Assembly: GCF_017161425.1 (NCBI RefSeq)
Contig: NZ_CP071057.1
Coordinates: forward strand, 3,349,501-3,413,500
From: Marinicauda algicola
Lineage (GTDB): Bacteria; Pseudomonadota; Alphaproteobacteria; Caulobacterales; Maricaulaceae
Direction: 5' to 3'
DNA length: 64,000 nucleotides
Shown: positions 1-64,000 of the stretch, one piece after another
How the letters are laid out: each line of letters begins with the position of its first letter
Position numbering within the stretch: the stretch's first letter is position 1
Position numbers and translations under genes: made by a program
Notes under the pieces: model-generated
Told to the model about the DNA's origin: nothing
The model's input: only the letters and a program-made list of their open reading frames with translations
The model's database searches: none

Positions 1-671
1 CCGCGGATGACGTGGGTGATGCCCTGCAGCGCGTCGTCATGGGTGCAGGCGAGATGGTAGCTCGTGCCCACATCCTTGCGCCCCAGGATCACGTCGCCGA
101 GCGTTTCCGGCCGCGCCGCCACCTCGCCATGCTCGCCCTCCGGGCCCTCGCCCTCCTCGATGAAGGACAGCCGGTCGAAGCGCGCGCCGAGATGCTCGCG
201 GCAGGCGCGCATGGACAGGCGCCAGGCGAAGGCCTCCCCGGCGGCGAGGCGCGCCTCTTCCTCCTCTTCGCTCATCGGTTCTGCAGGACCGGGATAGATC
301 ACGCCCTCCGGGCCTTCGCCGGGGTGATGGGGGGCCCGCCCGATCTCCTCGGCGATCTCCCTGCGGGTCTTGAAGCAGCGATAGACGAGGCCGCGCGAGG
401 CGAGGCTCTCCAGCACCCGGGCGTACTCGGGAAAATGCGCGCTCTGGCGGCGCACCGGGCTCTCCCACCCGAGGCCCAGCCAGGCAAGGTCCTCGACGAT
501 CGCCGCCTCGAATTCCGGCTTGCAGCGGGCGAGGTCGATATCCTCGATGCGCAGGAGGAAGCGCCCGCCCGCCGCCCGCGCCGCCTCGTAGGCGGTGAGT
601 GCGGAAAAGGCGTGGCCGAGATGCAGCAGCCCGGTCGGGGAGGGGGCGAAGCGGGTGATGAAGTCGCTCAT
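1..671 (-). CDS. gluQ: Glutamyl-Q tRNA(Asp) synthetase, C-terminus beyond window
   Basis: Open from its ATG at 671 to the window edge (about 223 codons, no stop). The translation starts with the class I aminoacyl-tRNA synthetase signature APSPTGLLHLGH at residues 9-20, the HIGH-type ATP site, followed by RIEDID at 41-46. The short linker after it is that of GluQ-RS, the truncated GluRS paralog that attaches glutamate to queuosine in the anticodon of tRNA-Asp. The KMSKS-like region lies outside the window. In the E. coli enzyme a zinc site uses Cys-x-Cys and Tyr-x3-Cys; here only Cys99 of that set is present (Lys101 and YPGP at 126-129 replace the rest), so zinc is probably not bound. A small full GluRS fragment is less likely given the length of the insertion region. 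Confidence 0.88.
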   Translation of the reverse strand, partial: MSDFITRFAPSPTGLLHLGHAFSALTAYEAARAAGGRFLLRIEDIDLARCKPEFEAAIVEDLAWLGLGWESPVRRQSAHFPEYARVLESLASRGLVYRCFKTRREIAEEIGRAPHHPGEGPEGVIYPGPAEPMSEEEEEARLAAGEAFAWRLSMRACREHLGARFDRLSFIEEGEGPEGEHGEVAARPETLGDVILGRKDVGTSYHLACTHDDALQGITHVIR

Positions 672-777
672 GGCTCCCCTGCTAGCACCGGCTGCGCGCG
701 GGGCGAAGCGATGGCTTCAATCCTTCGGCGCGGGGCCTATGATCGCGGCGAACCGCAACGGCAGGGCACGTACATTT

Positions 778-1440
778 ATGATCCTCATCGACGGACCGCG
801 CATCGCGCCGAAGACCGGCACGGCGAAGAAGCTGGTGATCCTGTTCCACGGCTACGGCTCGAACGGGGCCGATCTCGCCGGGCTGGCGCAAGCCTGGGCG
901 CCCGACTTCCCCGACGTCGCCTGGGCCTCGCCCAACGCGATCGAACAGGTGCCGGGCTATCCCGGCGGCTACCAGTGGTTCCCGATCTCGCGGCTCGATC
1001 CGGCCCTGATGGAGGCCGGCGTGCGCCAGGCGGGCCCGGCCGCGCAGCACTTCATCAATTCGGAACTCAAGCGCTGGAACCTCGCCGAGAAGGACCTCGT
1101 CCTCGTGGGGTTCTCGCAGGGCACGATGATGGCGCTGCACTGCGGGCTGCGGCGCGACGAGACCCCGGCCGGGATCATCGGCTATTCCGGCGCGCTCGCC
1201 GGCCCGGAACGGCTGAAGCAGGAGATCAGCGCCAGGCCGCCCGTGCTCCTGATTCACGGCGACCGCGACGATGTGCTGCCCCCGGCGATGACGCTGATGG
1301 CCGCCCAGGGCCTGTGCGCGGCCGGTGCGGGGGCGGAGTTCCACTTCTCGCCCGGCCTGCCGCACTCGATCGGGCCGGACGGGCTGGAACTTGGCGCGCG
1401 CTTCATGAAGGCGGCCTTCGCCGGGCGGTATGCGCAATAG
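778..1440 (+). CDS. Phospholipase/carboxylesterase family serine hydrolase
   Basis: A 220-residue alpha/beta hydrolase of the phospholipase/carboxylesterase (YpfH/Est) family. LFHGYGSNG (22-30) is the oxyanion region, GFSQG at 111-115 carries the nucleophile Ser113, and GDRD near 161-164 and LPHS with His196 supply the acid and base. It probably hydrolyses short-chain esters or lysophospholipids in the cytosol. No signal peptide is seen. An in-frame ATG at 739 would add 13 residues; 778 was chosen because it puts the start just before the first beta strand, but neither has a convincing ribosome site. It is divergent from gluQ, and reading frames extending further upstream overlap that gene and are not credible. 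Confidence 0.85.
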   Translation: MILIDGPRIAPKTGTAKKLVILFHGYGSNGADLAGLAQAWAPDFPDVAWASPNAIEQVPGYPGGYQWFPISRLDPALMEAGVRQAGPAAQHFINSELKRWNLAEKDLVLVGFSQGTMMALHCGLRRDETPAGIIGYSGALAGPERLKQEISARPPVLLIHGDRDDVLPPAMTLMAAQGLCAAGAGAEFHFSPGLPHSIGPDGLELGARFMKAAFAGRYAQ

Positions 1441-1564
1441 AACCCGGCGTCCGCCGGCCGCGTCCCGCCGAATGCCGGCCGCACTTGAAATCGGCCTAGA
1501 TGCATGTTTTCCCGAACTGTTACGCGGCTGTCACAGCGGCGACACATGGAGTACTATACAGTCC

Positions 1565-1581
1565 GGCCCGAATACCGGGCC
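1565..1581. terminator. Hairpin in the esterase-HNH intergenic region
   Basis: A perfect 6-bp stem (GGCCCG/CGGGCC) with a 5-base loop lies 125 bases after the esterase stop. A short T-run (TTTTT) follows about 14 bases later, not directly after the stem, so a rho-independent terminator is only possible. The rest of the 278-base gap (1441-1718) shows no gene. Confidence 0.3.
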
Positions 1582-1718
1582 CTCAAGTGATTCGTTTTTG
1601 CGAGTCAGGGCTTTGACCGAAGGAGGCGCGTCTTCACGACGGTGCTTGCATACCGGGACCAGGCCAGCGCCCCGCAGCGGGGCGCGGCGGCGGTCTCGCC
1701 CTGGCGGGGGAGGCGGTG

Positions 1719-2291
1719 ATGACGATGAACGTCTCCCGGATCGCCCCGCAGGACCTGCGCTGCCTCGTGCTGAACGCGGACTACCAGCCGCTTTCCTACT
1801 ACCCCCTGTCGACCTGGCCCTGGCAGGAAGCGATCAAGGCGGTCTTCCTGGAACGCGTCGACATCGTGTCCGAATACGACCGGGCCATCCGCTCGCCGAG
1901 CTTCGAGATGAAGGCGCCCTCGGTCGTGGCGCTGCGCGACTATGTCAGCCAGGACCGCCCGCCGGCCTTCACCCGGTTCAACGTCTTCCTGCGCGACGGC
2001 TTCACATGCCAGTATTGCGGCACGAACAAGCTCGACATGCTCACCTTCGATCACGTCGTGCCGCGCTCGCGCGGCGGACAGACGAGCTGGGAGAACATCG
2101 TCGCGGCCTGCGCTCCGTGCAACCTGAAGAAGGGTGGCAAGCTGCCGCGCGAGGCCGGCATGCCGCTGCTGAAGCCCGCCGAGCGCCCGAGCATGCACCA
2201 GCTGCAGGCGACCGGGCGCCGCTTCCCGCCGAAATACCTGCACGAGAGCTGGCTGGATTATCTCTACTGGGATGTCGAGCTGGAGGCTTGA
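1719..2291 (+). CDS. HNH endonuclease family protein
   Basis: A 190-residue protein with a C-terminal zinc-type HNH domain: CxxC at about 97-100, Asp-His at 111-112, Asn126 and a second CxxC-N at 131-135. Members of this family (related to McrA-like HNH proteins common in Alphaproteobacteria and Cyanobacteria) are predicted metal-dependent DNases of unknown cellular role. The N-terminal 85 residues (LVLNADYQPLS and after) are the conserved leader typical of this group. GGGGGAGG at 1706-1713 places the start at ATG 1719 rather than the overlapping GTG 1716 or ATG 1725. It stands alone, with no methyltransferase or other restriction partner nearby, so a housekeeping or repair role is more likely than a restriction system. 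Confidence 0.88.
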   Translation: MTMNVSRIAPQDLRCLVLNADYQPLSYYPLSTWPWQEAIKAVFLERVDIVSEYDRAIRSPSFEMKAPSVVALRDYVSQDRPPAFTRFNVFLRDGFTCQYCGTNKLDMLTFDHVVPRSRGGQTSWENIVAACAPCNLKKGGKLPREAGMPLLKPAERPSMHQLQATGRRFPPKYLHESWLDYLYWDVELEA

Positions 2292-2302
2292 GACAGCTCC
2301 CT

Positions 2303-2460
2303 CCTGCCCCTTGATGGGGGAGGGGGCAGGCGCGCAGCACCAGACGAGGGGGTGGCTCCAGCTCGCACTGCCGGGAACCTGCGCTCGTCACCCCCTCTGT
2401 CCCGGCTCTTCGAGTTGGGACAGCTTTCCCATCAAGGGGGGAGCGGGGGACCCAAGGATC
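2303..2460. repeat. Intergenic palindromic repeat, CCCCATCAAGGGG class
   Basis: The gap between the HNH and HAD genes begins with an 8-bp inverted repeat (CCTGCCCC at 2303-2310, GGGGCAGG at 2323-2330) around CCCTTGATGGGG. It ends near 2427-2445 with a related CCCATCAAGGGG block in opposite orientation, so the two ends form a larger inverted repeat. The same core recurs at 39890-39908. These look like short non-coding repeat units scattered between genes. Confidence 0.55.
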
Positions 2461-2468
2461 ACCGCTTG

Positions 2469-3317
2469 ATGAACGACTGCCCCATGCCCCGACGCCCCAC
2501 CATCGCGCTTGCCTACGATTTCGACGGCACGCTCTCGCCCGGCTCCATGCAGGAGCATTCCTTCATTCCCGAGATCGGCGAGGACAAGGAGACCTTCTGG
2601 CAGCGCTCGAACGAGGAGGCGGCCAGGCTCGGTGCGGACCGCACGCTGATCTACATGCACCACATGGTCCGCGCGGCCGAGAACGCGGACAAGCCTTTCA
2701 CCCGCGCCGATATCCGCCGCCACGGGGAGAGCGTGAGCTTCTTTCCCGGGGTGGAGGACTGGTTCGGCCGCATCCGCGCCTATGGCGATGAGAGGGGGCT
2801 GGAGGTCACCCATTTCATCATCTCCTCGGGGCTGCGCGAGATGATCCTGGGCACCGCGATCGGGGACAAGGTGACGGACGTCTTCGCCTGCGATTTCAAG
2901 TACGACGCCAACCAGGTGCCGGTCTGGCCGGCGCTGGCGGTGAACTACACCACGAAGACGCAATTCCTCTTCCGCATCAACAAGTGGGCGCTCGATCTTT
3001 CAGACGACCGTGCGGTCAATGCCTACACGCCCGAGGACGAGCGCCCGGTCCCCTTCCGCAACATGATCTTCCTCGGCGACGGGGAGACCGACGTGCCCTG
3101 CATGCGCACGGTCAAGGCGAGCGGCGGGGTCTCCATCGCCGTCTATGCGCCGGGCGACGAGAAGGGCGAACGGACCGCACAGGGCCTCATCGCCCAGAAC
3201 CGCGTCCATGCCGCGCGCATCGCCGACTACACCGAAGGCTCTGCGCTCGACGGCTACGTGAAGGCGGCGATCGACCGCATGGCGGCGGTGGAGAAGTTGA
3301 AGGCGCTGGAGGGGTAG
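2469..3317 (+). CDS. HAD-superfamily phosphatase
   Basis: A 282-residue haloacid-dehalogenase-fold protein. Motif I is YDFDGT with nucleophile Asp17 and Asp19, motif II falls at IISSG near 118-121, Lys163 is the likely motif III lysine, and GDGETD at 203-208 is motif IV. The long insertion between motifs I and II is a helical C1 cap, as in phosphoserine-phosphatase-like members. The substrate is unknown, presumably a small phosphomonoester. ATG 2469 was taken; ATG 2484 is possible. It is cytosolic, with no obvious operon partner. Confidence 0.85.
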   Translation: MNDCPMPRRPTIALAYDFDGTLSPGSMQEHSFIPEIGEDKETFWQRSNEEAARLGADRTLIYMHHMVRAAENADKPFTRADIRRHGESVSFFPGVEDWFGRIRAYGDERGLEVTHFIISSGLREMILGTAIGDKVTDVFACDFKYDANQVPVWPALAVNYTTKTQFLFRINKWALDLSDDRAVNAYTPEDERPVPFRNMIFLGDGETDVPCMRTVKASGGVSIAVYAPGDEKGERTAQGLIAQNRVHAARIADYTEGSALDGYVKAAIDRMAAVEKLKALEG

Positions 3318-3343
3318 CGCTTCCTTTCTTCGTCCCTCTCCCC

Positions 3344-3457
3344 TGTCATGGCCCCGCTTGACCGGGCCACCCATGTCTTTCCGGTGACGAGAGGTCCGGC
3401 GTCGACGTTCACGCCTGGGTCGCCCGGTCTGTGCTTCGCACGGCCGGAGGATGACAG
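3344..3457. repeat. 114-bp intergenic element with terminal inverted repeats
   Basis: The space between the convergent HAD and coq7 genes is filled by a GC-rich element bounded by CTGTCAT (3344-3350) and ATGACAG (3451-3457). The internal sequence has further self-complementary stretches around GGCCCCGCTTGACCGGGCC. It resembles the GTCAT...ATGAC palindromic repeats common between alphaproteobacterial genes. No open frame in it looks coding. Confidence 0.5.
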
Positions 3458-3464
3458 TGGGGGT

Positions 3465-4043
3465 TCACATCTTCTCCGTCACCCGGATCGCCACGCGGCA
3501 TCCCGCCTTGATCAGGCCGGACAGCAGCGGATAGCCGAACGCGTCCTTCGCGCCTTCCTCGACCGCGGTGTCCTTGTGGGCGATTTCCTCCTCGCGGAAG
3601 CGGTCGAAGGTGGCGGCCAGCTCGCTCTCGCCCATCGCGGTGAGTTCCTCCACCTGGTCGGCGTAATGACCCTCGATCACGCTCTCGACCGCCTCGGTGC
3701 AGGCGTGGGCGGCCTTCTCTCCCATCAGGGCGGTGGCCGCGCCGAGCGCGTAGCCGGCGAGATTGGTCAGCGGGGCGAGGACGGTGGGGCGCACGCCGCG
3801 TTCCATCAGCAGGGAGTCGAAGGCGTCGAGATGGTGCTGCTCGTCGGCTTCCATGTGGCGCAGCTGGCCGGCGATGCGCGCCTTTTTCGGCAGCTTTCCG
3901 AACACGGCGAGCTGGCCGCGATAGATCTGCACCGCGCCGTACTCGCCGGCATGGTCGACGCGGATCATCTCCTCCACGCGGCGCGGATTGTTCACCGTGC
4001 CTGGGCGCCTCACGCGGCGGCGGGTAAATCCGGTCTCGGCCAT
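3465..4043 (-). CDS. coq7: Demethoxyubiquinone hydroxylase, COQ7 family
   Basis: A 192-residue di-iron monooxygenase that hydroxylates C6 of the demethoxyubiquinone ring, the penultimate step of ubiquinone synthesis, at the inner membrane surface. The diiron ligands of the COQ7 family are all visible: Glu34 (in DHAGEYGA), Glu68 and His71 (EQHH), Glu120 (AVES) and Glu153/His156 (EIAH). Length and motif spacing match the family. It starts 3 bases after the dsbB stop, so the two are probably co-transcribed. Both depend on quinones: DsbB passes electrons to ubiquinone. This is the COQ7 alternative to the flavin hydroxylase UbiF. Confidence 0.95.
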   Translation of the reverse strand: MAETGFTRRRVRRPGTVNNPRRVEEMIRVDHAGEYGAVQIYRGQLAVFGKLPKKARIAGQLRHMEADEQHHLDAFDSLLMERGVRPTVLAPLTNLAGYALGAATALMGEKAAHACTEAVESVIEGHYADQVEELTAMGESELAATFDRFREEEIAHKDTAVEEGAKDAFGYPLLSGLIKAGCRVAIRVTEKM

Positions 4044-4046
4044 GGC

Positions 4047-4574
4047 TTAGAGCTCCGTATTGCGGAAGGCGCTGGCGAAGGACATGGCGCCAAGCGCGGC
4101 GGAGATGATCGCGTTCCAGCCGGCCATGGAGATGCCGAGCAGCGACCAGGCGATCTCGTCGCAGAGCACCACATTGGTGCGCTCGCTCAGCGCCGCGTTG
4201 AGCTCGGCAAGGCTGATCGCCCCGCCGCCCGACGCGGTGCAGCTCGCCGGCCCGGCCCACAGCCCGTACTCGATCCCGGCATGGGTGACGCCCCAGTAGA
4301 GGCTGACGAGGAAGAGGAGGCCGAGGATCCAGCTCAGCAGGCGCGAGACCCGCCGCACCGCGCCGCTGATCTGGATGGCGGCGAAGCTCGCCAGCCCGAA
4401 GGCGAGCGCGGCGGCGTGGGCCCAGCGCTGGGTGATGCACAGCGGGCAGGGCGGCAGGCCGCCGAGATGCTCGAAGGCGAAGGCGCCGGCGAGCAGGGCG
4501 CCGGAGGCGAGGGCGCCCAGGAGCGGCCAGCGGGCCGGGTGCAGGACGAGGTCGATGATGCGTGTCGCGGTCAT
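4047..4574 (-). CDS. dsbB: Disulfide bond formation protein B
   Basis: A 175-residue inner-membrane protein with four predicted transmembrane helices (about 15-35, 50-70, 78-96 and 143-165). The two periplasmic cysteine pairs of DsbB are present: CPLC at 43-46 in loop 1, and Cys112 with Cys138 in loop 2. It re-oxidises DsbA and hands the electrons to ubiquinone. It lies upstream of coq7 on the same strand with a 3-base gap. No dsbA is in the window. Confidence 0.93.
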   Translation of the reverse strand: MTATRIIDLVLHPARWPLLGALASGALLAGAFAFEHLGGLPPCPLCITQRWAHAAALAFGLASFAAIQISGAVRRVSRLLSWILGLLFLVSLYWGVTHAGIEYGLWAGPASCTASGGGAISLAELNAALSERTNVVLCDEIAWSLLGISMAGWNAIISAALGAMSFASAFRNTEL

Positions 4575-4646
4575 GGCCGGACTATAGGCCGTCCCGCTCG
4601 GGGCTGGCGAGGGGCGTCCTGCCGCAGGTCACGGGCTCGTGACGCC

Positions 4647-5318
4647 TCAGGCGCCGCGCTCCATGCCCAGCAGGGAGTAGATGAAGTCCTTCAGCACGCC
4701 GGCGAACGCCTCGCCCAGGATCAGGAAGCCGGCGGTCAGGATCGCGATCCACACGAGGCCGAGCACGAGGCCGGCCAGCACCAGCAGCCCGTCGCGCGTG
4801 ATCAGCCCCAGCGAGGCGATCGCGATGGCGATGCCGGGGGTGGAATTGGTCAGCGGCAGCGGTACGAGGATCGAGGCGCAGAACAGGATGAAGACCGCGC
4901 CGACCGCCTGTTCGGCGCGCGGACCGGAGAGCCAGACGAGGCGCGGTCGGGCGAGGGCCTCGAGCCAGCCGAACCATTTGCGCGCGCCCCTCGCCATGCG
5001 GGCGAGGTCGGCCTTCGCGATCATGCGGGCCTTGAAGCGGGCCGGCAGCCAGGGCTCGGCCCGGCCGATCGCCATCTGGAGGCTGAGCGCCATCATCGGC
5101 AGGGCGACGATCTGCGGTACGCCGTAGAGGAAGGGAATGCACACCGGAATCGCGAGCGCGAACAGGACGACGCCGAAGGCCCGCTCGCCGAGCCCCTCCA
5201 TGAAGTCGATCAGCCTGAGCCCGCCCTCCGGCGCGGCGGCATGGATCGCTTCCAGCGCCGCGACGAGCCCGCCATGGGGCAGGACGTCCTCGTCGATCGG
5301 ATCCTGGTAGTCGCTCAT
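4647..5318 (-). CDS. exoD: ExoD family membrane protein
   Basis: A 223-residue membrane protein of the ExoD family, first described in Rhizobium exopolysaccharide synthesis and alkaline tolerance. The typical early block (LIDFMEGLGERAFGVVLFAL) is followed by hydrophobic segments at about 46-80, 138-160, 163-182 and 184-205, with a basic cytoplasmic stretch (95-125) between. The biochemical activity of the family is not established. It sits downstream of the DUF488 gene on the same strand after about 67 bases and ahead of dsbB; a shared transcript is possible but not required. Confidence 0.85.
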   Translation of the reverse strand: MSDYQDPIDEDVLPHGGLVAALEAIHAAAPEGGLRLIDFMEGLGERAFGVVLFALAIPVCIPFLYGVPQIVALPMMALSLQMAIGRAEPWLPARFKARMIAKADLARMARGARKWFGWLEALARPRLVWLSGPRAEQAVGAVFILFCASILVPLPLTNSTPGIAIAIASLGLITRDGLLVLAGLVLGLVWIAILTAGFLILGEAFAGVLKDFIYSLLGMERGA

Positions 5319-5385
5319 CGAGTCTCCCGCTGCCCGGTTCGCGCGGGACCCTAGGCATGCGCCGCGGGGGCGTAAAGGCGCACCG

Positions 5386-5748
5386 TCACAGACGCTCCGC
5401 GAGGATGCGCTTCAGCGCCTCGGCGTTGTTCTTCTCCCGGTCCTTGGCGGCGTAGAGCAGGGTGACGTCGCCGTCCCGGGCGAGATCCTTCAGCGTTTCC
5501 AGCGCTTCCTCGGCCTCCTCGGACGGCTCGTCGAGCTCGGCGCGGTAGGCCTCGACGAAGTCCTCGAAATCCTCGCCGCTGCCGTGATAGCGCTTCCTGA
5601 GATCGTGGCTCGGTGCGAGCTCCTTCAGCCAGTAGTCGATCCTGGCGTCCTCCTTCTTGATGCCGCGCGGCCAGAGCCGGTCGACGAGCACGCGCGTTCC
5701 GTCCTCCTCGCTGGCCTCGTCGTAGATGCGCTTGGTGGTGAGGGTCAT
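5386..5748 (-). CDS. DUF488 family protein
   Basis: A 120-residue protein of the YeaO-like DUF488 family: KRIYDEASEEDGTRVLVDRL at the N-terminus, WPRGI near 27-31, WLKELAPS near 40-47, and LLYAAKDREKN near 97-107. The function is unknown; family members are small soluble proteins of about 115-125 residues. Its ATG overlaps the TGA of the upstream thioesterase gene in ATGA (5745-5748), so the two form a translationally coupled pair, presumably controlled by the divergent MarR regulator. Confidence 0.88.
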   Translation of the reverse strand: MTLTTKRIYDEASEEDGTRVLVDRLWPRGIKKEDARIDYWLKELAPSHDLRKRYHGSGEDFEDFVEAYRAELDEPSEEAEEALETLKDLARDGDVTLLYAAKDREKNNAEALKRILAERL

Positions 5749-6227
5749 GGACGGGGCTCCAGGATCAGAAGGGTCGAGCTGCCGTGCGCGCAGATCCGGC
5801 CACGCGAATCGCTCAGTCTGGCCTCGGCCGTGATGACGCGGCGGCCGGCGGCGACGACGCGGGCGTCGCAGCGCAGCGCGCCCGCGTCCGCGGCGATCGG
5901 GGCGGTGAAGTTCACCTTGGTCTCGACTGTGGTATAGCCCGAGCCGGCCGGCAAGAGCGTGTGGCCGGCGCAGCCCGCCGCGCTGTCGATCAGCGTCATC
6001 GCCCATCCCCCGTGGACCCCGCCCATCGGGTTGAGCAGGGCCGAACCGGTCTCGCCCGTGAACACGGCCTGACCAGTGCCGGCCTCTGTCAGGCGGAAGT
6101 TCAGGATCTCGCAGATCGGCGGATGGGGCAGCCGGCCCTCGATGATCGCGTGGAGAAATTCGAGCCCGGTGAGGCCCGCGGCCTCCTTCGGCTCGGCCAG
6201 ACCGTACCGGTACGACGCGGATGCCAT
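5745..6227 (-). CDS. PaaI-family hotdog thioesterase
   Basis: A 160-residue hotdog-fold acyl-CoA thioesterase: the helix motif NPMGGVHGGWAMTLIDSAAG (66-86) with catalytic-type HGG, then TVETKVNFTAPI and the C-terminal strands. Likely substrates are aryl- or medium-chain acyl-CoAs. An upstream ATG at 6233 is too close to the ribosome site; AAGGA on the minus strand lies 7 bases before ATG 6227, which decides the start. It overlaps the DUF488 start by 4 bases. It is divergent from the MarR gene, with a 19-bp operator in the 43 bases between them. Confidence 0.9.
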   Translation of the reverse strand: MASASYRYGLAEPKEAAGLTGLEFLHAIIEGRLPHPPICEILNFRLTEAGTGQAVFTGETGSALLNPMGGVHGGWAMTLIDSAAGCAGHTLLPAGSGYTTVETKVNFTAPIAADAGALRCDARVVAAGRRVITAEARLSDSRGRICAHGSSTLLILEPRP

Positions 6228-6241
6228 GTCCATTTCCTTGG

Positions 6242-6260
6242 ATATACATATATTGTATAT
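6242..6260. promoter_or_regulatory. Operator for the adjacent MarR regulator
   Basis: A perfect palindrome with 7-bp arms, ATATACA / TGTATAT, and a 5-bp AT centre. It sits between the divergent thioesterase and marR starts. Its size and AT-richness are typical of MarR sites, and its position would let one dimer repress both directions. It overlaps the alternative ATG at 6259, arguing for the ATG at 6271. Confidence 0.75.
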
Positions 6261-6270
6261 GCATAAACCC

Positions 6271-6729
6271 ATGACCGATGACTCGCAAGATGCTCCCGCG
6301 CCGGGCGGGCTGATCGAGGCGGCGCGCGCCGTGCGCTCCGACCCGGGTGCGCGCCTGCGCCGGCTGGCGCGGGCTTGGGAGCGCTCGCTCGACGCCGCCA
6401 TCGCGCCGTCCGGGCTCACCAGTGCGCAGTTCACGCTGATGGCGCTGGTGGCCGGCGCACGCGACGACCGGATCGGCGCGATCGCGCAGCAGGCCGGACT
6501 CGATCCCTCCACCCTCTCGCGCACGCTCGCGGGTCTCGAACGCGCCGGTCTTCTCGAGATCACAACGGTCGAGCGCGACCGGCGCCGGCGGGCCGCCTGG
6601 CTGACCGAGACGGGGCTGCGCTGGCTTGCACAAGCCCTGCCGCTCTGGCGCGAGGCCCATCGGGACTGGGAGCAGGAGACGCCCGAGATCGACATGCTTC
6701 TGGACAGGCTGACGCCTGGTCCCGACTAG
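6271..6729 (+). CDS. MarR family transcriptional regulator
   Basis: A 152-residue winged-helix regulator. The DNA-binding core runs from about 45 to 110: SAQFTLMALVA, then IGAIAQQAGLDPSTLSRTLAGL as the helix-turn-helix, and VERDRRRRAAWLTETG as the wing. The LDPSTLSRTL/R-R-wing pattern is typical of MarR proteins that sense aromatic or lipophilic ligands. ATG 6271 was chosen because ATG 6259 lies inside the palindromic operator. It probably represses itself and the divergent thioesterase-DUF488 pair, released by a carboxylate or CoA-type ligand (inference). Confidence 0.88.
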   Translation: MTDDSQDAPAPGGLIEAARAVRSDPGARLRRLARAWERSLDAAIAPSGLTSAQFTLMALVAGARDDRIGAIAQQAGLDPSTLSRTLAGLERAGLLEITTVERDRRRRAAWLTETGLRWLAQALPLWREAHRDWEQETPEIDMLLDRLTPGPD

Positions 6730-6769
6730 TTCGCCGGCTCGGCCGGGCCCGTGCCGCACAGCGCCCCTT

Positions 6770-6798
6770 TTGCGCCGCGCGAAGCCGTGAGATAGAAA
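6770..6798 (+). promoter_or_regulatory. Promoter of tRNA-Leu
   Basis: TTGCGC at 6770-6775, a 17-base spacer and TAGAAA at 6793-6798 match a sigma70-type promoter. Transcription would begin near 6805, 8 bases before the tRNA. Confidence 0.5.
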
Positions 6799-6812
6799 AC
6801 CTCCACCGGTAC

Positions 6813-6899
6813 GCGGGCGTGGCGGAACTGGTAGACGCAGGGGACTCAAAATCCCCCGGCCGCAAGGCCTTGTCGGTTCGAGTCCGACCGCCCGTACCA
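6813..6899 (+). tRNA. tRNA-Leu (anticodon CAA)
   Basis: An 87-base cloverleaf with the long variable arm of a class II tRNA. The acceptor stem GCGGGCG pairs with CGCCCGT (one G-U pair), the D-arm contains AACTGGTAGACGC, the anticodon loop CTCAAAA gives anticodon CAA for UUG codons, the variable arm is a GGCCGCAAGGCC-type hairpin, and the T-loop GGTTCGAGTCC is standard. The CCA end is encoded (6897-6899). No integrase or attachment-site duplication is seen next to it. Confidence 0.97.
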
Positions 6900-6905
6900 G
6901 CCTAC

Positions 6906-6920
6906 GCTCGCTGCGCGAGC
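6906..6920. terminator. Hairpin just after tRNA-Leu
   Basis: GCTCGC-TGC-GCGAGC forms a 6-bp stem with a 3-base loop, starting 7 bases after the tRNA. There is no T-run, so it may be a processing or stabilising hairpin or part of a small repeat rather than a true terminator. Confidence 0.35.
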
Positions 6921-6965
6921 TTCGGCCAGGCAAGCCCCGGAATCGCAGTTTCGCGCACGCCAGCG

Positions 6966-8690
6966 CTAATGCTGCGCCGCGCTCTCTTCACGCTCCGTGC
7001 CGGCCCGAGCGCTCGCGGCATAGGAAAAGCGCACGCCGACGCGGGTGCCGCCGGCCTCGGTCCTCTCGCGGACGAGGTTGCCGCCCATCTGCTGGGCGAA
7101 GGCGGACATCAGGGTGGAGCCGGTGCCTTCCCCGGCGCCCTCGGCCAGGCCCGAGCCGTCGTCGGCCACCGCGATCTCGTAGCGGTCCGCGCCGAGCCTG
7201 GCGAGGCTGACGCGGATGGTCCCGCGCATGCGGTCCTCGAAGGCGTGCTTGAAGGCATTGTTGGCCGCTTCGGTCACGAACAGGGCAAGCGGCACCGCAT
7301 AGTCGGGTTCGAACTCGATGTCCTCGCTCTCCACCTCCACCGCGACGGCCTGTTCGGCCGCCTTGGAGGCGTCGGAGACATAATGCAGCAGTTCTCGAAG
7401 GAAGGGGCGCATCTCGACCTGGCGCAGGTCCTCGGCCTCGTAGAGGCTGCGGTGAACCAGGGCGAGCGCGTTGATGCGCCGTCGCGCCTCGAACAGGGCC
7501 TGCCGCCCCGGCCCGTCCGGCAACCGTCCGGCCTGCAGGTTCAGCAGGCTGACGATGACCTGGAGATTGTTCTTCACCCGGTGGTGGATCTCGCGCAGCA
7601 GCGCGGTGCGCTGCTCGACCGCGCTCTCCAGCGCACTGCGCTGCTCCTCGAGCGAGGCCGCCATCTTGGCGAGCGTCGTTGCGAGTTCCTCGACCTCGGC
7701 GGGCGCCTTCTCGGCGCGGCGCGGATCGATGTCGAGCCGGCCCGAACCGTACAGGCGCGCGATGCGCCGCAGGTAGGTCAGCCAGCGCAGGACGAAGCGG
7801 TCGATCGCGATCCACACGCAGACGATGGCGAGTGTCCACATCAGGAAGGGGATGAGGATGGTGCCCGCGAGGTCGTAGCCGGTCCAGGCCGAATAGGCCG
7901 GGCCGGGAGTGAGAAGCACGGTGCCGAAGCGGCGTTCGACCAGGGGGGAGAAGGTCAGGGTGCGCCCGGGCGCGGCCTCCGGCTGCTGCACGATGATCGT
8001 GTCCTCGGCGGCAAGGGCCTCGGCGAGAAGCTCCGCGGGCAGGGTATCGAAGGGCAGGCGCTGGCCGCCCAGGGTGAACACGCCTTCGTGGTTGAAGAAG
8101 GCGAGCGTGGCCTCGGGGGGCAGATAGTTCTCGTCGACGAGGCGCAGGGCCGCCGCCGCGTCGACGGCGATGGCCACCGCGCCGGCGAACTCGCCGGCGA
8201 TCTCGAACGGGTGGGCGATCAGCATGATCGGGCGCCGCGAGAGGTCGCCCGGCTGCACCCGGGTGAAGAGCGGACCGCCCCGCGCCTGGATGTCTTCGAA
8301 CCAGGCGAGGCCCCCGGCGCTGAAGTCGAGATCCGTGCCGAGCCCAGCGCAGCGCACCCGGCCGGTCGCGTCGGTGATGGCGATGTTGGAGACGACGATG
8401 TCGGTCTCGGCGATGCGCGCGAGCGCGCGGTCGCAGCCTTCGGCGTCGGTGAGGAAGCTGGACGGGCGGCCTGCGATGGCCGCCCCGATGCCGAGCGCGC
8501 GCTCGAGCGCGGATTCCAGATCGTCGGTCGCGAGGCTGCTCGCGGTGTAGAGACGGTCGATCTGCTTCAGGCGCTCGTCCTCGAACTCGATCGTCCCCTG
8601 GATGATCGAGAGCGCCAGTAGCGGCGTCAGCGCAATGGCCAGAATGGCGACAAGCTGCACCCGCAAGCTGCGCCGGAAGGGCAGTCTCAT
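6966..8690 (-). CDS. phyK: HWE/HisKA_2 sensor histidine kinase, PhyK-like
   Basis: A 574-residue membrane sensor kinase. TM1 is at about 11-30, an extracytoplasmic sensing domain of about 240 residues (Cache-like by size) follows, TM2 is at 273-296, then a linker/HAMP-like helix to 365, and a HisKA_2 domain with EIHHRVKNN (367-375; His369/370 phosphoacceptor) and a HATPase domain with TEAANNAFKHAF near 460-475 and DDGSG near 500. This kinase class phosphorylates PhyR in the general stress response. It lies on the same strand as nepR, 179 bases downstream. The usual ECF sigma gene between nepR and the kinase is missing. The gene name rests on locus context. Confidence 0.85.
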   Translation of the reverse strand: MRLPFRRSLRVQLVAILAIALTPLLALSIIQGTIEFEDERLKQIDRLYTASSLATDDLESALERALGIGAAIAGRPSSFLTDAEGCDRALARIAETDIVVSNIAITDATGRVRCAGLGTDLDFSAGGLAWFEDIQARGGPLFTRVQPGDLSRRPIMLIAHPFEIAGEFAGAVAIAVDAAAALRLVDENYLPPEATLAFFNHEGVFTLGGQRLPFDTLPAELLAEALAAEDTIIVQQPEAAPGRTLTFSPLVERRFGTVLLTPGPAYSAWTGYDLAGTILIPFLMWTLAIVCVWIAIDRFVLRWLTYLRRIARLYGSGRLDIDPRRAEKAPAEVEELATTLAKMAASLEEQRSALESAVEQRTALLREIHHRVKNNLQVIVSLLNLQAGRLPDGPGRQALFEARRRINALALVHRSLYEAEDLRQVEMRPFLRELLHYVSDASKAAEQAVAVEVESEDIEFEPDYAVPLALFVTEAANNAFKHAFEDRMRGTIRVSLARLGADRYEIAVADDGSGLAEGAGEGTGSTLMSAFAQQMGGNLVRERTEAGGTRVGVRFSYAASARAGTEREESAAQH

Positions 8691-8869
8691 CCGTTCTCCG
8701 ATCCCCCTCGCAGCGTGCCGCGAGACGTCCTCGCGGCGGCGCGCTCATGTCCGCATCCCGGGGATGAATCCTTGCTGACCGGCAGGTGGCGTCCGCGAGC
8801 GCGGCCGGCGCGATGATGCCGCTCCTGCCTCACCCCGGGACGGGCAGCCGGACCGCCTCGCCCCTGCTC

Positions 8870-9133
8870 TCAGTACGCATCCCTGCCCCTGGATTCGGAC
8901 CTGATGCGTACCTCGCCCGAGCCGCGGCCGACAGGCTGCAGCTTGCGTTCCTCGCTCTCCTCGAGCCGCTCGAGCAGCTCGTCGAATTCGTCGGGTACAC
9001 CCTCCGCGACAATATCGTCGAAGAGGCCGCGAAGTCGACGGCCAATCGCGCGCTGACGCCTCTGGATCGCTTCCAAATCCTCGTCCAGTGTCGCGCTGCG
9101 CAAGATGTGTTTACCGTTGCCGTTCTGAGTCAT
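8870..9133 (-). CDS. nepR: Anti-sigma factor NepR
   Basis: An 87-residue protein whose second half, from AIGRRLRGLFDDIVAEGVP to about LLERLEE, is the NepR two-helix core that clamps the EcfG sigma factor until phosphorylated PhyR titrates it. The frame could extend upstream to an ATG at 9190, but that lies inside the -10 box of the EcfG-type promoter at 9189-9213, so the start must be ATG 9133 (MTQNGNGK), giving a leader of about 50 bases. It is divergent from phyR. No sigma gene follows it, unlike the canonical nepR-ecfG pair. Confidence 0.9.
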   Translation of the reverse strand: MTQNGNGKHILRSATLDEDLEAIQRRQRAIGRRLRGLFDDIVAEGVPDEFDELLERLEESEERKLQPVGRGSGEVRIRSESRGRDAY

Positions 9134-9188
9134 AGGTTGTTCGTCGAGTTCTTGATCCTGACCGTTCGTTGTGTCTCGATCCCCCCTC

Positions 9189-9213
9189 AACGGGCGATGT
9201 CCATGTTGGTTCC
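9189..9213 (-). promoter_or_regulatory. EcfG-dependent promoter of nepR
   Basis: On the minus strand GGAAC (9213-9209), 16 bases, then CGTT (9192-9189). This is an exact match to the alphaproteobacterial general stress sigma consensus GGAAC-N16/17-CGTT. It reads toward nepR and implies autoregulation of the anti-sigma factor. Confidence 0.88.
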
Positions 9214-9231
9214 GAAAATTTGCATGTCAAC

Positions 9232-9256
9232 GGAACCTCCGGCTCCGCCGCGCGTT
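9232..9256 (+). promoter_or_regulatory. EcfG-dependent promoter of phyR
   Basis: GGAAC (9232-9236), 16 bases, CGTT (9253-9256), reading toward phyR 42 bases downstream. Together with the opposite promoter at 9189-9213 this makes a divergent EcfG-controlled pair with only 18 bases between the two -35 elements. Confidence 0.88.
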
Positions 9257-9297
9257 CGCTAGCGACGATACCGATTGATCGTAATACCGGGACGACC

Positions 9298-10089
9298 ATG
9301 CCATTCAGCACCGCCATCCGCCCTCACATCCCCTATCTCAGGCGCTATGCCCGCATCCTCACTGGTTCGCAGGAAAGCGGCGACGCCTATGTGCGCGCCT
9401 CGCTCGAGGCGGCCATCGAGGGGGAGGCTGAGCTCGACCGCGATCTTCCCCCTAACGTCGCGCTCTACCAGCTGTTCCACGCGACGTGGAAGAATGCCGG
9501 CTCGCGACTGACCGGCGACAACCGCCTGAACGGCAAATCGGAGAAGCTCGACGACATCCCGTCCGAGGCGCGCCACGTGCTGTTGCTGACCGCAGTGGAG
9601 AACTTCACCGTCGAGCAGGCCGCCACGATCCTCAGGATCGGCGAAGACGAGGCCCGAAAGCTCCTGAAGAAGGCGCAGGCCCATCTCGAGGGCGGACTTG
9701 CCACCGAGGTTCTGATCATCGAGGACGAGCCGATCATCGCGCTCGACCTGCAATCGATCGCCGAGAAGATGGGCCACAAGGTCGTCGGCATCGCGCGCAC
9801 GCGCGACGAGGCGGTCAAGCTCGCCCGCGAGAAGAGCCCCAGGCTCGTGCTGGCCGACATCCAGCTCGCCGACGACAGCTCCGGGATCGATGCAGCTCAG
9901 GATATCCTGGAACTCGGCACCGTGCCGGTGATCTTCATCACCGCCTATCCCGAGCGCCTGCTGACCGGCAAGAAGCCGGAGCCGACCTATCTCATCACCA
10001 AGCCCTTCATGCCCGAAACCGTGGCCGCGACGGTCAGCCAGGCGCTGTTCTTCGCCGGTGACGCGAGGCGCCAGGCCGCGGCCGAGTAG
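9298..10089 (+). CDS. phyR: General stress response regulator PhyR
   Basis: A 263-residue protein with the diagnostic PhyR layout: an ECF-sigma-like domain first (about 1-130: region 2-like RRYARILTGSQESGDAYV and region 4-like VENFTVEQAATIL), then a receiver domain (138-255) with acidic EDE at 142-144, phospho-acceptor Asp187 (LADIQLADD), Thr in FITAYPE and Lys in ITKPF. Phosphorylation exposes the sigma-like domain, which sequesters NepR. ATG 9298 lies 42 bases after the EcfG promoter; longer frames from 9169 would start upstream of that promoter. It is followed after 3 bases by a DUF1328 gene. Confidence 0.95.
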   Translation: MPFSTAIRPHIPYLRRYARILTGSQESGDAYVRASLEAAIEGEAELDRDLPPNVALYQLFHATWKNAGSRLTGDNRLNGKSEKLDDIPSEARHVLLLTAVENFTVEQAATILRIGEDEARKLLKKAQAHLEGGLATEVLIIEDEPIIALDLQSIAEKMGHKVVGIARTRDEAVKLAREKSPRLVLADIQLADDSSGIDAAQDILELGTVPVIFITAYPERLLTGKKPEPTYLITKPFMPETVAATVSQALFFAGDARRQAAAE

Positions 10090-10092
10090 GCG

Positions 10093-10266
10093 ATGTTCGG
10101 CCTCGCCCTCCTGTTCGCGATCGTCGCCCTGGTGGCGGCGTGGTTCGGCTTTTTCGGCCTGGCCGGCACGGCGGCGATGATCGCCCAGTGGATCTTCGTG
10201 ATCGCGCTGGTGCTCGCGGTCGTCTCCGCGCTTTTCAAGGCCCTGCGGGGGCGTCCGCCGGTCTAG
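10093..10266 (+). CDS. DUF1328 small membrane protein (YtjA-like)
   Basis: A 57-residue protein: MFGLALLFAIVALVAAWFGF, then GLAGTAA and a second hydrophobic helix ending before a short basic tail (FKALRGRPPV). The Phe-Gly-Phe-x-Gly-Leu-Ala-Gly-Thr-Ala-Ala centre between two transmembrane helices (about 3-21 and 29-49) is the signature of DUF1328. The function is unknown. It begins 3 bases after the phyR stop, so it is almost certainly expressed from the EcfG promoter, a stress-linked membrane protein. Its TAG overlaps the TAG of the convergent cydC in CTAG (10263-10266). Confidence 0.87.
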   Translation: MFGLALLFAIVALVAAWFGFFGLAGTAAMIAQWIFVIALVLAVVSALFKALRGRPPV

Positions 10267-11987
10267 CGGGTTGACGGCGCGAAGCCGGGAAACAGCCGGT
10301 CGAAGGCGCCGCCGGAACCGGCCAGGCGTCCGGCCGGCCCGCGTTCCGCGATCCGGCCCTCCTCCAGCACGACGATCTCGCGCGCCGGTGCCAGCAGGGC
10401 CGGCCGGTGGGTCACGATCAGGACCGAGCGGTCCGCCCGCTCGCCGAGCCAGTCCTCCAGCGCGGCGACGAATTCGGCCTCGGTCGCCGCGTCCAGTCCT
10501 TCGGTGGGCTCGTCCAGCAGCAGGACCGGCGCGTCCTTCACGAAGGCGCGCGCGAGCGCGATGCGCCGGGCCTGTCCGCCCGAGACCAGCGCGCCCTGTT
10601 CGCCGATCCAGGTGTCGAGCCCGTCGGGCAGGGCCCGCACGAAGCGGTCCGCCCGCGCGCGCTCGAGCGCGGCCCACAGCGCGGCCTCGCCCGCCTGCGG
10701 GCGGGCCAGCAGAAGATTGTCGCGCACGCTCGCCGAGAGAAGCTCCGCGCGCTGGTCGACGAGGGCGAGCCGGGTGCGGATCGCGGCCGGGTCGAGGCGT
10801 TCATAATCCGCCCCGTCCATAGCGATCGCGCCCGCGTCGGGGGCGTAGAAGCGCATCAGCAGGCGCACGATCGAGGACTTGCCGGAGCCGGAGGCGCCGA
10901 CGACGGCGATCCGGGCGCCCCGGTCCAGGTCGAGATCGATCCCGGCCAGGGCCGGCGCCGAGCGGCCGGGATAGGTGAAATGCACCCCGCGCAGCGACAG
11001 GCCGGAGCCCGCCGGCAGGGAGGACGGATCCTGCGGTGCGCACACGGCCGGCTCCATCTCGCCGAGCGCCCGAAGCCGGCGGGCCGCGGCGGTGGTGCGT
11101 CCGGCCGCTTCTCCGGCCTGGACCAGCGGGCCTGCGGCCTCGAACAGGGCGAAGGCTGCGAAACCGGCAAGGGCCGACAGCGCGGGCCCGGCTCCGCCGG
11201 CCGCGGCGAGCGCGATCGCGGTGACGAGGGCGAGCGGGCCGGCAAGGCCCAGTACCGCAGCATTGGCCAGCGCGAGGCGCGACAGGTGCCGCCGGCTCTC
11301 GCTCCATTGCGCGCAAGCCGCCTCGAGCCGGGCGCGCACGCGCGCATCCGCGCCGTAGGCCTTCAGCTCGGGGAGCCCGGCGGCGAGATCGCCCGCCTCG
11401 GCGCGGGCGCGCGCGCCGGCCTCCGCGATGCGGGTGCCCGCCTCCCGGCCGGCGCGCGCGGCGAGGAGCGGCAGCCCGATCGCACAGGCCAGGAACAGGG
11501 CGAGCACGCCGGGAAGGGCGAGCGGTGCGGTGAAGGCCAGGAGCACGCTCACCGCGATCACGCCGCAGGCCGCCGCGATCGCCGGCGTGACGAGGCGCAG
11601 ATAGAGCCCGTCCAGCGCATCGACATCTCCGGTGACGCGGGCCAGGAGATCGCCGCCGCGCAGTTCGGCCAGCCGGCCGGGCGCGAGCGGGGCCACGGTG
11701 CGGAACACCCAGACGCGCAGCCGGGCGAGTATGCGGAAGGTCGCCTCGTGCGTCGCCAGGCGCTCGCCATAGCGCGAGAGCGGGCGCAGCAGGGCGAAGC
11801 CGCGCACGCCGCGGGTCGCCGCGATCGCTGCGCCGAAGCCGGACAGCGCCGCGGCGGCGACGAACCAGCCCGATATCGACATGAGCCCGATGCCGGCCAG
11901 CAGCGTCAGCGCGGCGAGCGCCGCGCCGAGGCGAAGCCACCAGCGGTCGGGATGCGCGAGGGCGAGGAAGAAGCGCAGATCGTTCAC
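10263..11987 (-). CDS. cydC: Thiol reductant ABC exporter subunit CydC
   Basis: A 574-residue ABC half-transporter: six transmembrane helices in the first 310 residues, including the CydC-typical RYGERLATHEATFRILARLR and GDLLARVTGDVDALDGLYLR segments, then an ATPase domain with Walker A GASGSGKS (near 370), signature VSGGQARR (near 470) and Walker B VLLLDEPTEGLD. With CydD it exports cysteine/glutathione to the periplasm, needed for cytochrome bd and c assembly. The GTG start at 11987 overlaps the cydD stop in GTGA. No cydAB oxidase genes are in the window. Confidence 0.93.
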   Translation of the reverse strand: MNDLRFFLALAHPDRWWLRLGAALAALTLLAGIGLMSISGWFVAAAALSGFGAAIAATRGVRGFALLRPLSRYGERLATHEATFRILARLRVWVFRTVAPLAPGRLAELRGGDLLARVTGDVDALDGLYLRLVTPAIAAACGVIAVSVLLAFTAPLALPGVLALFLACAIGLPLLAARAGREAGTRIAEAGARARAEAGDLAAGLPELKAYGADARVRARLEAACAQWSESRRHLSRLALANAAVLGLAGPLALVTAIALAAAGGAGPALSALAGFAAFALFEAAGPLVQAGEAAGRTTAAARRLRALGEMEPAVCAPQDPSSLPAGSGLSLRGVHFTYPGRSAPALAGIDLDLDRGARIAVVGASGSGKSSIVRLLMRFYAPDAGAIAMDGADYERLDPAAIRTRLALVDQRAELLSASVRDNLLLARPQAGEAALWAALERARADRFVRALPDGLDTWIGEQGALVSGGQARRIALARAFVKDAPVLLLDEPTEGLDAATEAEFVAALEDWLGERADRSVLIVTHRPALLAPAREIVVLEEGRIAERGPAGRLAGSGGAFDRLFPGFAPSTR

Positions 11988-13660
11988 GACACGCCCTCCG
12001 CCACGGGCGCGAGTTCGACCACGTGGTCGCAGGCCGCGCGTACGGCCGGGCTATGGGTGGCGATCAGCACCGTGCGCCCGCGCGCCGCTTCGGTGAGGCG
12101 GGCCAGGAAGCGGGCCTCGCTGAGGCCGTCGAGATGGGCGGTGGGCTCGTCCAGCAGGAGGAGCTTCATGTCCGCCGCCAGGGCGCGCGCCAGCGCGACC
12201 CGCTGGGCCTGCCCGCCCGACAGCGCGTAGCCGCGCTCGCCGAGCCGGGTGTCGAGCCCGTCGGGAAGGCTGGCGGCGAAATCCAGGACGCCGGCCGCCT
12301 CGGCCGCCGCCAGGATCCGGTCCTGTCCCAGCGTCTCGTCGAACAGTGCGATGTTCTCCGCCAGCGTGCCGTGGAACAGGCGCGGGCGCTGGGCGATCCA
12401 GGCGGCGCGGCCGAGCAGCGGGCCGTCTGCCGGAACGCCGTCGACCAGGATGCGGCCCGCGCTCGCCGGCGCATAGCCCATCAGCAGCTTCAGCGCGGTC
12501 GACTTGCCCGCCCCGGACGGCCCCCACAGGCCGGTGATCTGGCCGGCCGGAGCGCAAAAGCTCAGCGTGTCGAGGCCGCGGCGCCCGTCCGGATAGACGC
12601 TCGAGACCGCCTCGAACCGGATCTGCGGGGCGGTGGCGAAACCGGCTGCGGGGGGGCTGGCGGACATCCCGGGACCGTCGAGGATCGGATCGAGCGCCTC
12701 GGCGGCAGCCTCGGCATCGGCGCGGTCGTGATAGGCCGCCGAGAAGCGGCGCATCGGCGTGTAGAACTCCGGAGCGAGGAGCAGGAGGAAGACCGCGCCG
12801 CGCAGGGCGAGGTCGCGGTCGGGCCCCAGCGCGATCACGTCCATCAGGGTGAGGCCGGCATAGATCGCGGTCGCGGCGATGGCGAAGGCGGACACGATCT
12901 CCAGCGCCGCGGAGGACAGGAAGGCGATGCGCAGCACCTTCATGGTGCGCCGGCGCAGCTCGTCGGCGGCCCGCGCGAGTCCTGCCGCCTCGCGCCCGGC
13001 CGCGTTGAAGGCGTTGAGCGTTTCCAGCGCCTGGAGCCGGTCGTTGAAGCGCCCCGCAAGCCGGCGCAGCGTGGCCAGCTGATCCCGGCTCGCCTCCGCG
13101 GCTCCGGCGCCCACGATCGCGGTCACCGCGATGAAGACCGGAGCGGACAGGAGCAGACCGGCGGCCACGACCGGGCTCGCCGCCGCGGCGGCGAGCACCA
13201 GGACGAGCGGGCCTCCCGCCAGCACCGGCAGGAGCGGGCGGTAGCGCGCGAAATAGCCCTCGAGCTTTTCCACCGCATCGATCAGGGCGGCCGAAATCGC
13301 ACCGGTCTCGTGGCGCTCGGTGAAGGCCGGCCCGCGTGCGCACAGCGCGCGCGCGGCCTGCCGGCGCACATGGTCGCGGATGAGGAGGGATGCCTCGATG
13401 CCGGCGCGGGTCTCGCCTGCCTGCAGGAGGGCCCGCACGAGGGCGAGTCCCGCCGCCGCTGCAAGCCAGCCGGCAAAGGGACGGCCCTCCACGAGCGCCG
13501 CGAGCGCGCTCGCAGCGCAGAAGGCGAAGCCGGCAAAGATCGCGTACTGCGCGATGCCGAGGCCGGCTCCGATACGAATCCAGCCAAGGCCTGCCCGCTC
13601 CCACGTGCCGAGGCGTCGGGCAGGCTGTTCGGGGCTGTCCGGGGAAGGGGAATCGGTCAT
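11984..13660 (-). CDS. cydD: Thiol reductant ABC exporter subunit CydD
   Basis: A 558-residue ABC half-transporter, partner of CydC. The N-terminal 310 residues are membrane-spanning with the CydD motifs AGETRAGIEASLLIRDHVRR and the EFYTPMRRFSAAYHDRADA linker. The ATPase domain has Walker A GPSGAGKS, signature ALSGGQAQR and Walker B LLLLDEPTAHLD. An upstream in-frame start at 13714 would add 18 residues; ATG 13660 was chosen because it begins the acidic, Pro/Ser-rich leader directly before the first conserved helix. The end overlaps cydC by 4 bases. Confidence 0.92.
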   Translation of the reverse strand: MTDSPSPDSPEQPARRLGTWERAGLGWIRIGAGLGIAQYAIFAGFAFCAASALAALVEGRPFAGWLAAAAGLALVRALLQAGETRAGIEASLLIRDHVRRQAARALCARGPAFTERHETGAISAALIDAVEKLEGYFARYRPLLPVLAGGPLVLVLAAAAASPVVAAGLLLSAPVFIAVTAIVGAGAAEASRDQLATLRRLAGRFNDRLQALETLNAFNAAGREAAGLARAADELRRRTMKVLRIAFLSSAALEIVSAFAIAATAIYAGLTLMDVIALGPDRDLALRGAVFLLLLAPEFYTPMRRFSAAYHDRADAEAAAEALDPILDGPGMSASPPAAGFATAPQIRFEAVSSVYPDGRRGLDTLSFCAPAGQITGLWGPSGAGKSTALKLLMGYAPASAGRILVDGVPADGPLLGRAAWIAQRPRLFHGTLAENIALFDETLGQDRILAAAEAAGVLDFAASLPDGLDTRLGERGYALSGGQAQRVALARALAADMKLLLLDEPTAHLDGLSEARFLARLTEAARGRTVLIATHSPAVRAACDHVVELAPVAEGVS

Positions 13661-13736
13661 CGAGGCGGGGTCTAGCACGGATCGGGCGGGGCGAACCGTG
13701 ACCTCCTGCCTCATGTGACGCCAAAGGGAAAGGGGG

Positions 13737-14402
13737 CTAGCGCGTCCCGGCGAAGGGCGAGGCGTCGTCGAGCAGCGTGCGGGCCGGCACCGGCCGGGTG
13801 CGATTGAACAGCCAGACCATCAGCGTATCGCCCTGGGTCTCCAGGCGCTGGCGATGGGCCGGCTCGCTGTTCTCCACCGTGGTGGAATGAAGGTACCAGT
13901 TGCCGATCTGGTCGCGCACCGGGACGTTCACCGTTCGCCAGTAGCGCCGACCGTCCGTGCCGGGCGTGAACCAGTAGCCTTCCAGGCAGGAAACGTCGCC
14001 GGTGAAGGCGCCGAGCTCGATCATGCGCGCGATCTCGAGGCTCGCCTCCTCGCCGAGTTCGCCGCCGATCTTGTGGCCGGGGCGGTAGCGGTCGAAGGGT
14101 TCGCCGCTTGCCGGCACGGCCGGGCTCACCGCCACCATGCGCACGCCGTCCTCCTCCAGCGAGGACAGCATGATGTGATGGGGCGAATGCAGCACGGTCG
14201 CGACCCAGTGCTCGAAATGGGGGCGGTGCTGCGGCGTCTCCAGCAGCTTGCGGATGCGCTCGGCGAGGTCGGCGGACGGGCGGGCGGCGCCCGATTCCAG
14301 CCGCGAGACGTAGGCCTGGCTCACGCCGATATGCGAGGCGGCAACGTCCTGCTTCATCCCGACGGCTGCGCGAAACTTGCGCAGTTCGACGCCCCAATCC
14401 AT
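13737..14402 (-). CDS. XRE-family regulator with unknown C-terminal domain (copy 1)
   Basis: A 221-residue protein: an N-terminal HTH_3 domain (2-65; MKQDVAASHIGVSQAYVSRLESG is the helix-turn-helix) and a C-terminal domain of about 150 residues with CLEGYWFTPG and VNVPVRDQIGNWYLHSTT that I do not recognise. GGAGGGG directly before ATG 14402 decides the start. A paralog with the same layout lies at 16176-16796, and the two flank the globin transducer. The C-terminal domain may bind a ligand or read a partner (inference). There is no membrane segment. Confidence 0.8.
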   Translation of the reverse strand: MDWGVELRKFRAAVGMKQDVAASHIGVSQAYVSRLESGAARPSADLAERIRKLLETPQHRPHFEHWVATVLHSPHHIMLSSLEEDGVRMVAVSPAVPASGEPFDRYRPGHKIGGELGEEASLEIARMIELGAFTGDVSCLEGYWFTPGTDGRRYWRTVNVPVRDQIGNWYLHSTTVENSEPAHRQRLETQGDTLMVWLFNRTRPVPARTLLDDASPFAGTR

Positions 14403-14643
14403 GTCCCCTCCGTGGCCCAAAGCCGTGAAAAATCAGGAAGCTGCTCTTGTCCGCGATCTGTATGCGGAAGTCCAGAGCCCAACGCAATCGGTGAGTGCGT
14501 TCGCTTCGCGGTCAGGGTCGGTACGGGAAAAAACGCGCCGGCGGGGCAAGGGTTGCGGGGAGCCCCGCCGGCGCGAAGTTGGGGCAGGTGCCGAGAGGGA
14601 CGGGACGGAAAGATCGTCCGAAGGCCTGCCCGGTGTGGCGTGA

Positions 14644-15990
14644 TCAGGCGGCGCGCATGCGGGAGAGGAATTCGGCGACGCGCGCTTCCAGGTCGGCGGT
14701 GCGGTTGCGCACGTCCTCCGAGACGCGCTTGACGTCGGCAGCGGCGCTGCCGGTTTCGCGCGCCCGCGCTTCCAGGGCCTGGGCCGATTCCGCGGCGCTC
14801 TGGTTGCCTGCGGTGGCTTCCTCGGCGTTGCGCGCGATCTCCTGGGTTGCGACGGACTGCTCCTCGACCGCGGCATTGATCGCGACGGCCGCCTCGCTGA
14901 TCTGGTTGATCGTGTTGCGGATGAGCTCCATCGCCTCCACCGCCGAGCCGGTGGCCGCCTGCATGGCGCCGACCTGTGCGGCGATCTCCTCGGTCGCCTT
15001 GGCGGTCTGGTTGGCGAGCGTCTTGACCTCCTGGGCGACGACCGCGAAGCCCTTGCCGGCCTCGCCGGCCCGTGCGCTCTCGATCGTGGCGTTGAGCGCC
15101 AGCAGGTTGGTCTGCTCGGCAATGTCCTTGATGAGGCTCACCACGCCGCCGATCTGCTTGGCCGCGGCGTCGAGCTCGGAGAGGGTGCGCGCCGCGTTCG
15201 AGGCGTTGTCGACAGCACCCTTGGCGGTCTCGCTCTGGCTCGCCGCCTGGCTCGCGATCTCCTGGGAGGCCGCTCCCATCTGGCTGGAGGCGGTCGCGAC
15301 CGACTTCACGTTGGCGGTCGCTTCCTCGGCGCCCGAGGCGACGCTCGCGGCGCGAGTCACGGTGTCGTCGACCGCCTCGTTGACGGTCTTGGCCGCACCG
15401 TCCAGGGCGCTGGTCGCCGCGGCGAGCGCCTTGACGATCTCGCCGACCCCGCCCTCCAGCGACGCCGCGAATTCCTCGCGCTGGCGGCGCGCGGCGGCCT
15501 CGCTCTCCTCGAGATAGATCGAGATGGCCAGTTCCATGTCGAGGAAGATGGCCCGTACCAGCGCGTCGATCGCCGCATCGGCCTTGCCGCGCGCAGAGCG
15601 CATCACGCCCTTGGCGACGCAGTGATTGACGGCCGCCTTCATCAGGTCCGACGCCAGGAGGGCGTAGCCGCCGATATAGTAGCGCGGCTCGAGCCCGATC
15701 TTGGCGTGCACGCCGCCGATTCGCCGCACCGACTGGGCATAGCTCTCGTTGAACTCGCCCGACAGGATGTTGGTCCAGTGGTCGCTCTGGCGCGACTTCG
15801 CTGCGGACCGGTGCTGCTCGTTGGAGAAGAAGCGATTGACGGCCGGCGTCTTCACGATGAGCGCGTAGAACCGGTCGAGCGCACGCGGCAGCTCGGCCTT
15901 TACCGCCTCGCGGATTTCCCCGAAGGCTTCCCGGCTCTGGGCGTCGATTCCGTAGAAGGAAAGGCGTTCGGAAAGATCGATGTTCGACAT
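14644..15990 (-). CDS. Globin-coupled methyl-accepting chemotaxis transducer
   Basis: A 448-residue soluble transducer of the HemAT type. Residues 10-165 form a protoglobin sensor: the proximal His95 lies in [18 protein letters not shown], with the conserved LDRFYALI helix B before it. No transmembrane helix or HAMP follows. The signalling domain (about 200-445) is a coiled-coil MCP domain with the hairpin tip [20 protein letters not shown] and [11 protein letters not shown]. It should bind heme and respond to O2 (or NO/CO) for aerotaxis. No che genes are nearby. It is flanked on the same strand by two paralogous XRE regulators. Confidence 0.93.
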
Positions 15991-16044
15991 GGAAAAGTCC
16001 CCGCTTCGCCGTCGCGACCTGCGACAAGATGCCGCCGAGGCTGG

Positions 16045-16130
16045 GGGTCGAATGGTAAACGAGTATTAATATTACCAGCGGGTCGACCGGATAATTTATT
16101 ATTACTTATGCAGTATTATGATCCCGCTCC
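16045..16130. promoter_or_regulatory. AT-rich promoter region upstream of the globin transducer
   Basis: Between the transducer start (15990) and the second XRE gene lies the most AT-rich stretch of this part: AGTATTAATATTA near 16051-16063 is self-complementary (TATTAATA core), followed by ATAATTTATTATTACTTATG. It probably holds the transducer promoter and an operator. I cannot assign exact -35/-10 boxes. Confidence 0.4.
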
Positions 16131-16175
16131 GCGACATCTGTCGTGGCGCGGCTGAACTGCCGTGGCCGACCGCCA

Positions 16176-16796
16176 TCATCCCGCGTGTTCGCGTTCCCGA
16201 ATCACGACCGGATAGTGCCCGGCCTTGAGCTGTTCGGCGAAGGCGTCGCTGGGAACCGGCTCGTTCGCCGAATGCACGTACCAGGCACCGAGATCGTCGC
16301 GCACCGGCACGTTGACCGAGCGGAAGTAATAGGTCATTCGCGCCGTGGGCACGGCCCACAGCCCCTCCATGCACTGCACCCGCCCGTCGAACAGGCCGAG
16401 ATCGACCATCTTGCGCAGGTGCGGCTCGAAGCGCGCGCCGAGAACCGCGCCGAGTCGGTCGCCGGGCTTGAGGGCCGACAACGGCGCCGCCAGCTGGCGG
16501 TAACCGCGTGCGATCTCGACCACGTAGGCCTCGCCGTTCTCGTAGCGCAGCACCACCGACAGGCCGTTCGAATAGCGAACCGTCGCCAGCCAGTGATCGA
16601 AGTGGGGTCGATTCTCGCGCGTGCGCAGCAATTGGGCGATGCGGCTCTCGATCTCCGGCGTCGGCGTGGTCACCCCGGCTTCGAGGCGGGAAATATAGGC
16701 CTGGCTCACCCCGAGATGGGCGGCCACGGCCTCCTGTTTCATCTTCTTGCGCAGACGAAACGCGCGCAGTTCCAATCCCCAGTCGTTCTCGGCCAT
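16176..16796 (-). CDS. XRE-family regulator with unknown C-terminal domain (copy 2)
   Basis: A 206-residue paralog of the 13737-14402 product. It has an HTH_3 domain at 4-66 (MKQEAVAAHLGVSQAYISRL), the linker PHFDHWLATVRYSNG matching PHFEHWVATVLHSPH of copy 1, and a C-terminal domain with CMEGLW and SVNVPVRDDLGAWYVHSAN. The frame extends to 16877, but MAENDWGLELRAFR aligns with the start of copy 1, so ATG 16796 was chosen. Same strand as the transducer, upstream of it. Low sequence identity outside the motifs suggests an old duplication with divergent ligands or sites. Confidence 0.78.
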   Translation of the reverse strand: MAENDWGLELRAFRLRKKMKQEAVAAHLGVSQAYISRLEAGVTTPTPEIESRIAQLLRTRENRPHFDHWLATVRYSNGLSVVLRYENGEAYVVEIARGYRQLAAPLSALKPGDRLGAVLGARFEPHLRKMVDLGLFDGRVQCMEGLWAVPTARMTYYFRSVNVPVRDDLGAWYVHSANEPVPSDAFAEQLKAGHYPVVIREREHAG

Positions 16797-16901
16797 TCCT
16801 GTCGCTTGCTCCGTCCAGTCCCTCAGCGCGGGAAGATTCGCGAAGAGGGGAATTAGTACGAGCGAGCCGGTCGCCAATGAATTTTCTTATGCGACTTGCA
16901 C

Positions 16902-16907
16902 TATAAT
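16902..16907 (+). promoter_or_regulatory. Candidate -10 box before the acyl-CoA synthetase
   Basis: A perfect TATAAT in the 274-base gap between the XRE gene and the acyl-CoA synthetase. The -35 region 17 bases upstream (GAATTT) is poor. The rest of the gap shows no gene; it could serve either direction. Confidence 0.3.
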
Positions 16908-17070
16908 CCTCGGTTGTGCGCATTTTCTTGGTGAGCGCGTTCACTGCTTTTGCAGCGGCCGGAGCGACGGACTGATCGCGGCAGGCATCGCGCCTTGACC
17001 GGTGATGCGGGCCCCGTAGTCTCGCGCTAACGGCCCGCAGGGGGCGAAAATCACACTGGGAGGAGGGGAG

Positions 17071-18882
17071 ATGGGCCTGTTCCAGGCGATCAGACGCGAG
17101 TTGTTCTACGTCACGGAGCTCTCGCGGCTCCTGCGCAAGCTCAAATCCATTACCCCGGACTCCGACTATCTCACGGCGGATCTCCTGGAAGACAGCGTCG
17201 ACCGGCACAGGCGCAGGCCGGCCTTCGTCGGCGAAGGCGAAGCGGTCAGCTACGCCGCATTCGACGCGCGCGCCAACCGTGTCGCCAACTGGGCGCTCGC
17301 GCAGGGGCTGAAGTCCGGCGACACGGTTGCGCTCTACATGGGCAATCGCTGGGACTACATCGCGATCTGGTACGGCCTGTCCAAGGTCGGCGTGGTCACG
17401 GCCCTTCTGAACAACCAGGTCACCGGCAAGGCGCTCGCTCACGGCCTGACCATCGCCGAAGCGCGGCACGTCATCGTCGAGGGCGAGCTGTCCGAGGCCT
17501 ACGCCACGGCGTGCGACATACTCGAATGCGAGATGACCGCCTGGGTCAGCGACGGCGGCACGCGCGGCATCGCCGGCGCAGAGGATTTCGATGCCGCGCT
17601 GCAGTCGGTTTCCGACGCGCGCCCCTCGCGCGAGCATCGTGCGCACCTGCGGGCCAAGGACGCCTGCATGAAGATGTACACCTCCGGCACGACGGGCCTG
17701 CCCAAGGCGGCCATCGTCGCCCACACGCGTGCGCTCTACTATCTGCAGGTCTTCGCGACGCTGGTTCGGGCGAACCCGAAGGACCGCATGATGATGGTCC
17801 TGCCGCTCTATCACGCAACGGGCGGGCTGTGCGGGGTGGGCTGCGCGCTCGCCTTCGGCGGGGCGCTGATCGTGCGGCGCAAGTTCTCCGCGACCAGGTT
17901 CTGGGAAGATGCGGTGGAGCACGGCGCGACGCTGTTCATGTATGTCGGGGAGCTGTGCCGATTCCTCGTCGCGGCCGATCCCCATCCGCTGGAGAAGACG
18001 CACACGATCCGTGCCGCCATCGGCAACGGTCTGCGCCCCGATGTCTGGCCGCGCTTCGTCAAGCGCACGGGCATCCCGCGCATCGTCGAGTTCTACGGTG
18101 CGACCGAGGGCAATGTCGGCCTCGTCAACCTGGATTCCACGCCAGGCGCGATCGGGCGCATCCCGCCCTATCTGAAGAAGCGGTTCAACGTCGAACTCGT
18201 GAAGTTCGACATGGATGCGGAAGCACCCGTGCGCGACGCGCAGGGGCGCTGCATCCCGTGCGAGCCCGGCGAGGTCGGCGAAGCGATCGGTGAGATCCGT
18301 CCCGAGGACGCGCGCCACCGCTTCGACGGCTACCAGGACCGGGAAGCCACCGAGAAGAAGCTGCTGCGCAACGTCTTCGCCGAGGGCGATACCTGGTTCA
18401 GGACCGGCGACCTCATGCGCCGCGACAAGCTCGGCTACTACTATTTCGTCGACCGGGTCGGGGACACCTTCCGCTGGAAGTCGGAAAACGTCGCGACCTC
18501 GGAGGTCGCCGAGGTGCTCGGCATGGACGAGGGGGTGGTGCAGGCCAATATCTACGGCGTGCCGGTCGCGGACTATTCGGGCAAGGCCGGCATGGCCGCG
18601 CTGGTGGTCAACGAGGCGTTCGACCTCGCCCGGCTGCACGCGCTCGTCCATCGCGAGCTGCCCCACTATGCCCGCCCGCTCTTCCTGCGCATCCACCAGG
18701 AGGATCCGAGCGCGCACACCACGGGCACGTTCAAGATGAAGAAGACCGATCTGGTCAAGGAAGGCTGGGACCCCGACAAGGTCGCCGAGCCGCTCTATTT
18801 CGACGATCCGGAGAGCGGGGCCTACAAGCAACTGACGCCGGAATTCCGCGCGAGGATCGAGCGCGGCGATCTGAGGGTGTAG
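17071..18882 (+). CDS. Long/very-long-chain acyl-CoA synthetase, FATP type
   Basis: A 603-residue AMP-forming synthetase that activates fatty acids to acyl-CoA. The AMP/ATP loop MYTSGTTGLPKA lies near 200-211, EFYGATEGNVGL near 344-355, and GDLMRRDKLGYYYFVDRVGDTFRWKSENV near 445-473. The last motif, with FRWKGEN-like wording, is typical of the fatty-acid-transport-protein/ACSVL branch. GGGAGGAGGGG at 17058-17068 decides the start. It is directly followed by a DUF924 gene with no gap. It probably works in lipid uptake and beta-oxidation. Confidence 0.9.
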   Translation: MGLFQAIRRELFYVTELSRLLRKLKSITPDSDYLTADLLEDSVDRHRRRPAFVGEGEAVSYAAFDARANRVANWALAQGLKSGDTVALYMGNRWDYIAIWYGLSKVGVVTALLNNQVTGKALAHGLTIAEARHVIVEGELSEAYATACDILECEMTAWVSDGGTRGIAGAEDFDAALQSVSDARPSREHRAHLRAKDACMKMYTSGTTGLPKAAIVAHTRALYYLQVFATLVRANPKDRMMMVLPLYHATGGLCGVGCALAFGGALIVRRKFSATRFWEDAVEHGATLFMYVGELCRFLVAADPHPLEKTHTIRAAIGNGLRPDVWPRFVKRTGIPRIVEFYGATEGNVGLVNLDSTPGAIGRIPPYLKKRFNVELVKFDMDAEAPVRDAQGRCIPCEPGEVGEAIGEIRPEDARHRFDGYQDREATEKKLLRNVFAEGDTWFRTGDLMRRDKLGYYYFVDRVGDTFRWKSENVATSEVAEVLGMDEGVVQANIYGVPVADYSGKAGMAALVVNEAFDLARLHALVHRELPHYARPLFLRIHQEDPSAHTTGTFKMKKTDLVKEGWDPDKVAEPLYFDDPESGAYKQLTPEFRARIERGDLRV

Positions 18883-19473
18883 ATGACCGGCGTGGCACCC
18901 GACGAGATCATCGAGTTCTGGTTCGAGCGCACGCCCGCCTCGGCCTGGTTCACCGTCGACCCGGCCTTCGATGCGCGGGTGCGCCGGCTGTTCGCGCCCT
19001 TCGTCTTCACGCTGGAGCGCGAGCGCGAGATCGAAAGCCATCCCTGGCTGTCCGGCCCGGAGGGCGCGCTCGCCCTGATCCTGGCCTGCGACCAGTTCCC
19101 GAGGAATATCTGGCGCGGCACGCCCAAGGCCTTCGCGCTCGACGCGAAGGGTCTGATGCTGGCGCGGATCGCCGTGCAGGCCGGCTATGACTGGGTGTTC
19201 GGCGAGGACCGGCGGGCCTTCGTGTACATGCCCTTCATGCACAGCGAGGACATCGAGGACCAGGACGCCTGCGTCGCGCTGACGGAGGAGCGTCTGGGCG
19301 CGGACACGAGCTATGCCCGCCATGCCCGGTCCCATCGCGACGTCATCGCCCGTTTCGGCCGCTTTCCCCACCGCAACGCCATCCTTGGCCGGGCCTCGAC
19401 GCCGGAGGAGGCGCGCTTTCTCGCCGAGGGCGGCTACGCACCCGGCGCGAAACGCCCGGCAAAATCGTCCTGA
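18883..19473 (+). CDS. DUF924 family protein
   Basis: A 196-residue protein of the DUF924 family: IIEFWFE at the start, then a run of conserved helices with LILACDQFPRNIWRGTPKAF (64-83), YMPFMHSEDIEDQD (about 110-123) and HRDVIARFGRFPHRNAILGR (about 147-166). The fold is all-helical, TPR-like; the function is unknown. Its ATG abuts the stop of the acyl-CoA synthetase, so the two share a transcript. Confidence 0.9.
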   Translation: MTGVAPDEIIEFWFERTPASAWFTVDPAFDARVRRLFAPFVFTLEREREIESHPWLSGPEGALALILACDQFPRNIWRGTPKAFALDAKGLMLARIAVQAGYDWVFGEDRRAFVYMPFMHSEDIEDQDACVALTEERLGADTSYARHARSHRDVIARFGRFPHRNAILGRASTPEEARFLAEGGYAPGAKRPAKSS

Positions 19474-19621
19474 GACGCCGGATTTGCCCTGTGGGCAGGT
19501 CAGAAGGCGGCGCGCGAAGTACTTATAGTTCAATAGCTTGTGTCTTGCACTGCGCTGGCGCGCGCCTTGCCGGGGACAGCGGCGCGTTTCATTTCCTGCC
19601 TGCCTGCCTGGAGCCCGAGCC

Positions 19622-19861
19622 ATGCTCACGCCCGCAACCTCGACCGACAAGGCCATCACCCCGGCCGATCTGCGCCATATCGCCTTCACCCTGGTCGAAC
19701 GTCACGGCGCGCGCGCGCTGGGCTATGCCGACATGGCCGTCGAGGAGATGGAGGAGAAGGGCGAGGAGAAGAGCGCGGCGGCCTGGAAGGCGCTGCGCTC
19801 GGAGATCGCCGACGCGCTCGTCGGGCGTATCGCGGCGGACGGCCGGATCGTGCTGCATTAG
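19622..19861 (+). CDS. Small helical protein of unknown function
   Basis: A 79-residue acidic protein with high helix propensity: ITPADLRHIAFTLVERHG, then ALGYADMAVEEMEEKGEEKSA and AWKALRSEIADALVGR. The layout (an alanine-rich helix pair with E-K runs) resembles small alphaproteobacterial proteins of unknown function. ATG 19622 follows a weak ribosome site (GGAG about 9 bases upstream). It sits 48 bases before the esterase on the same strand. No catalytic residues are evident. Confidence 0.65.
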   Translation: MLTPATSTDKAITPADLRHIAFTLVERHGARALGYADMAVEEMEEKGEEKSAAAWKALRSEIADALVGRIAADGRIVLH

Positions 19862-19909
19862 CGAAAACATCACTTGCGCGAGCGGGCCGCGCGCACGACC
19901 CTAGCGACC

Positions 19910-20839
19910 ATGAGTGACGACGCCTCGCCCTTCGACAACTTCCTGCAGTCCACCGGATTGGCCGAGATTCTCGCCCCGGCCAAGACCACCCCGGCCATGC
20001 GCGATGCGCTGACGCGCGCGATCCCGCTGATGGAGCTGCCGCCGCCGGAGGTGGAGGCGGTGCACGACCTGCACATCGCCGGCGGCAAGGGGCCGCGTAG
20101 CGCGCGCGTCTACATTCCCTACGGCGCGCTCGACAACGGGGCCGGACTCGTCTTCTTCCATGGCGGCGGCTTCATGGTGGGCAGCCTCGACACCTACGAC
20201 CCCTTCTGCAAGCGCCTCGCCGCCGTCTCCGGCGTGCGCATCGCCTCGGTCGACTACCGGCTTTCGCCCGAGCATCGCTTCCCGGCCGCGGTCGAGGACG
20301 CGTTCGCCGCCTTCGACACGGTCCGCAACGGGCGGCTCGAGGCGCTCGGCTTCGCCCCGGAGCGGCTCGCGGCCGGCGGAGACAGCGCGGGCGGCAATCT
20401 GGCCACGGTCGTCGCGCAGAACCGCAGAGGGCAGGTGGCCTTCCAGCTCCTGATCTACCCGCTGCTCCAGCTCGTCGAGATCAAGCGCAAGAAATACCGC
20501 TGGCAGGACGGGCCCTTCCTCGCCGAGCCGACGCTCGCGCGCATCAAGGAGAGCTATCTCAAGGACCCGAACCAGGCGAGCGATCCCCACGTCTCCCCGC
20601 TCCTCGCCCCCGACCTCTCCAACGTCGCGCCGGCCTATATCCTCGCCGCCGAACTCGACCCGCTGCTGGCGGAGGGCGCGGCCTATGCCGACAAGCTCGC
20701 CGCCTTCGGCGTGCCGGTGAAACGCGTGGTCCATGACGGCGTGCCGCACGGCTTCGTCAACCTCACCCGGCTCGTGACCAAGGCGGTCCCGGCGATCGAG
20801 GCGGCCGGCAAGGCGCTCGCCGAGGCGCTGAAGGATTAG
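19910..20839 (+). CDS. Alpha/beta hydrolase, hormone-sensitive lipase family
   Basis: A 309-residue esterase of the HSL (abhydrolase_3) family. HGGGF near 84-88 forms the oxyanion hole, GDSAGGN near 158-164 carries the nucleophile Ser, the acid lies in LDPLLAEG and the base His in VPHGFVNL near 285. It probably hydrolyses short-chain acyl esters in the cytosol. ATG 19910 was chosen; the frame is open 12 codons further up to 19874, but that part is Arg-rich and lacks a ribosome site. Confidence 0.88.
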   Translation: MSDDASPFDNFLQSTGLAEILAPAKTTPAMRDALTRAIPLMELPPPEVEAVHDLHIAGGKGPRSARVYIPYGALDNGAGLVFFHGGGFMVGSLDTYDPFCKRLAAVSGVRIASVDYRLSPEHRFPAAVEDAFAAFDTVRNGRLEALGFAPERLAAGGDSAGGNLATVVAQNRRGQVAFQLLIYPLLQLVEIKRKKYRWQDGPFLAEPTLARIKESYLKDPNQASDPHVSPLLAPDLSNVAPAYILAAELDPLLAEGAAYADKLAAFGVPVKRVVHDGVPHGFVNLTRLVTKAVPAIEAAGKALAEALKD

Positions 20840-20882
20840 AGCAACCTTGCCCCGCGGGCGCGGGTTCTCTAGCTCGTAGGCC

Positions 20883-22316
20883 ATGGCATTTTCCTCCGCA
20901 TACCGCCCCGACCCCCGATTTGCCTCGCTCGGAGACGAGTTCGGCGACGGCGTCGATCCGGCCGGCTTCCCGCAGGCGACGCTGCGATACTGGAACGGGC
21001 GCTGGGCGCAGGCGGTCGGCCTGGGAGACCTCACGGGCGAGGAAAAGGAGCGCCATTTCCACCGCTTCGAGCCGCTCCCGGACAACCAGGAAAAGCCCCT
21101 GGCGCTGCGCTATCACGGCCACCAGTTCCGCACCTACAATCCCCAGATCGGCGACGGGCGCGGCTTCCTGTTCGGCCAGGTCCGGGACGGGGAGGGCCGC
21201 CTGCTCGACTTCGGAACCAAGGGATCGGGGCGAACGCCCTATTCGCGCACCGGGGACGGACGGCTCACCCTCAAGGGCGCGGTGCGCGAGGTGCTGGCGA
21301 CCGAGATGCTCGAGGCGCTCGGCGTCTATACCTCCAAGACCTTCGCCGTCTACGAGACCGGCGAGCAGCTCCATCGCGGCGACGAACCATCTCCGACGCG
21401 TTCGGCCGTGCTGACCCGGCTGTCGCATTCCCATGTGCGCATCGGCATGTTCCAGCGCCACGCCTATTTCGACCGCGCCGACCTCGTCGAGCGGCTCATG
21501 GACTACGCCATCGAGCACTATCATCCCGAGGCCGGCGAGGCGCAGGACCGGCCGGCGGCCTTCCTGGAACGGGTCTGCCGGGCGAGCGCGCAGCTCGCCG
21601 CGCAGTGGATGGCGGCCGGCTTCGTGCACGGGGTGCTCAACACCGACAATCTCGTCGTGACCGGGGAGAGCTTCGACTACGGCCCCTGGCGCTTCCTGCC
21701 CCATTTCGAGCCGGGCTTCACCGCGGCCTATTTCGACGAGACGGGCCTCTACGCCTATGCCCGCCAGCCGGAAAGCGTGTTCTGGGCGCTGCAGCAGCTC
21801 GCCGGCGCGCTCTCGCTCGTGGGCGAGCGCGACAGCCTGATCGAGGCGCTGTCGAAATATCCCGAATTCTACAAGGACGAGATCCGGCGCGCCTTCCTGC
21901 ACCGGCTGGGCCTTGCGGAGACCGATCTCGAAGCCGACGCGCAGTTCGTCACCGATCTTCTGAACGTCATACGCGAGAGCCAGCTGCCCTGGGAATCGGT
22001 CTTCTTCGACTGGTTCTGCGGTGCCGCTTCGGAGGAGCGCGCGAAAACCGGTCCCAACGCGATGGTGTACGGCTCGGACAGCTTCGCCAGGGTGCGCGCC
22101 GGCCTGATGGCGCGGGACGGCGTGCGTCCCGAGCGGCTGGAGCACCGCTATTTCCAGCGCGAGACGCCCGTCCACATGACGATCGACCGGGTCGAAGGGC
22201 TCTGGGCGCCCGTCCACGAGAAGGATGACTGGACGCTCTACGAGAAGACCCTTGCCGGGATCGGCGAAGCGCGCGAGGCCTATGATCTCGGCCGGGGGCG
22301 GAAGGGGTTCCTGTGA
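20883..22316 (+). CDS. selO: Protein adenylyltransferase SelO (YdiU family)
   Basis: A 477-residue pseudokinase-fold enzyme that transfers AMP from ATP to Ser/Thr/Tyr of target proteins, linked to redox stress. Family signatures: ALRYHGHQF near 73-81, GDGRGFLFGQV near 90-100, LDFGTKGSGRTPYSRTGDGR near 108-127, and GFVHGVLNTDNLVVTG near 246-261, the inverted active site, with DYGPW after it. Length is normal for the bacterial family. Its TGA overlaps the GTG of pgeF in GTGA, so the two are translationally coupled, an unusual but plausible pairing. Confidence 0.94.
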   Translation: MAFSSAYRPDPRFASLGDEFGDGVDPAGFPQATLRYWNGRWAQAVGLGDLTGEEKERHFHRFEPLPDNQEKPLALRYHGHQFRTYNPQIGDGRGFLFGQVRDGEGRLLDFGTKGSGRTPYSRTGDGRLTLKGAVREVLATEMLEALGVYTSKTFAVYETGEQLHRGDEPSPTRSAVLTRLSHSHVRIGMFQRHAYFDRADLVERLMDYAIEHYHPEAGEAQDRPAAFLERVCRASAQLAAQWMAAGFVHGVLNTDNLVVTGESFDYGPWRFLPHFEPGFTAAYFDETGLYAYARQPESVFWALQQLAGALSLVGERDSLIEALSKYPEFYKDEIRRAFLHRLGLAETDLEADAQFVTDLLNVIRESQLPWESVFFDWFCGAASEERAKTGPNAMVYGSDSFARVRAGLMARDGVRPERLEHRYFQRETPVHMTIDRVEGLWAPVHEKDDWTLYEKTLAGIGEAREAYDLGRGRKGFL

Positions 22317-23113
22317 AGGATCTGGCGTCGAGCGAACCGGAATTCCTGCGGCCCTCCCCGCTGGCCGGGGCCGTGCGCGTGTTCACCACGCGCACCGGCG
22401 GGGTCAGCGAGGGCCCTTACGAGAGCCTCAACCTCACCTGGTCGCGTGGCGACGACAAGGCGGCGGTCGAGGAGAACCGGCGAAGGGTGACGCAGGCCCT
22501 CGGGCTCGACCGGCTGGTCTTCGCCAACCAGGTCCATGGCCGCACCGTGCTGCGGGTCGACGCCGCGCCCGAAGGGGCCTGGTCGGCGGGCGAGGGCGAT
22601 GCGCTGATCACCGACGTGCCCGGCCTCGGCCTGTGCGCCCAGACCGCCGATTGCGTCCCGCTGCTGCTGTTCGATCCGGTCGGGAGAGCCGCCGGTGCGG
22701 TGCACTCGGGCTGGCGCGGGACGGTGGCCAACATCACGGCGGCGACGGTCCAGGCGATGGGCGAGGCCTACGGGACGCGTCCGCGCGATCTGCACGCCGC
22801 CATCGGCCCGGCGATCGGCAAGGAGAATTACCGCGTCGGCCCTGAAGTGCTCGAGCAGTTCGAGGCCCTGTTCGGCGAGCTCGACGAAAGGCTGGCCACG
22901 CAGCGCGACGGGAAAGGCGGGGCGGGCCTCGATGTCGGCGAGGCGGTGCGCCGCCAGCTCCTTGCCTGCGGCCTGCTGCCAGAGAACATCGAGCGCATCG
23001 CGGGTTGCACCTATGCCGAGCGCGAGCGCTTCTTCTCCTCGCGCCGCGCCGCGGCGCAGGGCCATCCGGGCGCGTTCGGCGGGCAGTGCGGCGTCGTGGC
23101 GGTGGCCAGGTGA
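22313..23113 (+). CDS. pgeF: Peptidoglycan editing factor PgeF (YfiH/laccase domain)
   Basis: A 266-residue protein of the YfiH family (formerly polyphenol oxidase, laccase domain), which removes wrongly incorporated residues from peptidoglycan precursors and has purine nucleoside activity in some homologs. Visible: FTTRTGGVSEGPYESLNL near the N-terminus, NQVHG, QTADCVPLLLFDP with the metal Cys, VHSGWRGTVANI with the metal His, and a late C-x-Y/F block (CTYAERERFFSSRR) and GQCGVVAV end. The GTG start overlaps selO. Confidence 0.92.
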   Translation: MKDLASSEPEFLRPSPLAGAVRVFTTRTGGVSEGPYESLNLTWSRGDDKAAVEENRRRVTQALGLDRLVFANQVHGRTVLRVDAAPEGAWSAGEGDALITDVPGLGLCAQTADCVPLLLFDPVGRAAGAVHSGWRGTVANITAATVQAMGEAYGTRPRDLHAAIGPAIGKENYRVGPEVLEQFEALFGELDERLATQRDGKGGAGLDVGEAVRRQLLACGLLPENIERIAGCTYAERERFFSSRRAAAQGHPGAFGGQCGVVAVAR

Positions 23114-23146
23114 GATGTCCTCCGCCGCGTGCGGGGGGCACGTCGC

Positions 23147-24301
23147 TCAGCCCCGGCCGGCAAGCACCCGCGCCACGTCCCGCGCGATCACGGCCTCCTC
23201 GTCGGTGGCGATGACCCAGACCGCGACGCGGCTCGCTTCGGTGCTGATGCGCGTCTCGCGTCCGGCGTTCGCGTTGGCAGCCTCGTCGATCTCCACGCCG
23301 AGCCAGGACAGTCCCTCGCACACCTGCCTGCGGATGCGTGCCGAGTTCTCCCCGATCCCGGCGGAGAAGACGAGGGCGTCGATGCCCTGCAGCGCGGCGG
23401 CAAGGCCGGCGATCTCGATGCGGCAGCGCTCCGCGAAATAGGCGATCGCCTGTTCCGCCTCCGGCGCCTCGCTTCGTTCCAGAGCGCGCATGTCGCCGGA
23501 AAGGCCCGACAGGCCTTTCAGCCCGCTTTCGGAGTACAGCAGGCGCGAGACCTCCTCCCGGTTCAGGCCGTTCTCCATCAGGTGCAGCACCGCGCCGGGA
23601 TCGATCCGCCCGCAGCGCGTCGACATCGGCAGTCCGTCGAGCGCGGTGAGTCCCATCGTCGAGCCGAAGGGCGCACGCCCCTTCACCGCGCACAGCGAGG
23701 CGCCCGAGCCGAGATGTGCGAGAACCGCGCGCCGCTCGCCCTCGAGCTCGGCGAGCCGGCCGGAGAGATAGTCGTAGGACAGGCCGTGAAAGCCGTAGCG
23801 GCGGATGCCGTCCTCGTAGTAGCGCCGGGGCAGGGCATAGGCGTCGGCCAGGAAGGGCTGGGCGCGATGGAAGGCGGTGTCGAAGGCGCCGATCTGGAGG
23901 GCATGGGGAAACAGGCGCCCTGCGGCCTCGATGCCGGAGAGATTGTGCGGCTGGTGGCTCGGGGCGAGGGGGATGAGGGCGCGCAGCTTCGCCTCGGCAT
24001 CGGCGTCGATGCGCACCGCCCGGTCGAAATGCGCCCCGCCATGGACGATGCGGTGGCCGACCGCGCGCACAGTGTCTCCGCTCGCTTCCGCGAGGATCTC
24101 GCAGGCGCGCGCCACCGCGTCGCGATGGGAGAGCGCGCCGAGCGTCTCCCTTCGTTCTTCGCCGCCGGCGCGCGACAGGCGCAGCTGCGCCTCGCGGCCG
24201 ATCGAGGAGATCTCGCCGCGAAACGCCCGTGTCGCCCCGTCGTCGGAGAAGGCGGCGAACTTCACCGAGGAGGAGCCGGTATTGAGGGTGACGAGGCTCA
24301 T
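23147..24301 (-). CDS. ackA: Acetate kinase
   Basis: A 384-residue acetate/propionate-kinase-family protein: LNTGSSSVKF at 5-14 (phosphate-binding loop), GHRIVHGG near 83-90, FDTAFHRAQP, RRYGFHGLSY and STRCGRIDPG. It interconverts acyl phosphate + ADP and acid + ATP. The start at 24301 overlaps the stop of the upstream MaoC-Pta gene in ATGA, so it forms the kinase half of a phosphotransacetylase/kinase pathway. The slightly shorter length (usually about 400) comes from trimmed loops; active-site residues are kept. Confidence 0.94.
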   Translation of the reverse strand: MSLVTLNTGSSSVKFAAFSDDGATRAFRGEISSIGREAQLRLSRAGGEERRETLGALSHRDAVARACEILAEASGDTVRAVGHRIVHGGAHFDRAVRIDADAEAKLRALIPLAPSHQPHNLSGIEAAGRLFPHALQIGAFDTAFHRAQPFLADAYALPRRYYEDGIRRYGFHGLSYDYLSGRLAELEGERRAVLAHLGSGASLCAVKGRAPFGSTMGLTALDGLPMSTRCGRIDPGAVLHLMENGLNREEVSRLLYSESGLKGLSGLSGDMRALERSEAPEAEQAIAYFAERCRIEIAGLAAALQGIDALVFSAGIGENSARIRRQVCEGLSWLGVEIDEAANANAGRETRISTEASRVAVWVIATDEEAVIARDVARVLAGRG

Positions 24302-25710
24302 GACCGGTCCGCGAGCGCGCCTACCGGTTCGCCGGTCTGCTGCCAGTGGCGGTGCAGCGCCGCGACCGCGCACGAGACGATGCGCGCGAACGCGCTGTCG
24401 GCCCGGCTCGTCAGGATCACCGGCACGCTCGTGCCGATCACGACGCCGGCCGATTCCGCGCGCCCGACGAAGCTCAGCTCCTTGGCCATGACGTTGGCCG
24501 CCTCGATATTGGGGCCGACCAGGATGTCGGCGTGGCCGGCGACCTCGCCGGAGAGATCCTTGATCTTCGCCGCCGTGACATCGACCGCGTTGTCCATTGC
24601 GAACGGGCCGTCCACGAGGCCGCCCTCGATCTGGCCGCGCTCGGCCATCTTGGCCAGGGCCGCGGCATCGATCGTGGCGGCCATGGCCGGATTGACCGTC
24701 TCGACGGCGGCGAGCACCGCGGCCTTGGGCTGCTTCACGCCGAGCGCGCGGGCGAGATCGATCGCGTTCTGCACGATGTCGCGCTTGGCCATGAGGCCGG
24801 GCGCGATATTGACCGCCGCGTCGGTGATGAAGAGAAGGCGCTCCTCGCTCGGCACGTCGAGCACGAAGACATGGGAGACCCGCCGCGATCCGCGAAGCCC
24901 GGTCTCCTTCGACAGGATCGCCTTCAGGAAGGCCTCGGTGTGAAGATGGCCCTTCATCACCGAGCCGGCCTTGCCCTCGCGCACCAGCGCGCAGGCGGCC
25001 TTCGCCGCCGCCTCCTCGCCTTCGGCCTCGACGATCTCGCAGCCGGAAATGTCACGCCGCGCCTTCTTCGCCGCCGCCTCGATCCTGGCGCGCTCGCCGA
25101 CCAGAATCGGCTTGATCAGCCCCTTGTCGAAGGCTTCCAGCGGGCCGGTCAGGCTGTCGGGCGTATGCGGGCAGACGATGGCGGTCGCCACAGGGTCTAG
25201 GCCGGCGCAGGCGGCGATCAGGCGCTGGAACTTCTCGTGCTTGCGGGTCAGCAGGTCGGAGATCTCGGCGCTGCCGAAGGTTTGCGCCTTCACCGGCGGC
25301 ACGACGGTCACGCGCGCCTCGAGCGCAGGACCCGACGGGCCTTCGACGCGCGCCTTCAGCGTCACGCTCCTGGCGTCCTTCTCCTCGACGACGAGCTGGA
25401 CCTTCACCGTCTCGCCCATGCGCACCGGCTTGCCCAGGCGCAGCGACCAGCCGGTCTCGCGCGAGCCGGGACCGGGCAGTTTCGTGCCGATCAGGGCGGA
25501 GACCAGCGAGGCGAGATAGGCCGCCGGACAGATCGCCTCGGTCTCGCCGTCCCCGTCGCCGTCGAGTTCGGGCAGGTGGAGCGGGTTGAGATCGCCGCAG
25601 GCATGGGAATAGAGCCGGAAGTCCTGCGCGGTGAGCGTGCGCTCGGCCGTCGCGTTCATTCCCGGCTCGATATCGTCGAGCTCGATGCCCTTCAGCGATT
25701 CCTGCCTCAC
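24298..25710 (-). CDS. Bifunctional MaoC-domain/phosphate acetyltransferase
   Basis: A 470-residue fusion: residues 1-145 form a MaoC-type hotdog domain (ERTLTAQDFRLYSHACGDLNPLH carries the Asp-x4-His site), and 155-465 form a phosphate acetyl/butyryl transferase domain (VMKGHLHTEAFLKAIL, RRVSHVFVLD, ITDAAVNIAPG, EGGLVDGPFAMDNAVD). This fusion is known in Alphaproteobacteria and is annotated as enoyl-CoA hydratase/phosphate acetyltransferase. It probably converts short acyl-CoA to acyl phosphate for the adjacent AckA, and the MaoC part may hydrate enoyl-CoA. It is 10 bases downstream of an SDR gene on the same strand. Confidence 0.93.
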   Translation of the reverse strand: MRQESLKGIELDDIEPGMNATAERTLTAQDFRLYSHACGDLNPLHLPELDGDGDGETEAICPAAYLASLVSALIGTKLPGPGSRETGWSLRLGKPVRMGETVKVQLVVEEKDARSVTLKARVEGPSGPALEARVTVVPPVKAQTFGSAEISDLLTRKHEKFQRLIAACAGLDPVATAIVCPHTPDSLTGPLEAFDKGLIKPILVGERARIEAAAKKARRDISGCEIVEAEGEEAAAKAACALVREGKAGSVMKGHLHTEAFLKAILSKETGLRGSRRVSHVFVLDVPSEERLLFITDAAVNIAPGLMAKRDIVQNAIDLARALGVKQPKAAVLAAVETVNPAMAATIDAAALAKMAERGQIEGGLVDGPFAMDNAVDVTAAKIKDLSGEVAGHADILVGPNIEAANVMAKELSFVGRAESAGVVIGTSVPVILTSRADSAFARIVSCAVAALHRHWQQTGEPVGALADRS

Positions 25711-25720
25711 CGGCGTCTCC

Positions 25721-26512
25721 TCACATCGGCCGGCCGAGCTTTTCCACGAGCTGGCGGCGCAGCTTGCGCATTCCGCCGACCCAGCGGTCGCGGTCCTGGC
25801 CCTTCATCGCGACGTATTGCGGGGTGTTCTCGTGGGTCATGACGAGGAAGCGCTGCTCCTCCATCGCCTTGAGGAGCGTCTCGGCGACCTCCTCCGGCTC
25901 GAGATAGCCGCCGAGGCCCTGCGCACCGCCCTCGATGCCTTCCACGAGCGGGGTCCTCACCCCTTCCGGGCACAGGCAGTGGACCCTTAGGCCCTCGTCG
26001 CCATGGGTGATGGCGAGACTCTCGGCGAAGGACACCGCGGCTGCCTTGGTGGCCGAATAGGCCGCGTCCCCGATCTGGGCGAGCAGGCCGGCGGCCGAGG
26101 CGGTGATGACGAAATGGCCCTCGCGCGCGGCGATCTTGCGCGCGAGATGGCGCGCCGCGTGCACGCTCGCCATGACATTGACCTCCCAGCACAGCTGCCA
26201 GCCCGCATCGGGCGCGTCGCCCGCGCCCCAGCCCGGCCCGTCGGTGACGCCGAGCCCGGCATTGGAGACGTAGATGTCGACGGGTCCGAGCTTGCGTTCG
26301 ACACTGTTGATGAAGCGGACCAGATCGGCCTCGTCGGCGACGTCGATGCCCATGCCGAAGCCGTTGCACACCTTGCCGACGGCCTCCGCGCCCTTGGCGT
26401 CGAGATCGGCGACCGCGACCCGCGCGCCCTCGCGCGACAGCATCTTGGCGATGGCGCGCCCGATCCCGCTCGCCCCGCCGGTCACCACGGCGATCTTGCC
26501 CGACAGCTCCAT
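25721..26512 (-). CDS. Short-chain dehydrogenase/reductase
   Basis: A 263-residue classical SDR: TGGASGIG at 11-18 binds NAD(P), Asp in ADLDAKG near 36 suggests NAD preference, NAG near 84-86, Ser in ITASAAG, and YSATK near 152-156 holds the catalytic Tyr/Lys. Some likely 3-hydroxyacyl or 3-oxoacyl substrate fits the genes that follow (MaoC-Pta, AckA). GGGAGGAAAG before the ATG is a strong ribosome site. It is first gene of the SDR-pta-ackA operon. Confidence 0.87.
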   Translation of the reverse strand: MELSGKIAVVTGGASGIGRAIAKMLSREGARVAVADLDAKGAEAVGKVCNGFGMGIDVADEADLVRFINSVERKLGPVDIYVSNAGLGVTDGPGWGAGDAPDAGWQLCWEVNVMASVHAARHLARKIAAREGHFVITASAAGLLAQIGDAAYSATKAAAVSFAESLAITHGDEGLRVHCLCPEGVRTPLVEGIEGGAQGLGGYLEPEEVAETLLKAMEEQRFLVMTHENTPQYVAMKGQDRDRWVGGMRKLRRQLVEKLGRPM

Positions 26513-26583
26513 GTCTTTCCTCCCGAACCGTTCTGCTCCGCGTCAAGCTATAGCCAAGACGGCGGGGGAATGCGACGGGGCAG

Positions 26584-26997
26584 CTAGTCGCGCATCGGGC
26601 GCTCGATGATCGTCACGCGTTCGGGATCGAAGGCGACGAGGCCCTTGAGCGCCTCGGCGCGCTCGTACGGGTCGGTGTATTCCCAGGCGATGTCCTCGAG
26701 CTGCTGGCCGACCGCCTCGGTGTGGAAATAGGTCGTGTCGCCCTTCAGCGGACAGTGCGTGGCCTTGTCGCCGGGGTGGAGCACGACGCGCACGTCCTCC
26801 TTGGGCAGGTAGACGACCGGCTCCAGGAAGTCCTGGTGGCCGAACTCGATCACCCGGCGCGCCCGGCCGGTCTCGGCGAGCAGCTGGTCGCCGGCGAGCA
26901 CGGCGACCTCCTTGCCGGCGTCCTGGATGCGCATGAAGTGCGCCTCGGCGTCGGGATTGACGACGAGATTGGCTTCGGAGATCTCCAGCTTGGCCAT
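26584..26997 (-). CDS. DUF427 family protein
   Basis: A 137-residue protein of the DUF427 family: AVLAGDQLLAETGRARRVIE, a PVVYLPKEDVR strand, CPLKGDTTYFH near 82-92 and IAWEYTDPYERAEALKGLVAFDP toward the end. The family fold is a small beta-tent barrel of unknown function. It stands alone. Its ribosome site (GGGAGG) lies directly against one arm of a 10-bp inverted repeat (27008-27031), suggesting control at that element. Confidence 0.9.
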   Translation of the reverse strand: MAKLEISEANLVVNPDAEAHFMRIQDAGKEVAVLAGDQLLAETGRARRVIEFGHQDFLEPVVYLPKEDVRVVLHPGDKATHCPLKGDTTYFHTEAVGQQLEDIAWEYTDPYERAEALKGLVAFDPERVTIIERPMRD

Positions 26998-27007
26998 GGG
27001 GGGCCTC

Positions 27008-27031
27008 CCTTGTCAGCGTCTGCTGACAAGG
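27008..27031. promoter_or_regulatory. Inverted repeat upstream of DUF427 gene
   Basis: CCTTGTCAGC and GCTGACAAGG form perfect 10-bp arms around a 4-base centre, 11 bases upstream of the DUF427 start. It could be an operator (TGTCAGC-x4-GCTGACA resembles TetR-type sites) or an RNA hairpin next to the ribosome site. No regulator gene adjoins it. Confidence 0.6.
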
Positions 27032-27061
27032 CGAACGCAGCCGCCCCGGCCCGGGCTCCGC

Positions 27062-27886
27062 TCAACGTGTGCTGCGCTCGCCGGCCTCGCGCGGCTCTGT
27101 CTGCGGCGCGTCTTCCTCGAACAGGGCGTTGAGATAGGCCGCGATGCGCACCCCGGCCATCGACAGGCGGGTGTCGACCGTCTGCTTGTGCGCGAAGGCG
27201 TAGTCGTAGCCGAGCCGGGTTTCTTGCGGGTAGATCGTGTCCCGGATCGCCGTGCTCTCCGCGATCCACACCGCGGGGTCGGTCTCCATCCAGGCGGCGG
27301 CCTGTTCGGGCGTGATCTTCGCGCCGAGCCAGGCGGAGATCTCGGTGAAGGAGAGCTGCCAGCCCTCGATCATCTTCGAATCCCAGACCGAGTGCAGGTT
27401 GGTCTCCTGGCCGAACCAGGTCACCGCCACGTCGTTGCCGCCGCGGTCGGTGCCGTTGCCGGCATGCAGCGGCTGGTGCAGGTCGCCGATGATGTGGACG
27501 ATGAAGCGGAGCGCGCGCTGGCGCTCTTCAAGCGGGGCGTTCTGGTCGCGCACGACATCGGCGAACAGGGCGAGCGCGCTCACCGCGTCGCCTTCCTCGG
27601 GTGCGCCGACCTCGTGATAGGCATGGCCGTGCGGCACCGTCACGTAGTGGAAGGGGCCGGCCGCGCGCCAGAAGGGTTCGTCGCTCGCGCGCATGAAGTC
27701 GGCCCAGGTGGAGGCCTCCGCGAGCGTTTCCGGACCGATGAGGCCGGCGACCCCGGCGCGTGCGGCCTCGCCCAGATGGGCCTCGGCGATGGCTCCGGTC
27801 ACCCGGTGGCCGGTCTGACCCCAGGCGAAGGCAGGTGCGCTGGCAAGCGAAATCAGTGCGAGCGATACAATAATGCGTTGAAACAC
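27062..27886 (-). CDS. Secreted S1/P1-type nuclease
   Basis: A 274-residue S1/P1 nuclease. A Sec signal peptide (1-21, ...SAPAFA) is followed by Trp22, which in the mature enzyme is the N-terminal zinc ligand, then GQTGHRVTGAIAE with His27. Further zinc ligands are in HYVTV, FIVHIIGDLHQPLHAG and NLHSVWDS, three-zinc chemistry for single-stranded DNA/RNA cleavage and 3'-nucleotidase activity in the periplasm or outside. The GTG start at 27886 follows GGAGGAA at 6-base spacing. It is probably a phosphate or nucleotide scavenger. Confidence 0.92.
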   Translation of the reverse strand: MFQRIIVSLALISLASAPAFAWGQTGHRVTGAIAEAHLGEAARAGVAGLIGPETLAEASTWADFMRASDEPFWRAAGPFHYVTVPHGHAYHEVGAPEEGDAVSALALFADVVRDQNAPLEERQRALRFIVHIIGDLHQPLHAGNGTDRGGNDVAVTWFGQETNLHSVWDSKMIEGWQLSFTEISAWLGAKITPEQAAAWMETDPAVWIAESTAIRDTIYPQETRLGYDYAFAHKQTVDTRLSMAGVRIAAYLNALFEEDAPQTEPREAGERSTR

Positions 27887-28030
27887 AAGCGATTCCTCCG
27901 ACAGTTCCGGAGGCTGCGCCTAGCGTGTCATTGTGACGGGATCGTTACGGGTGCTGCACGCGGGCGCCGGCACGGCAGGATCGGGCTCGGCTAGGTGGAG
28001 CGCCGCCTTCGCCACCGGTGTCGATGCCGC

Positions 28031-29107
28031 CTAGTCGAGCGTCTCGGCGAACTCGACGAGGGCCCCGTCCGGGCTGCGGACCGCGAAGATGCGCGCCTCG
28101 CCGATCCCCGCCCGCGCGGTGTCGTAGGGCGCGATGGCGAGCGCCGCGCCGCGCGCGGAGAGCTCGTCGATCGCCGCGGCGGCGGACTCCACCGGATAGG
28201 TGACCGACAGCCAGCCGAGATTGGGCGCATCGCAGCGGCCGGCGTAATCGGCCCCTTCCAGGCCGTCGATCTCGATGACCTCCAGGCGACCGTACTCGCC
28301 CGGGGCCGGCTGGAAGATGCCGGCGAGATAGGGAATTTCGGTGGTCAGGTTGCGCGGGATGCCGAGCGGCATGAGCGTCGGCTGACTGTCGGTGTGGGGC
28401 GGCCCGTACCAGAAGGGCGAGAAGCCGAGCACTCCCTTGATGAAGGCTCGCGCCGCCTCCCGGTCGCGGGTCATCTGCATCATGTTGAACGGCCGGCTCA
28501 GGCGCTCGAACGGGGTGAAGGCCTCCGGCAAGGGCGGAGAGAGACGCTCGTAGGCCTGCACCTGCAGCCCGTCCGGCCCGCGGAAGACGACGACCTTGAG
28601 AACGGACTGGCCGAAGACCAGGTCGGCGACCGGGGTTTCCGTCCACCAGCCGAGTTCGACGGCCTCACGGTAGCGCGTGTCGAGATCGTGCGCGCGCACC
28701 ATGACGGCCCAGTAGCAGCCCGTATCCCAGGCGCGTGCGCCCGGGCGCATGGGCAGGCGCTCGCCGGCATCCTCAAAGCGGATGAGGCGGACGAGGCCGA
28801 GATCGCTCTCGCCCGGCGCCAGCAGCAGGGCCTCCCCGCTCGCCCCGTCGGGCAGGGCGTAGGCGGCGATCTCGGCGGGATCGAGCGGCCCCCGGCCGAT
28901 CTCGCGATAGCCCCCGATCTCCAGGAAGAAGCGCGCGGTCCGGTCGAGATCGGTGACGCTCGCCGTGGCCATCACCCACGGCTCGCGCGTCACCGGCGCG
29001 GGGGCTGCGTGGTCCTGCGGCGCCTGCGGCTCGTCCGCGCAGGCCGGTGAAAGCAGGAAGGCCGCCGCGAGTGCGGCGGCCTTCGAGAACGCGAAACGGG
29101 AACCCAC
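28031..29107 (-). CDS. Exported two-domain VOC (glyoxalase-fold) protein
   Basis: A 358-residue protein with a signal sequence: basic start, hydrophobic 10-19, then SPAC with Cys23, so probably a lipoprotein (the lipobox is not perfect). Residues 43-180 and 200-355 are two vicinal-oxygen-chelate units (ATASVTDLDRTARFFLEIGG opens the first; GPDGLQVQAYE and SPDGALVEFAE end each). VOC proteins are normally cytosolic, so an exported one is unusual. The GTG start at 29107 is 2 bases after the TonB-receptor stop; the two are one operon under the palindrome at 31345. It may bind the imported compound or a metal-bound form (inference). Confidence 0.8.
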   Translation of the reverse strand: MGSRFAFSKAAALAAAFLLSPACADEPQAPQDHAAPAPVTREPWVMATASVTDLDRTARFFLEIGGYREIGRGPLDPAEIAAYALPDGASGEALLLAPGESDLGLVRLIRFEDAGERLPMRPGARAWDTGCYWAVMVRAHDLDTRYREAVELGWWTETPVADLVFGQSVLKVVVFRGPDGLQVQAYERLSPPLPEAFTPFERLSRPFNMMQMTRDREAARAFIKGVLGFSPFWYGPPHTDSQPTLMPLGIPRNLTTEIPYLAGIFQPAPGEYGRLEVIEIDGLEGADYAGRCDAPNLGWLSVTYPVESAAAAIDELSARGAALAIAPYDTARAGIGEARIFAVRSPDGALVEFAETLD

Positions 29108-29109
29108 GG

Positions 29110-31308
29110 TTAGAACCGGACGTCCACGTCGACGCCGAAGGTCAGCGGGTCGGAGGGATAGACCGTGTTCGCCGATGCGGCGCGGTAGTATTGCTCGTCG
29201 CCGAGATTCTTGCCCCACAGCGCGATCGACCAGCGCGCGTTCTGGGGCTCGTAGCCGATGCGGGCATTGATGATCGCCCCGATATCGGTCTGCGCGCTCG
29301 CCGGGCTGTTGGCGACCAGCGTCCAGGAATCGTCCTCGAAGCCGATATCGCCGGTCGCGGTCACGACCCCGCCCCAGATATTGCCTTGCCAGGTCGCCCC
29401 GACGAGGCCCTTGTAGGCGGGCGCGTTCTTCAGCTCGAGCCCGAGCGCGCAATCGACCTGGGCCTGGTTCGGCGCAGGCGCGGCGGTGCCGGCCGGGCAC
29501 TGGATCGACTGGCCGCCCGAGGTGATGGCGAAGGCCTGGTTCGGGGTCAGGCTGCTGTATTCCCCGTCGAGGAAACCGAGATTGGCGAAGAACTGCAGAT
29601 TGTCGGTGGCCTGCCAGGAGGACTCGATCTCGAGACCCCAGGTCTCGACCTCGTCGACATTGAAACGCGTGAAGGTGCCGCCGGGCGTGGTCGTTCCCGA
29701 CAGCTGCAGGTCCTCGTAGGTGTTGAAGAAGCCGGTGGCGTTGAAGATCACGCCGTTGGCGAAGGCCGAGCGCAGGCCGAGTTCGAAGGTCTCGACCGTC
29801 TCCTCGTCCACCCGCTCGAAGCACGAGGTCGGCGAGAAGCAGTCCGGCGACCAGCCCCCGCCCTTGAAGCCGGTGCGCGCCGAGGCGAACACCATGACGT
29901 CGTCGCTGATGTCGTAGTCGGCGATCAGCGTGTAGCTCAGGAATTCGAACTCGGCCGTCTCCTGGCGCCCGAGGCCGGAGGCCAGGGCGGTGCTGTCCAG
30001 GTCCTTCTCCTCGTCGGTATAGCGAAGGCCTGCGGTCAGCGTGAAGCGCTCCGTGACGTCATAGAAGGCCTGGCCGAACACGGCGAAGGAATTCGTGCTG
30101 GTGTTGATGTCGAAGGGGAAGATGAAGCGCACGTCCAGATCGACATCCTCCTCGAAGTAGTAGACGCCGGCCACATAGTTGAGCGGGCCGGAGTTCTGCG
30201 AGGCGAGCGTGACCTCCTGGCTGAACTGCTCCTGGCCCGTGGCCTGGGAGTAGGGGAAGGTGACCTGGGTGTTCAGGTCGTCTTCCATCTCGCGATAGGC
30301 CGTGATCGAGGTGAAGGTGTGCCCGGCGAGCGTCCCGGTGACCTCGACCGAGGCGCCGCGCGTCTCGATCTCGTTCTCGTAGCCGGTGAAGCAGCCCGTC
30401 GGCGCGAGCAGGGCGAAGAAGCCCGAGGCGAAGACCGAGCAGTTGACCCCGGGCGCCGGCGCGATCGTGAACAGGTCGCCGTCGGCGTCGATCGGCGCGG
30501 CGAAGCTGGCCGGGACCGGATCGGAATCGTCCTGCGTCTCGTCGTAGCTGACCTTGAGCTCCCAGCCGGAGTTGAAACGGTGCAGACCCTGGAGCCGGTA
30601 GGAGAAGACGTCCCACTGGCCGATCTCGCGCGCATTGCCCGCGAGCGTGCCGTTGGGCTGGATGGAGAAGATGTCGTCGCGCTGGCGATGAAGGGCGGCG
30701 ACGCGGAAGGCGGTGTTGTCGGAGATGGCGAAATTGGCGATGCCGCGGGCATCGAACCGGCCTTCATTGCCGACCGTGGTGCCCAGCTCGAGCGTGTTCT
30801 CGAACTGCGGCTCGACGCTCGCGAGCTTGATCGCGCCGCCGTTGGTGGACCGCCCGTAGAGCGTGCCCTGCGGCCCGCGCAGCACCTCGATGGACTCCAG
30901 GTCGACCACGTCCATCAGCGCGCCGACCGTGCGGCCGAGATAGACCCCGTCGACATAGATGCCGACCGCCGGGTCGACCGCGCCGCGCGATTCGTCCTCG
31001 CCGATGCCGCGCAGATAGATGCGGGCCGAGTTCGCGGTGCCGGTGCCGGTGGAGAGCGTCAGATTGGGGACGTTGAAATTGAGATCGGTGACGTCTTCCA
31101 CCTGGCGGCGTTCGAGCAGCTCGGTGTCGAGCGCGGTCACGGCGACAGGCGTGTCCTGCAGGTCCTGGGTCACGCGCTGGGCGGTGACGGTGATGACGTC
31201 GCGCGGGCGGGCCTGCTCTTCCTCTTGGGCGTGCGCGACGAGCGGTAGCGCGGCCGGAAGCGCGGCTGCGAGCGCCAGCGCCGAGACGTGGTTGGTGAAC
31301 TTCGTCAT
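29110..31308 (-). CDS. TonB-dependent outer-membrane receptor
   Basis: A 732-residue receptor. The signal peptide ends near residue 27 (VAHA), a TonB-box-like segment RDVITVTAQR follows, the plug spans about 45-160 (RYLRG-like YLRGIGEDE, VYLGRTVGALMDVVDLESIEVLRGPQGTLYGRS in two parts), and the beta-barrel runs to the terminal Phe (DVDVRF). It resembles sphingomonad/caulobacter receptors for organic compounds rather than siderophore receptors. GGAGGAG precedes ATG 31308. It is divergent from the TRAP operon; both are preceded by the AAATGRTATAYCATTT palindrome. Confidence 0.94.
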   Translation of the reverse strand: MTKFTNHVSALALAAALPAALPLVAHAQEEEQARPRDVITVTAQRVTQDLQDTPVAVTALDTELLERRQVEDVTDLNFNVPNLTLSTGTGTANSARIYLRGIGEDESRGAVDPAVGIYVDGVYLGRTVGALMDVVDLESIEVLRGPQGTLYGRSTNGGAIKLASVEPQFENTLELGTTVGNEGRFDARGIANFAISDNTAFRVAALHRQRDDIFSIQPNGTLAGNAREIGQWDVFSYRLQGLHRFNSGWELKVSYDETQDDSDPVPASFAAPIDADGDLFTIAPAPGVNCSVFASGFFALLAPTGCFTGYENEIETRGASVEVTGTLAGHTFTSITAYREMEDDLNTQVTFPYSQATGQEQFSQEVTLASQNSGPLNYVAGVYYFEEDVDLDVRFIFPFDINTSTNSFAVFGQAFYDVTERFTLTAGLRYTDEEKDLDSTALASGLGRQETAEFEFLSYTLIADYDISDDVMVFASARTGFKGGGWSPDCFSPTSCFERVDEETVETFELGLRSAFANGVIFNATGFFNTYEDLQLSGTTTPGGTFTRFNVDEVETWGLEIESSWQATDNLQFFANLGFLDGEYSSLTPNQAFAITSGGQSIQCPAGTAAPAPNQAQVDCALGLELKNAPAYKGLVGATWQGNIWGGVVTATGDIGFEDDSWTLVANSPASAQTDIGAIINARIGYEPQNARWSIALWGKNLGDEQYYRAASANTVYPSDPLTFGVDVDVRF

Positions 31309-31344
31309 GGGTCGATCTCCTCCCCGGATATATGACACCTGATC

Positions 31345-31360
31345 AAATGGTATATCATTT
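31345..31360. promoter_or_regulatory. Palindrome A, site 1 (TonB receptor operon)
   Basis: AAATGGTATATCATTT, 37 bases upstream of the receptor start. On the minus strand TTGCTT (31380-31375) plus a 17-base spacer puts a -10 (TGATAT) inside the palindrome, so binding would block RNA polymerase. Confidence 0.85.
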
Positions 31361-31637
31361 AGCCAATTTGTAAAAAGCAATCCGCTTGCCACGCCGTTTA
31401 GGTACGGGAGGTGTTGCACAGAAGTCATAATTCCATTCCGGCCGCACCGGCGAAATAACAGGATATCACAGCATTTTCGAGGCCTTAGACGGGAAGAGTA
31501 AACGCAAAAATTGTACGCCTCTCTTCTTGGGACCGGTCCGCCCCGATCCGCAATGGCTGACGGCGTGACCGTGCGGCATCGCCGTGCCATCGTCACGTGC
31601 GCGCGTGTTCTTGCACCTTGCATTCGGACCGAAACCC

Positions 31638-31653
31638 GAATGGTATATCATTT
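31638..31653. promoter_or_regulatory. Palindrome A, site 2 (TRAP operon)
   Basis: GAATGGTATATCATTT, one base off the consensus, 52 bases before the dctP start. TTGCAT at 31618-31623 with an 18-base spacer places GGTATA of the palindrome as the -10 box. Confidence 0.82.
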
Positions 31654-31705
31654 GAGCGACAACAGGACGCGCCGCAGCGAAGGCGCCCGGGGAGAAGATC
31701 GGCAC

Positions 31706-32800
31706 GTGTTGAGGCGCAGGGAGTTTCTCGGCCTGGCCGGGGCGGGCATGCTCGCCCCGGGCCTGGCTGCGTGCGGCGAGCAGCGCGAGCCGGGCGTGCT
31801 CTACGGGCGCGCCGTCGCGCAGGCCCCGCCGCGCACGCCCTGGGATGCCCAGTGGCGCAATTTCGAGCGCAATATCGCGGTCAACGAGTCGATCGACCTC
31901 GACTATTTCACCAAGGCCGAGCTCGGCGACGAGGAGCGCATGCTCCACGACCTGCGCCGCGGACGGGTCCATGTCGGGGGCATGAGCCTGCAGGGCCTGT
32001 CCTCCTCCATCCCCGAGCTGACGATCGCTATGTCGCCCTACCTGTTCTCCAGCCAGGGCGAGGTCGATTTCGTCTACGACAACTATCTCTTCGACATCGT
32101 CGACGAGCTGGCGATGGCGCAGAATCTGCGCCTCCTGCAGTGGGTGGAGGTGGGCTGGACGCATCTGTATGCCGACCGTCCGCTGACCCATCCCGACATG
32201 GCCGAGGGGCTGCGCATGCGCACCTCGCCGAACGCGGCGGCGCGCTATTTCTGCGAGGCGGCCGGCATGGACGCGATCCCGCTCGGCATCGCCGACGTGG
32301 TGCCCGCCCTGCAGACGGGCCTTGTCCAGGGCGGGCTGTCCTCGACGACCTTTCACTTCTTTTCCACGCTGGAGCTCGCGGCCCACTTCACGCTGACCTA
32401 TCACTCCTACGACACCGGGGCGATCGTGCTGAACAAGCCCTGGTACGAGCGCGCGACGCCCTCCCAGAAGGCGACGATCGACGGCGCCTGGGGCAGTTCC
32501 GCCGATGCGCGCGCCGGGGTGAGGGGGCTGACCGGGACGCTGCTCGACGCGATGCGGGCCGGCGAGATCGCCACTCCGGAGGGCGGCACGCGCGAGCTGC
32601 GCACCGTGACGGGTGAGCGCATCCGGGTCCACACCCTGACCGAGGCCGAACGCGCGGCCTGGATCGCGAGGACGGAAAACGTCATCGACCGGCTCATCGC
32701 CACGATCGGCGGGCGCTCGCGCGAGGTCTACGAGCAGATCCAGGCCGGCAAGGCGCAATATGCCCGCCTGCAGGCCGAAGCGCCGGAGGCGGCCTCGTGA
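31706..32800 (+). CDS. TRAP transporter substrate-binding lipoprotein, DctP family
   Basis: A 364-residue periplasmic binding protein. The GTG start at 31706 gives a twin-arginine signal RRREFLGL (3-10) ending in lipobox LAAC with Cys23, so it is Tat-exported and membrane-anchored. Family features: YFTKAELGDEERMLHDLRRGRVHVG, LSSSIPELTIAMSPYLF, GLRMRTSPN, and GLVQGGLSSTTF, the helix that usually carries substrate contacts. The usual Arg of the carboxylate site is probably in the GLRMRTSPN block. An upstream ATG (31640) lies in the operator and is rejected. First gene of the dctPQM operon; the ligand is likely an organic acid. Confidence 0.9.
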   Translation: MLRRREFLGLAGAGMLAPGLAACGEQREPGVLYGRAVAQAPPRTPWDAQWRNFERNIAVNESIDLDYFTKAELGDEERMLHDLRRGRVHVGGMSLQGLSSSIPELTIAMSPYLFSSQGEVDFVYDNYLFDIVDELAMAQNLRLLQWVEVGWTHLYADRPLTHPDMAEGLRMRTSPNAAARYFCEAAGMDAIPLGIADVVPALQTGLVQGGLSSTTFHFFSTLELAAHFTLTYHSYDTGAIVLNKPWYERATPSQKATIDGAWGSSADARAGVRGLTGTLLDAMRAGEIATPEGGTRELRTVTGERIRVHTLTEAERAAWIARTENVIDRLIATIGGRSREVYEQIQAGKAQYARLQAEAPEAAS

Positions 32801-33315
32801 GCGGTCTTCTCAAGGCGCTTTCCCGCTTCGAGCGCACGGTCTGCATCATCGCCTTCGCGGTGATGGCGATCGCGCTGATGGCCGACGTGGTCTCGCGCCG
32901 GCTGTTCGCCACCGGCCTGATCGGCGCCACGGAAGTCGCCGTCTACGGCATGATCGCGGTGGCCATGTTCGGCATCGGAATCGCCACCGACGCGGGCGCG
33001 CACCTGCGGCCCCGCTTCCTGGACGCGATCTTCCCCAGGGCCTGGCGCGACGGTGTCCAGCGCCTCGCCTACGCGACCACCGCGCTGTTCTTCGCGATCT
33101 TCGCCGGGCTCTCGGCCTGGATGGTCGCGGAGAGCTTCGTGCTCGGCGACCGCACGGAGATCCTGCGCGCGCCGGTCTGGGCGCTGCAGTCGATGATCCT
33201 CGTCGGCTTCGCGACCAACATGCTGCGCTTCGCGGTCTATGCCGCCCGGCCCGGTCTCGCCCCGCGCGACGAGGTCGAAGCCGCGCTCGAGGACATCCGC
33301 GAGGAGGGGGCGTGA
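32797..33315 (+). CDS. TRAP transporter small membrane subunit, DctQ family
   Basis: A 172-residue membrane protein with four predicted helices (about 14-35, 44-66, 89-112 and 128-148). Family pattern: ALSRFERTVCIIAFAVMA, ADVVSRRLF, and an early GATEVAVYGMI segment. It couples the binding protein DctP to the channel DctM. The GTG start overlaps the dctP stop in GTGA, and the end overlaps the dctM start in TGATG. Confidence 0.9.
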   Translation: MSGLLKALSRFERTVCIIAFAVMAIALMADVVSRRLFATGLIGATEVAVYGMIAVAMFGIGIATDAGAHLRPRFLDAIFPRAWRDGVQRLAYATTALFFAIFAGLSAWMVAESFVLGDRTEILRAPVWALQSMILVGFATNMLRFAVYAARPGLAPRDEVEAALEDIREEGA

Positions 33316-34580
33316 TGGAAGGCTGGCTCCTCGTCGCCCTCATCCTCGTGCTGATGATCCTGCGCCAGCCGGTCCTGGTCCTGCTCGGCGCCGCCACGCT
33401 CTTCGTCTATTCGGTCTATGCCGACGGGCGCACGGAATATGCGGTCTACGATGTCTGGTTCGCGGTGAACCAGGAGGTACTGCTGGCGATTCCGCTCTTC
33501 GTGCTGGCTGGCGCGATCATGAGCAAGGGCACGATCGCGGAGCGGATCATCGACCTGATGCGCGAGTTCACCCGCCCGATCCCCGGCGGGCTGGCGCTCG
33601 CCTCGATCCTGTCCTGCGCCGGTTTCGCGGCGATCTCCGGCTCTGCGGCCGTGACCCTGCTCGCGGTCGGCGGAATCATGTACAAGGCGCTGATCGACTG
33701 CGGCTATTCCAAGAGCTTCGCGATCGGGTCGCTGTGCGCGGGCGGGGTGCTCGGGATCATCATCCCGCCCTCCATCCCGCTCATCCTCTACGGCTACATG
33801 ACGCAGGTCTCGATCGCGCAGCTCTTCCTGGCCGGCATCGGGCCGGCGCTCGTGCTCATCGCCGCCTTCGCGCTCTACGGCTTCGTGCTGAACTTCAGGT
33901 ACCGCGAGGGGGCCTGGCGCCTGTCGGGGCTGGCGCGCGCGATCCGGCGCTCGATCTTCGCCGTGCCGATCCCGGTGATCATCCTGGGCGGCATATATGG
34001 CGGCATCTTCACCGTGACCGAGGCCGCGGCGGTGGCCGTCGTCGTCGCCGTGCTGGTGGAGGTCCTGCTGCACCGCGACATCTCGCTGAAGGGGCTCGGC
34101 GAGGTGACGATCGACTCGGCCAAGCTGCTGGGCTCGCTCTACCCCGTTCTCGCCTTTGCCTTCTCGCTGAACGTCTTCCTCACCGCGCAGGGCGTGCCCC
34201 AGGCGCTGGTGGAAAGCATGGGCGAGCAGATCGACGGGCAGACCGAGTTCATCCTGCTGGCCAATGCGCTTCTGCTTGTGGTTGGCATGATCATCGATGT
34301 CGGCTCGGCGACGCTGGTGCTCGCGCCCCTCCTGCATCCGCTCGCCGAGGCCAACGGCATGGACCCGGTCCATTTCGGGATCGTGATGATCGTCAATCTT
34401 GGGATCGGCTATCTCACCCCGCCGCTGGGGCTCAATCTCATCGTGGCGATGGCCGCGTTCAAGGAGAGCTTCTGGACCATCACCAAGGCGGTCTTGCCCT
34501 TCATCGCCCTGATGATCGCGAGCCTGCTCGTCATCGCCTTCGTTCCCGAGATCGCGCTGGTGTTCACCAGCGAGGGCTAG
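33315..34580 (+). CDS. TRAP transporter large permease, DctM family
   Basis: A 421-residue, about 12-helix permease of the DctM/ion-transporter superfamily. Signatures: AIPLFVLAGAIMSKG, GFAAISGSAAVTLLAVGGIM, GGVLGIIIPPSIPLILYG and GIGYLTPPLGLNLIVA. It drives sodium- or proton-coupled uptake of the ligand delivered by DctP. It ends 6 bases before the convergent hydrolase gene. Confidence 0.94.
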   Translation: MEGWLLVALILVLMILRQPVLVLLGAATLFVYSVYADGRTEYAVYDVWFAVNQEVLLAIPLFVLAGAIMSKGTIAERIIDLMREFTRPIPGGLALASILSCAGFAAISGSAAVTLLAVGGIMYKALIDCGYSKSFAIGSLCAGGVLGIIIPPSIPLILYGYMTQVSIAQLFLAGIGPALVLIAAFALYGFVLNFRYREGAWRLSGLARAIRRSIFAVPIPVIILGGIYGGIFTVTEAAAVAVVVAVLVEVLLHRDISLKGLGEVTIDSAKLLGSLYPVLAFAFSLNVFLTAQGVPQALVESMGEQIDGQTEFILLANALLLVVGMIIDVGSATLVLAPLLHPLAEANGMDPVHFGIVMIVNLGIGYLTPPLGLNLIVAMAAFKESFWTITKAVLPFIALMIASLLVIAFVPEIALVFTSEG

Positions 34581-34586
34581 GCTCCC

Positions 34587-35669
34587 TCACGCCTGTCCCA
34601 GCCCGGTGTGCGCGGCCACCTGCGCGACGAGCTGGGCGTGGAGACGCTCCGGATCGAGCCGCGCCGCGAGATCGGCGTCGTCGACCGCGCGCGCCACCGC
34701 ATCCTGGCGCAGGGCCTGCCAGATCTGCAGCAGGAAGCCGCCATGGCCGTCCGGCTGCCAGGGCAGGTCCTCGGGCCGCTCGGCGAAGGCCGGCGGCTGG
34801 GCCGGCTGCGGAAGTCCTCTTGCAGGCTCGCCCGGATGCTCGAACAGGAAGCCGGCGAGCCGGTCGAGCGCGGCCTCGCGCTCGCTCCAGCGCTCGATCG
34901 TCACCGCCGGCGAGACCGCGCCCAGCCGCCCCAGATGCGCGGCAAGCGGGTCCTTTTCCATCGCGCCGATCAGGGTGGGCACCTCGACCCGGTCCGGGCC
35001 GATTTCGCCCTGGCGCCGGATCGCGGCGCGGTAGGGCGCGAGATAGCCGTCCCCGGCGGTGAGCCAGTCGCGCAGCCGGCGCAGGCGCAGCTCCAGCGGC
35101 GGCACGGGCAGGGCCATGCGCGCGGCGATGCGCCGGTCGTACCAGGGAAAGAACAGCCGTTGCTCTTCCAGCCGCGCCCAGATCGAGGCGAGGTGCGAGC
35201 CGTCCCAGGCCGGCGCGTAGGTGACGAGATAGTGCGCGAGGAAGTCGGCGCGCTCCTGCTTCGTCCACACCGCATAGCCGTCGAGCGCCAGCGCGCTCGC
35301 GCGTTCGGGAAAGGACAACGCGAAGCTCATCGCCGTGCCCGCCCCGGTATGGAAGCCGTAGAGCGCGGCGCGCTCGACCCGCATCACGTCCATGAAGGCG
35401 TGGAGATGGCGCGCATAGTCCGCGCTCTCCGGATCGGGTGCCGTCAGCGGCGCCGACAGCCCGTTGCCGGGCGTGTCGAGGCCGATCACGTCGAAGCGCC
35501 TGGCCAGCCGCTTGGCGATCGCGGCGAGCGCATCGGCGCTTTCCGGCGAGCCGTGCAGCAGGATCGCGACCGGCGCGCCGGCCCGGCCCGCGCGCTGGTA
35601 GGCGGTCAGGCTTGCGCCCGCCTCGACGAAGCCCCGCTCGCCCCAGCCCGCTTCGATCCTCGCCGTCAC
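34587..35669 (-). CDS. Alpha/beta hydrolase-fold protein without catalytic Ser
   Basis: A 360-residue alpha/beta hydrolase-fold protein: LLHGSPES near 37-44 (oxyanion region), LDTPGNG 64-70, and the nucleophile elbow GFHTG at 105-109, where His107 stands in place of the usual Ser, Asp or Cys. A GxHTG elbow occurs in a subset of proteins of this fold, so it is probably functional, perhaps a lyase, decarboxylase or ring-opening role that needs no acyl-enzyme (inference). The C-terminal 90 residues are an extra segment. The GTG start overlaps the stop of the VOC gene (GTGA); one operon under palindrome A at 36596. Confidence 0.82.
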   Translation of the reverse strand: MTARIEAGWGERGFVEAGASLTAYQRAGRAGAPVAILLHGSPESADALAAIAKRLARRFDVIGLDTPGNGLSAPLTAPDPESADYARHLHAFMDVMRVERAALYGFHTGAGTAMSFALSFPERASALALDGYAVWTKQERADFLAHYLVTYAPAWDGSHLASIWARLEEQRLFFPWYDRRIAARMALPVPPLELRLRRLRDWLTAGDGYLAPYRAAIRRQGEIGPDRVEVPTLIGAMEKDPLAAHLGRLGAVSPAVTIERWSEREAALDRLAGFLFEHPGEPARGLPQPAQPPAFAERPEDLPWQPDGHGGFLLQIWQALRQDAVARAVDDADLAARLDPERLHAQLVAQVAAHTGLGQA

Positions 35670-36547
35670 AGCTCGATCACCTCCACGATGGTGCCGTCGG
35701 GGGCCGACAGGCACCCCGCGCGCCTGCCGTTGTAGGGCGCGCCCTCGCGCACGGCCGGGGCCTTGATCCAGGGGCCGGGGATGGAGTCGAACTCGGGATG
35801 CAGGAAGGTCCCGATCGCCGCTCCGGGCGGCAGCATCCCCTCGTGGCGCGGGCGCGCCTGCGCGGCACTCGGATACTGGTCGAGTTCCAGGAACACGTCG
35901 CGGCCGTGGATGCCGGTGGAGATGGTGTGCAGCTCGGCGGTGGGCGTGCCGAAGGCATTGGCGAGCATGTGATACTCGATGTCCATGATCCGCCCTGTCT
36001 CGAAGTTCAGCGTGCGGTCGAACCAGGCCAGGCTGTTCCTCATGTCTGAGCAGCCGATGACGAGGATGAACAGCTTGTCGATCAGGGTCTGCGCGCGCGG
36101 CAGGTCGTAGGCGGGCAGGTCGTCGCGGATCTGCGTGAGATAGACGATCTCCTCGTCCGGGCCCTTTATCTGCATGGGATAGATCGCCGGCAGGCCCTCG
36201 ATCTCGCGCGGCGGACCGATCACCTCGAAGGGGGAGCCCTCGATCTTCTCGTGCGCCTTCAGCACGTCGGTGACGCAGATCTCGATCGCCGCCCAGCCCC
36301 AGGTCACCAGCGCCCTGTAGCCGGGCACGGGGGGCTGCTCGACGAGCCGCAGATAGATCTCCGCCCCGCTCGCGGGCGCCATCACGGCGGTGCGGCAGCC
36401 CGCGCTCGCCGGTGCGCCGAAACTCTCCGCCAGCGCGCCGGGCAGTTCGCCCTTCGAGACCGTCTCGTAATCGAGCCAGTCGCGATAGCGCGCCTCGGCG
36501 GCATCGAGATCGGCCACGGTCAGAGTGGCTGCGCGCAGAAGCTTCAT
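35666..36547 (-). CDS. Two-domain VOC (glyoxalase/dioxygenase-fold) protein
   Basis: A 293-residue cytosolic protein with two VOC units: 3-140 (AATLTVADLDAAEARYRDWL start, GPDEEIVYLTQI end) and 160-293 (FILVIGCSDMRNSLAWFDRTLNF start, APDGTIVEVIEL end). The fold fits extradiol-type ring cleavage, glyoxalase or fosfomycin-resistance chemistry. Candidate metal ligands are His/Glu in the second unit (EYHMLAN, TFLHPEFD, VEVIE). It is in an operon with the GFHTG hydrolase, resembling the pairing of a ring-cleaving dioxygenase with a meta-cleavage hydrolase. GGAG precedes the ATG. Confidence 0.85.
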   Translation of the reverse strand: MKLLRAATLTVADLDAAEARYRDWLDYETVSKGELPGALAESFGAPASAGCRTAVMAPASGAEIYLRLVEQPPVPGYRALVTWGWAAIEICVTDVLKAHEKIEGSPFEVIGPPREIEGLPAIYPMQIKGPDEEIVYLTQIRDDLPAYDLPRAQTLIDKLFILVIGCSDMRNSLAWFDRTLNFETGRIMDIEYHMLANAFGTPTAELHTISTGIHGRDVFLELDQYPSAAQARPRHEGMLPPGAAIGTFLHPEFDSIPGPWIKAPAVREGAPYNGRRAGCLSAPDGTIVEVIEL

Positions 36548-36595
36548 CCTCGTCTCCCCGGCTTGGCGCGCGCTGTCCTGTGCGCGGCTTTTCAG

Positions 36596-36611
36596 AAATG
36601 GTATATCATTT
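36596..36611. promoter_or_regulatory. Palindrome A, site 3 (VOC-hydrolase operon)
   Basis: AAATGGTATATCATTT, identical to site 1, 49 bases upstream of the VOC start. It faces the minus-strand operon; there is no plus-strand gene nearby. Confidence 0.83.
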
Positions 36612-36639
36612 GAGATGCCGGTCTAGCCGATGGCCGGGC

Positions 36640-36815
36640 CGGATGTCCAACGCTTTGCTTCGCTCAGACGGGAAAGCCGGTTCGTCATCGCCGGCGACGA
36701 CTCCGCCCTTTTGCGGGTCGGCTTCGACACGCGGCAAGGCTTGCGCGGGCGGGTCCATCCCCGCTCTCATCCGGGCCCCGGCCGGGTCTCCGGCACGGCT
36801 ATGACGGAATGACGG
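36640..36815. repeat. Intergenic GTCAT-type repeat region
   Basis: The 283-base gap between the VOC and coiled-coil genes contains CGTCATCGCCGGCGACGAC near 36679 and ATGACGGAATGACGG near 36800, with several self-complementary GC blocks between. It resembles the element at 3344-3457. A 60-codon frame crosses it, but it is Arg-rich and looks non-coding. Confidence 0.35.
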
Positions 36816-36894
36816 CGGAGGAGGCCGTCGGGAAGCGCTTGGGCAGGGGCGGCTCAGCGTGGAGGCCCTGTTCCGGCGGGGGAGCGCCTGCCTC

Positions 36895-37254
36895 TCAGTT
36901 CTCCTGAAAATCCTTCGCCGCCTGCTCCGAGCTCACCTCGTCGCCGCGCTGCAGCGCGTCCTGCTCCTGCTGGAGGATGCGCAGGATGCGGGCGATGAAT
37001 TCCTGGGTCCAGGCGCCGCGCTCGGCGGCCTCGGCCTTGTCGGGCGCGAAGCCCTCGATGTCGGCGCGGGTCAGCGTGCCCTTCTTCTCCAGCACGCGCT
37101 CCACGGTATCCAGGCGCTGGCGCATCACCGAGACTTCCTGGGCCAGCGCCATGACGATCGTCATCAGGCGCTCGGTGTCCTGGTTTTCCAGGAACCAGGG
37201 CCGCTTGCCGCGCGCCTTGGCGCCGGCATGCTTCAGCGGATCGAAGGCGTCCAT
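36895..37254 (-). CDS. Coiled-coil protein of unknown function
   Basis: A 119-residue protein: basic start (KHAGAKARGKRPWFLEN), then a predicted coiled coil (28-60: RLMTIVMALAQEVSVMRQRL and on) and a second helix (80-112) rich in Glu/Gln. No known domain is recognised. Its start overlaps the methyltransferase stop by one base (TGATG), so it is made with it and may form a complex with that enzyme (inference). Confidence 0.78.
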   Translation of the reverse strand: MDAFDPLKHAGAKARGKRPWFLENQDTERLMTIVMALAQEVSVMRQRLDTVERVLEKKGTLTRADIEGFAPDKAEAAERGAWTQEFIARILRILQQEQDALQRGDEVSSEQAAKDFQEN

Positions 37255-38510
37255 CAGGCGGCCTCCCCGGTCTTCTTCATCGTCTTCTTCTGCGCGCCGA
37301 TGACGTGCCAGGCGGCCTTGCGCCCGTAATCTTCCACCTCGTCGGTGTCCGGGGCCGGGAAGAGGCCGGTATCCACGACCGCCGCGACGCCGTCATGGAG
37401 AATCTTCTCCTGCCCGAAGCCGGCCTTGATCATCAGATCGTCGAGATCGATCTCGTGCATCGTCGTCCAGAACGGCTCGTTGTTGTAGAACGCGTCCCAG
37501 TCGCGCATGGCCTGCTCGTAATAGGTCATGGTGTCGGAATATTGCGGCTGCTCGACATGCAGCACGATGCCGCCGGGCTTCAGCAGGCGCCGCGTCTCGG
37601 CGAAGATCTGCTCCATGGCCTTCTTGCTGGTCTCGTGCAGGAACATGGTGGTCTGGATCCAGTCGAAGCTCTCGTCCTCGAAGCGGGAGAGGTCCTCGGC
37701 ATCGGCCTGCACGAACCTGACATTCTCGATCCCGAGCGATTTCGCGCGCGCCAGGCCGTAGCGCAGCATGGGCGCGCCGGCGTCCACCGCAACGACCTCG
37801 GCCTCGGGGAAGGCTTGCGCGATCGGCAGCACGTTGTGGCCGAGCCCGGCGCCGAGATCGAGAATCCGCTTCGGGGCGAAGCCGGGCAGGTTCCTCTTCA
37901 CCCATGCCACGACCGCGTGCCCGCCGCCATCGTTGTAGCGCCCGAGCGCCCCGCCGGTGGTCGCGAAGATGCCCAGATCGTAATTGGCCGGCCCCGTCAC
38001 GTCGCCCGGCGCGCGCTCGGTATGATAGCTGCCCGGCATGAGGTGATGATCGACGGCCGTGAGATAGCGCGGGACGGCGAAGCCCTCCTTCAGCTCCAGG
38101 CGCGGATCGCCTTCGGTGAGCTTGCGGGCCTTCTCGTTGAGTTCGCCCGCCTGGCGCAGGCACACCCAGCGCCCGGCCTCCTGGCGCTGCTCCATCGTCG
38201 CGCGGCGCAGCGCGGACCACCACTGGAAGGCCGGATCCTTCAGCAGCGCCTTCCTGACCTCGTGGCGGTTCCGAAACGCGCCCTGCGCCTTGACATGGGC
38301 CGGCTCCACGCGCGTCTCGAAGGCGGCCTTCACGCCCGGCATCACGCGGCTCGCGAGGTGACGGTTCATCTGGGCGAGGAAGTTGAAGCGCTCGGCCTCG
38401 TCATGGCTCGTCCCCGGCATCATCGCGTGCTTGCCGACGAGGCGGTAGTCGGGTGGTCCGTCATAGGCCGGGCGGGCCTGCTTGTCGCTCCTGGCGAGAT
38501 CTTCGGGCAT
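37254..38510 (-). CDS. Class I SAM-dependent methyltransferase
   Basis: A 418-residue protein: an N-terminal region of about 190 residues without a recognised domain (RLVGKHAMMPGTSHDEAERF), then a Rossmann methyltransferase with motif I LDLGAGLGHNVLPIA, motif II acidic VVAVDAG, and FDWIQTTMFLHETS for motif IV/V, followed by PGGIVLHVEQP. The HETS segment is typical of small-molecule methyltransferases. In a catabolic setting it may protect or activate a hydroxyl or carboxyl group, or act as a demethylase/transferase (inference). AAGGAGG precedes the ATG; it is divergent from the HapK gene across palindrome A at 38567. Confidence 0.83.
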   Translation of the reverse strand: MPEDLARSDKQARPAYDGPPDYRLVGKHAMMPGTSHDEAERFNFLAQMNRHLASRVMPGVKAAFETRVEPAHVKAQGAFRNRHEVRKALLKDPAFQWWSALRRATMEQRQEAGRWVCLRQAGELNEKARKLTEGDPRLELKEGFAVPRYLTAVDHHLMPGSYHTERAPGDVTGPANYDLGIFATTGGALGRYNDGGGHAVVAWVKRNLPGFAPKRILDLGAGLGHNVLPIAQAFPEAEVVAVDAGAPMLRYGLARAKSLGIENVRFVQADAEDLSRFEDESFDWIQTTMFLHETSKKAMEQIFAETRRLLKPGGIVLHVEQPQYSDTMTYYEQAMRDWDAFYNNEPFWTTMHEIDLDDLMIKAGFGQEKILHDGVAAVVDTGLFPAPDTDEVEDYGRKAAWHVIGAQKKTMKKTGEAA

Positions 38511-38566
38511 GTCCGGCCCTCCTTGCGTCTCGTGGCTGCGCGAAAAGTCGAAATCCGCGTTTGACC

Positions 38567-38582
38567 AAATGATATATCATTT
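38567..38582. promoter_or_regulatory. Palindrome A, site 4 (divergent methyltransferase/HapK operons)
   Basis: AAATGATATATCATTT, a perfect palindrome, centred 64 bases from the methyltransferase start and 105 from the HapK-like start. A single site serves two divergent operons. Confidence 0.85.
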
Positions 38583-38678
38583 GCGAGAGTGAAGCGCCAA
38601 GCGACGCAGTCACGCCTGCGCGCCGATGCCGCATCCTGCCGGCCATCATCGCGCGCGGATCGAGGAAGGAAAAGCGCC

Positions 38679-38993
38679 ATGACGACCCGCATCATCGCCC
38701 TGTTCAACCTGAAACCCGGCGTTTCCGCGAAGGACTACGAGGCCTGGGCGAAGTCGACCGACCTGCCCACGGTCAATGGCCTGAAATCGGTCGATGGGTT
38801 CGAGGTGTTCAGGGCCACGGGGCTTCTGGGCTCCACCGACGCGCCGCCCTACGAGTATATCGAGATCATCGACGTGAACGACATGGAGACGTTCGGCGGC
38901 GAGGTCGGCAGCGAGACGATGCAGAAGGTCGCCCGCGAGTTCCAGGCGATGGCCTGCGACCTCTCCTTCATCCTGACCGAGAAGCTGGGCTAG
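38679..38993 (+). CDS. REDY-like protein HapK family
   Basis: A 104-residue dimeric alpha-beta-barrel-type protein: MTTRIIALFNLKPGVSAKDY, then AWAKSTDLPTVNGLKSVDGF, EYIEIIDVNDMETF and MACDLSFILTEKL. This layout matches the family named after RedY/HapK from prodigiosin-type (tripyrrole) biosynthesis, whose exact reaction is not settled. AAGGA sits before ATG 38679. First gene of an operon with an SDR and a PuuE-type hydrolase. Confidence 0.83.
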   Translation: MTTRIIALFNLKPGVSAKDYEAWAKSTDLPTVNGLKSVDGFEVFRATGLLGSTDAPPYEYIEIIDVNDMETFGGEVGSETMQKVAREFQAMACDLSFILTEKLG

Positions 38994-38997
38994 GGCG

Positions 38998-39834
38998 ATG
39001 GGACGCTTCACCGGCAAGACCGCCGTCATCACCGGCTCGGGCCGACGCCAGGGCCTCGGCGAGGCGATCGCGAAGCGACTGGCCCGGGAGGGCGCGGCCG
39101 TCGTGATCTCAGATCTCGGAAGGAGCGCCGATCCCGCGACCCCGCCCGAGCATATCGGCGCGACCGCCGAGATGGACGAGATCGCGCAGGACATCCGCAA
39201 GGCCGGCGGCACCGCCTCGACGAAACCCTGCGACGTGCGCGATCTCGAGCAGATGCGCGCGCTGGCGAAGCACGCCGTCGACACGCACGGCTCGCTCGAC
39301 ATCTGGGTGAACAATGCCGGCATCGGCTATATCATGAAGCCGCTGCTCGACGTCACGGCAGAGGACTGGCGCGCGGTGATCGATGTGAACCTCACCGGCT
39401 GCTTCTTCGGTATCAAGGCGGCCGCCGAGGTGATGGTGAAGGCCGGCAGGGGCGGACGCATCGTCAATATCGCGAGCCAGGCGGCGAAATCCGGCTTTCC
39501 CCACGCCCAGGCCTATACCAGCTCCAAGCACGGCCTCGTCGGCCTCGTGCGTTCGGCCGCGATCGAGCTCGGCCCGCACGCGATCACCGTCAACAATGTC
39601 TGCCCCAACCACGTCACCACCGGCCTCGGCGCCTGGCAGAACGAGTATTTCTCCAAGGTCGTCGGGGCGGCCAGCGTGGAGGACTACCTCGAGGCGATGG
39701 CGAACCGCATCCCGATGAAGCGCCCCGGCAGGGCGAGCGACACGGCCAGTGCGGTGGCCTTCCTGTGCTCGGAGGAGGCGGAGTATATCACCGCGGAAAG
39801 CATGAACGTCTCCGGCGGGGAGGAGCCGCATTGA
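38998..39834 (+). CDS. Short-chain dehydrogenase/reductase
   Basis: A 278-residue SDR: ITGSGRRQGLGEAIAKRL near 11-28 is the NAD(P) loop (with an extra Arg-Arg), DVRDLEQ near 81, NNAGIGY near 104-110, Ser in NIASQAAK near 160, and YTSSKHG near 175-181 with catalytic Tyr and Lys. C-terminal SGGEEPH. It probably oxidises a secondary alcohol of the pathway intermediate. It starts 4 bases after the HapK-like gene. Confidence 0.88.
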   Translation: MGRFTGKTAVITGSGRRQGLGEAIAKRLAREGAAVVISDLGRSADPATPPEHIGATAEMDEIAQDIRKAGGTASTKPCDVRDLEQMRALAKHAVDTHGSLDIWVNNAGIGYIMKPLLDVTAEDWRAVIDVNLTGCFFGIKAAAEVMVKAGRGGRIVNIASQAAKSGFPHAQAYTSSKHGLVGLVRSAAIELGPHAITVNNVCPNHVTTGLGAWQNEYFSKVVGAASVEDYLEAMANRIPMKRPGRASDTASAVAFLCSEEAEYITAESMNVSGGEEPH

Positions 39835-39887
39835 TCGTTTTCAAGGTTGCGGGCAGCCTCCTCACCCCACCCCCTCGCTTCGCTCGG

Positions 39888-39984
39888 ACCCTCCCCATCA
39901 AGGGGAGGGAGGGGTTGATGCTGGACCTTCCAGAACGCTCTCCTTCCTCCCCCTCGAAGGGGGAGGCGCCCGCGAAGCGGGCGG
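39888..39984. repeat. Cluster of three short palindromes between SDR and PuuE1
   Basis: Three hairpins in a row: CCTCCCC/GGGGAGG (39890-39908, core CCCCATCAAGGGG), CCTCCCCC/GGGGGAGG (39946-39966) and CGCCCGC/GCGGGCG (39967-39983). The first shares its core with the 2303-2460 repeat, and the second matches a class seen at 52332. This is a mosaic of scattered intergenic repeats; it separates the SDR from the downstream hydrolase by 189 bases and may affect read-through. Confidence 0.55.
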
Positions 39985-40023
39985 AGCGGGTGAGATGACG
40001 GCCGCGACATCGAGAGTGAACCC

Positions 40024-40917
40024 ATGACCCACAACCCGCCGCCTGGCTTCACTTGGCCCAACGGGGCAAGACTCGCGCTCTCCCTCGTCGTCAATGTCGA
40101 GGAGGGCGCGGAGAAGAATATCCGCGACGGCGATAAGGGGCCCGAGCCGGTCGACGAGCTCGGCGCGACGCCGGCCAGGGCCGAGATCCGCGTGCACGGC
40201 AACGAGACGAACTACCAGTACGGCATCAATCGCGGCGCGCCGCGCGTGCTCGATCTGCTGGACCGCTTCCAGCTCCCCGCGACATGGACGGCGGCCTCCC
40301 TCGCGCTGGAACGCGCGCCCTGGCTCGCCAAGGCCATCATGGCGCGCGGCGACGAGCCCTGCTGCCACGGCTATCGCTGGAAATTCCAGGCCTTCATGGA
40401 CGAGGCGGCCGAGCGCGAGTTCATCCGCAAGGGGGTTTCCAGCCTCGAAAGGACCTGCGGGCGCAGGCCCTCGGGCTGGCTCTCGCGCTATCTGCACACC
40501 GACATCACGCGCGGCCTGCTCGCCGAGGAGGGCTTCCTCTATCACATGGACGATTACTCCGACGACTTTCCCTTCTGGGACGTCGTCGAGCTGCCCGGCG
40601 GCGGCACGAAGCCGATCATCGTCCTGCCCTATGCCATCGATTCCAACGACATGAAGTTCTGGCTCTCGCCGGCCTTCACCGCCACGAACTGGCTGACCTA
40701 CGCCATCGACACCTTCGACTGGCTGCTGGAAGAGGCGAACGCGCAGGGCGCGCGCATGATGAGCCTGGGGCTGCACCTCAGGATCATCGGCCGGCCCGGC
40801 CGGATCGGGGCGCTGAGGGACTTCCTGCAATACGTCACCAGCCATGACGGGGTCTGGATCGCCAGGCGCGAGGACATCGCGAGGGCCTTCGCCGAGGCGG
40901 TGCCGGCACCCGCGTGA
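40024..40917 (+). CDS. PuuE-type polysaccharide deacetylase-fold hydrolase (1)
   Basis: A 297-residue NodB-fold protein of the allantoinase PuuE/cyclic imidase group rather than a true chitin deacetylase. Visible: RLALSLVVNVEEG (strand with early acidic residues), HGNETNYQYGINRG, His115 in CCHGYRWK, and His251 in LGLHLRIIGRPGRI. Family members hydrolyse cyclic amides or imides without or with metal. It has two paralogs at 61286 and 62191. It is plus strand, downstream of the HapK-SDR pair, possibly the same transcript across the repeat cluster. Confidence 0.85.
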   Translation: MTHNPPPGFTWPNGARLALSLVVNVEEGAEKNIRDGDKGPEPVDELGATPARAEIRVHGNETNYQYGINRGAPRVLDLLDRFQLPATWTAASLALERAPWLAKAIMARGDEPCCHGYRWKFQAFMDEAAEREFIRKGVSSLERTCGRRPSGWLSRYLHTDITRGLLAEEGFLYHMDDYSDDFPFWDVVELPGGGTKPIIVLPYAIDSNDMKFWLSPAFTATNWLTYAIDTFDWLLEEANAQGARMMSLGLHLRIIGRPGRIGALRDFLQYVTSHDGVWIARREDIARAFAEAVPAPA

Positions 40918-40938
40918 GCCGGCGGTGGAGCCGCCCCG

Positions 40939-40952
40939 ATTGACCGGACAAA
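40939..40952. promoter_or_regulatory. Palindrome B, upstream imperfect copy
   Basis: ATTGACCGGACAAA, 12 of 14 bases like TTTGTCCGGACAAA, centred 27 bases upstream of the perfect copy. Tandem spacing suggests two regulator dimers. Confidence 0.65.
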
Positions 40953-40965
40953 CGCCTCGGCCTAC

Positions 40966-40979
40966 TTTGTCCGGACAAA
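40966..40979. promoter_or_regulatory. Palindrome B, perfect copy (CitE operon)
   Basis: TTTGTCCGGACAAA, a perfect 14-bp palindrome ending 12 bases before the CitE-like start. The GT-CCGG-AC core is typical of GntR-family sites; a HutC-type GntR gene lies at 45942-46667 at the end of this operon. Confidence 0.82.
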
Positions 40980-40991
40980 TCGGGGGCCGAC

Positions 40992-41795
40992 ATGCGCTCA
41001 CTTCTCTTCGTTCCGGGCTCGAGGCCCGACCGCTTCGCCAAGGCGCTTGCCGCCGGGGCCGACGCGGTGTGCGTCGACCTGGAGGACGCCGTCGCCCCGG
41101 ACGGCAAGGCAGACGCGCGGGAGGCGGTCGTTGGCGCCCTGATAGCGGGAGATCGTGTCGGAGTACGCGTCAATAGCGTCCGCACAGACGACGGCAAGGC
41201 CGATCTCGACGCGCTCTCGACCGCTCCCGCCCCGGTCTTCGTCATGGTCCCCAAGGCGGAGACGCCCGGGGACATCGCTGCGGTTCGCGCTGGGATAGAT
41301 GCCCCCGTCATCGCCCTGGTCGAGACCGCGGAGGGCCTTCGCAATGCCTGGGACATCGCCGCGGCCGAAGGCGTCTCGGCGGTCATGTTCGGGGGTGGCG
41401 ACTATGCCGCCGAGCTCGGCATCGCCATGGATTTCGAGGCCCTGCTGTTTGCCCGCTCGCAGATCGTCGCCGCGGCGGCGAGGGCGCGCGTGCCGGCGAT
41501 CGACGTGCCTTGGCTCGACGTGTCCGATCCTGCCGGGCTGAAGCGCGAGGCAGAGCGGGTCAAGGCCTTGGGATATAGGGCGAAAGCCTGCATCCACCCG
41601 ACCCAGCTCGAGACCGTCAATGCCGTCTTCACGCCCACCCCGGACGAGATCGCGCGCGCGCAGGCGATCCTGCAGGCCCTTGAAAACGCACAGGGCGGGG
41701 CCGCGCTCCTGAATGGAAAGCTCATCGAGAAACCCGTCGCGCTCGGCGCGCGCCGCACGCTGGAGGCCGCGCGCTCGGCCGGACTGGAGACCTAG
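40992..41795 (+). CDS. CoA ester lyase, CitE/HpcH family
   Basis: A 267-residue TIM-barrel lyase of the citrate-lyase beta/citramalyl-CoA lyase family. FVPGSRPDRFAKAL near 6-19, CVDLEDAV 27-34, Arg59 in VRVN, Lys88 and Mg ligands Glu111 (VETAEG) and Asp137 (GGGDYAAELG). It is expected to cleave a 3-hydroxy-acyl-CoA, for example citramalyl-CoA to acetyl-CoA and pyruvate or a malyl-CoA type substrate. First gene of the operon with MaoC, acyl-CoA dehydrogenase and CoA-transferases; the set matches itaconate/mesaconate/citramalate breakdown (inference). Confidence 0.88.
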   Translation: MRSLLFVPGSRPDRFAKALAAGADAVCVDLEDAVAPDGKADAREAVVGALIAGDRVGVRVNSVRTDDGKADLDALSTAPAPVFVMVPKAETPGDIAAVRAGIDAPVIALVETAEGLRNAWDIAAAEGVSAVMFGGGDYAAELGIAMDFEALLFARSQIVAAAARARVPAIDVPWLDVSDPAGLKREAERVKALGYRAKACIHPTQLETVNAVFTPTPDEIARAQAILQALENAQGGAALLNGKLIEKPVALGARRTLEAARSAGLET

Positions 41796-41796
41796 A

Positions 41797-42318
41797 ATGG
41801 TTCAGAATTTCAAGGAGGTGGGTCCGCAGCGCTATCGCGAGACCTTCGGTCGCTACTTCGAGGACTTCCACGAGGGCGATGTCTACGAGCATCGTCCCGG
41901 CAAGACGGTGACCGAGTACGACAACCACCTCTTCACCCTGCTGACGCTGAACACCCATCCGATGCATTTCGACGCCGAGTTCGCCAAGGCTTCGGAATTC
42001 AAGAAGAATCTGGTGGTGAGCCCCTACACGCTCGCGCTCGTCATCGGCATGAGCGTGACCGATGTCTCCCAGAAGGCGATCGCCAATCTGGGGATGGACG
42101 AGGTGAAATTCACCGCCCCGGTCTTCGCCGGCGACACGATCTATGCCGAGAGCGAGGTGCTGGCCAAGCGCGAGAGCAAGAGCCGCCCCCATCAGGGCAT
42201 CGTCACCGTGGCCAGCCGCGGGATCAACCAGCGCGGCGAGACGGTCGTGACCTTCAAGCGCAACATGCTGATTCCAAAGAAAGGTTTCGGCGTCGAGGAC
42301 AAGGTGGAGAATTACTGA
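41797..42318 (+). CDS. MaoC family enoyl-CoA hydratase
   Basis: A 173-residue single hotdog hydratase. The catalytic Asp/His lie in TEYDNHLFTLLTLNTHPMH (about 39-57), and FTAPVFAGDTIYAES and the SRGINQRGETVVTFKRNML C-terminus are typical of mesaconyl-/itaconyl-CoA hydratase-type MaoC proteins. Probable reaction: hydration of an unsaturated C5-type acyl-CoA to the hydroxyacyl-CoA cleaved by the upstream CitE-like lyase. It starts 1 base after that gene and ends overlapping the dehydrogenase start (TGATG). Confidence 0.88.
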   Translation: MVQNFKEVGPQRYRETFGRYFEDFHEGDVYEHRPGKTVTEYDNHLFTLLTLNTHPMHFDAEFAKASEFKKNLVVSPYTLALVIGMSVTDVSQKAIANLGMDEVKFTAPVFAGDTIYAESEVLAKRESKSRPHQGIVTVASRGINQRGETVVTFKRNMLIPKKGFGVEDKVENY

Positions 42319-43514
42319 TGGCCGCTGCCGAAGACCATATCCTCACCGAGGCCGACGAGCGTCAGATGCTCGACGCGATCGCCAAGTGGATCGAGAAGAA
42401 GGTCGCCCCCGTCGCGATGAAGCTTGAGCACGCCGACGAATGGCCCGGAGACCTCGTCGAGGACATGAAGGAGCTCGGCCTGTTCGGCGCGCTGATCCAT
42501 CCCGATCATGGCGGGCTGGGCCTTTCCGCCACGGCCTACTCGAAGATCGTCATGATGATCGCCGAGGAGTGGATGAGCCTGACCGGGATCTTCAACTCCC
42601 ATCTCATGATGGCCCAGATCGTCCAGAAATTCGGGACGCAGAGGCAGAAGGACTACTGGCTGCCGCGCTTTGCGAGCGGAGAGCTGCGGGGCGGCCTCGC
42701 GCTGACCGAGCCCGATGCCGGCACCGACCTCCAGGCGATCCGCACCACCGCGAAACGCAGGGGCGACACCTACATCGTAAACGGCGCCAAGACCTGGATT
42801 TCCAATGCGATCAAGGGCCATTGCGCGGCGCTCCTGGTGAAGACCGATCCCGACGCCGAGCCGCGCTACAAGGGCATGTCCATGCTCATCGTCTCCAAGA
42901 TCGATCCCGAAACCGGCGCGCCTCGCAAGGGCATCCGCAACGGCAAGAAGCTGGAGAAACTCGGCTACAAGGGCATCGATTCCGGCGAGTTCGTCTTCGA
43001 GGACTACGAGGCCGATGCCGAGCTTGCCCTGGTCGGCGGGGAGGAGGGCAAGGGCTTCTTCATGGCGACCGGCGGACTGGAGATCGGGCGCATCAACATC
43101 GCCGCGCGCTCGGTCGGCATTGCGAGGCGAGCCTTGCGCGAATCCATCGCCTATTCCCAGCAGCGCCACACCATGGGCAAGCCGATCTGCGAGCATCAGG
43201 CGATCCAGCTCAAGCTCGGCGAAATGGCCGCCAAGACAAAGGCTTCCGAACTCCTGGTGCAGGACGCGGCACGCGCCTACGACACCGGCGAGCGCGTCGA
43301 CATGGAGGCGGGCATGGCGAAATACTTCGCCTCGGAAACCGCAGTGGAGGTCGCCACCGAAGCAATGCGCATCCATGGCGGCTACGGCTATTCCAAGGAA
43401 TACCCGATCGAGCGCCTCTATCGCGATGCGCCGCTGATGTGCATCGGGGAGGGCACCAACGAGATGCAGCGCATCATCATCGCCAAGCAGCTGATCAAGC
43501 GCAATCCGGTGTGA
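42318..43514 (+). CDS. Acyl-CoA dehydrogenase
   Basis: A 398-residue flavoenzyme. FAD-site segments: ALTEPDAGTDLQAIRTTA near 129-146, TWISNA near 156-161, and HTMGKPICEHQAIQ near 275-288; the catalytic base is Glu378 in IGEGTNE, in the position usual for short-chain enzymes. ATG 42318 overlaps the MaoC stop. Substrate by context: a branched or dicarboxylic acyl-CoA (e.g. methylsuccinyl-/glutaryl-type) giving the enoyl-CoA for the MaoC hydratase. Confidence 0.92.
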   Translation: MAAAEDHILTEADERQMLDAIAKWIEKKVAPVAMKLEHADEWPGDLVEDMKELGLFGALIHPDHGGLGLSATAYSKIVMMIAEEWMSLTGIFNSHLMMAQIVQKFGTQRQKDYWLPRFASGELRGGLALTEPDAGTDLQAIRTTAKRRGDTYIVNGAKTWISNAIKGHCAALLVKTDPDAEPRYKGMSMLIVSKIDPETGAPRKGIRNGKKLEKLGYKGIDSGEFVFEDYEADAELALVGGEEGKGFFMATGGLEIGRINIAARSVGIARRALRESIAYSQQRHTMGKPICEHQAIQLKLGEMAAKTKASELLVQDAARAYDTGERVDMEAGMAKYFASETAVEVATEAMRIHGGYGYSKEYPIERLYRDAPLMCIGEGTNEMQRIIIAKQLIKRNPV

Positions 43515-43525
43515 GACCGGGATGT

Positions 43526-43611
43526 CCTCTCCCGCTTGCGAGAGAGGTGCCCGCGAAGGGGCATCGCCCCCCTTCGGCCCTTCGGGCCACTCCCCGCTCC
43601 AGCGGGAGAAG
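43526..43611. repeat. Intergenic repeat with several hairpins
   Basis: Between the dehydrogenase and the first CoA-transferase: CCTCTC/GAGAGG (43526-43547), then GGGGCATCGCCCC and CCCTTCGGGCC-type hairpins and CCCGCT/AGCGGG at about 43593-43606. It is a non-coding repeat inside the operon and could attenuate or stabilise the message. No T-run follows the stems. Confidence 0.45.
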
Positions 43612-43636
43612 ACATCGCGCAGGGAGGATCGAACCC

Positions 43637-44779
43637 ATGCACAAGCCCCTGTCCGGCATACGGGTCCTGACGATCGAGCAGTATGGCGCCGGGCCCTACG
43701 GCACGCAGCTCCTGGCGAGCCTCGGCGCGGACGTCATCAAGATCGAGAACCCGGCGACCGGCGGGGACAGCGCGCGTCATGTCGGCCCGCATGGCCTGGG
43801 CGAGGCGGACAGCGAATTCTTCCAGACCTTCAACAGGAACAAGCGATCCGTCGCGCTGGACCTCAAGGACGCGACCGACCGGGAGAAGTTCGAGCGCCTG
43901 GTGAAGACCGCCGACGCCGTCGCCAACAATCTGCGTGGCGATCAGCCGGCCAAGCTGAAGCTCGATTACGCCGCGCTTTCAGGGATCAAGCCGTCCATCG
44001 TGTGCGCGCACCTGTCCGCCTACGGCCGCGGAGGCGCGCGCGAGGCATGGCCGGGCTACGACTATCTCATGCAGGCCGAAGCCGGGTTTCTCTCGTTGAC
44101 CGGCGAGCCGGACGCCCCGCCGGCGCGGTTCGGGCTTTCCATGGTCGATTTCATGACCGGCACGATGATGGCCACGGGCCTCGTTTCCGCGATCCTGGGG
44201 GCGCAGCGCACCGGCAGGGGCTGCGATGTCGACGTGTCGCTGCTCGACACTGCCCTGCACCAGCTCTCCTACCCGGCGACCTGGTATCTCAACGAGGGGA
44301 CGCAGACCCGCCGGGTCGCGCGCTCGGCCCATCCTTCCGTGGCGCCGTCCCAGCTGTTCAGGACGGCCGACGGCTGGATATTCCTGATGTGCCAGCTGCC
44401 GAAATTCTGGGAGATTTTCTGCCGCGAGGCCGGTTGCGAGGCGCTGCTGGAGGACGAGCGCTTCGCCACGCCGAGGGCGCGCGCGCAGAACCGCGACGCC
44501 CTCACCCGCGAACTCGATGCGGTCCTCCAGGCCGCCACCACAGCCGACTGGATGGTCCGCCTCGGCGGCAAGGTGCCGGTCGCCCCGGTCCACGACCTAG
44601 CCCAGGCGCTCGCCGCACCCGACGCGCAGGGCCTGGTCGAGACGGTCGATCACCCGGCCAAGCCTGACGGCCTGAAACTCCTGCGCGAGCCCTTCCGCAT
44701 CAACGGCGAACGCCCGTCCGGCACGCGCGCGCCAAGGCTCGGCGAACACACCGAGGACGTGCTGGGAGGGGACTCATGA
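43637..44779 (+). CDS. Family III CoA-transferase (CaiB/BaiF) 1
   Basis: A 380-residue CoA-transferase. IEQYGAGPYGTQLLASLGAD 13-32 (start of the Rossmann part), RNKRSVALDLKD 67-78, and catalytic Asp171 in LSMVDFMTG. It moves CoA from a donor such as succinyl-CoA to a carboxylic acid. GAGG before ATG 43637. Last codons overlap the second CoA-transferase (ATGA), suggesting a heteromer or two successive activations. Candidate acceptors: itaconate, mesaconate, citramalate or a methylsuccinate type (inference). Confidence 0.9.
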   Translation: MHKPLSGIRVLTIEQYGAGPYGTQLLASLGADVIKIENPATGGDSARHVGPHGLGEADSEFFQTFNRNKRSVALDLKDATDREKFERLVKTADAVANNLRGDQPAKLKLDYAALSGIKPSIVCAHLSAYGRGGAREAWPGYDYLMQAEAGFLSLTGEPDAPPARFGLSMVDFMTGTMMATGLVSAILGAQRTGRGCDVDVSLLDTALHQLSYPATWYLNEGTQTRRVARSAHPSVAPSQLFRTADGWIFLMCQLPKFWEIFCREAGCEALLEDERFATPRARAQNRDALTRELDAVLQAATTADWMVRLGGKVPVAPVHDLAQALAAPDAQGLVETVDHPAKPDGLKLLREPFRINGERPSGTRAPRLGEHTEDVLGGDS

Positions 44780-45945
44780 AACTCGCCGGCCTGAACGTCA
44801 TCGACCTCTCCGCCTTCCTGCCCGGGCCGCACCTGACGATGATGATGGCCGACCATGGCGCCGACGTGGTCATGGTCGAGCCGGCCAACGGGGTCGGCGA
44901 GCCGACGCGCGAGATCGGCTGGAAGACGCCAGACGGGGTCTCGGTCTGGTTCCGCAATATCGCGCGCGGCAAGCGTTCGCTGAAGCTGAACCTGAAGGAT
45001 CCCGACGGGCAGGCCCTGCTGCATGCGCTGGCGAAAGAGGCCGACGTGGTGGTGGAGGCCTTCCGGCCGGGCGTCGCGAAGCGGCTCGCGGCCGATTACG
45101 AGACGCTGTCGGCGATCAATCCGCGCCTCGTCTACTGCTCCATTTCCGCCTTCGGGCAGGAGGGGGCCTATGTCACGAAACCCGCTCACGATCTCACCGT
45201 CCAGGCGCTCGCCGGCCTCGTCGATCTCAACCGCGGGCTGGAGGATGGAAAGCCCGCCTCGCCCAACATGCCGGTCGCCGACATGGCCGCCTCGCTGATG
45301 GCGCTGTCGGCGATCCTGATGGCGCTCTACCGGCGCCACGAGACGGGGCGCGGCGACTTCATCGACATGGCGATGTACGATGCGTGCCTTGCCTCGACGC
45401 CGAACGTGACGGGGCCGGTCTTCGCCGATGGCGACCACCCCCCGGTCAAGGACATGAGGAGCTTCGGCGGGGCGGCGATGTATCATGTCTACGAGACGGG
45501 GGACGGCAAATTCCTCGTCCTCGGCGGCTCCGAGCCGAAATTCGCAAAGAACCTCCTCGACGCGCTCGGCCGGCCGGACCTGTTCGAGCTTGCCCGCACC
45601 GAGCCCGGCCCGGATCAGGAATCCCTGCGGACCTTCTTCCGCGAGACGTTCAAGGCGAGGAGCCTTGCCGAGTGGGAGGCTTTCCTCAGCCGGATCGATG
45701 TCTGCTGGGCGCCGGTGCGCACGCTCAAGGATGCGTTCGACGATCCCCACACCGAGGCGCGCGGCCTGGTCTTCACCGACGCGGACGGCAACCGCCATAT
45801 CGGCCTGCCGATGAAGTTCCGCAACGAACCGGGAAAGCCCTCCACGAGCCTGCCCGGGTTCGGCGAGCACTCCGAGGCGCTGGCGAGGCAGGCCGGTTTC
45901 GACGACGCGCGGATCAGGGCGATGACGGATCGCGGAGCGATCTAG
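44776..45945 (+). CDS. Family III CoA-transferase (CaiB/BaiF) 2
   Basis: A 389-residue paralog: LSAFLPGPHLTMMMADHGAD 11-30, GKRSLKLNLKDP 65-76, and catalytic Asp169 in PVADMAAS. Only distantly like the preceding copy, so the two probably act on different acids or form a heterodimer. Its TAG overlaps the TAG of the convergent GntR gene in CTAG (45942-45945), leaving no terminator between them. Confidence 0.9.
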   Translation: MKLAGLNVIDLSAFLPGPHLTMMMADHGADVVMVEPANGVGEPTREIGWKTPDGVSVWFRNIARGKRSLKLNLKDPDGQALLHALAKEADVVVEAFRPGVAKRLAADYETLSAINPRLVYCSISAFGQEGAYVTKPAHDLTVQALAGLVDLNRGLEDGKPASPNMPVADMAASLMALSAILMALYRRHETGRGDFIDMAMYDACLASTPNVTGPVFADGDHPPVKDMRSFGGAAMYHVYETGDGKFLVLGGSEPKFAKNLLDALGRPDLFELARTEPGPDQESLRTFFRETFKARSLAEWEAFLSRIDVCWAPVRTLKDAFDDPHTEARGLVFTDADGNRHIGLPMKFRNEPGKPSTSLPGFGEHSEALARQAGFDDARIRAMTDRGAI

Positions 45946-46667
45946 CCCTCTCGCGTCAGAACCATGTCGTAGGAGAAGCGGTCGCCGGGATGGACGCTCT
46001 CGGAGACCGCGATGATCCGGCCCTGCGCATCGAGATAGCGCCGGCGGGTCATCAGCGCCGCCCCCGCGACGGCAGCCTGCAAGGGCTCGGCCTCCTCCGG
46101 GGTCAGGAGATGGGCCTCGATGGCCTGCTCGATGCGGGCCGGGGCGATGCCGTGCTGGCGCTCGATCCAGTCGGTGATCGCACCGCGAAGCTCGGACAGG
46201 GCGATGGCGCCCGGTGCGAGATCGGCGCGCACCAGGATCACCGTGCGCGCCACGGGCGGCCCTTCCTCGCCCTCGCGCAACCCTGTGATCTGCAGATAGG
46301 CCGTATCCGGCTCGAGCCCGAAGCGGCGCACGAGAGCGGGATCGCCGTCCACCCGGCTCGTGGCGAGCACGCGCAGCCGCGCCGCGCGGGCGTATTGCAG
46401 CAGATCCTCCATCCCGCCGAGGCGCTGGGTGAAGGCGGCGGGAGTCTCCCGCGCCACCACCACGGTGCCCGCCCCGCGACGGCGCGCGATGAGGCCGGCC
46501 TCAGACAGGAGGCGCAGCGCCTCGCGCACGGTGTGGCGGGAAACCTTGTGGCTCGCCATCAGGGCGTGCTCGGTCGGCAGCTGCTCGCCGATGCCGGGGC
46601 GGCCTTCGGCGATGGCGCGCTTCAGGCTCTCGGCAAGCTGGGCGTAGCGGGGGGCCTGGTCGGTCAC
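45942..46667 (-). CDS. GntR/HutC-family regulator, probable palindrome-B repressor
   Basis: A 241-residue regulator: a winged helix at 5-75 (LPTEHALMASHKVSRHTVREAL) and a UTRA ligand-binding domain at about 90-238 (DLLQYARAARLRV to VSESVHPGDRFSYDM). GTG 46667 overlaps the stop of the 70-residue gene before it in GTGA, so that small gene and this one are co-transcribed. It lies between the two operons carrying TTTGTCCGGACAAA, and that site stands upstream of its own operon, so it is the natural candidate repressor (inference). Ligand probably an acyl-CoA or dicarboxylate. Confidence 0.87.
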   Translation of the reverse strand: MTDQAPRYAQLAESLKRAIAEGRPGIGEQLPTEHALMASHKVSRHTVREALRLLSEAGLIARRRGAGTVVVARETPAAFTQRLGGMEDLLQYARAARLRVLATSRVDGDPALVRRFGLEPDTAYLQITGLREGEEGPPVARTVILVRADLAPGAIALSELRGAITDWIERQHGIAPARIEQAIEAHLLTPEEAEPLQAAVAGAALMTRRRYLDAQGRIIAVSESVHPGDRFSYDMVLTREG

Positions 46668-46876
46668 ATCTGTCTCCGCTTCTCGTCCCACGCCGCGCTC
46701 AGGGCATCGCGATGGGCCGGCGCCGCGATCGCGATCGGCGCTCCTGCACATGCGTCGAGATCGAGTCCGTGAAGTCTCGCAATACCACATTCCGCGACGA
46801 CCGCATCGACGGGCGTGCGCGGACGCATCGCCGCGACGGCGTCTTGCAGCGAAATCGGGGCGGATTTTTTCGCCAT
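46664..46876 (-). CDS. Small protein co-transcribed with the GntR gene
   Basis: A 70-residue frame from ATG 46876: MAKKSAPISLQDAVAAMRPR, then TPVDAVVAECGIARLHGLDLDACAGAPIA and a basic end. I recognise no family. Its stop overlaps the GTG of the GntR gene, the usual sign of translational coupling here, and palindrome B lies just upstream. It may be a small co-regulator or a short leader peptide; a chance frame cannot be excluded. Confidence 0.5.
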   Translation of the reverse strand: MAKKSAPISLQDAVAAMRPRTPVDAVVAECGIARLHGLDLDACAGAPIAIAAPAHRDALSAAWDEKRRQM

Positions 46877-46916
46877 GGGTTCTTTTCCACCGAACCGGCG
46901 TGATGCTACAAGCAAA

Positions 46917-46930
46917 ATATGTCCGGACAA
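46917..46930. promoter_or_regulatory. Palindrome B over the start codon of MmgE/PrpD 1
   Basis: ATATGTCCGGACAA around the perfect core TGTCCGGACA (46920-46929). The ATG of the MmgE/PrpD gene (46919) lies inside it. It also sits 41 bases from the small gene-GntR start, so it can control both directions. Confidence 0.75.
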
Positions 46931-48286
46931 AGTTTCGCCCCCGTCACGCGCCGTCTCGCCGCGATCCTCGCCCGCCCGGTCTCGCACGGGGACAAGTCGC
47001 GCGCAGCCCGCGCTCTGCTCGACTGGACGGGCTGTGCGGTGGCCGGTGCGGCAAGCGCAGCAGGCCGCGCGGTGCGCGCGGCGCTGGCCGAGGAGGCGGC
47101 GGGGCCCTGCACGGTGATCGGCGGGGCGGGCCGCGCGCCGCTGGCCGCCTCGCTCGCCAACGGGGCGGTCGGCAACGTGCTGGAGATGGACGATGTCGAC
47201 AAGCGGGCCATCCTGCATCCCGGGCCGACCGTTATCCCGGCCGCGTTCGCCCTGGCGCAAGCGAAAGATGCGAGTACGGACGAATTCCTCGCAGGGCTCG
47301 TGCGCGGATACGAGGCGGTGATCCGGCTCGGGCGCACGGTCGGGCCGGGCCACTACGCCTTCTGGCACAATACCGGCACGTGCGGGCCCGTCGGAGCGGC
47401 GGCGGCATGTGCCTCGCTGCTGGGGCTCGATGCGGAGCGGACCGCCCATGCCCTCGCCCTCGCCGCGACGCAGGCGAGCGGGTTCTGGCAGACCCGTCAC
47501 GAGCCGGCCTCGATGGCGAAACAGCTCCACACCGCGCGTGCGGCCCATGCCGGACTGTTCGCGGCGCGGCTCGCGGCGGAAGGCTTCCAGGGACCGCTCA
47601 CCGTCTTTGAGGGCGAGCAGGGCTTCTTCGCCGCGACCTGCCCCGGCGCCGAGGCCGAGGACGTGGTGGCGCAGCTGGACTCGGGCTGGAAGATCCACGA
47701 GGTGAGCGTCAAGCCCTGGCCGGCCTGCCGCCACGCCCATCCGGCGATCGACGCGGCACTGGCGCTGCGCGCGCAGGGCGTGCGGCCGCAGGACATCGAC
47801 CGCATCGAACTGTCCACCTACGCGGACGCGGTTAAGTTCTGCGACCGTGTGAGGCCGCAAAGCGTGATCGAGGCGAAGTTCTCGCTGCAGCACTCGGTGG
47901 CGGTGGCCCTGATCGAGGGCCCGCCCCGTCTTTGCCATTTCGAGGCCGGAGCGTTCGAGCGAGAGGATGTCCGGGCCCTGGCCGCGAAGGTCCGCGTTCG
48001 GGCGGCGGAGCCTTGGGACGGCGCCTACCCCGCCCATTACGGGGCGGGGCTGAGGGCGGTGCTGGGCGGCGGGCGCGAGATCGCGCACCGCCAGCGCGAC
48101 GCGCTCGGCGACCCGGAAAATCCGCTCCCGGAAGAGCGCCTGACGCAGAAGGCCGAGGCCCTGTGCGCGGCCGGCGGCATGGATGCGGCCGCCGCCGCGC
48201 GCCTGATCGCGGCGGCGCTGTCGCTCGGCGAGGGCGGGGCGCTCGATACCTATGCCGCGGCCCTGCCGCGCGAGGCGGCGTCATGA
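46919..48286 (+). CDS. MmgE/PrpD family protein 1
   Basis: A 455-residue member of the MmgE/PrpD family, which includes 2-methylcitrate dehydratase and cis-aconitate decarboxylase. Typical parts: DWTGCAVAGAASAAG near 35-49, NGAVGNVLEMDDVD near 79-92, GLVRGYEAVIRLGR, and KPWPACRHAHPAID near 260-273. The start is ATG 46919 because no other start codon occurs before conserved sequence, though it lies inside the palindrome-B operator. Likely a (de)hydratase or decarboxylase acting on a tricarboxylic or branched dicarboxylic acid. It overlaps the next paralog by 4 bases. Confidence 0.88.
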   Translation: MSGQSFAPVTRRLAAILARPVSHGDKSRAARALLDWTGCAVAGAASAAGRAVRAALAEEAAGPCTVIGGAGRAPLAASLANGAVGNVLEMDDVDKRAILHPGPTVIPAAFALAQAKDASTDEFLAGLVRGYEAVIRLGRTVGPGHYAFWHNTGTCGPVGAAAACASLLGLDAERTAHALALAATQASGFWQTRHEPASMAKQLHTARAAHAGLFAARLAAEGFQGPLTVFEGEQGFFAATCPGAEAEDVVAQLDSGWKIHEVSVKPWPACRHAHPAIDAALALRAQGVRPQDIDRIELSTYADAVKFCDRVRPQSVIEAKFSLQHSVAVALIEGPPRLCHFEAGAFEREDVRALAAKVRVRAAEPWDGAYPAHYGAGLRAVLGGGREIAHRQRDALGDPENPLPEERLTQKAEALCAAGGMDAAAAARLIAAALSLGEGGALDTYAAALPREAAS

Positions 48287-49638
48287 ACCCGGCGGAACTC
48301 TTCGCCCGTCACGTCCTGTCGCTCGGCTGGGACGATCTGCCCGAAGCCGCGCAGGCGGCGGCCAGGCGCTTCTACCGCGACACGCTCGGCGTCGGGATCG
48401 CGGGATCGAAAGCCGCGTATGCGGACAAGGTGCTCGCCATCGCGCGCGGCTGGGGCACGGCGCAGGCGGTTCCGGCTGCCACCGTCTGGAACGGGCCGAA
48501 ACTGCCCGCCGCCGCGGCGGCCTATGTGAACGGCTTCCAGATCCACGGCCAGGAATATGACTGCGTGCACGAGCGCGCGGTGGTCCATCCCTTCGCGGTG
48601 ATCGGCGCGGCCCTGACCGCGGAAGCCGAGGCGCGCGGGGCCTCGGGCGCGGACCTGCTCGCGGCGATCGTGGGCGCGGTCGATGTCGCGGCCGGGATCG
48701 GGGTCGCGGTGACGAGCCCGATCCGCTTTTTCCGCCCGGCCAATGCCGGTCTGATCGGCGCGGCGTTCGGCATTGCGCGCCTTCGCGGCTTCGACGTGGA
48801 CACGACGCTGGACGCGGCCGGCTACGCGCTCGCCCAGGCGGCCGGCACGATGCAGGCCCATGTCGAGGGAACCCCCGCACTCGCGGTCCAGATCGCGGCC
48901 GGCGCGCGCGCGGCGATCCTTGCCGCGGATCTCGCCGGGGCCGGGCTGCGCGGCCCGCACGACATGCTGGAAGGTCCGTATGGATACTTTCCCCTGTTCG
49001 AGGAGCGCTGGAATCTGGCCCCGGTGCTCGACAGCCTCGGGACGGTGTTCCGCATCACCGAGCTCAGCCACAAGCCCTGGCCGACGGGCCGGGCCGCCCA
49101 GGGCGGGATCGCGATGGCGCTCCAGCTGCGCGGGGACGGGCTCGAGGCGGGCGAGATCGAGCAGGTCACGCTCACCGCGCCCCCGCTCGTCGCCCGGCTC
49201 GTCGGGCGCCGTCCGGAGCCGGACATGGGCGTGGCCCATGCCCGGCTGTGCTTTGCCTACACCGGCGCGGTCGCGCTGCGGCGCGGGGCGGTACGGCTCG
49301 ACGATTTCACGGCGCAGGCGCTGCGCGATCCCAGCACCCTGGCGCTCGCCGGCCGGATCGCGGTGGAGAGCGACGGGTCGCAGGACCCCGCCGCCTTCAC
49401 TCCGCAGACGCTCACCGTTCGGCTGAAATCGGGCGCGGTGAAGCGGGCGCGCACCGAGGCGCTCTACGGCAGTCCCGCCAAATCGATGAGCCAGGCCGAC
49501 GCCCGCGCCAAGCTCGAACACTGCCTCGATTTCGCCGGCGCGGCGGCGGGCGCGGACGCGCTGACGCGGGCAGTGGACGAACTCGATCGCCTACCGGATA
49601 TCCGTACACTCACAGGGCTTCTGGGAGCAGACGCATGA
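48283..49638 (+). CDS. MmgE/PrpD family protein 2
   Basis: A 451-residue paralog of the preceding gene: FYRDTLGVGIAGSKAA near 26-41, NGFQIHGQEYDCVHERAVVHP near 82-102 (the D-C-V-H block), and LSHKPWPTGRAAQGGIAMAL near 261-280. Tandem divergent PrpD copies with overlapping ends suggest a heteromeric enzyme or two isomerisation steps. Overlaps the ligase start in ATGA. Confidence 0.88.
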   Translation: MNPAELFARHVLSLGWDDLPEAAQAAARRFYRDTLGVGIAGSKAAYADKVLAIARGWGTAQAVPAATVWNGPKLPAAAAAYVNGFQIHGQEYDCVHERAVVHPFAVIGAALTAEAEARGASGADLLAAIVGAVDVAAGIGVAVTSPIRFFRPANAGLIGAAFGIARLRGFDVDTTLDAAGYALAQAAGTMQAHVEGTPALAVQIAAGARAAILAADLAGAGLRGPHDMLEGPYGYFPLFEERWNLAPVLDSLGTVFRITELSHKPWPTGRAAQGGIAMALQLRGDGLEAGEIEQVTLTAPPLVARLVGRRPEPDMGVAHARLCFAYTGAVALRRGAVRLDDFTAQALRDPSTLALAGRIAVESDGSQDPAAFTPQTLTVRLKSGAVKRARTEALYGSPAKSMSQADARAKLEHCLDFAGAAAGADALTRAVDELDRLPDIRTLTGLLGADA

Positions 49639-51032
49639 GCGACGGCCACCGCACCTATTTCAACTCCGCCGACTGGGCCACGGTCGAGCGCGACTATCCG
49701 GTGGGCGAGGCCTTCACCCGCTTCGTCACGAGCGTCAGCCGAGACGAGCTGCGCGCGATGCAAGAGGCGCGCTTCCTCGAATGCGTGAAGCGTGCCTGGA
49801 AGACGCCCTTCTACCGGCGCCTGTGGGGCGAGGCGGGCGTGGAGCCCGGCGACATCAAGGGACTGGAGACGCTGTCCTCGCTGCCGAGCTTCGACAAGTC
49901 CGACATCATGGATTCCATCGCGCGCAATCCCCCGCTCGGCGACTTCTCGGCGATGGACAGCTATGGGGAGGGCGAGCGCCCGCCGGTGGTGATGCACACC
50001 ACCTCGGGCACGACGGGCACGCCGCAGGTGCTGCTGTTCGGTGCGAAGTCGCGTGAGATCCAGAACCTGCTGCTCGGCCGGCTCTACCGCTTCCAGGGCC
50101 TGAGGCCCGACGACGTGGTCCATTCCGTCTACGGACACGGCATGATCAATGGCGGGCATTACGTGCGCGAGGCGGTGATCCACTGGACGAGCGCGCTCTT
50201 CATGTCGGCCGGCACCGGCGTGGAGACCCGCTCGGTGCGCCAGGTCGGCCTGATGAAGGATTTCGGCGCCACCGTGATCGTCGGCTTTGCCGATTACATC
50301 AAGAAGCTCGCCCGGGTCGCCGAGGAGGAGGGGATCGATCCGGTGAAGGACCTCAAGGTGCGCATGATCTCGGGTCATCTCGGGCGCGAGGACAAGGCCG
50401 CGCTGTCGAAGGCCTGGGGCGGGGCGGCCTGCTTCGACTGGTACGGTGTCGGCGATACGGGCGTCATCGCGGGCGAGGGCCCGGACCGCGACGGGCTCTA
50501 CGTCATGGAGGATGCGCAGTATCTGGAAATTGCCGACATCGACACAGGAAGGCCGGTGGCGGACGGGGAGTCCGGGGACATGATCTGCACCTGTCTGTAC
50601 AAGGACGATATCTACCCCATCATCCGCTTCAACACCCATGACGTGACGAAGGTGAAAACCGGCACCTCCTCCATCGGCGCGAAGTTCCGGCGCATCGAGG
50701 GCTTTCTCGGCCGCTCGGACAACATGGTGAAGATCCGCGGCATCAACATCTTCCCGCAGGCCGTCGGCCCGCTGCTCGACGAGGTGGAGGCCTTCACTGG
50801 CGAGTTCATCTGCAAGGCGGTGCGCGGCGAGAACGAGCGCGAGGACTTCGTCGTGATGGCCGAGACGAAGGACCGGGGCGAGGCGGTCTCGGCGCGCATG
50901 CGCGAGATCCTGAAGCGCCAGCTCGGCATCGAGGTCCGGGTGGAACTCGCGCCGCCGGGCGGGCTCGCCGACCTCACCCAGACCGAGGTGCGCCAGAAGC
51001 CGATCCGCCTCATCGACGAGCGCTTCAAGTGA
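49635..51032 (+). CDS. Phenylacetate-CoA ligase-type adenylate-forming enzyme
   Basis: A 465-residue AMP-binding enzyme of the PaaK-like class: HTTSGTTGTPQVLLFG near 119-134 is the P-loop, DWYGVGDTG near 271-279, and GRSDNMVKIRGINIFPQAV near 358-376 is the hinge and C-terminal domain. It probably activates an aromatic or short carboxylic acid with CoA. It is followed by an overlapping amidase, so the two could act on one compound: amide hydrolysis, then CoA ligation (inference). Confidence 0.88.
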   Translation: MSDGHRTYFNSADWATVERDYPVGEAFTRFVTSVSRDELRAMQEARFLECVKRAWKTPFYRRLWGEAGVEPGDIKGLETLSSLPSFDKSDIMDSIARNPPLGDFSAMDSYGEGERPPVVMHTTSGTTGTPQVLLFGAKSREIQNLLLGRLYRFQGLRPDDVVHSVYGHGMINGGHYVREAVIHWTSALFMSAGTGVETRSVRQVGLMKDFGATVIVGFADYIKKLARVAEEEGIDPVKDLKVRMISGHLGREDKAALSKAWGGAACFDWYGVGDTGVIAGEGPDRDGLYVMEDAQYLEIADIDTGRPVADGESGDMICTCLYKDDIYPIIRFNTHDVTKVKTGTSSIGAKFRRIEGFLGRSDNMVKIRGINIFPQAVGPLLDEVEAFTGEFICKAVRGENEREDFVVMAETKDRGEAVSARMREILKRQLGIEVRVELAPPGGLADLTQTEVRQKPIRLIDERFK

Positions 51033-52315
51033 GCCGGCCCGCCGACCCGGTCGAGACGTATGATCGCGCGATCGCGCGCATCGCGCGGTTCAACCCGGGG
51101 CTCAATGCCGTGCTGGAGGTGCGCGAGGCACGCACCGAGGCCGAGGCCAGCGCGAGGCGGGTGAAGGCGGGCGAGCCCCGCTCGCCGATCGACGGCCTGC
51201 CGGTCGCGGTCAAGGCCAATATCGCGCTTTCCGGCCTGGCCTGGCATGCCGGCATCGCGGCGTACCGGGACCGCATCGCGCAGCGCGACGCGGCCTGCGT
51301 GGCGCGACTGAAGGCCGCCGGCGCGGTGGTCTTCGCCACGCTCAACATGGAGGAGGGCGCGCTCGGCGCGGTCACCGACAACCCCCATTTCGGGCGCTGC
51401 CTCAATCCCTGGGGTGAGAACCTCACCCCCGGGGGCTCCTCGGGCGGCTCGGGGGCGGCGGTCGCGGCCGGGCTCGTGCCGGCGAGCCTGGGGACCGACA
51501 CGATGGGCTCGGTGCGCATCCCGGCGGCCTATTGCGGCGTGGCCGGCCACAAGCCCTCGCGCGGCGCGGTCCCGCTCGAGGGCGTGATCGCGCTGTCCCG
51601 AACGCTCGACCATGTCGGACCGCTCGCGCGAAAGGCGAAGGAGGCGGCCGACGTGTTCGCGGTGCTGAGCGAGACGCCGCCCGCACGCGCGCCCGGGCTT
51701 TCCGGGCTGCTCATCGGGCGCTGGCGGGTGGAGGATCACGTCGCGGTCGATGGCGAAATCCTCGCCGCCTTCGAGGCGGCGCTGAAGGCGATGGAGAAGC
51801 GGGGCGCGCGCATCGTCGACATCTCGCTCGCCCGGTACGGCTTCGGGCAGAGCCGGCGCGCCGGCCTCCTGATCGCCGAGCGCGAAGGCGCGGCCATCCA
51901 TGCCGAGGCGCTGGAGGCCGATCCGGAGGGCTTCTCGGAGGACTTCCGCAAGATGCTCGCCTGGGGCGCGCGCCAGAGCCCGGACCGCTACGAGGCGGCG
52001 CTGCTTGTGCTGAAGGCCGCGGCCGCCGACGCCGGGGCGGCGTTCGAGGCCTGCGACCTGCTCGCCGCGCCGACCGCCTGCGAGACGGCCTTCCCCTTCG
52101 GCAGCGAGGTGCCCGCGGGCCAGGCCGACATCACCGCCTTCGCCGACCTCGCCGGCATTCCCGCGACCAGCGTGCCGAGCGCGCTGTCCTCCGCCGGGCT
52201 GCCGATGGCGATCCAGTTCATGGCGCCGGCGGGCGAGGACGCGCGCGCGCTCGGCGCGGCGATGGCCTACGAGGACCTGCGGGGGGAATTTCCGGCGCCG
52301 GACGGATTTGAGTGA
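51029..52315 (+). CDS. Amidase signature family hydrolase
   Basis: A 428-residue amidase with the Ser-cisSer-Lys triad: Lys62 in VAVKANIA, the cis-Ser in PGGSSGGSG (134-142; Ser137/138), and nucleophile Ser161 in GTDTMGSVRIPA. It hydrolyses a small amide in the cytosol. The GTG start overlaps the CoA ligase. It closes the palindrome-B operon; a hairpin follows at 52332. Confidence 0.9.
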   Translation: MSRPADPVETYDRAIARIARFNPGLNAVLEVREARTEAEASARRVKAGEPRSPIDGLPVAVKANIALSGLAWHAGIAAYRDRIAQRDAACVARLKAAGAVVFATLNMEEGALGAVTDNPHFGRCLNPWGENLTPGGSSGGSGAAVAAGLVPASLGTDTMGSVRIPAAYCGVAGHKPSRGAVPLEGVIALSRTLDHVGPLARKAKEAADVFAVLSETPPARAPGLSGLLIGRWRVEDHVAVDGEILAAFEAALKAMEKRGARIVDISLARYGFGQSRRAGLLIAEREGAAIHAEALEADPEGFSEDFRKMLAWGARQSPDRYEAALLVLKAAAADAGAAFEACDLLAAPTACETAFPFGSEVPAGQADITAFADLAGIPATSVPSALSSAGLPMAIQFMAPAGEDARALGAAMAYEDLRGEFPAPDGFE

Positions 52316-52331
52316 GGCTCGCCACCCCTAG

Positions 52332-52351
52332 CTCCCCCGCTCGCGGGGGAG
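52332..52351. terminator. Hairpin between convergent amidase and nitrilase-like genes
   Basis: CTCCCCCGC/GCGGGGGAG, perfect 9-bp arms with a 2-base centre, midway between two convergent stops. No T-run, so it may be a bidirectional weak terminator or one of the scattered CTCCCCC repeats. Confidence 0.45.
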
Positions 52352-52367
52352 GAGACTCAGCGCGGCC

Positions 52368-53408
52368 TCAGATCAGCCCCTTCTGCGCCAGCGTCTCGAT
52401 CACCTTGGCCTGGCGGTCGCGGTAGAAGCTCTTCGCCGGGCTCGCGACCTGCCCCTCCTGCATCAGGGTTTCGGGCGGGTGCACGCGGGCCGCGGCGTAG
52501 ACGCGTGCATAGAGTTCGGCGGGCTGGCGGGCGAGGAGATTGCCCATGCCGACCCGGCGGCGCATGCGGCGCACTAGCCCCGCATCGATCTCGCCATTGG
52601 CGCACATTGACGGCCCGCCGGCCGCCTCGGCGAGGATCACGCCCCTGGGATCGACGATCTTCGAGCCGCGGTCGGCGGAGTTCTGCGGGATCGGCGTGCC
52701 GGTCATGCCCGCGGTGTTGGCCGAGACCACATAGGCGAGATTCTCGATCGCGCGGGCCTGCTTGGCGATGTTCTTCGCGGTCGGTAGCGGACTGGCCACC
52801 TCGCTCGTGGGATGGACGAAGATCTCCGCGCCCCGGAAGGCGTGGGCGCGCGCGATCTCGGGATAGAGGATTTCCTCCGACGCGATCGCGGCGATGTGCC
52901 CGATCCCGGTGTCGGCCACGGGAAACAGCGCGTCCTCGCCATAGGCCTCGAGATAGCGCTCGAGCACGTCGTAGGGGCTCGGCGCGAACATGGAGATCAG
53001 GCGCCGGTAGCGCAGGATCGTGTCCCCGTTCGGCGCGATCAGGAAGCAGGCCTGGAAATACAGCTGCGGGAAATGGGGATCGGTCTCGTAGGCATTGCCG
53101 GCGAGGAAGATCTTCTGCGCTTGCGCGATCTTTCCGAGCGCCTCGTATTCGGGCCCGTCCGGATCGATGGCGGCCATGGCGCGCCATTCGTCCGCGCTCT
53201 CGCCCATGGGAAAGCCGGTGAGCACGTATTCGGGCAGCACGACGAGTTCGAGATCGGGGCCGACGAAGCCCTTCGAGCCGGCGATCTCTCGCCCGATCCT
53301 GTGGATGGCGCTATTCATGCGCGTCCGGGCATCCCCCGGGGACAGGCCGTTGATCGCCTCGCACAGCGTCTGCAGGGCAAGGGCGTGGCAGGGGCGGGGC
53401 TCACTCAT
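52368..53408 (-). CDS. Nitrilase-like protein lacking the catalytic Cys
   Basis: A 346-residue carbon-nitrogen-hydrolase-fold protein. Glu60 (VVLPEYVLTG) of the triad is kept, but the usual Lys is Arg136 (LRYRRLIS), and the Cys position is Ser177 in IAAIASEEILYPEIA. Length and fold fit the family. Either it is inactive, a binding protein, or it uses Ser in a changed reaction. A longer frame starts at 53432; ATG 53408 begins the conserved part, with GGAG 11 bases before it. It is divergent from the second GntR regulator, 73 bases apart, so probably that regulator's partner or target. Confidence 0.82.
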   Translation of the reverse strand: MSEPRPCHALALQTLCEAINGLSPGDARTRMNSAIHRIGREIAGSKGFVGPDLELVVLPEYVLTGFPMGESADEWRAMAAIDPDGPEYEALGKIAQAQKIFLAGNAYETDPHFPQLYFQACFLIAPNGDTILRYRRLISMFAPSPYDVLERYLEAYGEDALFPVADTGIGHIAAIASEEILYPEIARAHAFRGAEIFVHPTSEVASPLPTAKNIAKQARAIENLAYVVSANTAGMTGTPIPQNSADRGSKIVDPRGVILAEAAGGPSMCANGEIDAGLVRRMRRRVGMGNLLARQPAELYARVYAAARVHPPETLMQEGQVASPAKSFYRDRQAKVIETLAQKGLI

Positions 53409-53481
53409 GGTCTTGTCATCTCCGGCTGGCATGGCGGCGCGAATTCGCTAAAAGTCGGGGCGAAGAGGAGGCGAAGAGCGC

Positions 53482-54297
53482 ATGAGCGAGACCGGGAAGA
53501 CAAGCGAGCCGCCCCGCCTGGGGCCGGAGCTGATCGACGAATCCCTGCCCATGCCGCTCTACCATCAGATTTTCCTGGTGCTGCGCGACCGCATCCATTC
53601 GGGCGCCTACCCGACCGGATCGGTGCTGCCGGGCGAGCAGGAATTGTCGAAACTGCTCGACGTCTCGCGCATCACGGTCAAGCGGGCCCTGAACGAGCTC
53701 GCCGCGCACGGCTTCGTCACGCGCCATCGCGGGCGCGGCACGCTCGTGATGTACAATGCCGGCGCGCCGGTGGTGGAGGGACGCTTCGACACGCTGTTCG
53801 ACGCTCTCCAGCGCATGGGGCTGGAGACCCAGGTCGAGCTGATCGACGTCGCCGACATTTCCGCCGACAGCGAGCTCGCCGCGGTGATGGGGCTCGACAG
53901 TGGCGAGAAGGTGCAGCGCGCCGTGCGCCTGCGCCGCCTGGAAGGGGATACCTTTTCCTATCTCCTCACCCACGTGCCGCTCGACATCGCGCGCCAGTAC
54001 ACGCGCGAGGAGCTGGCGAGCGAGCCGCTCCTGACGCTGCTGAAGCGCGCGGGTGCGGAGGCGGCCGAGGCCGACCAGACCATCACCGCCGCGGCCGCAG
54101 AGCCGCACGTGGCCAGCGTGCTGAAGGTCGCGCCGGGCTCGCCGCTGCTGAAGATCACCCGCATCATGCGCGACCGGCGCGGACGGGTTGTGCAGCACAT
54201 CATCGCCTTCTACCGGCCCGAGCGCTTCCGCTATCACATGCGCCTCCTGCGCGATCCGGGCGAGGGGTCGGGCTGGACCGCGGTCGATCCGCGCTGA
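53482..54297 (+). CDS. GntR/HutC-family regulator 2, candidate palindrome-A repressor
   Basis: A 271-residue regulator: winged helix 25-90 (LPGEQELSKLLDVSRITVKRAL) and UTRA ligand domain about 100-262. The only other HutC-type regulator in the island, in its middle, and not preceded by palindrome A or B. It is therefore the best local candidate for the regulator binding AAATGRTATAYCATTT, whose inner TGRTATAYCA fits GntR sites (inference; the regulator could also lie outside the window). GGAGG about 10 bases before the ATG. Confidence 0.87.
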   Translation: MSETGKTSEPPRLGPELIDESLPMPLYHQIFLVLRDRIHSGAYPTGSVLPGEQELSKLLDVSRITVKRALNELAAHGFVTRHRGRGTLVMYNAGAPVVEGRFDTLFDALQRMGLETQVELIDVADISADSELAAVMGLDSGEKVQRAVRLRRLEGDTFSYLLTHVPLDIARQYTREELASEPLLTLLKRAGAEAAEADQTITAAAAEPHVASVLKVAPGSPLLKITRIMRDRRGRVVQHIIAFYRPERFRYHMRLLRDPGEGSGWTAVDPR

Positions 54298-54332
54298 ACC
54301 GCCGCGCCCGAAGGCTTCCCTCCGAAATGGCT

Positions 54333-54348
54333 TATTGTTATACCATTT
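54333..54348. promoter_or_regulatory. Palindrome A, site 5 (oxidase operon)
   Basis: TATTGTTATACCATTT, 13 of 16 positions of the consensus with one good half-site; 17 bases before the start of the membrane protein and directly upstream of its ribosome site. Confidence 0.6.
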
Positions 54349-54364
54349 CTACAGGGAGGCCCAA

Positions 54365-55012
54365 GTGCTCGAAACCACGCTGTTCACGTTCCTGCATCTC
54401 CTGGTCCTCGTCTACTGGCTGGGCGGTGATCTCGGCGCATTCTACGCCTCCTTCGTGCTGACCGACGAGGCGAGGCCGGCCGGCCAGCGGCTCGGCGCGG
54501 CGGTCGTGGTCAAGCATGTCGACATGGCCCCGCGCATGGCGCTGATCTTCGCCGCCCCGACCGGGCTCGCGCTCGCGGTGAGCCGGGGCTGGCTCGCGCT
54601 CGACTGGGGCTGGATCCTCGCCGCGTTCGCGCTCGCCGTGATCTGGGCGGGCATCGCCTGGCGCATCCATCTCGGCGCGGGACCGGCCTGGGCGAAGAGC
54701 GATCTCGCGATCCGCATCGGGCTGATGATCGCGCTGGCGCTTACGGGGCTCGCCGGGCTCGCGGCGCCGATCGACCTGCCGGGCTTCCTTTCGTGGAAGC
54801 TCCTGATCCTCGCCGCGGCGATCGCGCTCGGCCTCGCCGTGCGCCGGCTGCTGAAGCCGTTTTCCGCTGCCATGCCTGGGCTGGCATCGGGGGCTCCGAG
54901 CGAGGCCGACAATGCGGCGATCCGCGGCTCGCTGCGGCAGGTGAGACTCGCGGTGGTCGCCCTCTGGGGGCTCATCGTCGCGGCGGCGATCCTCGGGATA
55001 TCGGCGTCGTGA
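54365..55012 (+). CDS. Six-helix membrane protein, candidate heme-b electron acceptor
   Basis: A 215-residue integral membrane protein with about six helices. His11 in TM1 (FLHLLVLVYWLGGD) and His50 in the second helix (VVVKHVDMAPR) are placed like axial heme ligands. I do not recognise a characterised family; it resembles DUF2269/CopD-type proteins. The GTG start is 5 bases after GGGAGG. Its end overlaps the FAD-linked oxidase start (GTGA), so it may take electrons from that enzyme to the quinone pool (inference). Confidence 0.75.
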   Translation: MLETTLFTFLHLLVLVYWLGGDLGAFYASFVLTDEARPAGQRLGAAVVVKHVDMAPRMALIFAAPTGLALAVSRGWLALDWGWILAAFALAVIWAGIAWRIHLGAGPAWAKSDLAIRIGLMIALALTGLAGLAAPIDLPGFLSWKLLILAAAIALGLAVRRLLKPFSAAMPGLASGAPSEADNAAIRGSLRQVRLAVVALWGLIVAAAILGISAS

Positions 55013-56583
55013 AGGCGCTCACCGCAGAGCTCGCGCGTCTCGTCGGCGAGGACGGCGTCGTCACGGCACGCGAGGCGCGCGAGCATCACTCGCAGGATGT
55101 CTGGACGACGGGCGGGCTTGTCGATCTCGTCGTGCGCCCGAAGACGCAGGAGGCCGCCGCCGCGGCGCTCGCCGCCTGCGCAAGGGCGGGTGTGCCGGTC
55201 TATCCGCGCGGTGGCGGGATGAGCTACACGGCCGGCTATCTCGGCGAACGCGGGGGCGGGATGAGCCTCGACACGTCGCGCCTGACCCGCATCGTGGAGA
55301 TCGACGAAACCGACCGCTTCGTGCGCGTGGAAGCGGGCTGCACCTGGGCGGCGCTGCACGAGGCGCTCAAGCCGAAGGGTCTCAGGACCCCCTTCTGGGG
55401 ACCGCTCTCCGGGCTCGCCTCCACGATCGGCGGTGGGGTGTCGCAGAACAATGCCTTCTTCGGGGCGGGCACCCACGGCCCGACGGGGCAGAGCGTGCTC
55501 TCGGTCTCGGTCGCCCTCGCCGACGGCTCGATCCTGAGGACCGGAAGCGCCGGCCAGAGGGCGGGATCGGCCTTCTTCCGCCATGACGGGCCGGATCTGA
55601 CCGGACTCTTCGTGGGCGATTGCGGCGCGCTTGGGGTGAAGCTCGAGATCACGCTAAGGCTCGTCGAGATGCCCGCACACGAGGCCTGGGGCAGTTTCAG
55701 CTTCGCCGCGCCCGACGCGATGGCGCACGCGGCGAGCGCGATGGCGCGCACCGGCCTTGCCTGCGAGATCTTCGGCTTCGACCCGGGCCTGACCGCGGTG
55801 CGCATGCAGCGCGCCTCCATCCTGAGCGATGCGAAGACCCTGGCGAAGGTCGTGACGGGTCAGAAGACTCTCCTGAAGGGCGCGGTGGAGGGCGCGCGGA
55901 TGGCGCTCGCCGGCCGCAATTTCCTCTCCCAAGCCGACTTCAACCTGCATTTCGTCACCGAAGGCCATTCGAGGGTGGGCGTGGAGGACGCGCGCCGGCG
56001 CCTCGCCGCGATCTGCGAGCGCGAAGGCGGCAAGGCCGTCGAGCCGACCATCCCCAAGGTGATCCGCGCCAATCCCTTCACGCCGCTGAACACCATGATC
56101 GGGCCCAATGCGGAGCGCTGGGTGCCGGTGCATGGCATCGTGCCGCACTCGCAGGCGGTGGCCTGCTGGGCCGCGATCGAGGCGTATTTCGCCTCGCTGA
56201 AGGACCGGTTCGAGGCCGAGGGCGTGACCACCGGCACGCTGATCACGACGCTCGGCGAGACCGGCTTCCTCATCGAGCCGGTCTTCCTGTGGCCCGACGC
56301 GCTATTCGCCCTGCACGAGGAGAGTGTGGAGGCGAACTATCTGAAGAAGCTCGAGCGCCGGCCCGCGAATCCGGCCGCGACCGCGCTGGTCGGGGAGGCG
56401 CGCGCGGGCGTTGTCGACATCTTCACCCGCCATGGCGGAGTGCATTTCCAGATCGGGCGGACCTATCCGTTCGCGAAGACGCGTCGGCCGGAGACGCTCG
56501 CGCTCCTGAGATCGATCAAGGCCGCCCTCGATCCGGACGGCATCGTCAATCCCGGCGTTCTGGGGCTCGGAGGATCGTCGTGA
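55009..56583 (+). CDS. FAD-linked oxidase (PCMH/vanillyl-alcohol oxidase type)
   Basis: A 524-residue flavoprotein: the FAD-binding PCMH fold at about 30-215 (YPRGGGMSYTAGYL, GCTWAALHEAL, LSGLASTIGGGVSQN, GDCGALG) and a C-terminal cap/linked-oxidase domain. The 4-cresol-dehydrogenase/GlcD-like superfamily covers alcohol, phenol and hydroxy-acid oxidation. The gene is framed by a membrane protein (start overlap) and an aldehyde dehydrogenase (end overlap), so an alcohol to aldehyde to acid sequence is likely (inference). Confidence 0.9.
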   Translation: MKALTAELARLVGEDGVVTAREAREHHSQDVWTTGGLVDLVVRPKTQEAAAAALAACARAGVPVYPRGGGMSYTAGYLGERGGGMSLDTSRLTRIVEIDETDRFVRVEAGCTWAALHEALKPKGLRTPFWGPLSGLASTIGGGVSQNNAFFGAGTHGPTGQSVLSVSVALADGSILRTGSAGQRAGSAFFRHDGPDLTGLFVGDCGALGVKLEITLRLVEMPAHEAWGSFSFAAPDAMAHAASAMARTGLACEIFGFDPGLTAVRMQRASILSDAKTLAKVVTGQKTLLKGAVEGARMALAGRNFLSQADFNLHFVTEGHSRVGVEDARRRLAAICEREGGKAVEPTIPKVIRANPFTPLNTMIGPNAERWVPVHGIVPHSQAVACWAAIEAYFASLKDRFEAEGVTTGTLITTLGETGFLIEPVFLWPDALFALHEESVEANYLKKLERRPANPAATALVGEARAGVVDIFTRHGGVHFQIGRTYPFAKTRRPETLALLRSIKAALDPDGIVNPGVLGLGGSS

Positions 56584-58013
56584 CGCAGCCGATCGAGGTC
56601 CGGAACCCGCGCACCGGCATGCCCGACTACCGCTTCACCCCGCCGACCGAGCGCGAACTCGACACACTCGCCACACGCCTGCGCGAGGGGCAGCGGGATT
56701 GGGCCGCGGCGGACGCTGCCCATCGCGGGCAGGTGCTGCAGGACTGGGCGGCGCGGATCGAGGCGCGCCGCGACGACCTCGCCGCGGCGCTGGAGGCCGA
56801 CACCGGGCGGCGACGGCTCGCCCGGCTGGAGATCGACGGGGCCATCGCCTCGATCCGGGGCTGGGCGTCGCGCGCGGCCGCGCTGATGCCGCGCAGCGAC
56901 TGGGTCGAGGGCCGCGCCAATCCGGCGATCCGCCATGCCGGCCAGTATCTGCCCTATCCTCTCGTCGGGGTGATCAGCCCATGGAATTTCCCGCTCACCC
57001 TGTCGCTGATCGATGCCATCCCCGCCCTCGCCGCCGGATGCGCGGTGCTGGTCAAGCCGAGCGAGGTGACGCCCCGCTTCGCCGAGCCCCTGAGCGCGAC
57101 GATCGGCGAGGTTGCAGGCCTTGCCGGGGTGCTCGCGCTCGCCCCGGGCGTCGGCGAGACGGGGCAGGGCGTGATCGCGCGCGCCGATCTCGTCTGCTTC
57201 ACCGGCTCGGTCGCGACGGGGCGGAAGGTCGCCGCGCAGGCGGCCCGGCGCCTGATCCCGGCTTTCCTGGAACTCGGCGGCAAGGACCCGCTCATCGTCA
57301 CGAAGACCGCGCCCGTGGAGGCCGCCGTCACCGCCGCGCTGCGCGGTTCGGTGCTGTCGACCGGCCAGGCCTGCCAGTCGATTGAGCGCATCTATGTCGC
57401 GCGCGAGATCCACGATGCCTTCCTGGAGCGCCTCACGGATGAAGCCCGCAAGGTCCGGATCAACTGGCCCGACATCGCCAGCGGCGAGATCGGACCGATC
57501 ATCTTCGAGGCCCAGGCCGAGACGATCCGGCGCCAGCTGGAGGACGCTGTGAAGAAGGGCGCGGAAGTCCTCACCGGCGGGACGGTCGAGCGCCATGGCG
57601 GCGGGCTGTGGCTGAAGCCGACCGTCCTCACCAATGTCGATCACTCCATGGCGATCATGACCGAGGAGACGTTCGGGCCCGTCCTTCCCGTCATGGCCTT
57701 CGAGACCGAGGACGAGGCCGTCGCGCTCGCCAACGACACCGAGTTCGGCCTGTCGGCCGGCGTCTTCGCGGGGACTCTTAAGGAAGCCGAGGTCATCGCC
57801 CGGCGCCTGCAGACCGGGGCGGTGTCGCTCAACGACGCCGCCCTGACCGCGGTCTTCTACGAGGCGGAGAAGCAGGCCTTCAAGGCGTCCGGGCTCGGAC
57901 CCTCGCGCATGGGCGATGCCGGGCTGACGCGCTTCCTGCGCAGGAAGGCGCTGATCGCCAATACAGGCGCGCCCGCGCCGCTCTCCGCCTTCGCAGAGGA
58001 GGCCGGGTCGTGA
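56580..58013 (+). CDS. Aldehyde dehydrogenase (NAD(P)+)
   Basis: A 477-residue ALDH: Asn136 in SPWNFP, Glu231 in LELGGKDP and the nucleophile Cys265 in STGQACQS; FTGSVATG near 207-214 is the NAD loop. The GTG start overlaps the oxidase stop. Likely converts the aldehyde made by the upstream FAD oxidase to an acid. Substrate unknown. Confidence 0.93.
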   Translation: MTQPIEVRNPRTGMPDYRFTPPTERELDTLATRLREGQRDWAAADAAHRGQVLQDWAARIEARRDDLAAALEADTGRRRLARLEIDGAIASIRGWASRAAALMPRSDWVEGRANPAIRHAGQYLPYPLVGVISPWNFPLTLSLIDAIPALAAGCAVLVKPSEVTPRFAEPLSATIGEVAGLAGVLALAPGVGETGQGVIARADLVCFTGSVATGRKVAAQAARRLIPAFLELGGKDPLIVTKTAPVEAAVTAALRGSVLSTGQACQSIERIYVAREIHDAFLERLTDEARKVRINWPDIASGEIGPIIFEAQAETIRRQLEDAVKKGAEVLTGGTVERHGGGLWLKPTVLTNVDHSMAIMTEETFGPVLPVMAFETEDEAVALANDTEFGLSAGVFAGTLKEAEVIARRLQTGAVSLNDAALTAVFYEAEKQAFKASGLGPSRMGDAGLTRFLRRKALIANTGAPAPLSAFAEEAGS

Positions 58014-58462
58014 CACACGCGGCGGCGGGCGAACTCGATGCGCTGATGGCCGGCTACGCCCGGGCTTGGCACGGCAGCGATCCGGCGCAGCTCAGGCGCT
58101 TCTGGGACCGGGGCGCGGAGCCGGTCTATCTCGCCGAGGAGATCGAGGAGACCTTCATCGGCTGGGACGAGGTCGAGGCCTACTGGGCGGGCAATCGCGA
58201 GCTGCACGCGGGCGTGGACCTCGCGTTCTCGGGCTCGCGTTACGTGACGGTCGGGGAGGGCCTCGTTCTCGGGGTGCATCGCATGGACTGGTCGATCCGC
58301 TTCACCGACCGGCCCGCGATGGGAGGTGACAACCGGGTCGCCGCGCTGTTCCGGCATACCGGCGAGGGCTGGCGCCTTTCCGCCTGGATCGAGGCCCCGC
58401 TTGCCCCGATCGTGTATCTCAGGCGGCTCTACGAGGCGCGGGCCGGACGGCTTGGCGGATGA
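58010..58462 (+). CDS. SnoaL/NTF2-like small protein
   Basis: A 150-residue protein with the cone-shaped NTF2-like fold pattern: an N-terminal helix (LDALMAGYARAWHGSDPA), FIGWDEVEAYW and a strand-rich second half ending WRLSAWIEAPLAP. Members act as isomerases, cyclases or dehydratases or are non-enzymatic. The GTG start overlaps the ALDH. Last gene of the oxidase operon. Confidence 0.8.
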   Translation: MTHAAAGELDALMAGYARAWHGSDPAQLRRFWDRGAEPVYLAEEIEETFIGWDEVEAYWAGNRELHAGVDLAFSGSRYVTVGEGLVLGVHRMDWSIRFTDRPAMGGDNRVAALFRHTGEGWRLSAWIEAPLAPIVYLRRLYEARAGRLGG

Positions 58463-58525
58463 CGGGCCGCGAGCCTGGGGTTGCAGGAGTCATGTTTCAC
58501 AGGACGTGCATTCCATGAAATGCTA

Positions 58526-58541
58526 TAAAGATATATCCTTT
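58526..58541. promoter_or_regulatory. Palindrome A, site 6 (hydratase-lyase operon)
   Basis: TAAAGATATATCCTTT, 13 of 16 positions of the consensus with the full GATATATC centre, 47 bases before the hydratase start. Outer ATGAAA/TTTCAT arms (58515-58520, 58539-58544) extend the symmetry. Confidence 0.65.
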
Positions 58542-58588
58542 CATCCAAGGTCGGGACTTGTCGGGCCGGAACGGAGTTTTATGACGCG

Positions 58589-59881
58589 ATGACGCGGCCG
58601 CGCACGCTGGTTGAGAAGATCATGGCCCGCGCCAGCGGAGGCGCGGACGTGCGTCCGGGCGACATCGTCACGGTGCAGGTCGATCTCGCCATGGCCCATG
58701 ACAGCTCCGGGCCGCGGCGCTGGCGCGCGCGCCTGGAGGCGCTGGGCGCGCGGCTGTGGGATCCCGACAAGGTCGTGATCGTCTCCGATCACTACGTGCC
58801 GGCCGTCGATCCGGCGAGCGCGGAAATCCTGAAGACCACGCGCGAGTTCGCTCGCGATTACGGCGTGGAACGCTTCTACGACATGCGCGGCATCTGCCAT
58901 GTCGTGCTGCCCGAGCACGGCCATCTCAAGCCGGGCATGTTCGTGGCCGGCGGGGATTCCCACACGACCAATGGTGGGGCGTTCGGCTGCTATGCGGCCG
59001 GGTTCGGCGCGACCGACATGACCGCGATCGTGGCCACGGGAAAGACCTGGACGGTCGTGCCCGAGACCATCCGGGTGGAGATCGCGGGCGAATTCCGGGA
59101 GGGCGTGGCGGCCAAGGACGTCATGCTCCTGCTCTGCCGCGAGCTCGGCATGGGCAATCATTTCAAGACGATCGAATATGGCGGGCCGGCAGTGCGCGCG
59201 ATGGACATGGAAGCGCGCATGGTGCTCTCCAACATGGCCGCGGAACTCGGCGGGGATACCGGGCTCATCGAGCCGGACGAGACGACGCTGTCCCATATCC
59301 GCGCCCATGGCGGCGAGGTGGAGGACGAGGCGATCGCGCGCTGGCGCAGCGACGCGGGCTGCGGCTACGCGAAGGTGCACGCCGTGGACGCTTCCGCCCT
59401 GCAGCCCCAGGTGGCGGCGCCGCACAGCCCGGCGAACTCGGACGCGATCTCGAACGCGTCCGGCGAACGCATCGACCAGGCCTATATCGGCGCCTGCATC
59501 GGGGCGAAGCTCACCGACCTTCAGATGGCCGCGCGCGTGCTGGAGGGGCGCAAGGTCGCCAGGGGCGTGCGCCTGCTCGTCGCGCCGGCCTCGGCCAAGG
59601 TCACCCACGCCGCGGCCAGGGACGGCACGCTCGCCACGCTGACCGAGGCGGGCGCGGTGATCCTGCCCTCGGGATGCGGCGCGTGCGCCGGGCTCGGCGC
59701 CGGGCTGCTCGCCGAGGGGGAGGTGTGCATCTCCTCGACCAACCGCAATTTCCGTGGCCGGATGGGCCACAAGGACGCGCAGGTCTGGCTCGGCTCGCCC
59801 TTCACGGTGGCGGCCTCGGCGGTCACGGGAACGATCACCGATCCGCGCGAATTCCTCGGCGAACGCCGGAGGGCGGCATGA
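58589..59881 (+). CDS. Aconitase-superfamily hydratase, large subunit
   Basis: A 430-residue large subunit of the LeuC/homoaconitase/dimethylmaleate-hydratase kind. The [4Fe-4S] ligands are Cys303 (GACIGAK) and Cys363/Cys366 (SGCGACAG). GDSHTTNGGAFG at 122-133, VIVSDHYVP 63-71 and FYDMRGICHVVLPE 96-109 are family blocks. It isomerises or hydrates a hydroxy/unsaturated dicarboxylic acid. The overlapping small subunit and the PEP-mutase-family lyase match the dmdAB-dml combination, so maleate/dimethylmaleate-type hydration is the leading idea; isopropylmalate dehydratase is less likely with no leu genes near. Confidence 0.9.
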   Translation: MTRPRTLVEKIMARASGGADVRPGDIVTVQVDLAMAHDSSGPRRWRARLEALGARLWDPDKVVIVSDHYVPAVDPASAEILKTTREFARDYGVERFYDMRGICHVVLPEHGHLKPGMFVAGGDSHTTNGGAFGCYAAGFGATDMTAIVATGKTWTVVPETIRVEIAGEFREGVAAKDVMLLLCRELGMGNHFKTIEYGGPAVRAMDMEARMVLSNMAAELGGDTGLIEPDETTLSHIRAHGGEVEDEAIARWRSDAGCGYAKVHAVDASALQPQVAAPHSPANSDAISNASGERIDQAYIGACIGAKLTDLQMAARVLEGRKVARGVRLLVAPASAKVTHAAARDGTLATLTEAGAVILPSGCGACAGLGAGLLAEGEVCISSTNRNFRGRMGHKDAQVWLGSPFTVAASAVTGTITDPREFLGERRRAA

Positions 59882-60393
59882 GCACACCGGACATCATACG
59901 AGGCCGGGCCTGGGTGTTCGGCGACCGGATCGACACCGACCTGCTCGCCCCCGGCCACGCCATGAAGAAGGGACCCGAGGCGCTCGCCATGCACTGCCTG
60001 GAGGCCGTCGACCCGGCTTTCGCCCGGGAAGTGGAACGCGGCGACATCGTGGTGGCGGGGGAGGATTTCGGCATTGGCTCGAGCCGGGAGCAGGCGGCGA
60101 TCTCGCTGAAGCTGCTCGGGGTCTCGGCGGTGATCGCGAAGAGCTTCGCGCGCATCTTCTACCGCAACGCCATCAATATCGGCCTGCCCGCGATCCCGCT
60201 CGCCGAGGCCGGCGACATCGCGGCCGGCGACCGCCTGCTGGTCGACCTGTCGAAGGGCGAACTCGTCGACGAGACGACGGGTGAGGAATTCGCATTCCCG
60301 CCCCTGCCGGACCATCTCACCGCCATGATCGAGGCCGGCGGGCTGATGGCGCAGCTGAAAGCCCGATTCAACGCCCCGGAGGCGCAGCCATGA
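59878..60393 (+). CDS. Aconitase-superfamily hydratase, small subunit
   Basis: A 171-residue LeuD-type swivel subunit: GDRIDTDLLAPGHAM near 15-29, GEDFGIGSSREQAAISLKLL near 61-80 and FARIFYRNAINIGLP near 91-105. Joins the preceding large subunit to form the active site. Start overlaps the large subunit stop (ATGA) and end overlaps the lyase start. Part of a three-gene operon. Confidence 0.92.
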   Translation: MSTPDIIRGRAWVFGDRIDTDLLAPGHAMKKGPEALAMHCLEAVDPAFAREVERGDIVVAGEDFGIGSSREQAAISLKLLGVSAVIAKSFARIFYRNAINIGLPAIPLAEAGDIAAGDRLLVDLSKGELVDETTGEEFAFPPLPDHLTAMIEAGGLMAQLKARFNAPEAQP

Positions 60394-61271
60394 CCAGCCT
60401 GAAGACACGCCTCGCCGAAGGCCCGGCCGTGCTCGCGCCCGGCGTGTACGACGCGCTTTCCGCCCTGCTCGTGGAGCAGGCGGGCTTCGAGGCGGCCTAT
60501 CTCTCCGGCGCGTCCATCGCCTACACGCAGCTCGGCCGGCCCGACCTGGGCCTCGTCACCGCGAGCGAGGTCGCCGACGTGATCGCCCGCATCCGCGAAC
60601 GCACCGGCATACCCCTCGTGGTCGATGCCGATACCGGTTTCGGCAATGCGCTCAACGTCCAGCGCACGGTGGAGATGTTCGAGCGCGCCGGGGCGAGCGC
60701 AATCCAGATCGAGGACCAGAACCTGCCCAAGCGCTGCGGGCATCTCGCCGGCAAGAGCCTCGTCTCACCGGAGGAGATGGCCGGCAAGGTGCGCGCCGCC
60801 GTCGACGCGCGCAAGAGCCGGGAAACCCTCATCATCGCCCGCACCGACGCCATCGCGGTGGAGGGTTTCGAGGCCGCGCTGGAGCGCGCCGAGGCGTATC
60901 TCGCCGCGGGGGCGGACATGCTGTTCGTCGAGGCTCCCAGGAGCGCGGAGGAACTCTCCGCCATCGCGCGCCGGTTCAAGTCGCGCGTGCCGCTGCTCGC
61001 CAACATGGTTGAGGGCGGTAGGACCCCGATGAGGACGCTCGACCAGCTCGACGCGCAGGGCTTCAGGTTCGTGATCACGCCAGGCGCCATGGTGCGCGCG
61101 CTCGCCTTCATGGCGCGCGAATTCCTCTCCGGGCTGAAGCAGACCGGCTCGACCGCCGGCTATCGCGAGCGCATGCTCGATTTCGACGGGCTGAACGCCC
61201 TGCTCGGGCTTCCGGAGATGAAGGAGAAGGGCGCACGCTACGACGCCGACCGAAAGGATGCGGCCGAGTAG
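60390..61271 (+). CDS. Isocitrate lyase/PEP mutase-superfamily lyase
   Basis: A 293-residue TIM-barrel lyase: VVDADTGFGN at 77-86 (Asp79, Asp81 metal region), EDQ 108-110, and the KRCGH motif 114-118 with catalytic Cys116, seen in lyases that break a C-C bond of a 2-hydroxy dicarboxylate. Related enzymes: methylisocitrate lyase, 2,3-dimethylmalate lyase, oxaloacetate hydrolase. In this operon it should cleave the product of the hydratase to pyruvate or a 2-oxoacid plus a short acid (inference). It ends 14 bases before the convergent PuuE3. Confidence 0.9.
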   Translation: MTSLKTRLAEGPAVLAPGVYDALSALLVEQAGFEAAYLSGASIAYTQLGRPDLGLVTASEVADVIARIRERTGIPLVVDADTGFGNALNVQRTVEMFERAGASAIQIEDQNLPKRCGHLAGKSLVSPEEMAGKVRAAVDARKSRETLIIARTDAIAVEGFEAALERAEAYLAAGADMLFVEAPRSAEELSAIARRFKSRVPLLANMVEGGRTPMRTLDQLDAQGFRFVITPGAMVRALAFMAREFLSGLKQTGSTAGYRERMLDFDGLNALLGLPEMKEKGARYDADRKDAAE

Positions 61272-61285
61272 GAGCGCGGAGTGTC

Positions 61286-62194
61286 CTAGAACGCCTTCAC
61301 GATCTCGTCCGCCCGCGCGCACCACACCGCCTCGTCGCCGGCGAACTCGGCGAGCATGTTGACGAGCGAGCGCATGCGGAAGGGCTGGCCGGCGACGAAG
61401 GGGGTGAGCGTGAAGCCCAGTACCTGCGCGCCGTGGCGGTCGTGCTCGGTCTTGAGATAGTCCTTCGCTTCCAGGATCTGGTCGGTCCACAGATCCTCGG
61501 TCTGCTTTCTCTCGACGAGCAGCTTGAAATCGTCGAGCTCGTTGAGGAGCGGCAGGGCGGTGATCGGCCTGCCGCGCGTCCTCAGCGGCAGCGGCACCCC
61601 GTCGCTTTCCCAGTCGAGAAGCGCGGTGAACCCGGCCTCGGCGAGGAGGTCGGGCGTTGCAAAGCTCTCCTGGCGCGCCGGCGAGAGCCAGGTCGTGGGG
61701 TGGAAGCCGGCCGCGTCGAAGGCCTCGCGCACGTCTTCGATCATCGCGCGCTCCTCGCTTTCGGAGAGCCCGGCATGGTGGATCGCGTCGCCGTGTAGAC
61801 CCGCGGCGGCGAGTTCGTGGCCGTCTCCCACGATCGCCTCGGCGAGCGGGCGGGCGCGGGTGAGCAGCGCCGCGCTTACCGGGAAGGTCGCCTTCAGCCC
61901 GGCGGATTTCAGCGCGTCGAGCAGGCGGAGCACCCCGACCCGGTTGCCGTAGTCGCGCGCGGTGAAGTGGCGAAGGTCCGGGAAGGGCGTGACCATGCCG
62001 TGGGGATGGCCGAAGGGGGTCTTGTGCGGATCGATCGGGTGGTACTCGCAGGGGATGACGATCATCGCCGCGACCTGGCGGGCGTTCTTCAGCCGGACCG
62101 GCGCGCGGTCCTTTGCGAGGCGCCAGTCATAGCGCCCGATGTCCTGGCCGTAGCCGCGCTTGTCGTATTCGAGATAGGCGGGAGGAAGGCTCAT
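61286..62194 (-). CDS. PuuE-type hydrolase (3), C-terminal His replaced
   Basis: A 302-residue NodB-fold protein of the PuuE/cyclic imidase group. MIVIPCEYHPIDP strand start, HGMVTPFPDLRHFTARDYGNR near 65-84, His134/139 in LHGDAIHH. The C-terminal motif reads LTPFVAGQPFRM where its paralogs have LHAYLVAQPHRL and LHLRIIGRPGRI, so Thr264 replaces the usual His. It may have altered or no catalysis, or act with its neighbour as a heteromer. Start overlaps PuuE2 (ATGA). Confidence 0.83.
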   Translation of the reverse strand: MSLPPAYLEYDKRGYGQDIGRYDWRLAKDRAPVRLKNARQVAAMIVIPCEYHPIDPHKTPFGHPHGMVTPFPDLRHFTARDYGNRVGVLRLLDALKSAGLKATFPVSAALLTRARPLAEAIVGDGHELAAAGLHGDAIHHAGLSESEERAMIEDVREAFDAAGFHPTTWLSPARQESFATPDLLAEAGFTALLDWESDGVPLPLRTRGRPITALPLLNELDDFKLLVERKQTEDLWTDQILEAKDYLKTEHDRHGAQVLGFTLTPFVAGQPFRMRSLVNMLAEFAGDEAVWCARADEIVKAF

Positions 62195-63135
62195 CGCTCG
62201 AACGCCTCGAATGCGGTGCCGCCGGTGGCGAGGCCCTTCTTTTCCAGATCGTCCTGCGTCGTATCCCAGTAATGCTCGCGCCAGTGGCCGGCGATGTCCT
62301 TCGCGGTCGCGAACCAGACTTCGTCATGGGCGGTGATGTGCTTGAGCGCCTCCTCGAACGGGCGCAGGCGGTGCGGCTGGGCGACGAGATAGGCATGCAG
62401 CGGGATGCACATCACCGTGCCCGAAGTCTCGCCCTCCTCCAGCAGCTGGTCGAACTGGCGCTTGAGGACGTCGCCATAGCGCCAGGGATCCATGGCGAGC
62501 TGGCCGTAGGTGATGACGTCGTTGACCTCGAGCGAATAGGGCATGGAGCACAGCCTGCCGGTCTTGGTCTTCACCCGCTGGGGCTGGTCGTCCTGGAACA
62601 GGTCGCACGTGTACCAGAAGCCATGCTCGGCGATGAGGTCGAGCGTGCGCGTCGTGTCCGTCAGCGCCGGGGCGAGATAGCCGCGGATGCGCTGGCCCGT
62701 GGCGGCCTCCACCGTGCGGATCGAATCCTCGATCACGGCGCGCTCCTGGTCCTCGCTCATCTCGTAGGAATAGCGCGTGTTGTAGATGCCGTGGCTGAAG
62801 AACTCCCAGCCGCGCTCATTGCAGGACTCGATGATCTCCGGGCAGTGGTCGCACATTGCGACATTGAGGCTGACCGAGCCCTTCAGGCCGTAGCGGTCCA
62901 TCAGCTCCATCAGGCGCCAGTGGCCCACCCGGTTGCCGTAATCGCGCTGGGAATAGCCGGTGACGTCCGGGGCCGGGCGCGGCCAGCCGGGGCGCTTGGG
63001 ATTCCTCGGCGGATCGAACTCGTAGAACTCGATGTTCGGCGCGATCCAGAAGGCGAGCTTCTTCCCTCCCGGCCATTCGATCTTCGGGCGGTCGCGGTAA
63101 GGATTGTAGTCGTAGAGATTGGGGTCGGAGATCAT
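62191..63135 (-). CDS. PuuE-type polysaccharide deacetylase-fold hydrolase (2)
   Basis: A 314-residue NodB-fold hydrolase of the PuuE/imidase group: LAFWIAPNIEFYEFDP near 27-42, DYGNRVGHWRLMELMDRYG near 65-83, His115 in SHGIYNT and His247 in IPLHAYLVAQPHRL. Its neighbour is the amidase, as in cyclic imide breakdown (imidase then half-amidase). ATG 63135 overlaps the amidase stop in ATGA; a longer frame to 63156 adds a few residues without a ribosome site. Confidence 0.85.
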   Translation of the reverse strand: MISDPNLYDYNPYRDRPKIEWPGGKKLAFWIAPNIEFYEFDPPRNPKRPGWPRPAPDVTGYSQRDYGNRVGHWRLMELMDRYGLKGSVSLNVAMCDHCPEIIESCNERGWEFFSHGIYNTRYSYEMSEDQERAVIEDSIRTVEAATGQRIRGYLAPALTDTTRTLDLIAEHGFWYTCDLFQDDQPQRVKTKTGRLCSMPYSLEVNDVITYGQLAMDPWRYGDVLKRQFDQLLEEGETSGTVMCIPLHAYLVAQPHRLRPFEEALKHITAHDEVWFATAKDIAGHWREHYWDTTQDDLEKKGLATGGTAFEAFER

Positions 63136-63821
63136 CCCTGATACCCGTCCAGCCACTCATGAACCTCCTTCACCTCCACCACGTCGGCGTATTTCAGCTG
63201 CAGGTCGGTGAGGTTGGCGTAGTGATAGCTTTCGTGCTTGTCGGCGACGCACTCCATGGGAACGATCGTGCGGTAGCCGTGGCTGAGCGCGTCGACGGCG
63301 GTGGCGCGCACGCAGCCGCTCGTCGAGCCGCCGGTGATCACCACCGTGTCGACCCGGTGCCAGACGAGGAAGCTCGCCAGCGGGGTCTCGAAGAAGGCCG
63401 AGGGCATACGCTTGGTGTAGACCGCGTCCACGGTCGCGTCGATCTCGACGCGGTCGTCGAATTCGTGGCGCGTCGAGCCGTACTTGATGTTCTGCAGGGA
63501 GTCCGGGGTGTCGGTGCGCGTGCCCCAGACCCCCGCATCGGCCGCATTCTCCATGTAGGCGACATGGGTCCAGACGACCGGAAGGCCCTTGGCCCGCGCC
63601 TTTGCCGAGATGGCGTTGATATGGTCGAGCTGGTCGGGATCGGTGACGTAGGCGGTCTTCGGGAACAGGTCGGGCCGCGTGTAGGCCTTCTGGGGATCGA
63701 CATTGATCACGGCGAGCTTCTCGCCGAAGCCGAAGCGGGCGCGGGCCGGATTGGCGCGCACCTCCTCGAAGATCTCCCGCGCCGTCTTGTCGGAGCGGGT
63801 CATGGTCGGTTCGAATTTCAA
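63132..63821 (-). CDS. Isochorismatase-family amidohydrolase
   Basis: A 229-residue cysteine hydrolase with the family triad Asp42 (NVDPQKAYT), Lys137 (YTKRMPSAF) and Cys170 (TGGSTSGCVR). The layout is that of N-carbamoylsarcosine amidase/maleamate amidohydrolase rather than isochorismatase. TTG 63821 is preceded by GGGAG at 6-base spacing; ATG 63803 is the alternative. First gene of the amidase-PuuE2-PuuE3 operon, with palindrome A 70 bases upstream. Likely role: half-amide to dicarboxylate plus ammonia (inference). Confidence 0.88.
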   Translation of the reverse strand: MKFEPTMTRSDKTAREIFEEVRANPARARFGFGEKLAVINVDPQKAYTRPDLFPKTAYVTDPDQLDHINAISAKARAKGLPVVWTHVAYMENAADAGVWGTRTDTPDSLQNIKYGSTRHEFDDRVEIDATVDAVYTKRMPSAFFETPLASFLVWHRVDTVVITGGSTSGCVRATAVDALSHGYRTIVPMECVADKHESYHYANLTDLQLKYADVVEVKEVHEWLDGYQG

Positions 63822-63890
63822 GCCTGTCTCCCGGTCTGGCTCCCGCCCGCGATCATGAAGCCTAAAGCCTCGCGCGCACAGACGGAACAG

Positions 63891-63906
63891 AAAAGATATA
63901 TCATTT
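63891..63906. promoter_or_regulatory. Palindrome A, site 7 (amidase operon and divergent flavoprotein)
   Basis: AAAAGATATATCATTT, 15 of 16 positions of the consensus, between the amidase operon start and the divergent start at 63968. One site could govern both. Confidence 0.82.
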
Positions 63907-63967
63907 GCGTTCTGCCCGAGCCGGGGCCTAGGATTCAAGCCCTGTGGCGGAGAAAGCGGAGATCGCG

Positions 63968-64000
63968 ATGCGCGAACGCACGATTCTGATCGCAGGCGGG
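63968..64000 (+). CDS. Start of a probable FAD/NAD-binding oxidoreductase, truncated by window
   Basis: Only 11 codons are seen: MRERTILIAGG. The ILIAGG strand-loop is the beginning of a dinucleotide-binding (GxGxxG) Rossmann fold, as in FAD-dependent monooxygenases. GGAG lies 7 bases upstream. It is divergent from the amidase operon and shares palindrome A, so it probably belongs to the island. Confidence 0.5.
   Translation, partial: MRERTILIAGG

Follow-up and report, generated by a model that had tools for sequence, protein, structure and literature searches.

XRE Regulators with a Predicted PAS Domain Flank a Globin-Coupled Chemotaxis Receptor next to cydDC in Marinicauda algicola

Introduction

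In the AppA/PpsR system, a BLUF antirepressor acts together with a PAS-HTH repressor on oxygen- and light-related genes. VqmA, a PAS-HTH quorum-sensing regulator of the one-component type, carries a LuxR-type HTH at its C-terminus, and LOV photoreceptors have a conserved photoactive cysteine in the Ealpha helix. HemAT-type globin-coupled sensors join a protoglobin domain, with a conserved proximal-type histidine block, to an MCP signaling domain. The nearest known architecture to the proteins described here is that of the MmyB-like regulator MltR (3pxp), which is reported to have an Xre-type N-terminal HTH and a C-terminal PAS-like ligand-binding domain holding myristic acid (PMC3406030). XRE regulators of Caulobacter lack a recognizable C-terminal domain, according to the report on them (PMC10688885).

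Here we analyze a 64,000-nucleotide stretch of DNA (the window), part of the closed 3.42 Mb genome of M. algicola, a member of the Maricaulaceae whose genus includes Marinicauda pacifica. It encodes two XRE proteins, XRE-A and XRE-B, on either side of a globin-coupled chemotaxis receptor. Both share with MltR the N-terminal HTH and a predicted PAS-like C-terminal domain, and differ from it in their gene neighbors. A resemblance to AppA/PpsR, suggested by BLUF gene linkage and grouping, would lie in the pairing of a BLUF protein with a PAS and HTH regulator; here, in contrast, an N-terminal HTH belongs to the XRE type, each BLUF protein is short and has a single domain, and no photosynthesis genes were seen. 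VqmA matches the predicted PAS fold (Z 10.3 and 9.9), but the alignment covers the PAS part alone and the order of the domains is opposite to that in XRE-A and XRE-B. A literature search, with subscription journals mostly outside its scope, found no relevant paper pairing BLUF with XRE regulators, with or without cytochrome bd, and no account of a globin-coupled sensor with cytochrome bd and chemotaxis, or of cydDC with a PAS transcriptional regulator.

Gene Organization of the Locus

The minus strand of the window reads XRE-A, protoglobin-MCP receptor, XRE-B, cydD and cydC (Table 1), with successive gaps of 185, 241 and 22 bp, the last between XRE-B and the start of cydD. The original prediction placed two XRE genes on one strand around a heme-globin transducer, which is what we observe, and its coordinates are correct (XRE-B stop at 13737, XRE-A start at 16796). 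The sequence blocks that it described as common to the two proteins are likewise real (CMEGLW / CLEGYW and VNVPVRDDLGAWYVHS / VNVPVRDQIGNWYLHS). Two neighbors had gone unmentioned: cydDC next to XRE-B, identified by matches to TIGR02857 and TIGR02868 above the cut-offs, and BLUF across the family.

Table 1. Features of the XRE-A to cydC locus and its flank (window coordinates).
Feature	Coordinates	Strand	Evidence
XRE-A: XRE HTH and predicted divergent PAS domain	16176..16796	-	Pfam HTH_3 E 2.8e-12; AlphaFold pLDDT 89.2; PAS chains Z up to 10.4
Globin-coupled chemotaxis receptor, protoglobin and MCP signaling domain	14644..15990	-	PF11563 E 8.8e-36; PF00015 E 1e-27
Terminator-like hairpin 3' of globin gene	14527..14575	-	Perfect 14-base arms 14534-14547 and 14562-14575, then six T on minus strand
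XRE-B: architecture as XRE-A	13737..14402	-	Pfam HTH; AlphaFold pLDDT 88.8, strand order as in XRE-A
cydD, thiol reductant ABC exporter subunit	11984..13714	-	TIGR02857 463.3 bits, cut-off 435
cydC, thiol reductant ABC exporter subunit; few-base overlap with cydD	10263..11987	-	TIGR02868 413.9 bits, cut-off 329.05
AMP-binding (acyl-CoA synthetase-like) gene, divergent from XRE-A; arrangement recurs in relatives	17071..18882	+	PF00501 E 1.3e-58
DUF924 gene adjoining synthetase; recurrent neighbor in relatives	18883..19473	+	PF06041 E 1.5e-56

A consensus scan for terminators listed none; its loop limit was 8, so that the hairpin downstream of the receptor gene was passed over. On account of this hairpin, XRE-A with the receptor gene and XRE-B with cydDC probably form separate transcripts. 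The AT content reaches 60% at 16041-16125, part of the region before the receptor gene, against 31% window-wide, and the receptor gene may therefore have its own promoter. At the far end of the cluster, a PhyR-type stress response regulator gene (9169-10089) lies convergent to cydC, and a similar gene occupies the same place in M. pacifica (L054).

XRE-A and XRE-B are 40% identical over XRE-A residues 3-186 (E 1.0e-46), a resemblance far beyond chance that marks them as homologous. Both contain an HTH of the Cro/C1-type XRE family (Pfam HTH_31/HTH_3, above cut-off, E 8.9e-10 to 2.8e-12), at about residues 6-58 in XRE-A. Since the first alignable residues of XRE-B are MDWG, translation probably starts at the ATG at 14402 and not at the TTG at 14420.

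The C-Terminal Domain Is Predicted to Adopt a Divergent PAS Fold

The C-terminal domains of XRE-A and XRE-B match no Pfam or NCBIfam model, and no Pfam PAS family at E up to 1. A profile of the domain found nothing credible among the sequences of solved structures (three matches, best E 0.75), and XRE-A alone found mostly HTH entries. In the AlphaFold models of both proteins, made from a 12-row alignment (Table 1), two strands are followed by helices and three strands that form an antiparallel sheet, which is the PAS order. Over residues 63-195, the XRE-A model aligns with PAS chains (BvgS PAS, VqmA, LOV, Aer2) at Z scores from about 9 to 10.4, in a list where absence of a family does not amount to its exclusion. 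A Foldseek search with the same model placed LOV proteins at the top and MltR (3pxp) at rank 20 (E 9.5e-5). At the sequence level, three of the nine divergent homologues scanned match PAS_4 or PAS_9 (E < 0.01), one of them above cut-off (24.6 vs 23.1 bits).

Taken together, the strand order of the models, the alignments with PAS chains and the weak PAS_4/PAS_9 bridges identify the C-terminal domain, at the level of predicted structure, as a divergent PAS domain and not a new fold (about residues 63-195 of XRE-A, roughly 16212-16610). The "new ligand-binding domain" of the original prediction is thus not supported as to fold, although the domain did prove to match no named family model. Assignment to the MmyB/MltR family was considered and rejected: no such Pfam family matches at E up to 1, and the domain measures about 130 residues, against about 200 with extra helices reported for MltR (PMC3406030).

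Among 12 aligned members the invariant residues G134, G138, P164 and W172 look structural. The same alignment contains no conserved cysteine in the C-terminal domain and no conserved histidine in its helices: no histidine is invariant or nearly invariant between residues 63 and 174, and the near-invariant H62 and H175 fall in the linker and the last strand. Heme or LOV chemistry is therefore without support, and so is the earlier proposal that this domain binds O2, NO or heme. The lack of a cysteine among the invariant or nearly invariant columns speaks against a LOV photoreceptor, and the lack of a conserved axial histidine in the helical part against a heme-binding PAS domain of the FixL or Aer2 type.

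Paralogs and Distribution of the XRE-PAS Family

Five family members are encoded in the M. algicola genome: the window pair, a pair at 2391 kb and a single member at 829 kb. The 2391 kb pair, one of which is frameshifted, sits between sdhB and a BLUF gene. The frame of this second paralog (L007:6375-8283, about 2390.4-2392.3 kb) is broken near the conserved VPVRD block; M. pacifica has a single XRE gene after sdhB (L055). The 829 kb member comes after another synthetase-like gene. An XRE subgroup located just after a same-strand acyl-CoA synthetase-like gene is seen at this place (L008:6787-9632) and in four relatives (L093, L099, L100, L101).

In a tree of 46 sequences (two of the 48 XRE open frames were left out because of their short model span), XRE-B pairs with the XRE gene preceding cydDC in M. 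pacifica (support 100/99, 64% identity), which identifies the two as orthologues on sequence grounds. XRE-A falls into a separate group (96/84, 14 rows), with the sdhB/BLUF-side paralogs of the same genome and synthetase-linked members; the window pair is therefore not a recent tandem duplication.

We searched 119 Maricaulaceae genomes with a profile built from 23 C-terminal domains and found the family in 34 of them, representing 6 of 19 genera; 71 of the places are strong, spread over 33 genomes, and 19 are weak. Eight loci were found in the named collection; L043, a 36-residue match, was left out. A class-wide scan, which scored at most 11 candidates per genome and may thus miss distant members, matched 2 of 385 genomes, namely the window's own and one with a weak broken match (E 8e-4). 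Judged from these searches, the family is nearly restricted to the Maricaulaceae.

The neighborhood is conserved, as the original prediction had supposed. Protoglobin genes lie within 3 kb of 18 of the 71 strong members (expected 0.33), BLUF genes (PF04940) within 3 kb of at least 23 (expected 0.33) and CydA matches within 7 kb of 13 (expected 0.21), where the expected values assume uniform placement and rounded genome sizes and the counts are inflated by kinship, related genomes not being independent. Among the matches listed, BLUF is the commonest of these three partners, is linked in all six genera and shares the strand of the XRE gene in 21 of 23 pairs; none of the three is close to 41 of the 71 strong members or to any of the 19 weak ones. 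Viewed from the partners, an XRE gene is linked to 20 of the 150 BLUFs listed, to 15 of 79 protoglobins and to 11 of 50 CydA matches.

Grouping of Linked BLUF Proteins and Globin Receptors

The window locus has no BLUF gene; the linked-type BLUF of this genome is found at the second locus, where it adjoins two further XRE paralogs. For a BLUF tree we chose 20 unlinked sequences by hand from the 130 listed without a strong XRE gene nearby; of the 40 BLUF loci, L129 was left out because it gave no match, leaving 39 rows. All 20 linked BLUFs fall on one side of a branch that separates them from the 19 unlinked BLUFs of Maricaulaceae (90/74). This branch occurs in 86% of the bootstrap trees, and none of 500 shuffles was as low. 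A tree with 17 of the 20 linked BLUFs gave 88/94 and 92%. The branch support is moderate, below the tool's starred level, and the linked BLUF of L068 is on a very long branch. The linked BLUFs group together despite their cyd, sdh and other contexts.

Both domains of the window receptor score above the Pfam cut-offs, and its sequence weakly matches HemAT (1or4, E 3e-4) and the globin 2w31 (E 9.7e-6). The histidine of the HxxxGL block is present in all 26 aligned rows, 11 of the 15 linked globin genes being included, which places the protein among the globin-coupled sensors of the chemotaxis type. It resembles HemAT in its domains and its conserved proximal-type histidine block, whereas it belongs to an XRE-linked lineage: 13 linked receptors fall in a 15-member clade (100/100), whose other two members are unlinked. 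Of the 15 linked globin genes, a fragment in G059 and a gene cut by a contig end in G133 were left out of this tree. At 10 of the 11 loci with a labeled globin gene a BLUF gene adjoins it, the window being the exception. The window is also the only one of the 11 in which XRE genes flank the globin gene; at the other loci all XRE genes lie to one side of it. Two more protoglobin-MCP genes occur in the same genome (L082:6510-10176, about 110.5-114.1 kb), of a lineage unlinked to XRE genes; in one of them the globin part is split by a frame change with a stop.

Association with Cytochrome bd Genes

Relatives carry the XRE family at the cytochrome bd locus, with cydAB/cydDC. In L096, for example, the order is ACS< XRE> XRE> globin-MCP> BLUF> cydB< cydA< cydD> cydC>. 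A divergent synthetase gene is present at 17 of 39 drawn loci, 16 of which also have a cyd gene; the remaining one, L109, is on a contig that ends soon after the XRE gene. Since 20 of the 39 loci were chosen for a strong match or a nearby partner, this tally, made by hand, does not come from a random sample. Of the 17 long CydA matches, which span more than 1,400 bp, 11 are linked to an XRE gene, against 0 of the 33 others; in all 13 linked pairs the CydA strand is opposite to that of the XRE gene.

Neither cydA (PF01654) nor cydB (PF02322) has a match anywhere in the closed M. algicola genome, and cytochrome bd is thus not a target of the XRE regulators here. The window nevertheless retains cydDC (10263-13714), which may serve thiol or heme export. 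With respect to the O2- or NO-linked unit originally proposed, the link to oxygen is strengthened by the adjoining cydDC and by cydAB/cydDC in relatives; sensing of O2, NO or heme by the PAS domain is the part that does not stand.

Search for a Common Operator

Dyad and k-mer counts in 44 upstream regions gave no family-wide signal. A 5-base dyad of ATGCATGCAT occurs in four regions, barely above shuffles (maximum 3); in L062, L104, L105 and L108, four genomes of one genus, this palindrome precedes the start of the XRE HTH by about 80-110 bp. A 16-base palindromic motif from 31 regions reached a log-likelihood ratio of 71, compared to 30-43 for shuffled sequence and 33-47 for random control promoters, and less clearly above the 58 of the most AT-rich controls. 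When some genera served for training and the others for testing, the motif did better than the full set of controls (p 0.013 and 0.004) but showed no excess over AT-matched controls (p 0.42 and 0.59). We therefore rejected it as an operator.

Discussion

We lean modestly toward the view that XRE-A and XRE-B regulate respiratory genes as one-component HTH-PAS proteins and have been inherited together with the globin aerotaxis receptor and, outside the window locus, with BLUF. The N-terminal XRE domain would bind DNA, and the divergent PAS domain would take the signal, either by sensing redox state or a small molecule or by offering a surface on which a partner protein docks. The putative target of XRE-B is most likely its own transcript together with cydDC, and that of XRE-A its own promoter, facing the divergent acyl-CoA synthetase gene; the XRE-A promoter may help drive the receptor gene, and the receptor would supply aerotaxis under the same control. 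The likeliest protein partner would be the BLUF of one lineage that is found beside the XRE gene in many relatives. In M. algicola, where this BLUF is encoded at the second locus only, any contact with the window regulators would be made in trans. The explanation is weakened by the lack of cydA and cydB in the genome, of BLUF at the window locus and of a cross-validated operator, by the 41 of 71 strong and all 19 weak members without any of the three partners, and by the moderate support for the BLUF branch.

It is possible, if doubtful, that the association amounts to a Maricaulaceae module in which a short BLUF, drawn from a single lineage, forms a complex with the PAS domain of the XRE regulator, so that blue light and oxygen would jointly set respiration and taxis. 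Oxygen would, on the same tentative footing, enter by way of the respiratory targets and of the globin receptor inherited along with the regulator, and in M. algicola the module would be split over two loci, cytochrome bd itself having been lost.

Alternatively, the PAS domain could bind a fatty acid or acyl compound, with the acyl-CoA synthetase genes as the main targets and the respiratory, globin and BLUF genes as passengers or a secondary regulon. Two separate acyl-CoA synthetase neighbors, the divergent one (at 17 of the 39 loci drawn) and the one preceding another XRE subgroup (L008, L093, L099-L101), together with the myristic acid reported to be bound by MltR (PMC3406030; 3pxp), make a lipid ligand possible, and the fold matches include, at Z 9.5, the PAS domain of RpfR with C12:0. 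We nonetheless regard this explanation as unlikely: a shared PAS fold says little on the ligand, and the sdhB-side members (L007, L055) and the members with globin and BLUF only (L067, L106, L110) have no labeled synthetase adjoining.

We also think it rather improbable that the neighborhood reflects inherited synteny and has no function, with the XRE family as a generic paralogous group whose linked genes are not its targets. The five copies in this genome, the presence of the family in 34 of 119 genomes and the partnerless strong members would fit such a history, but BLUF recurs by XRE genes whether the setting is cyd, sdh or another one. This recurrence, with the grouping of the linked BLUFs across settings, makes inheritance of a single block a poor explanation, and the clustering of both linked BLUFs and linked globin receptors argues for a module rather than accidental synteny, even if related genomes inflate the counts. 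Heme-based sensing of O2 or NO by the PAS domain itself, with the globin receptor as a parallel sensor, is very improbable: the fold matches do include the Aer2 heme PAS (Z 9.6) and oxygen-respiration genes are nearby, but those matches span many ligand types, and the 12 aligned members have no conserved histidine between residues 63 and 174, H62 and H175 being in the linker and the last strand.

The reading of XRE-A and XRE-B as HTH-PAS regulators of respiratory genes gives a predicted architecture to a family that Pfam and NCBIfam do not name, whose members adjoin a single lineage of BLUF proteins, a single lineage of globin receptors and one cytochrome bd type far more often than expected by chance. 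The BLUF/XRE signaling module of the Maricaulaceae, itself doubtful, would if true be previously undescribed. The association offers a concrete, testable hypothesis for a coupling of respiration to light and oxygen in marine bacteria.
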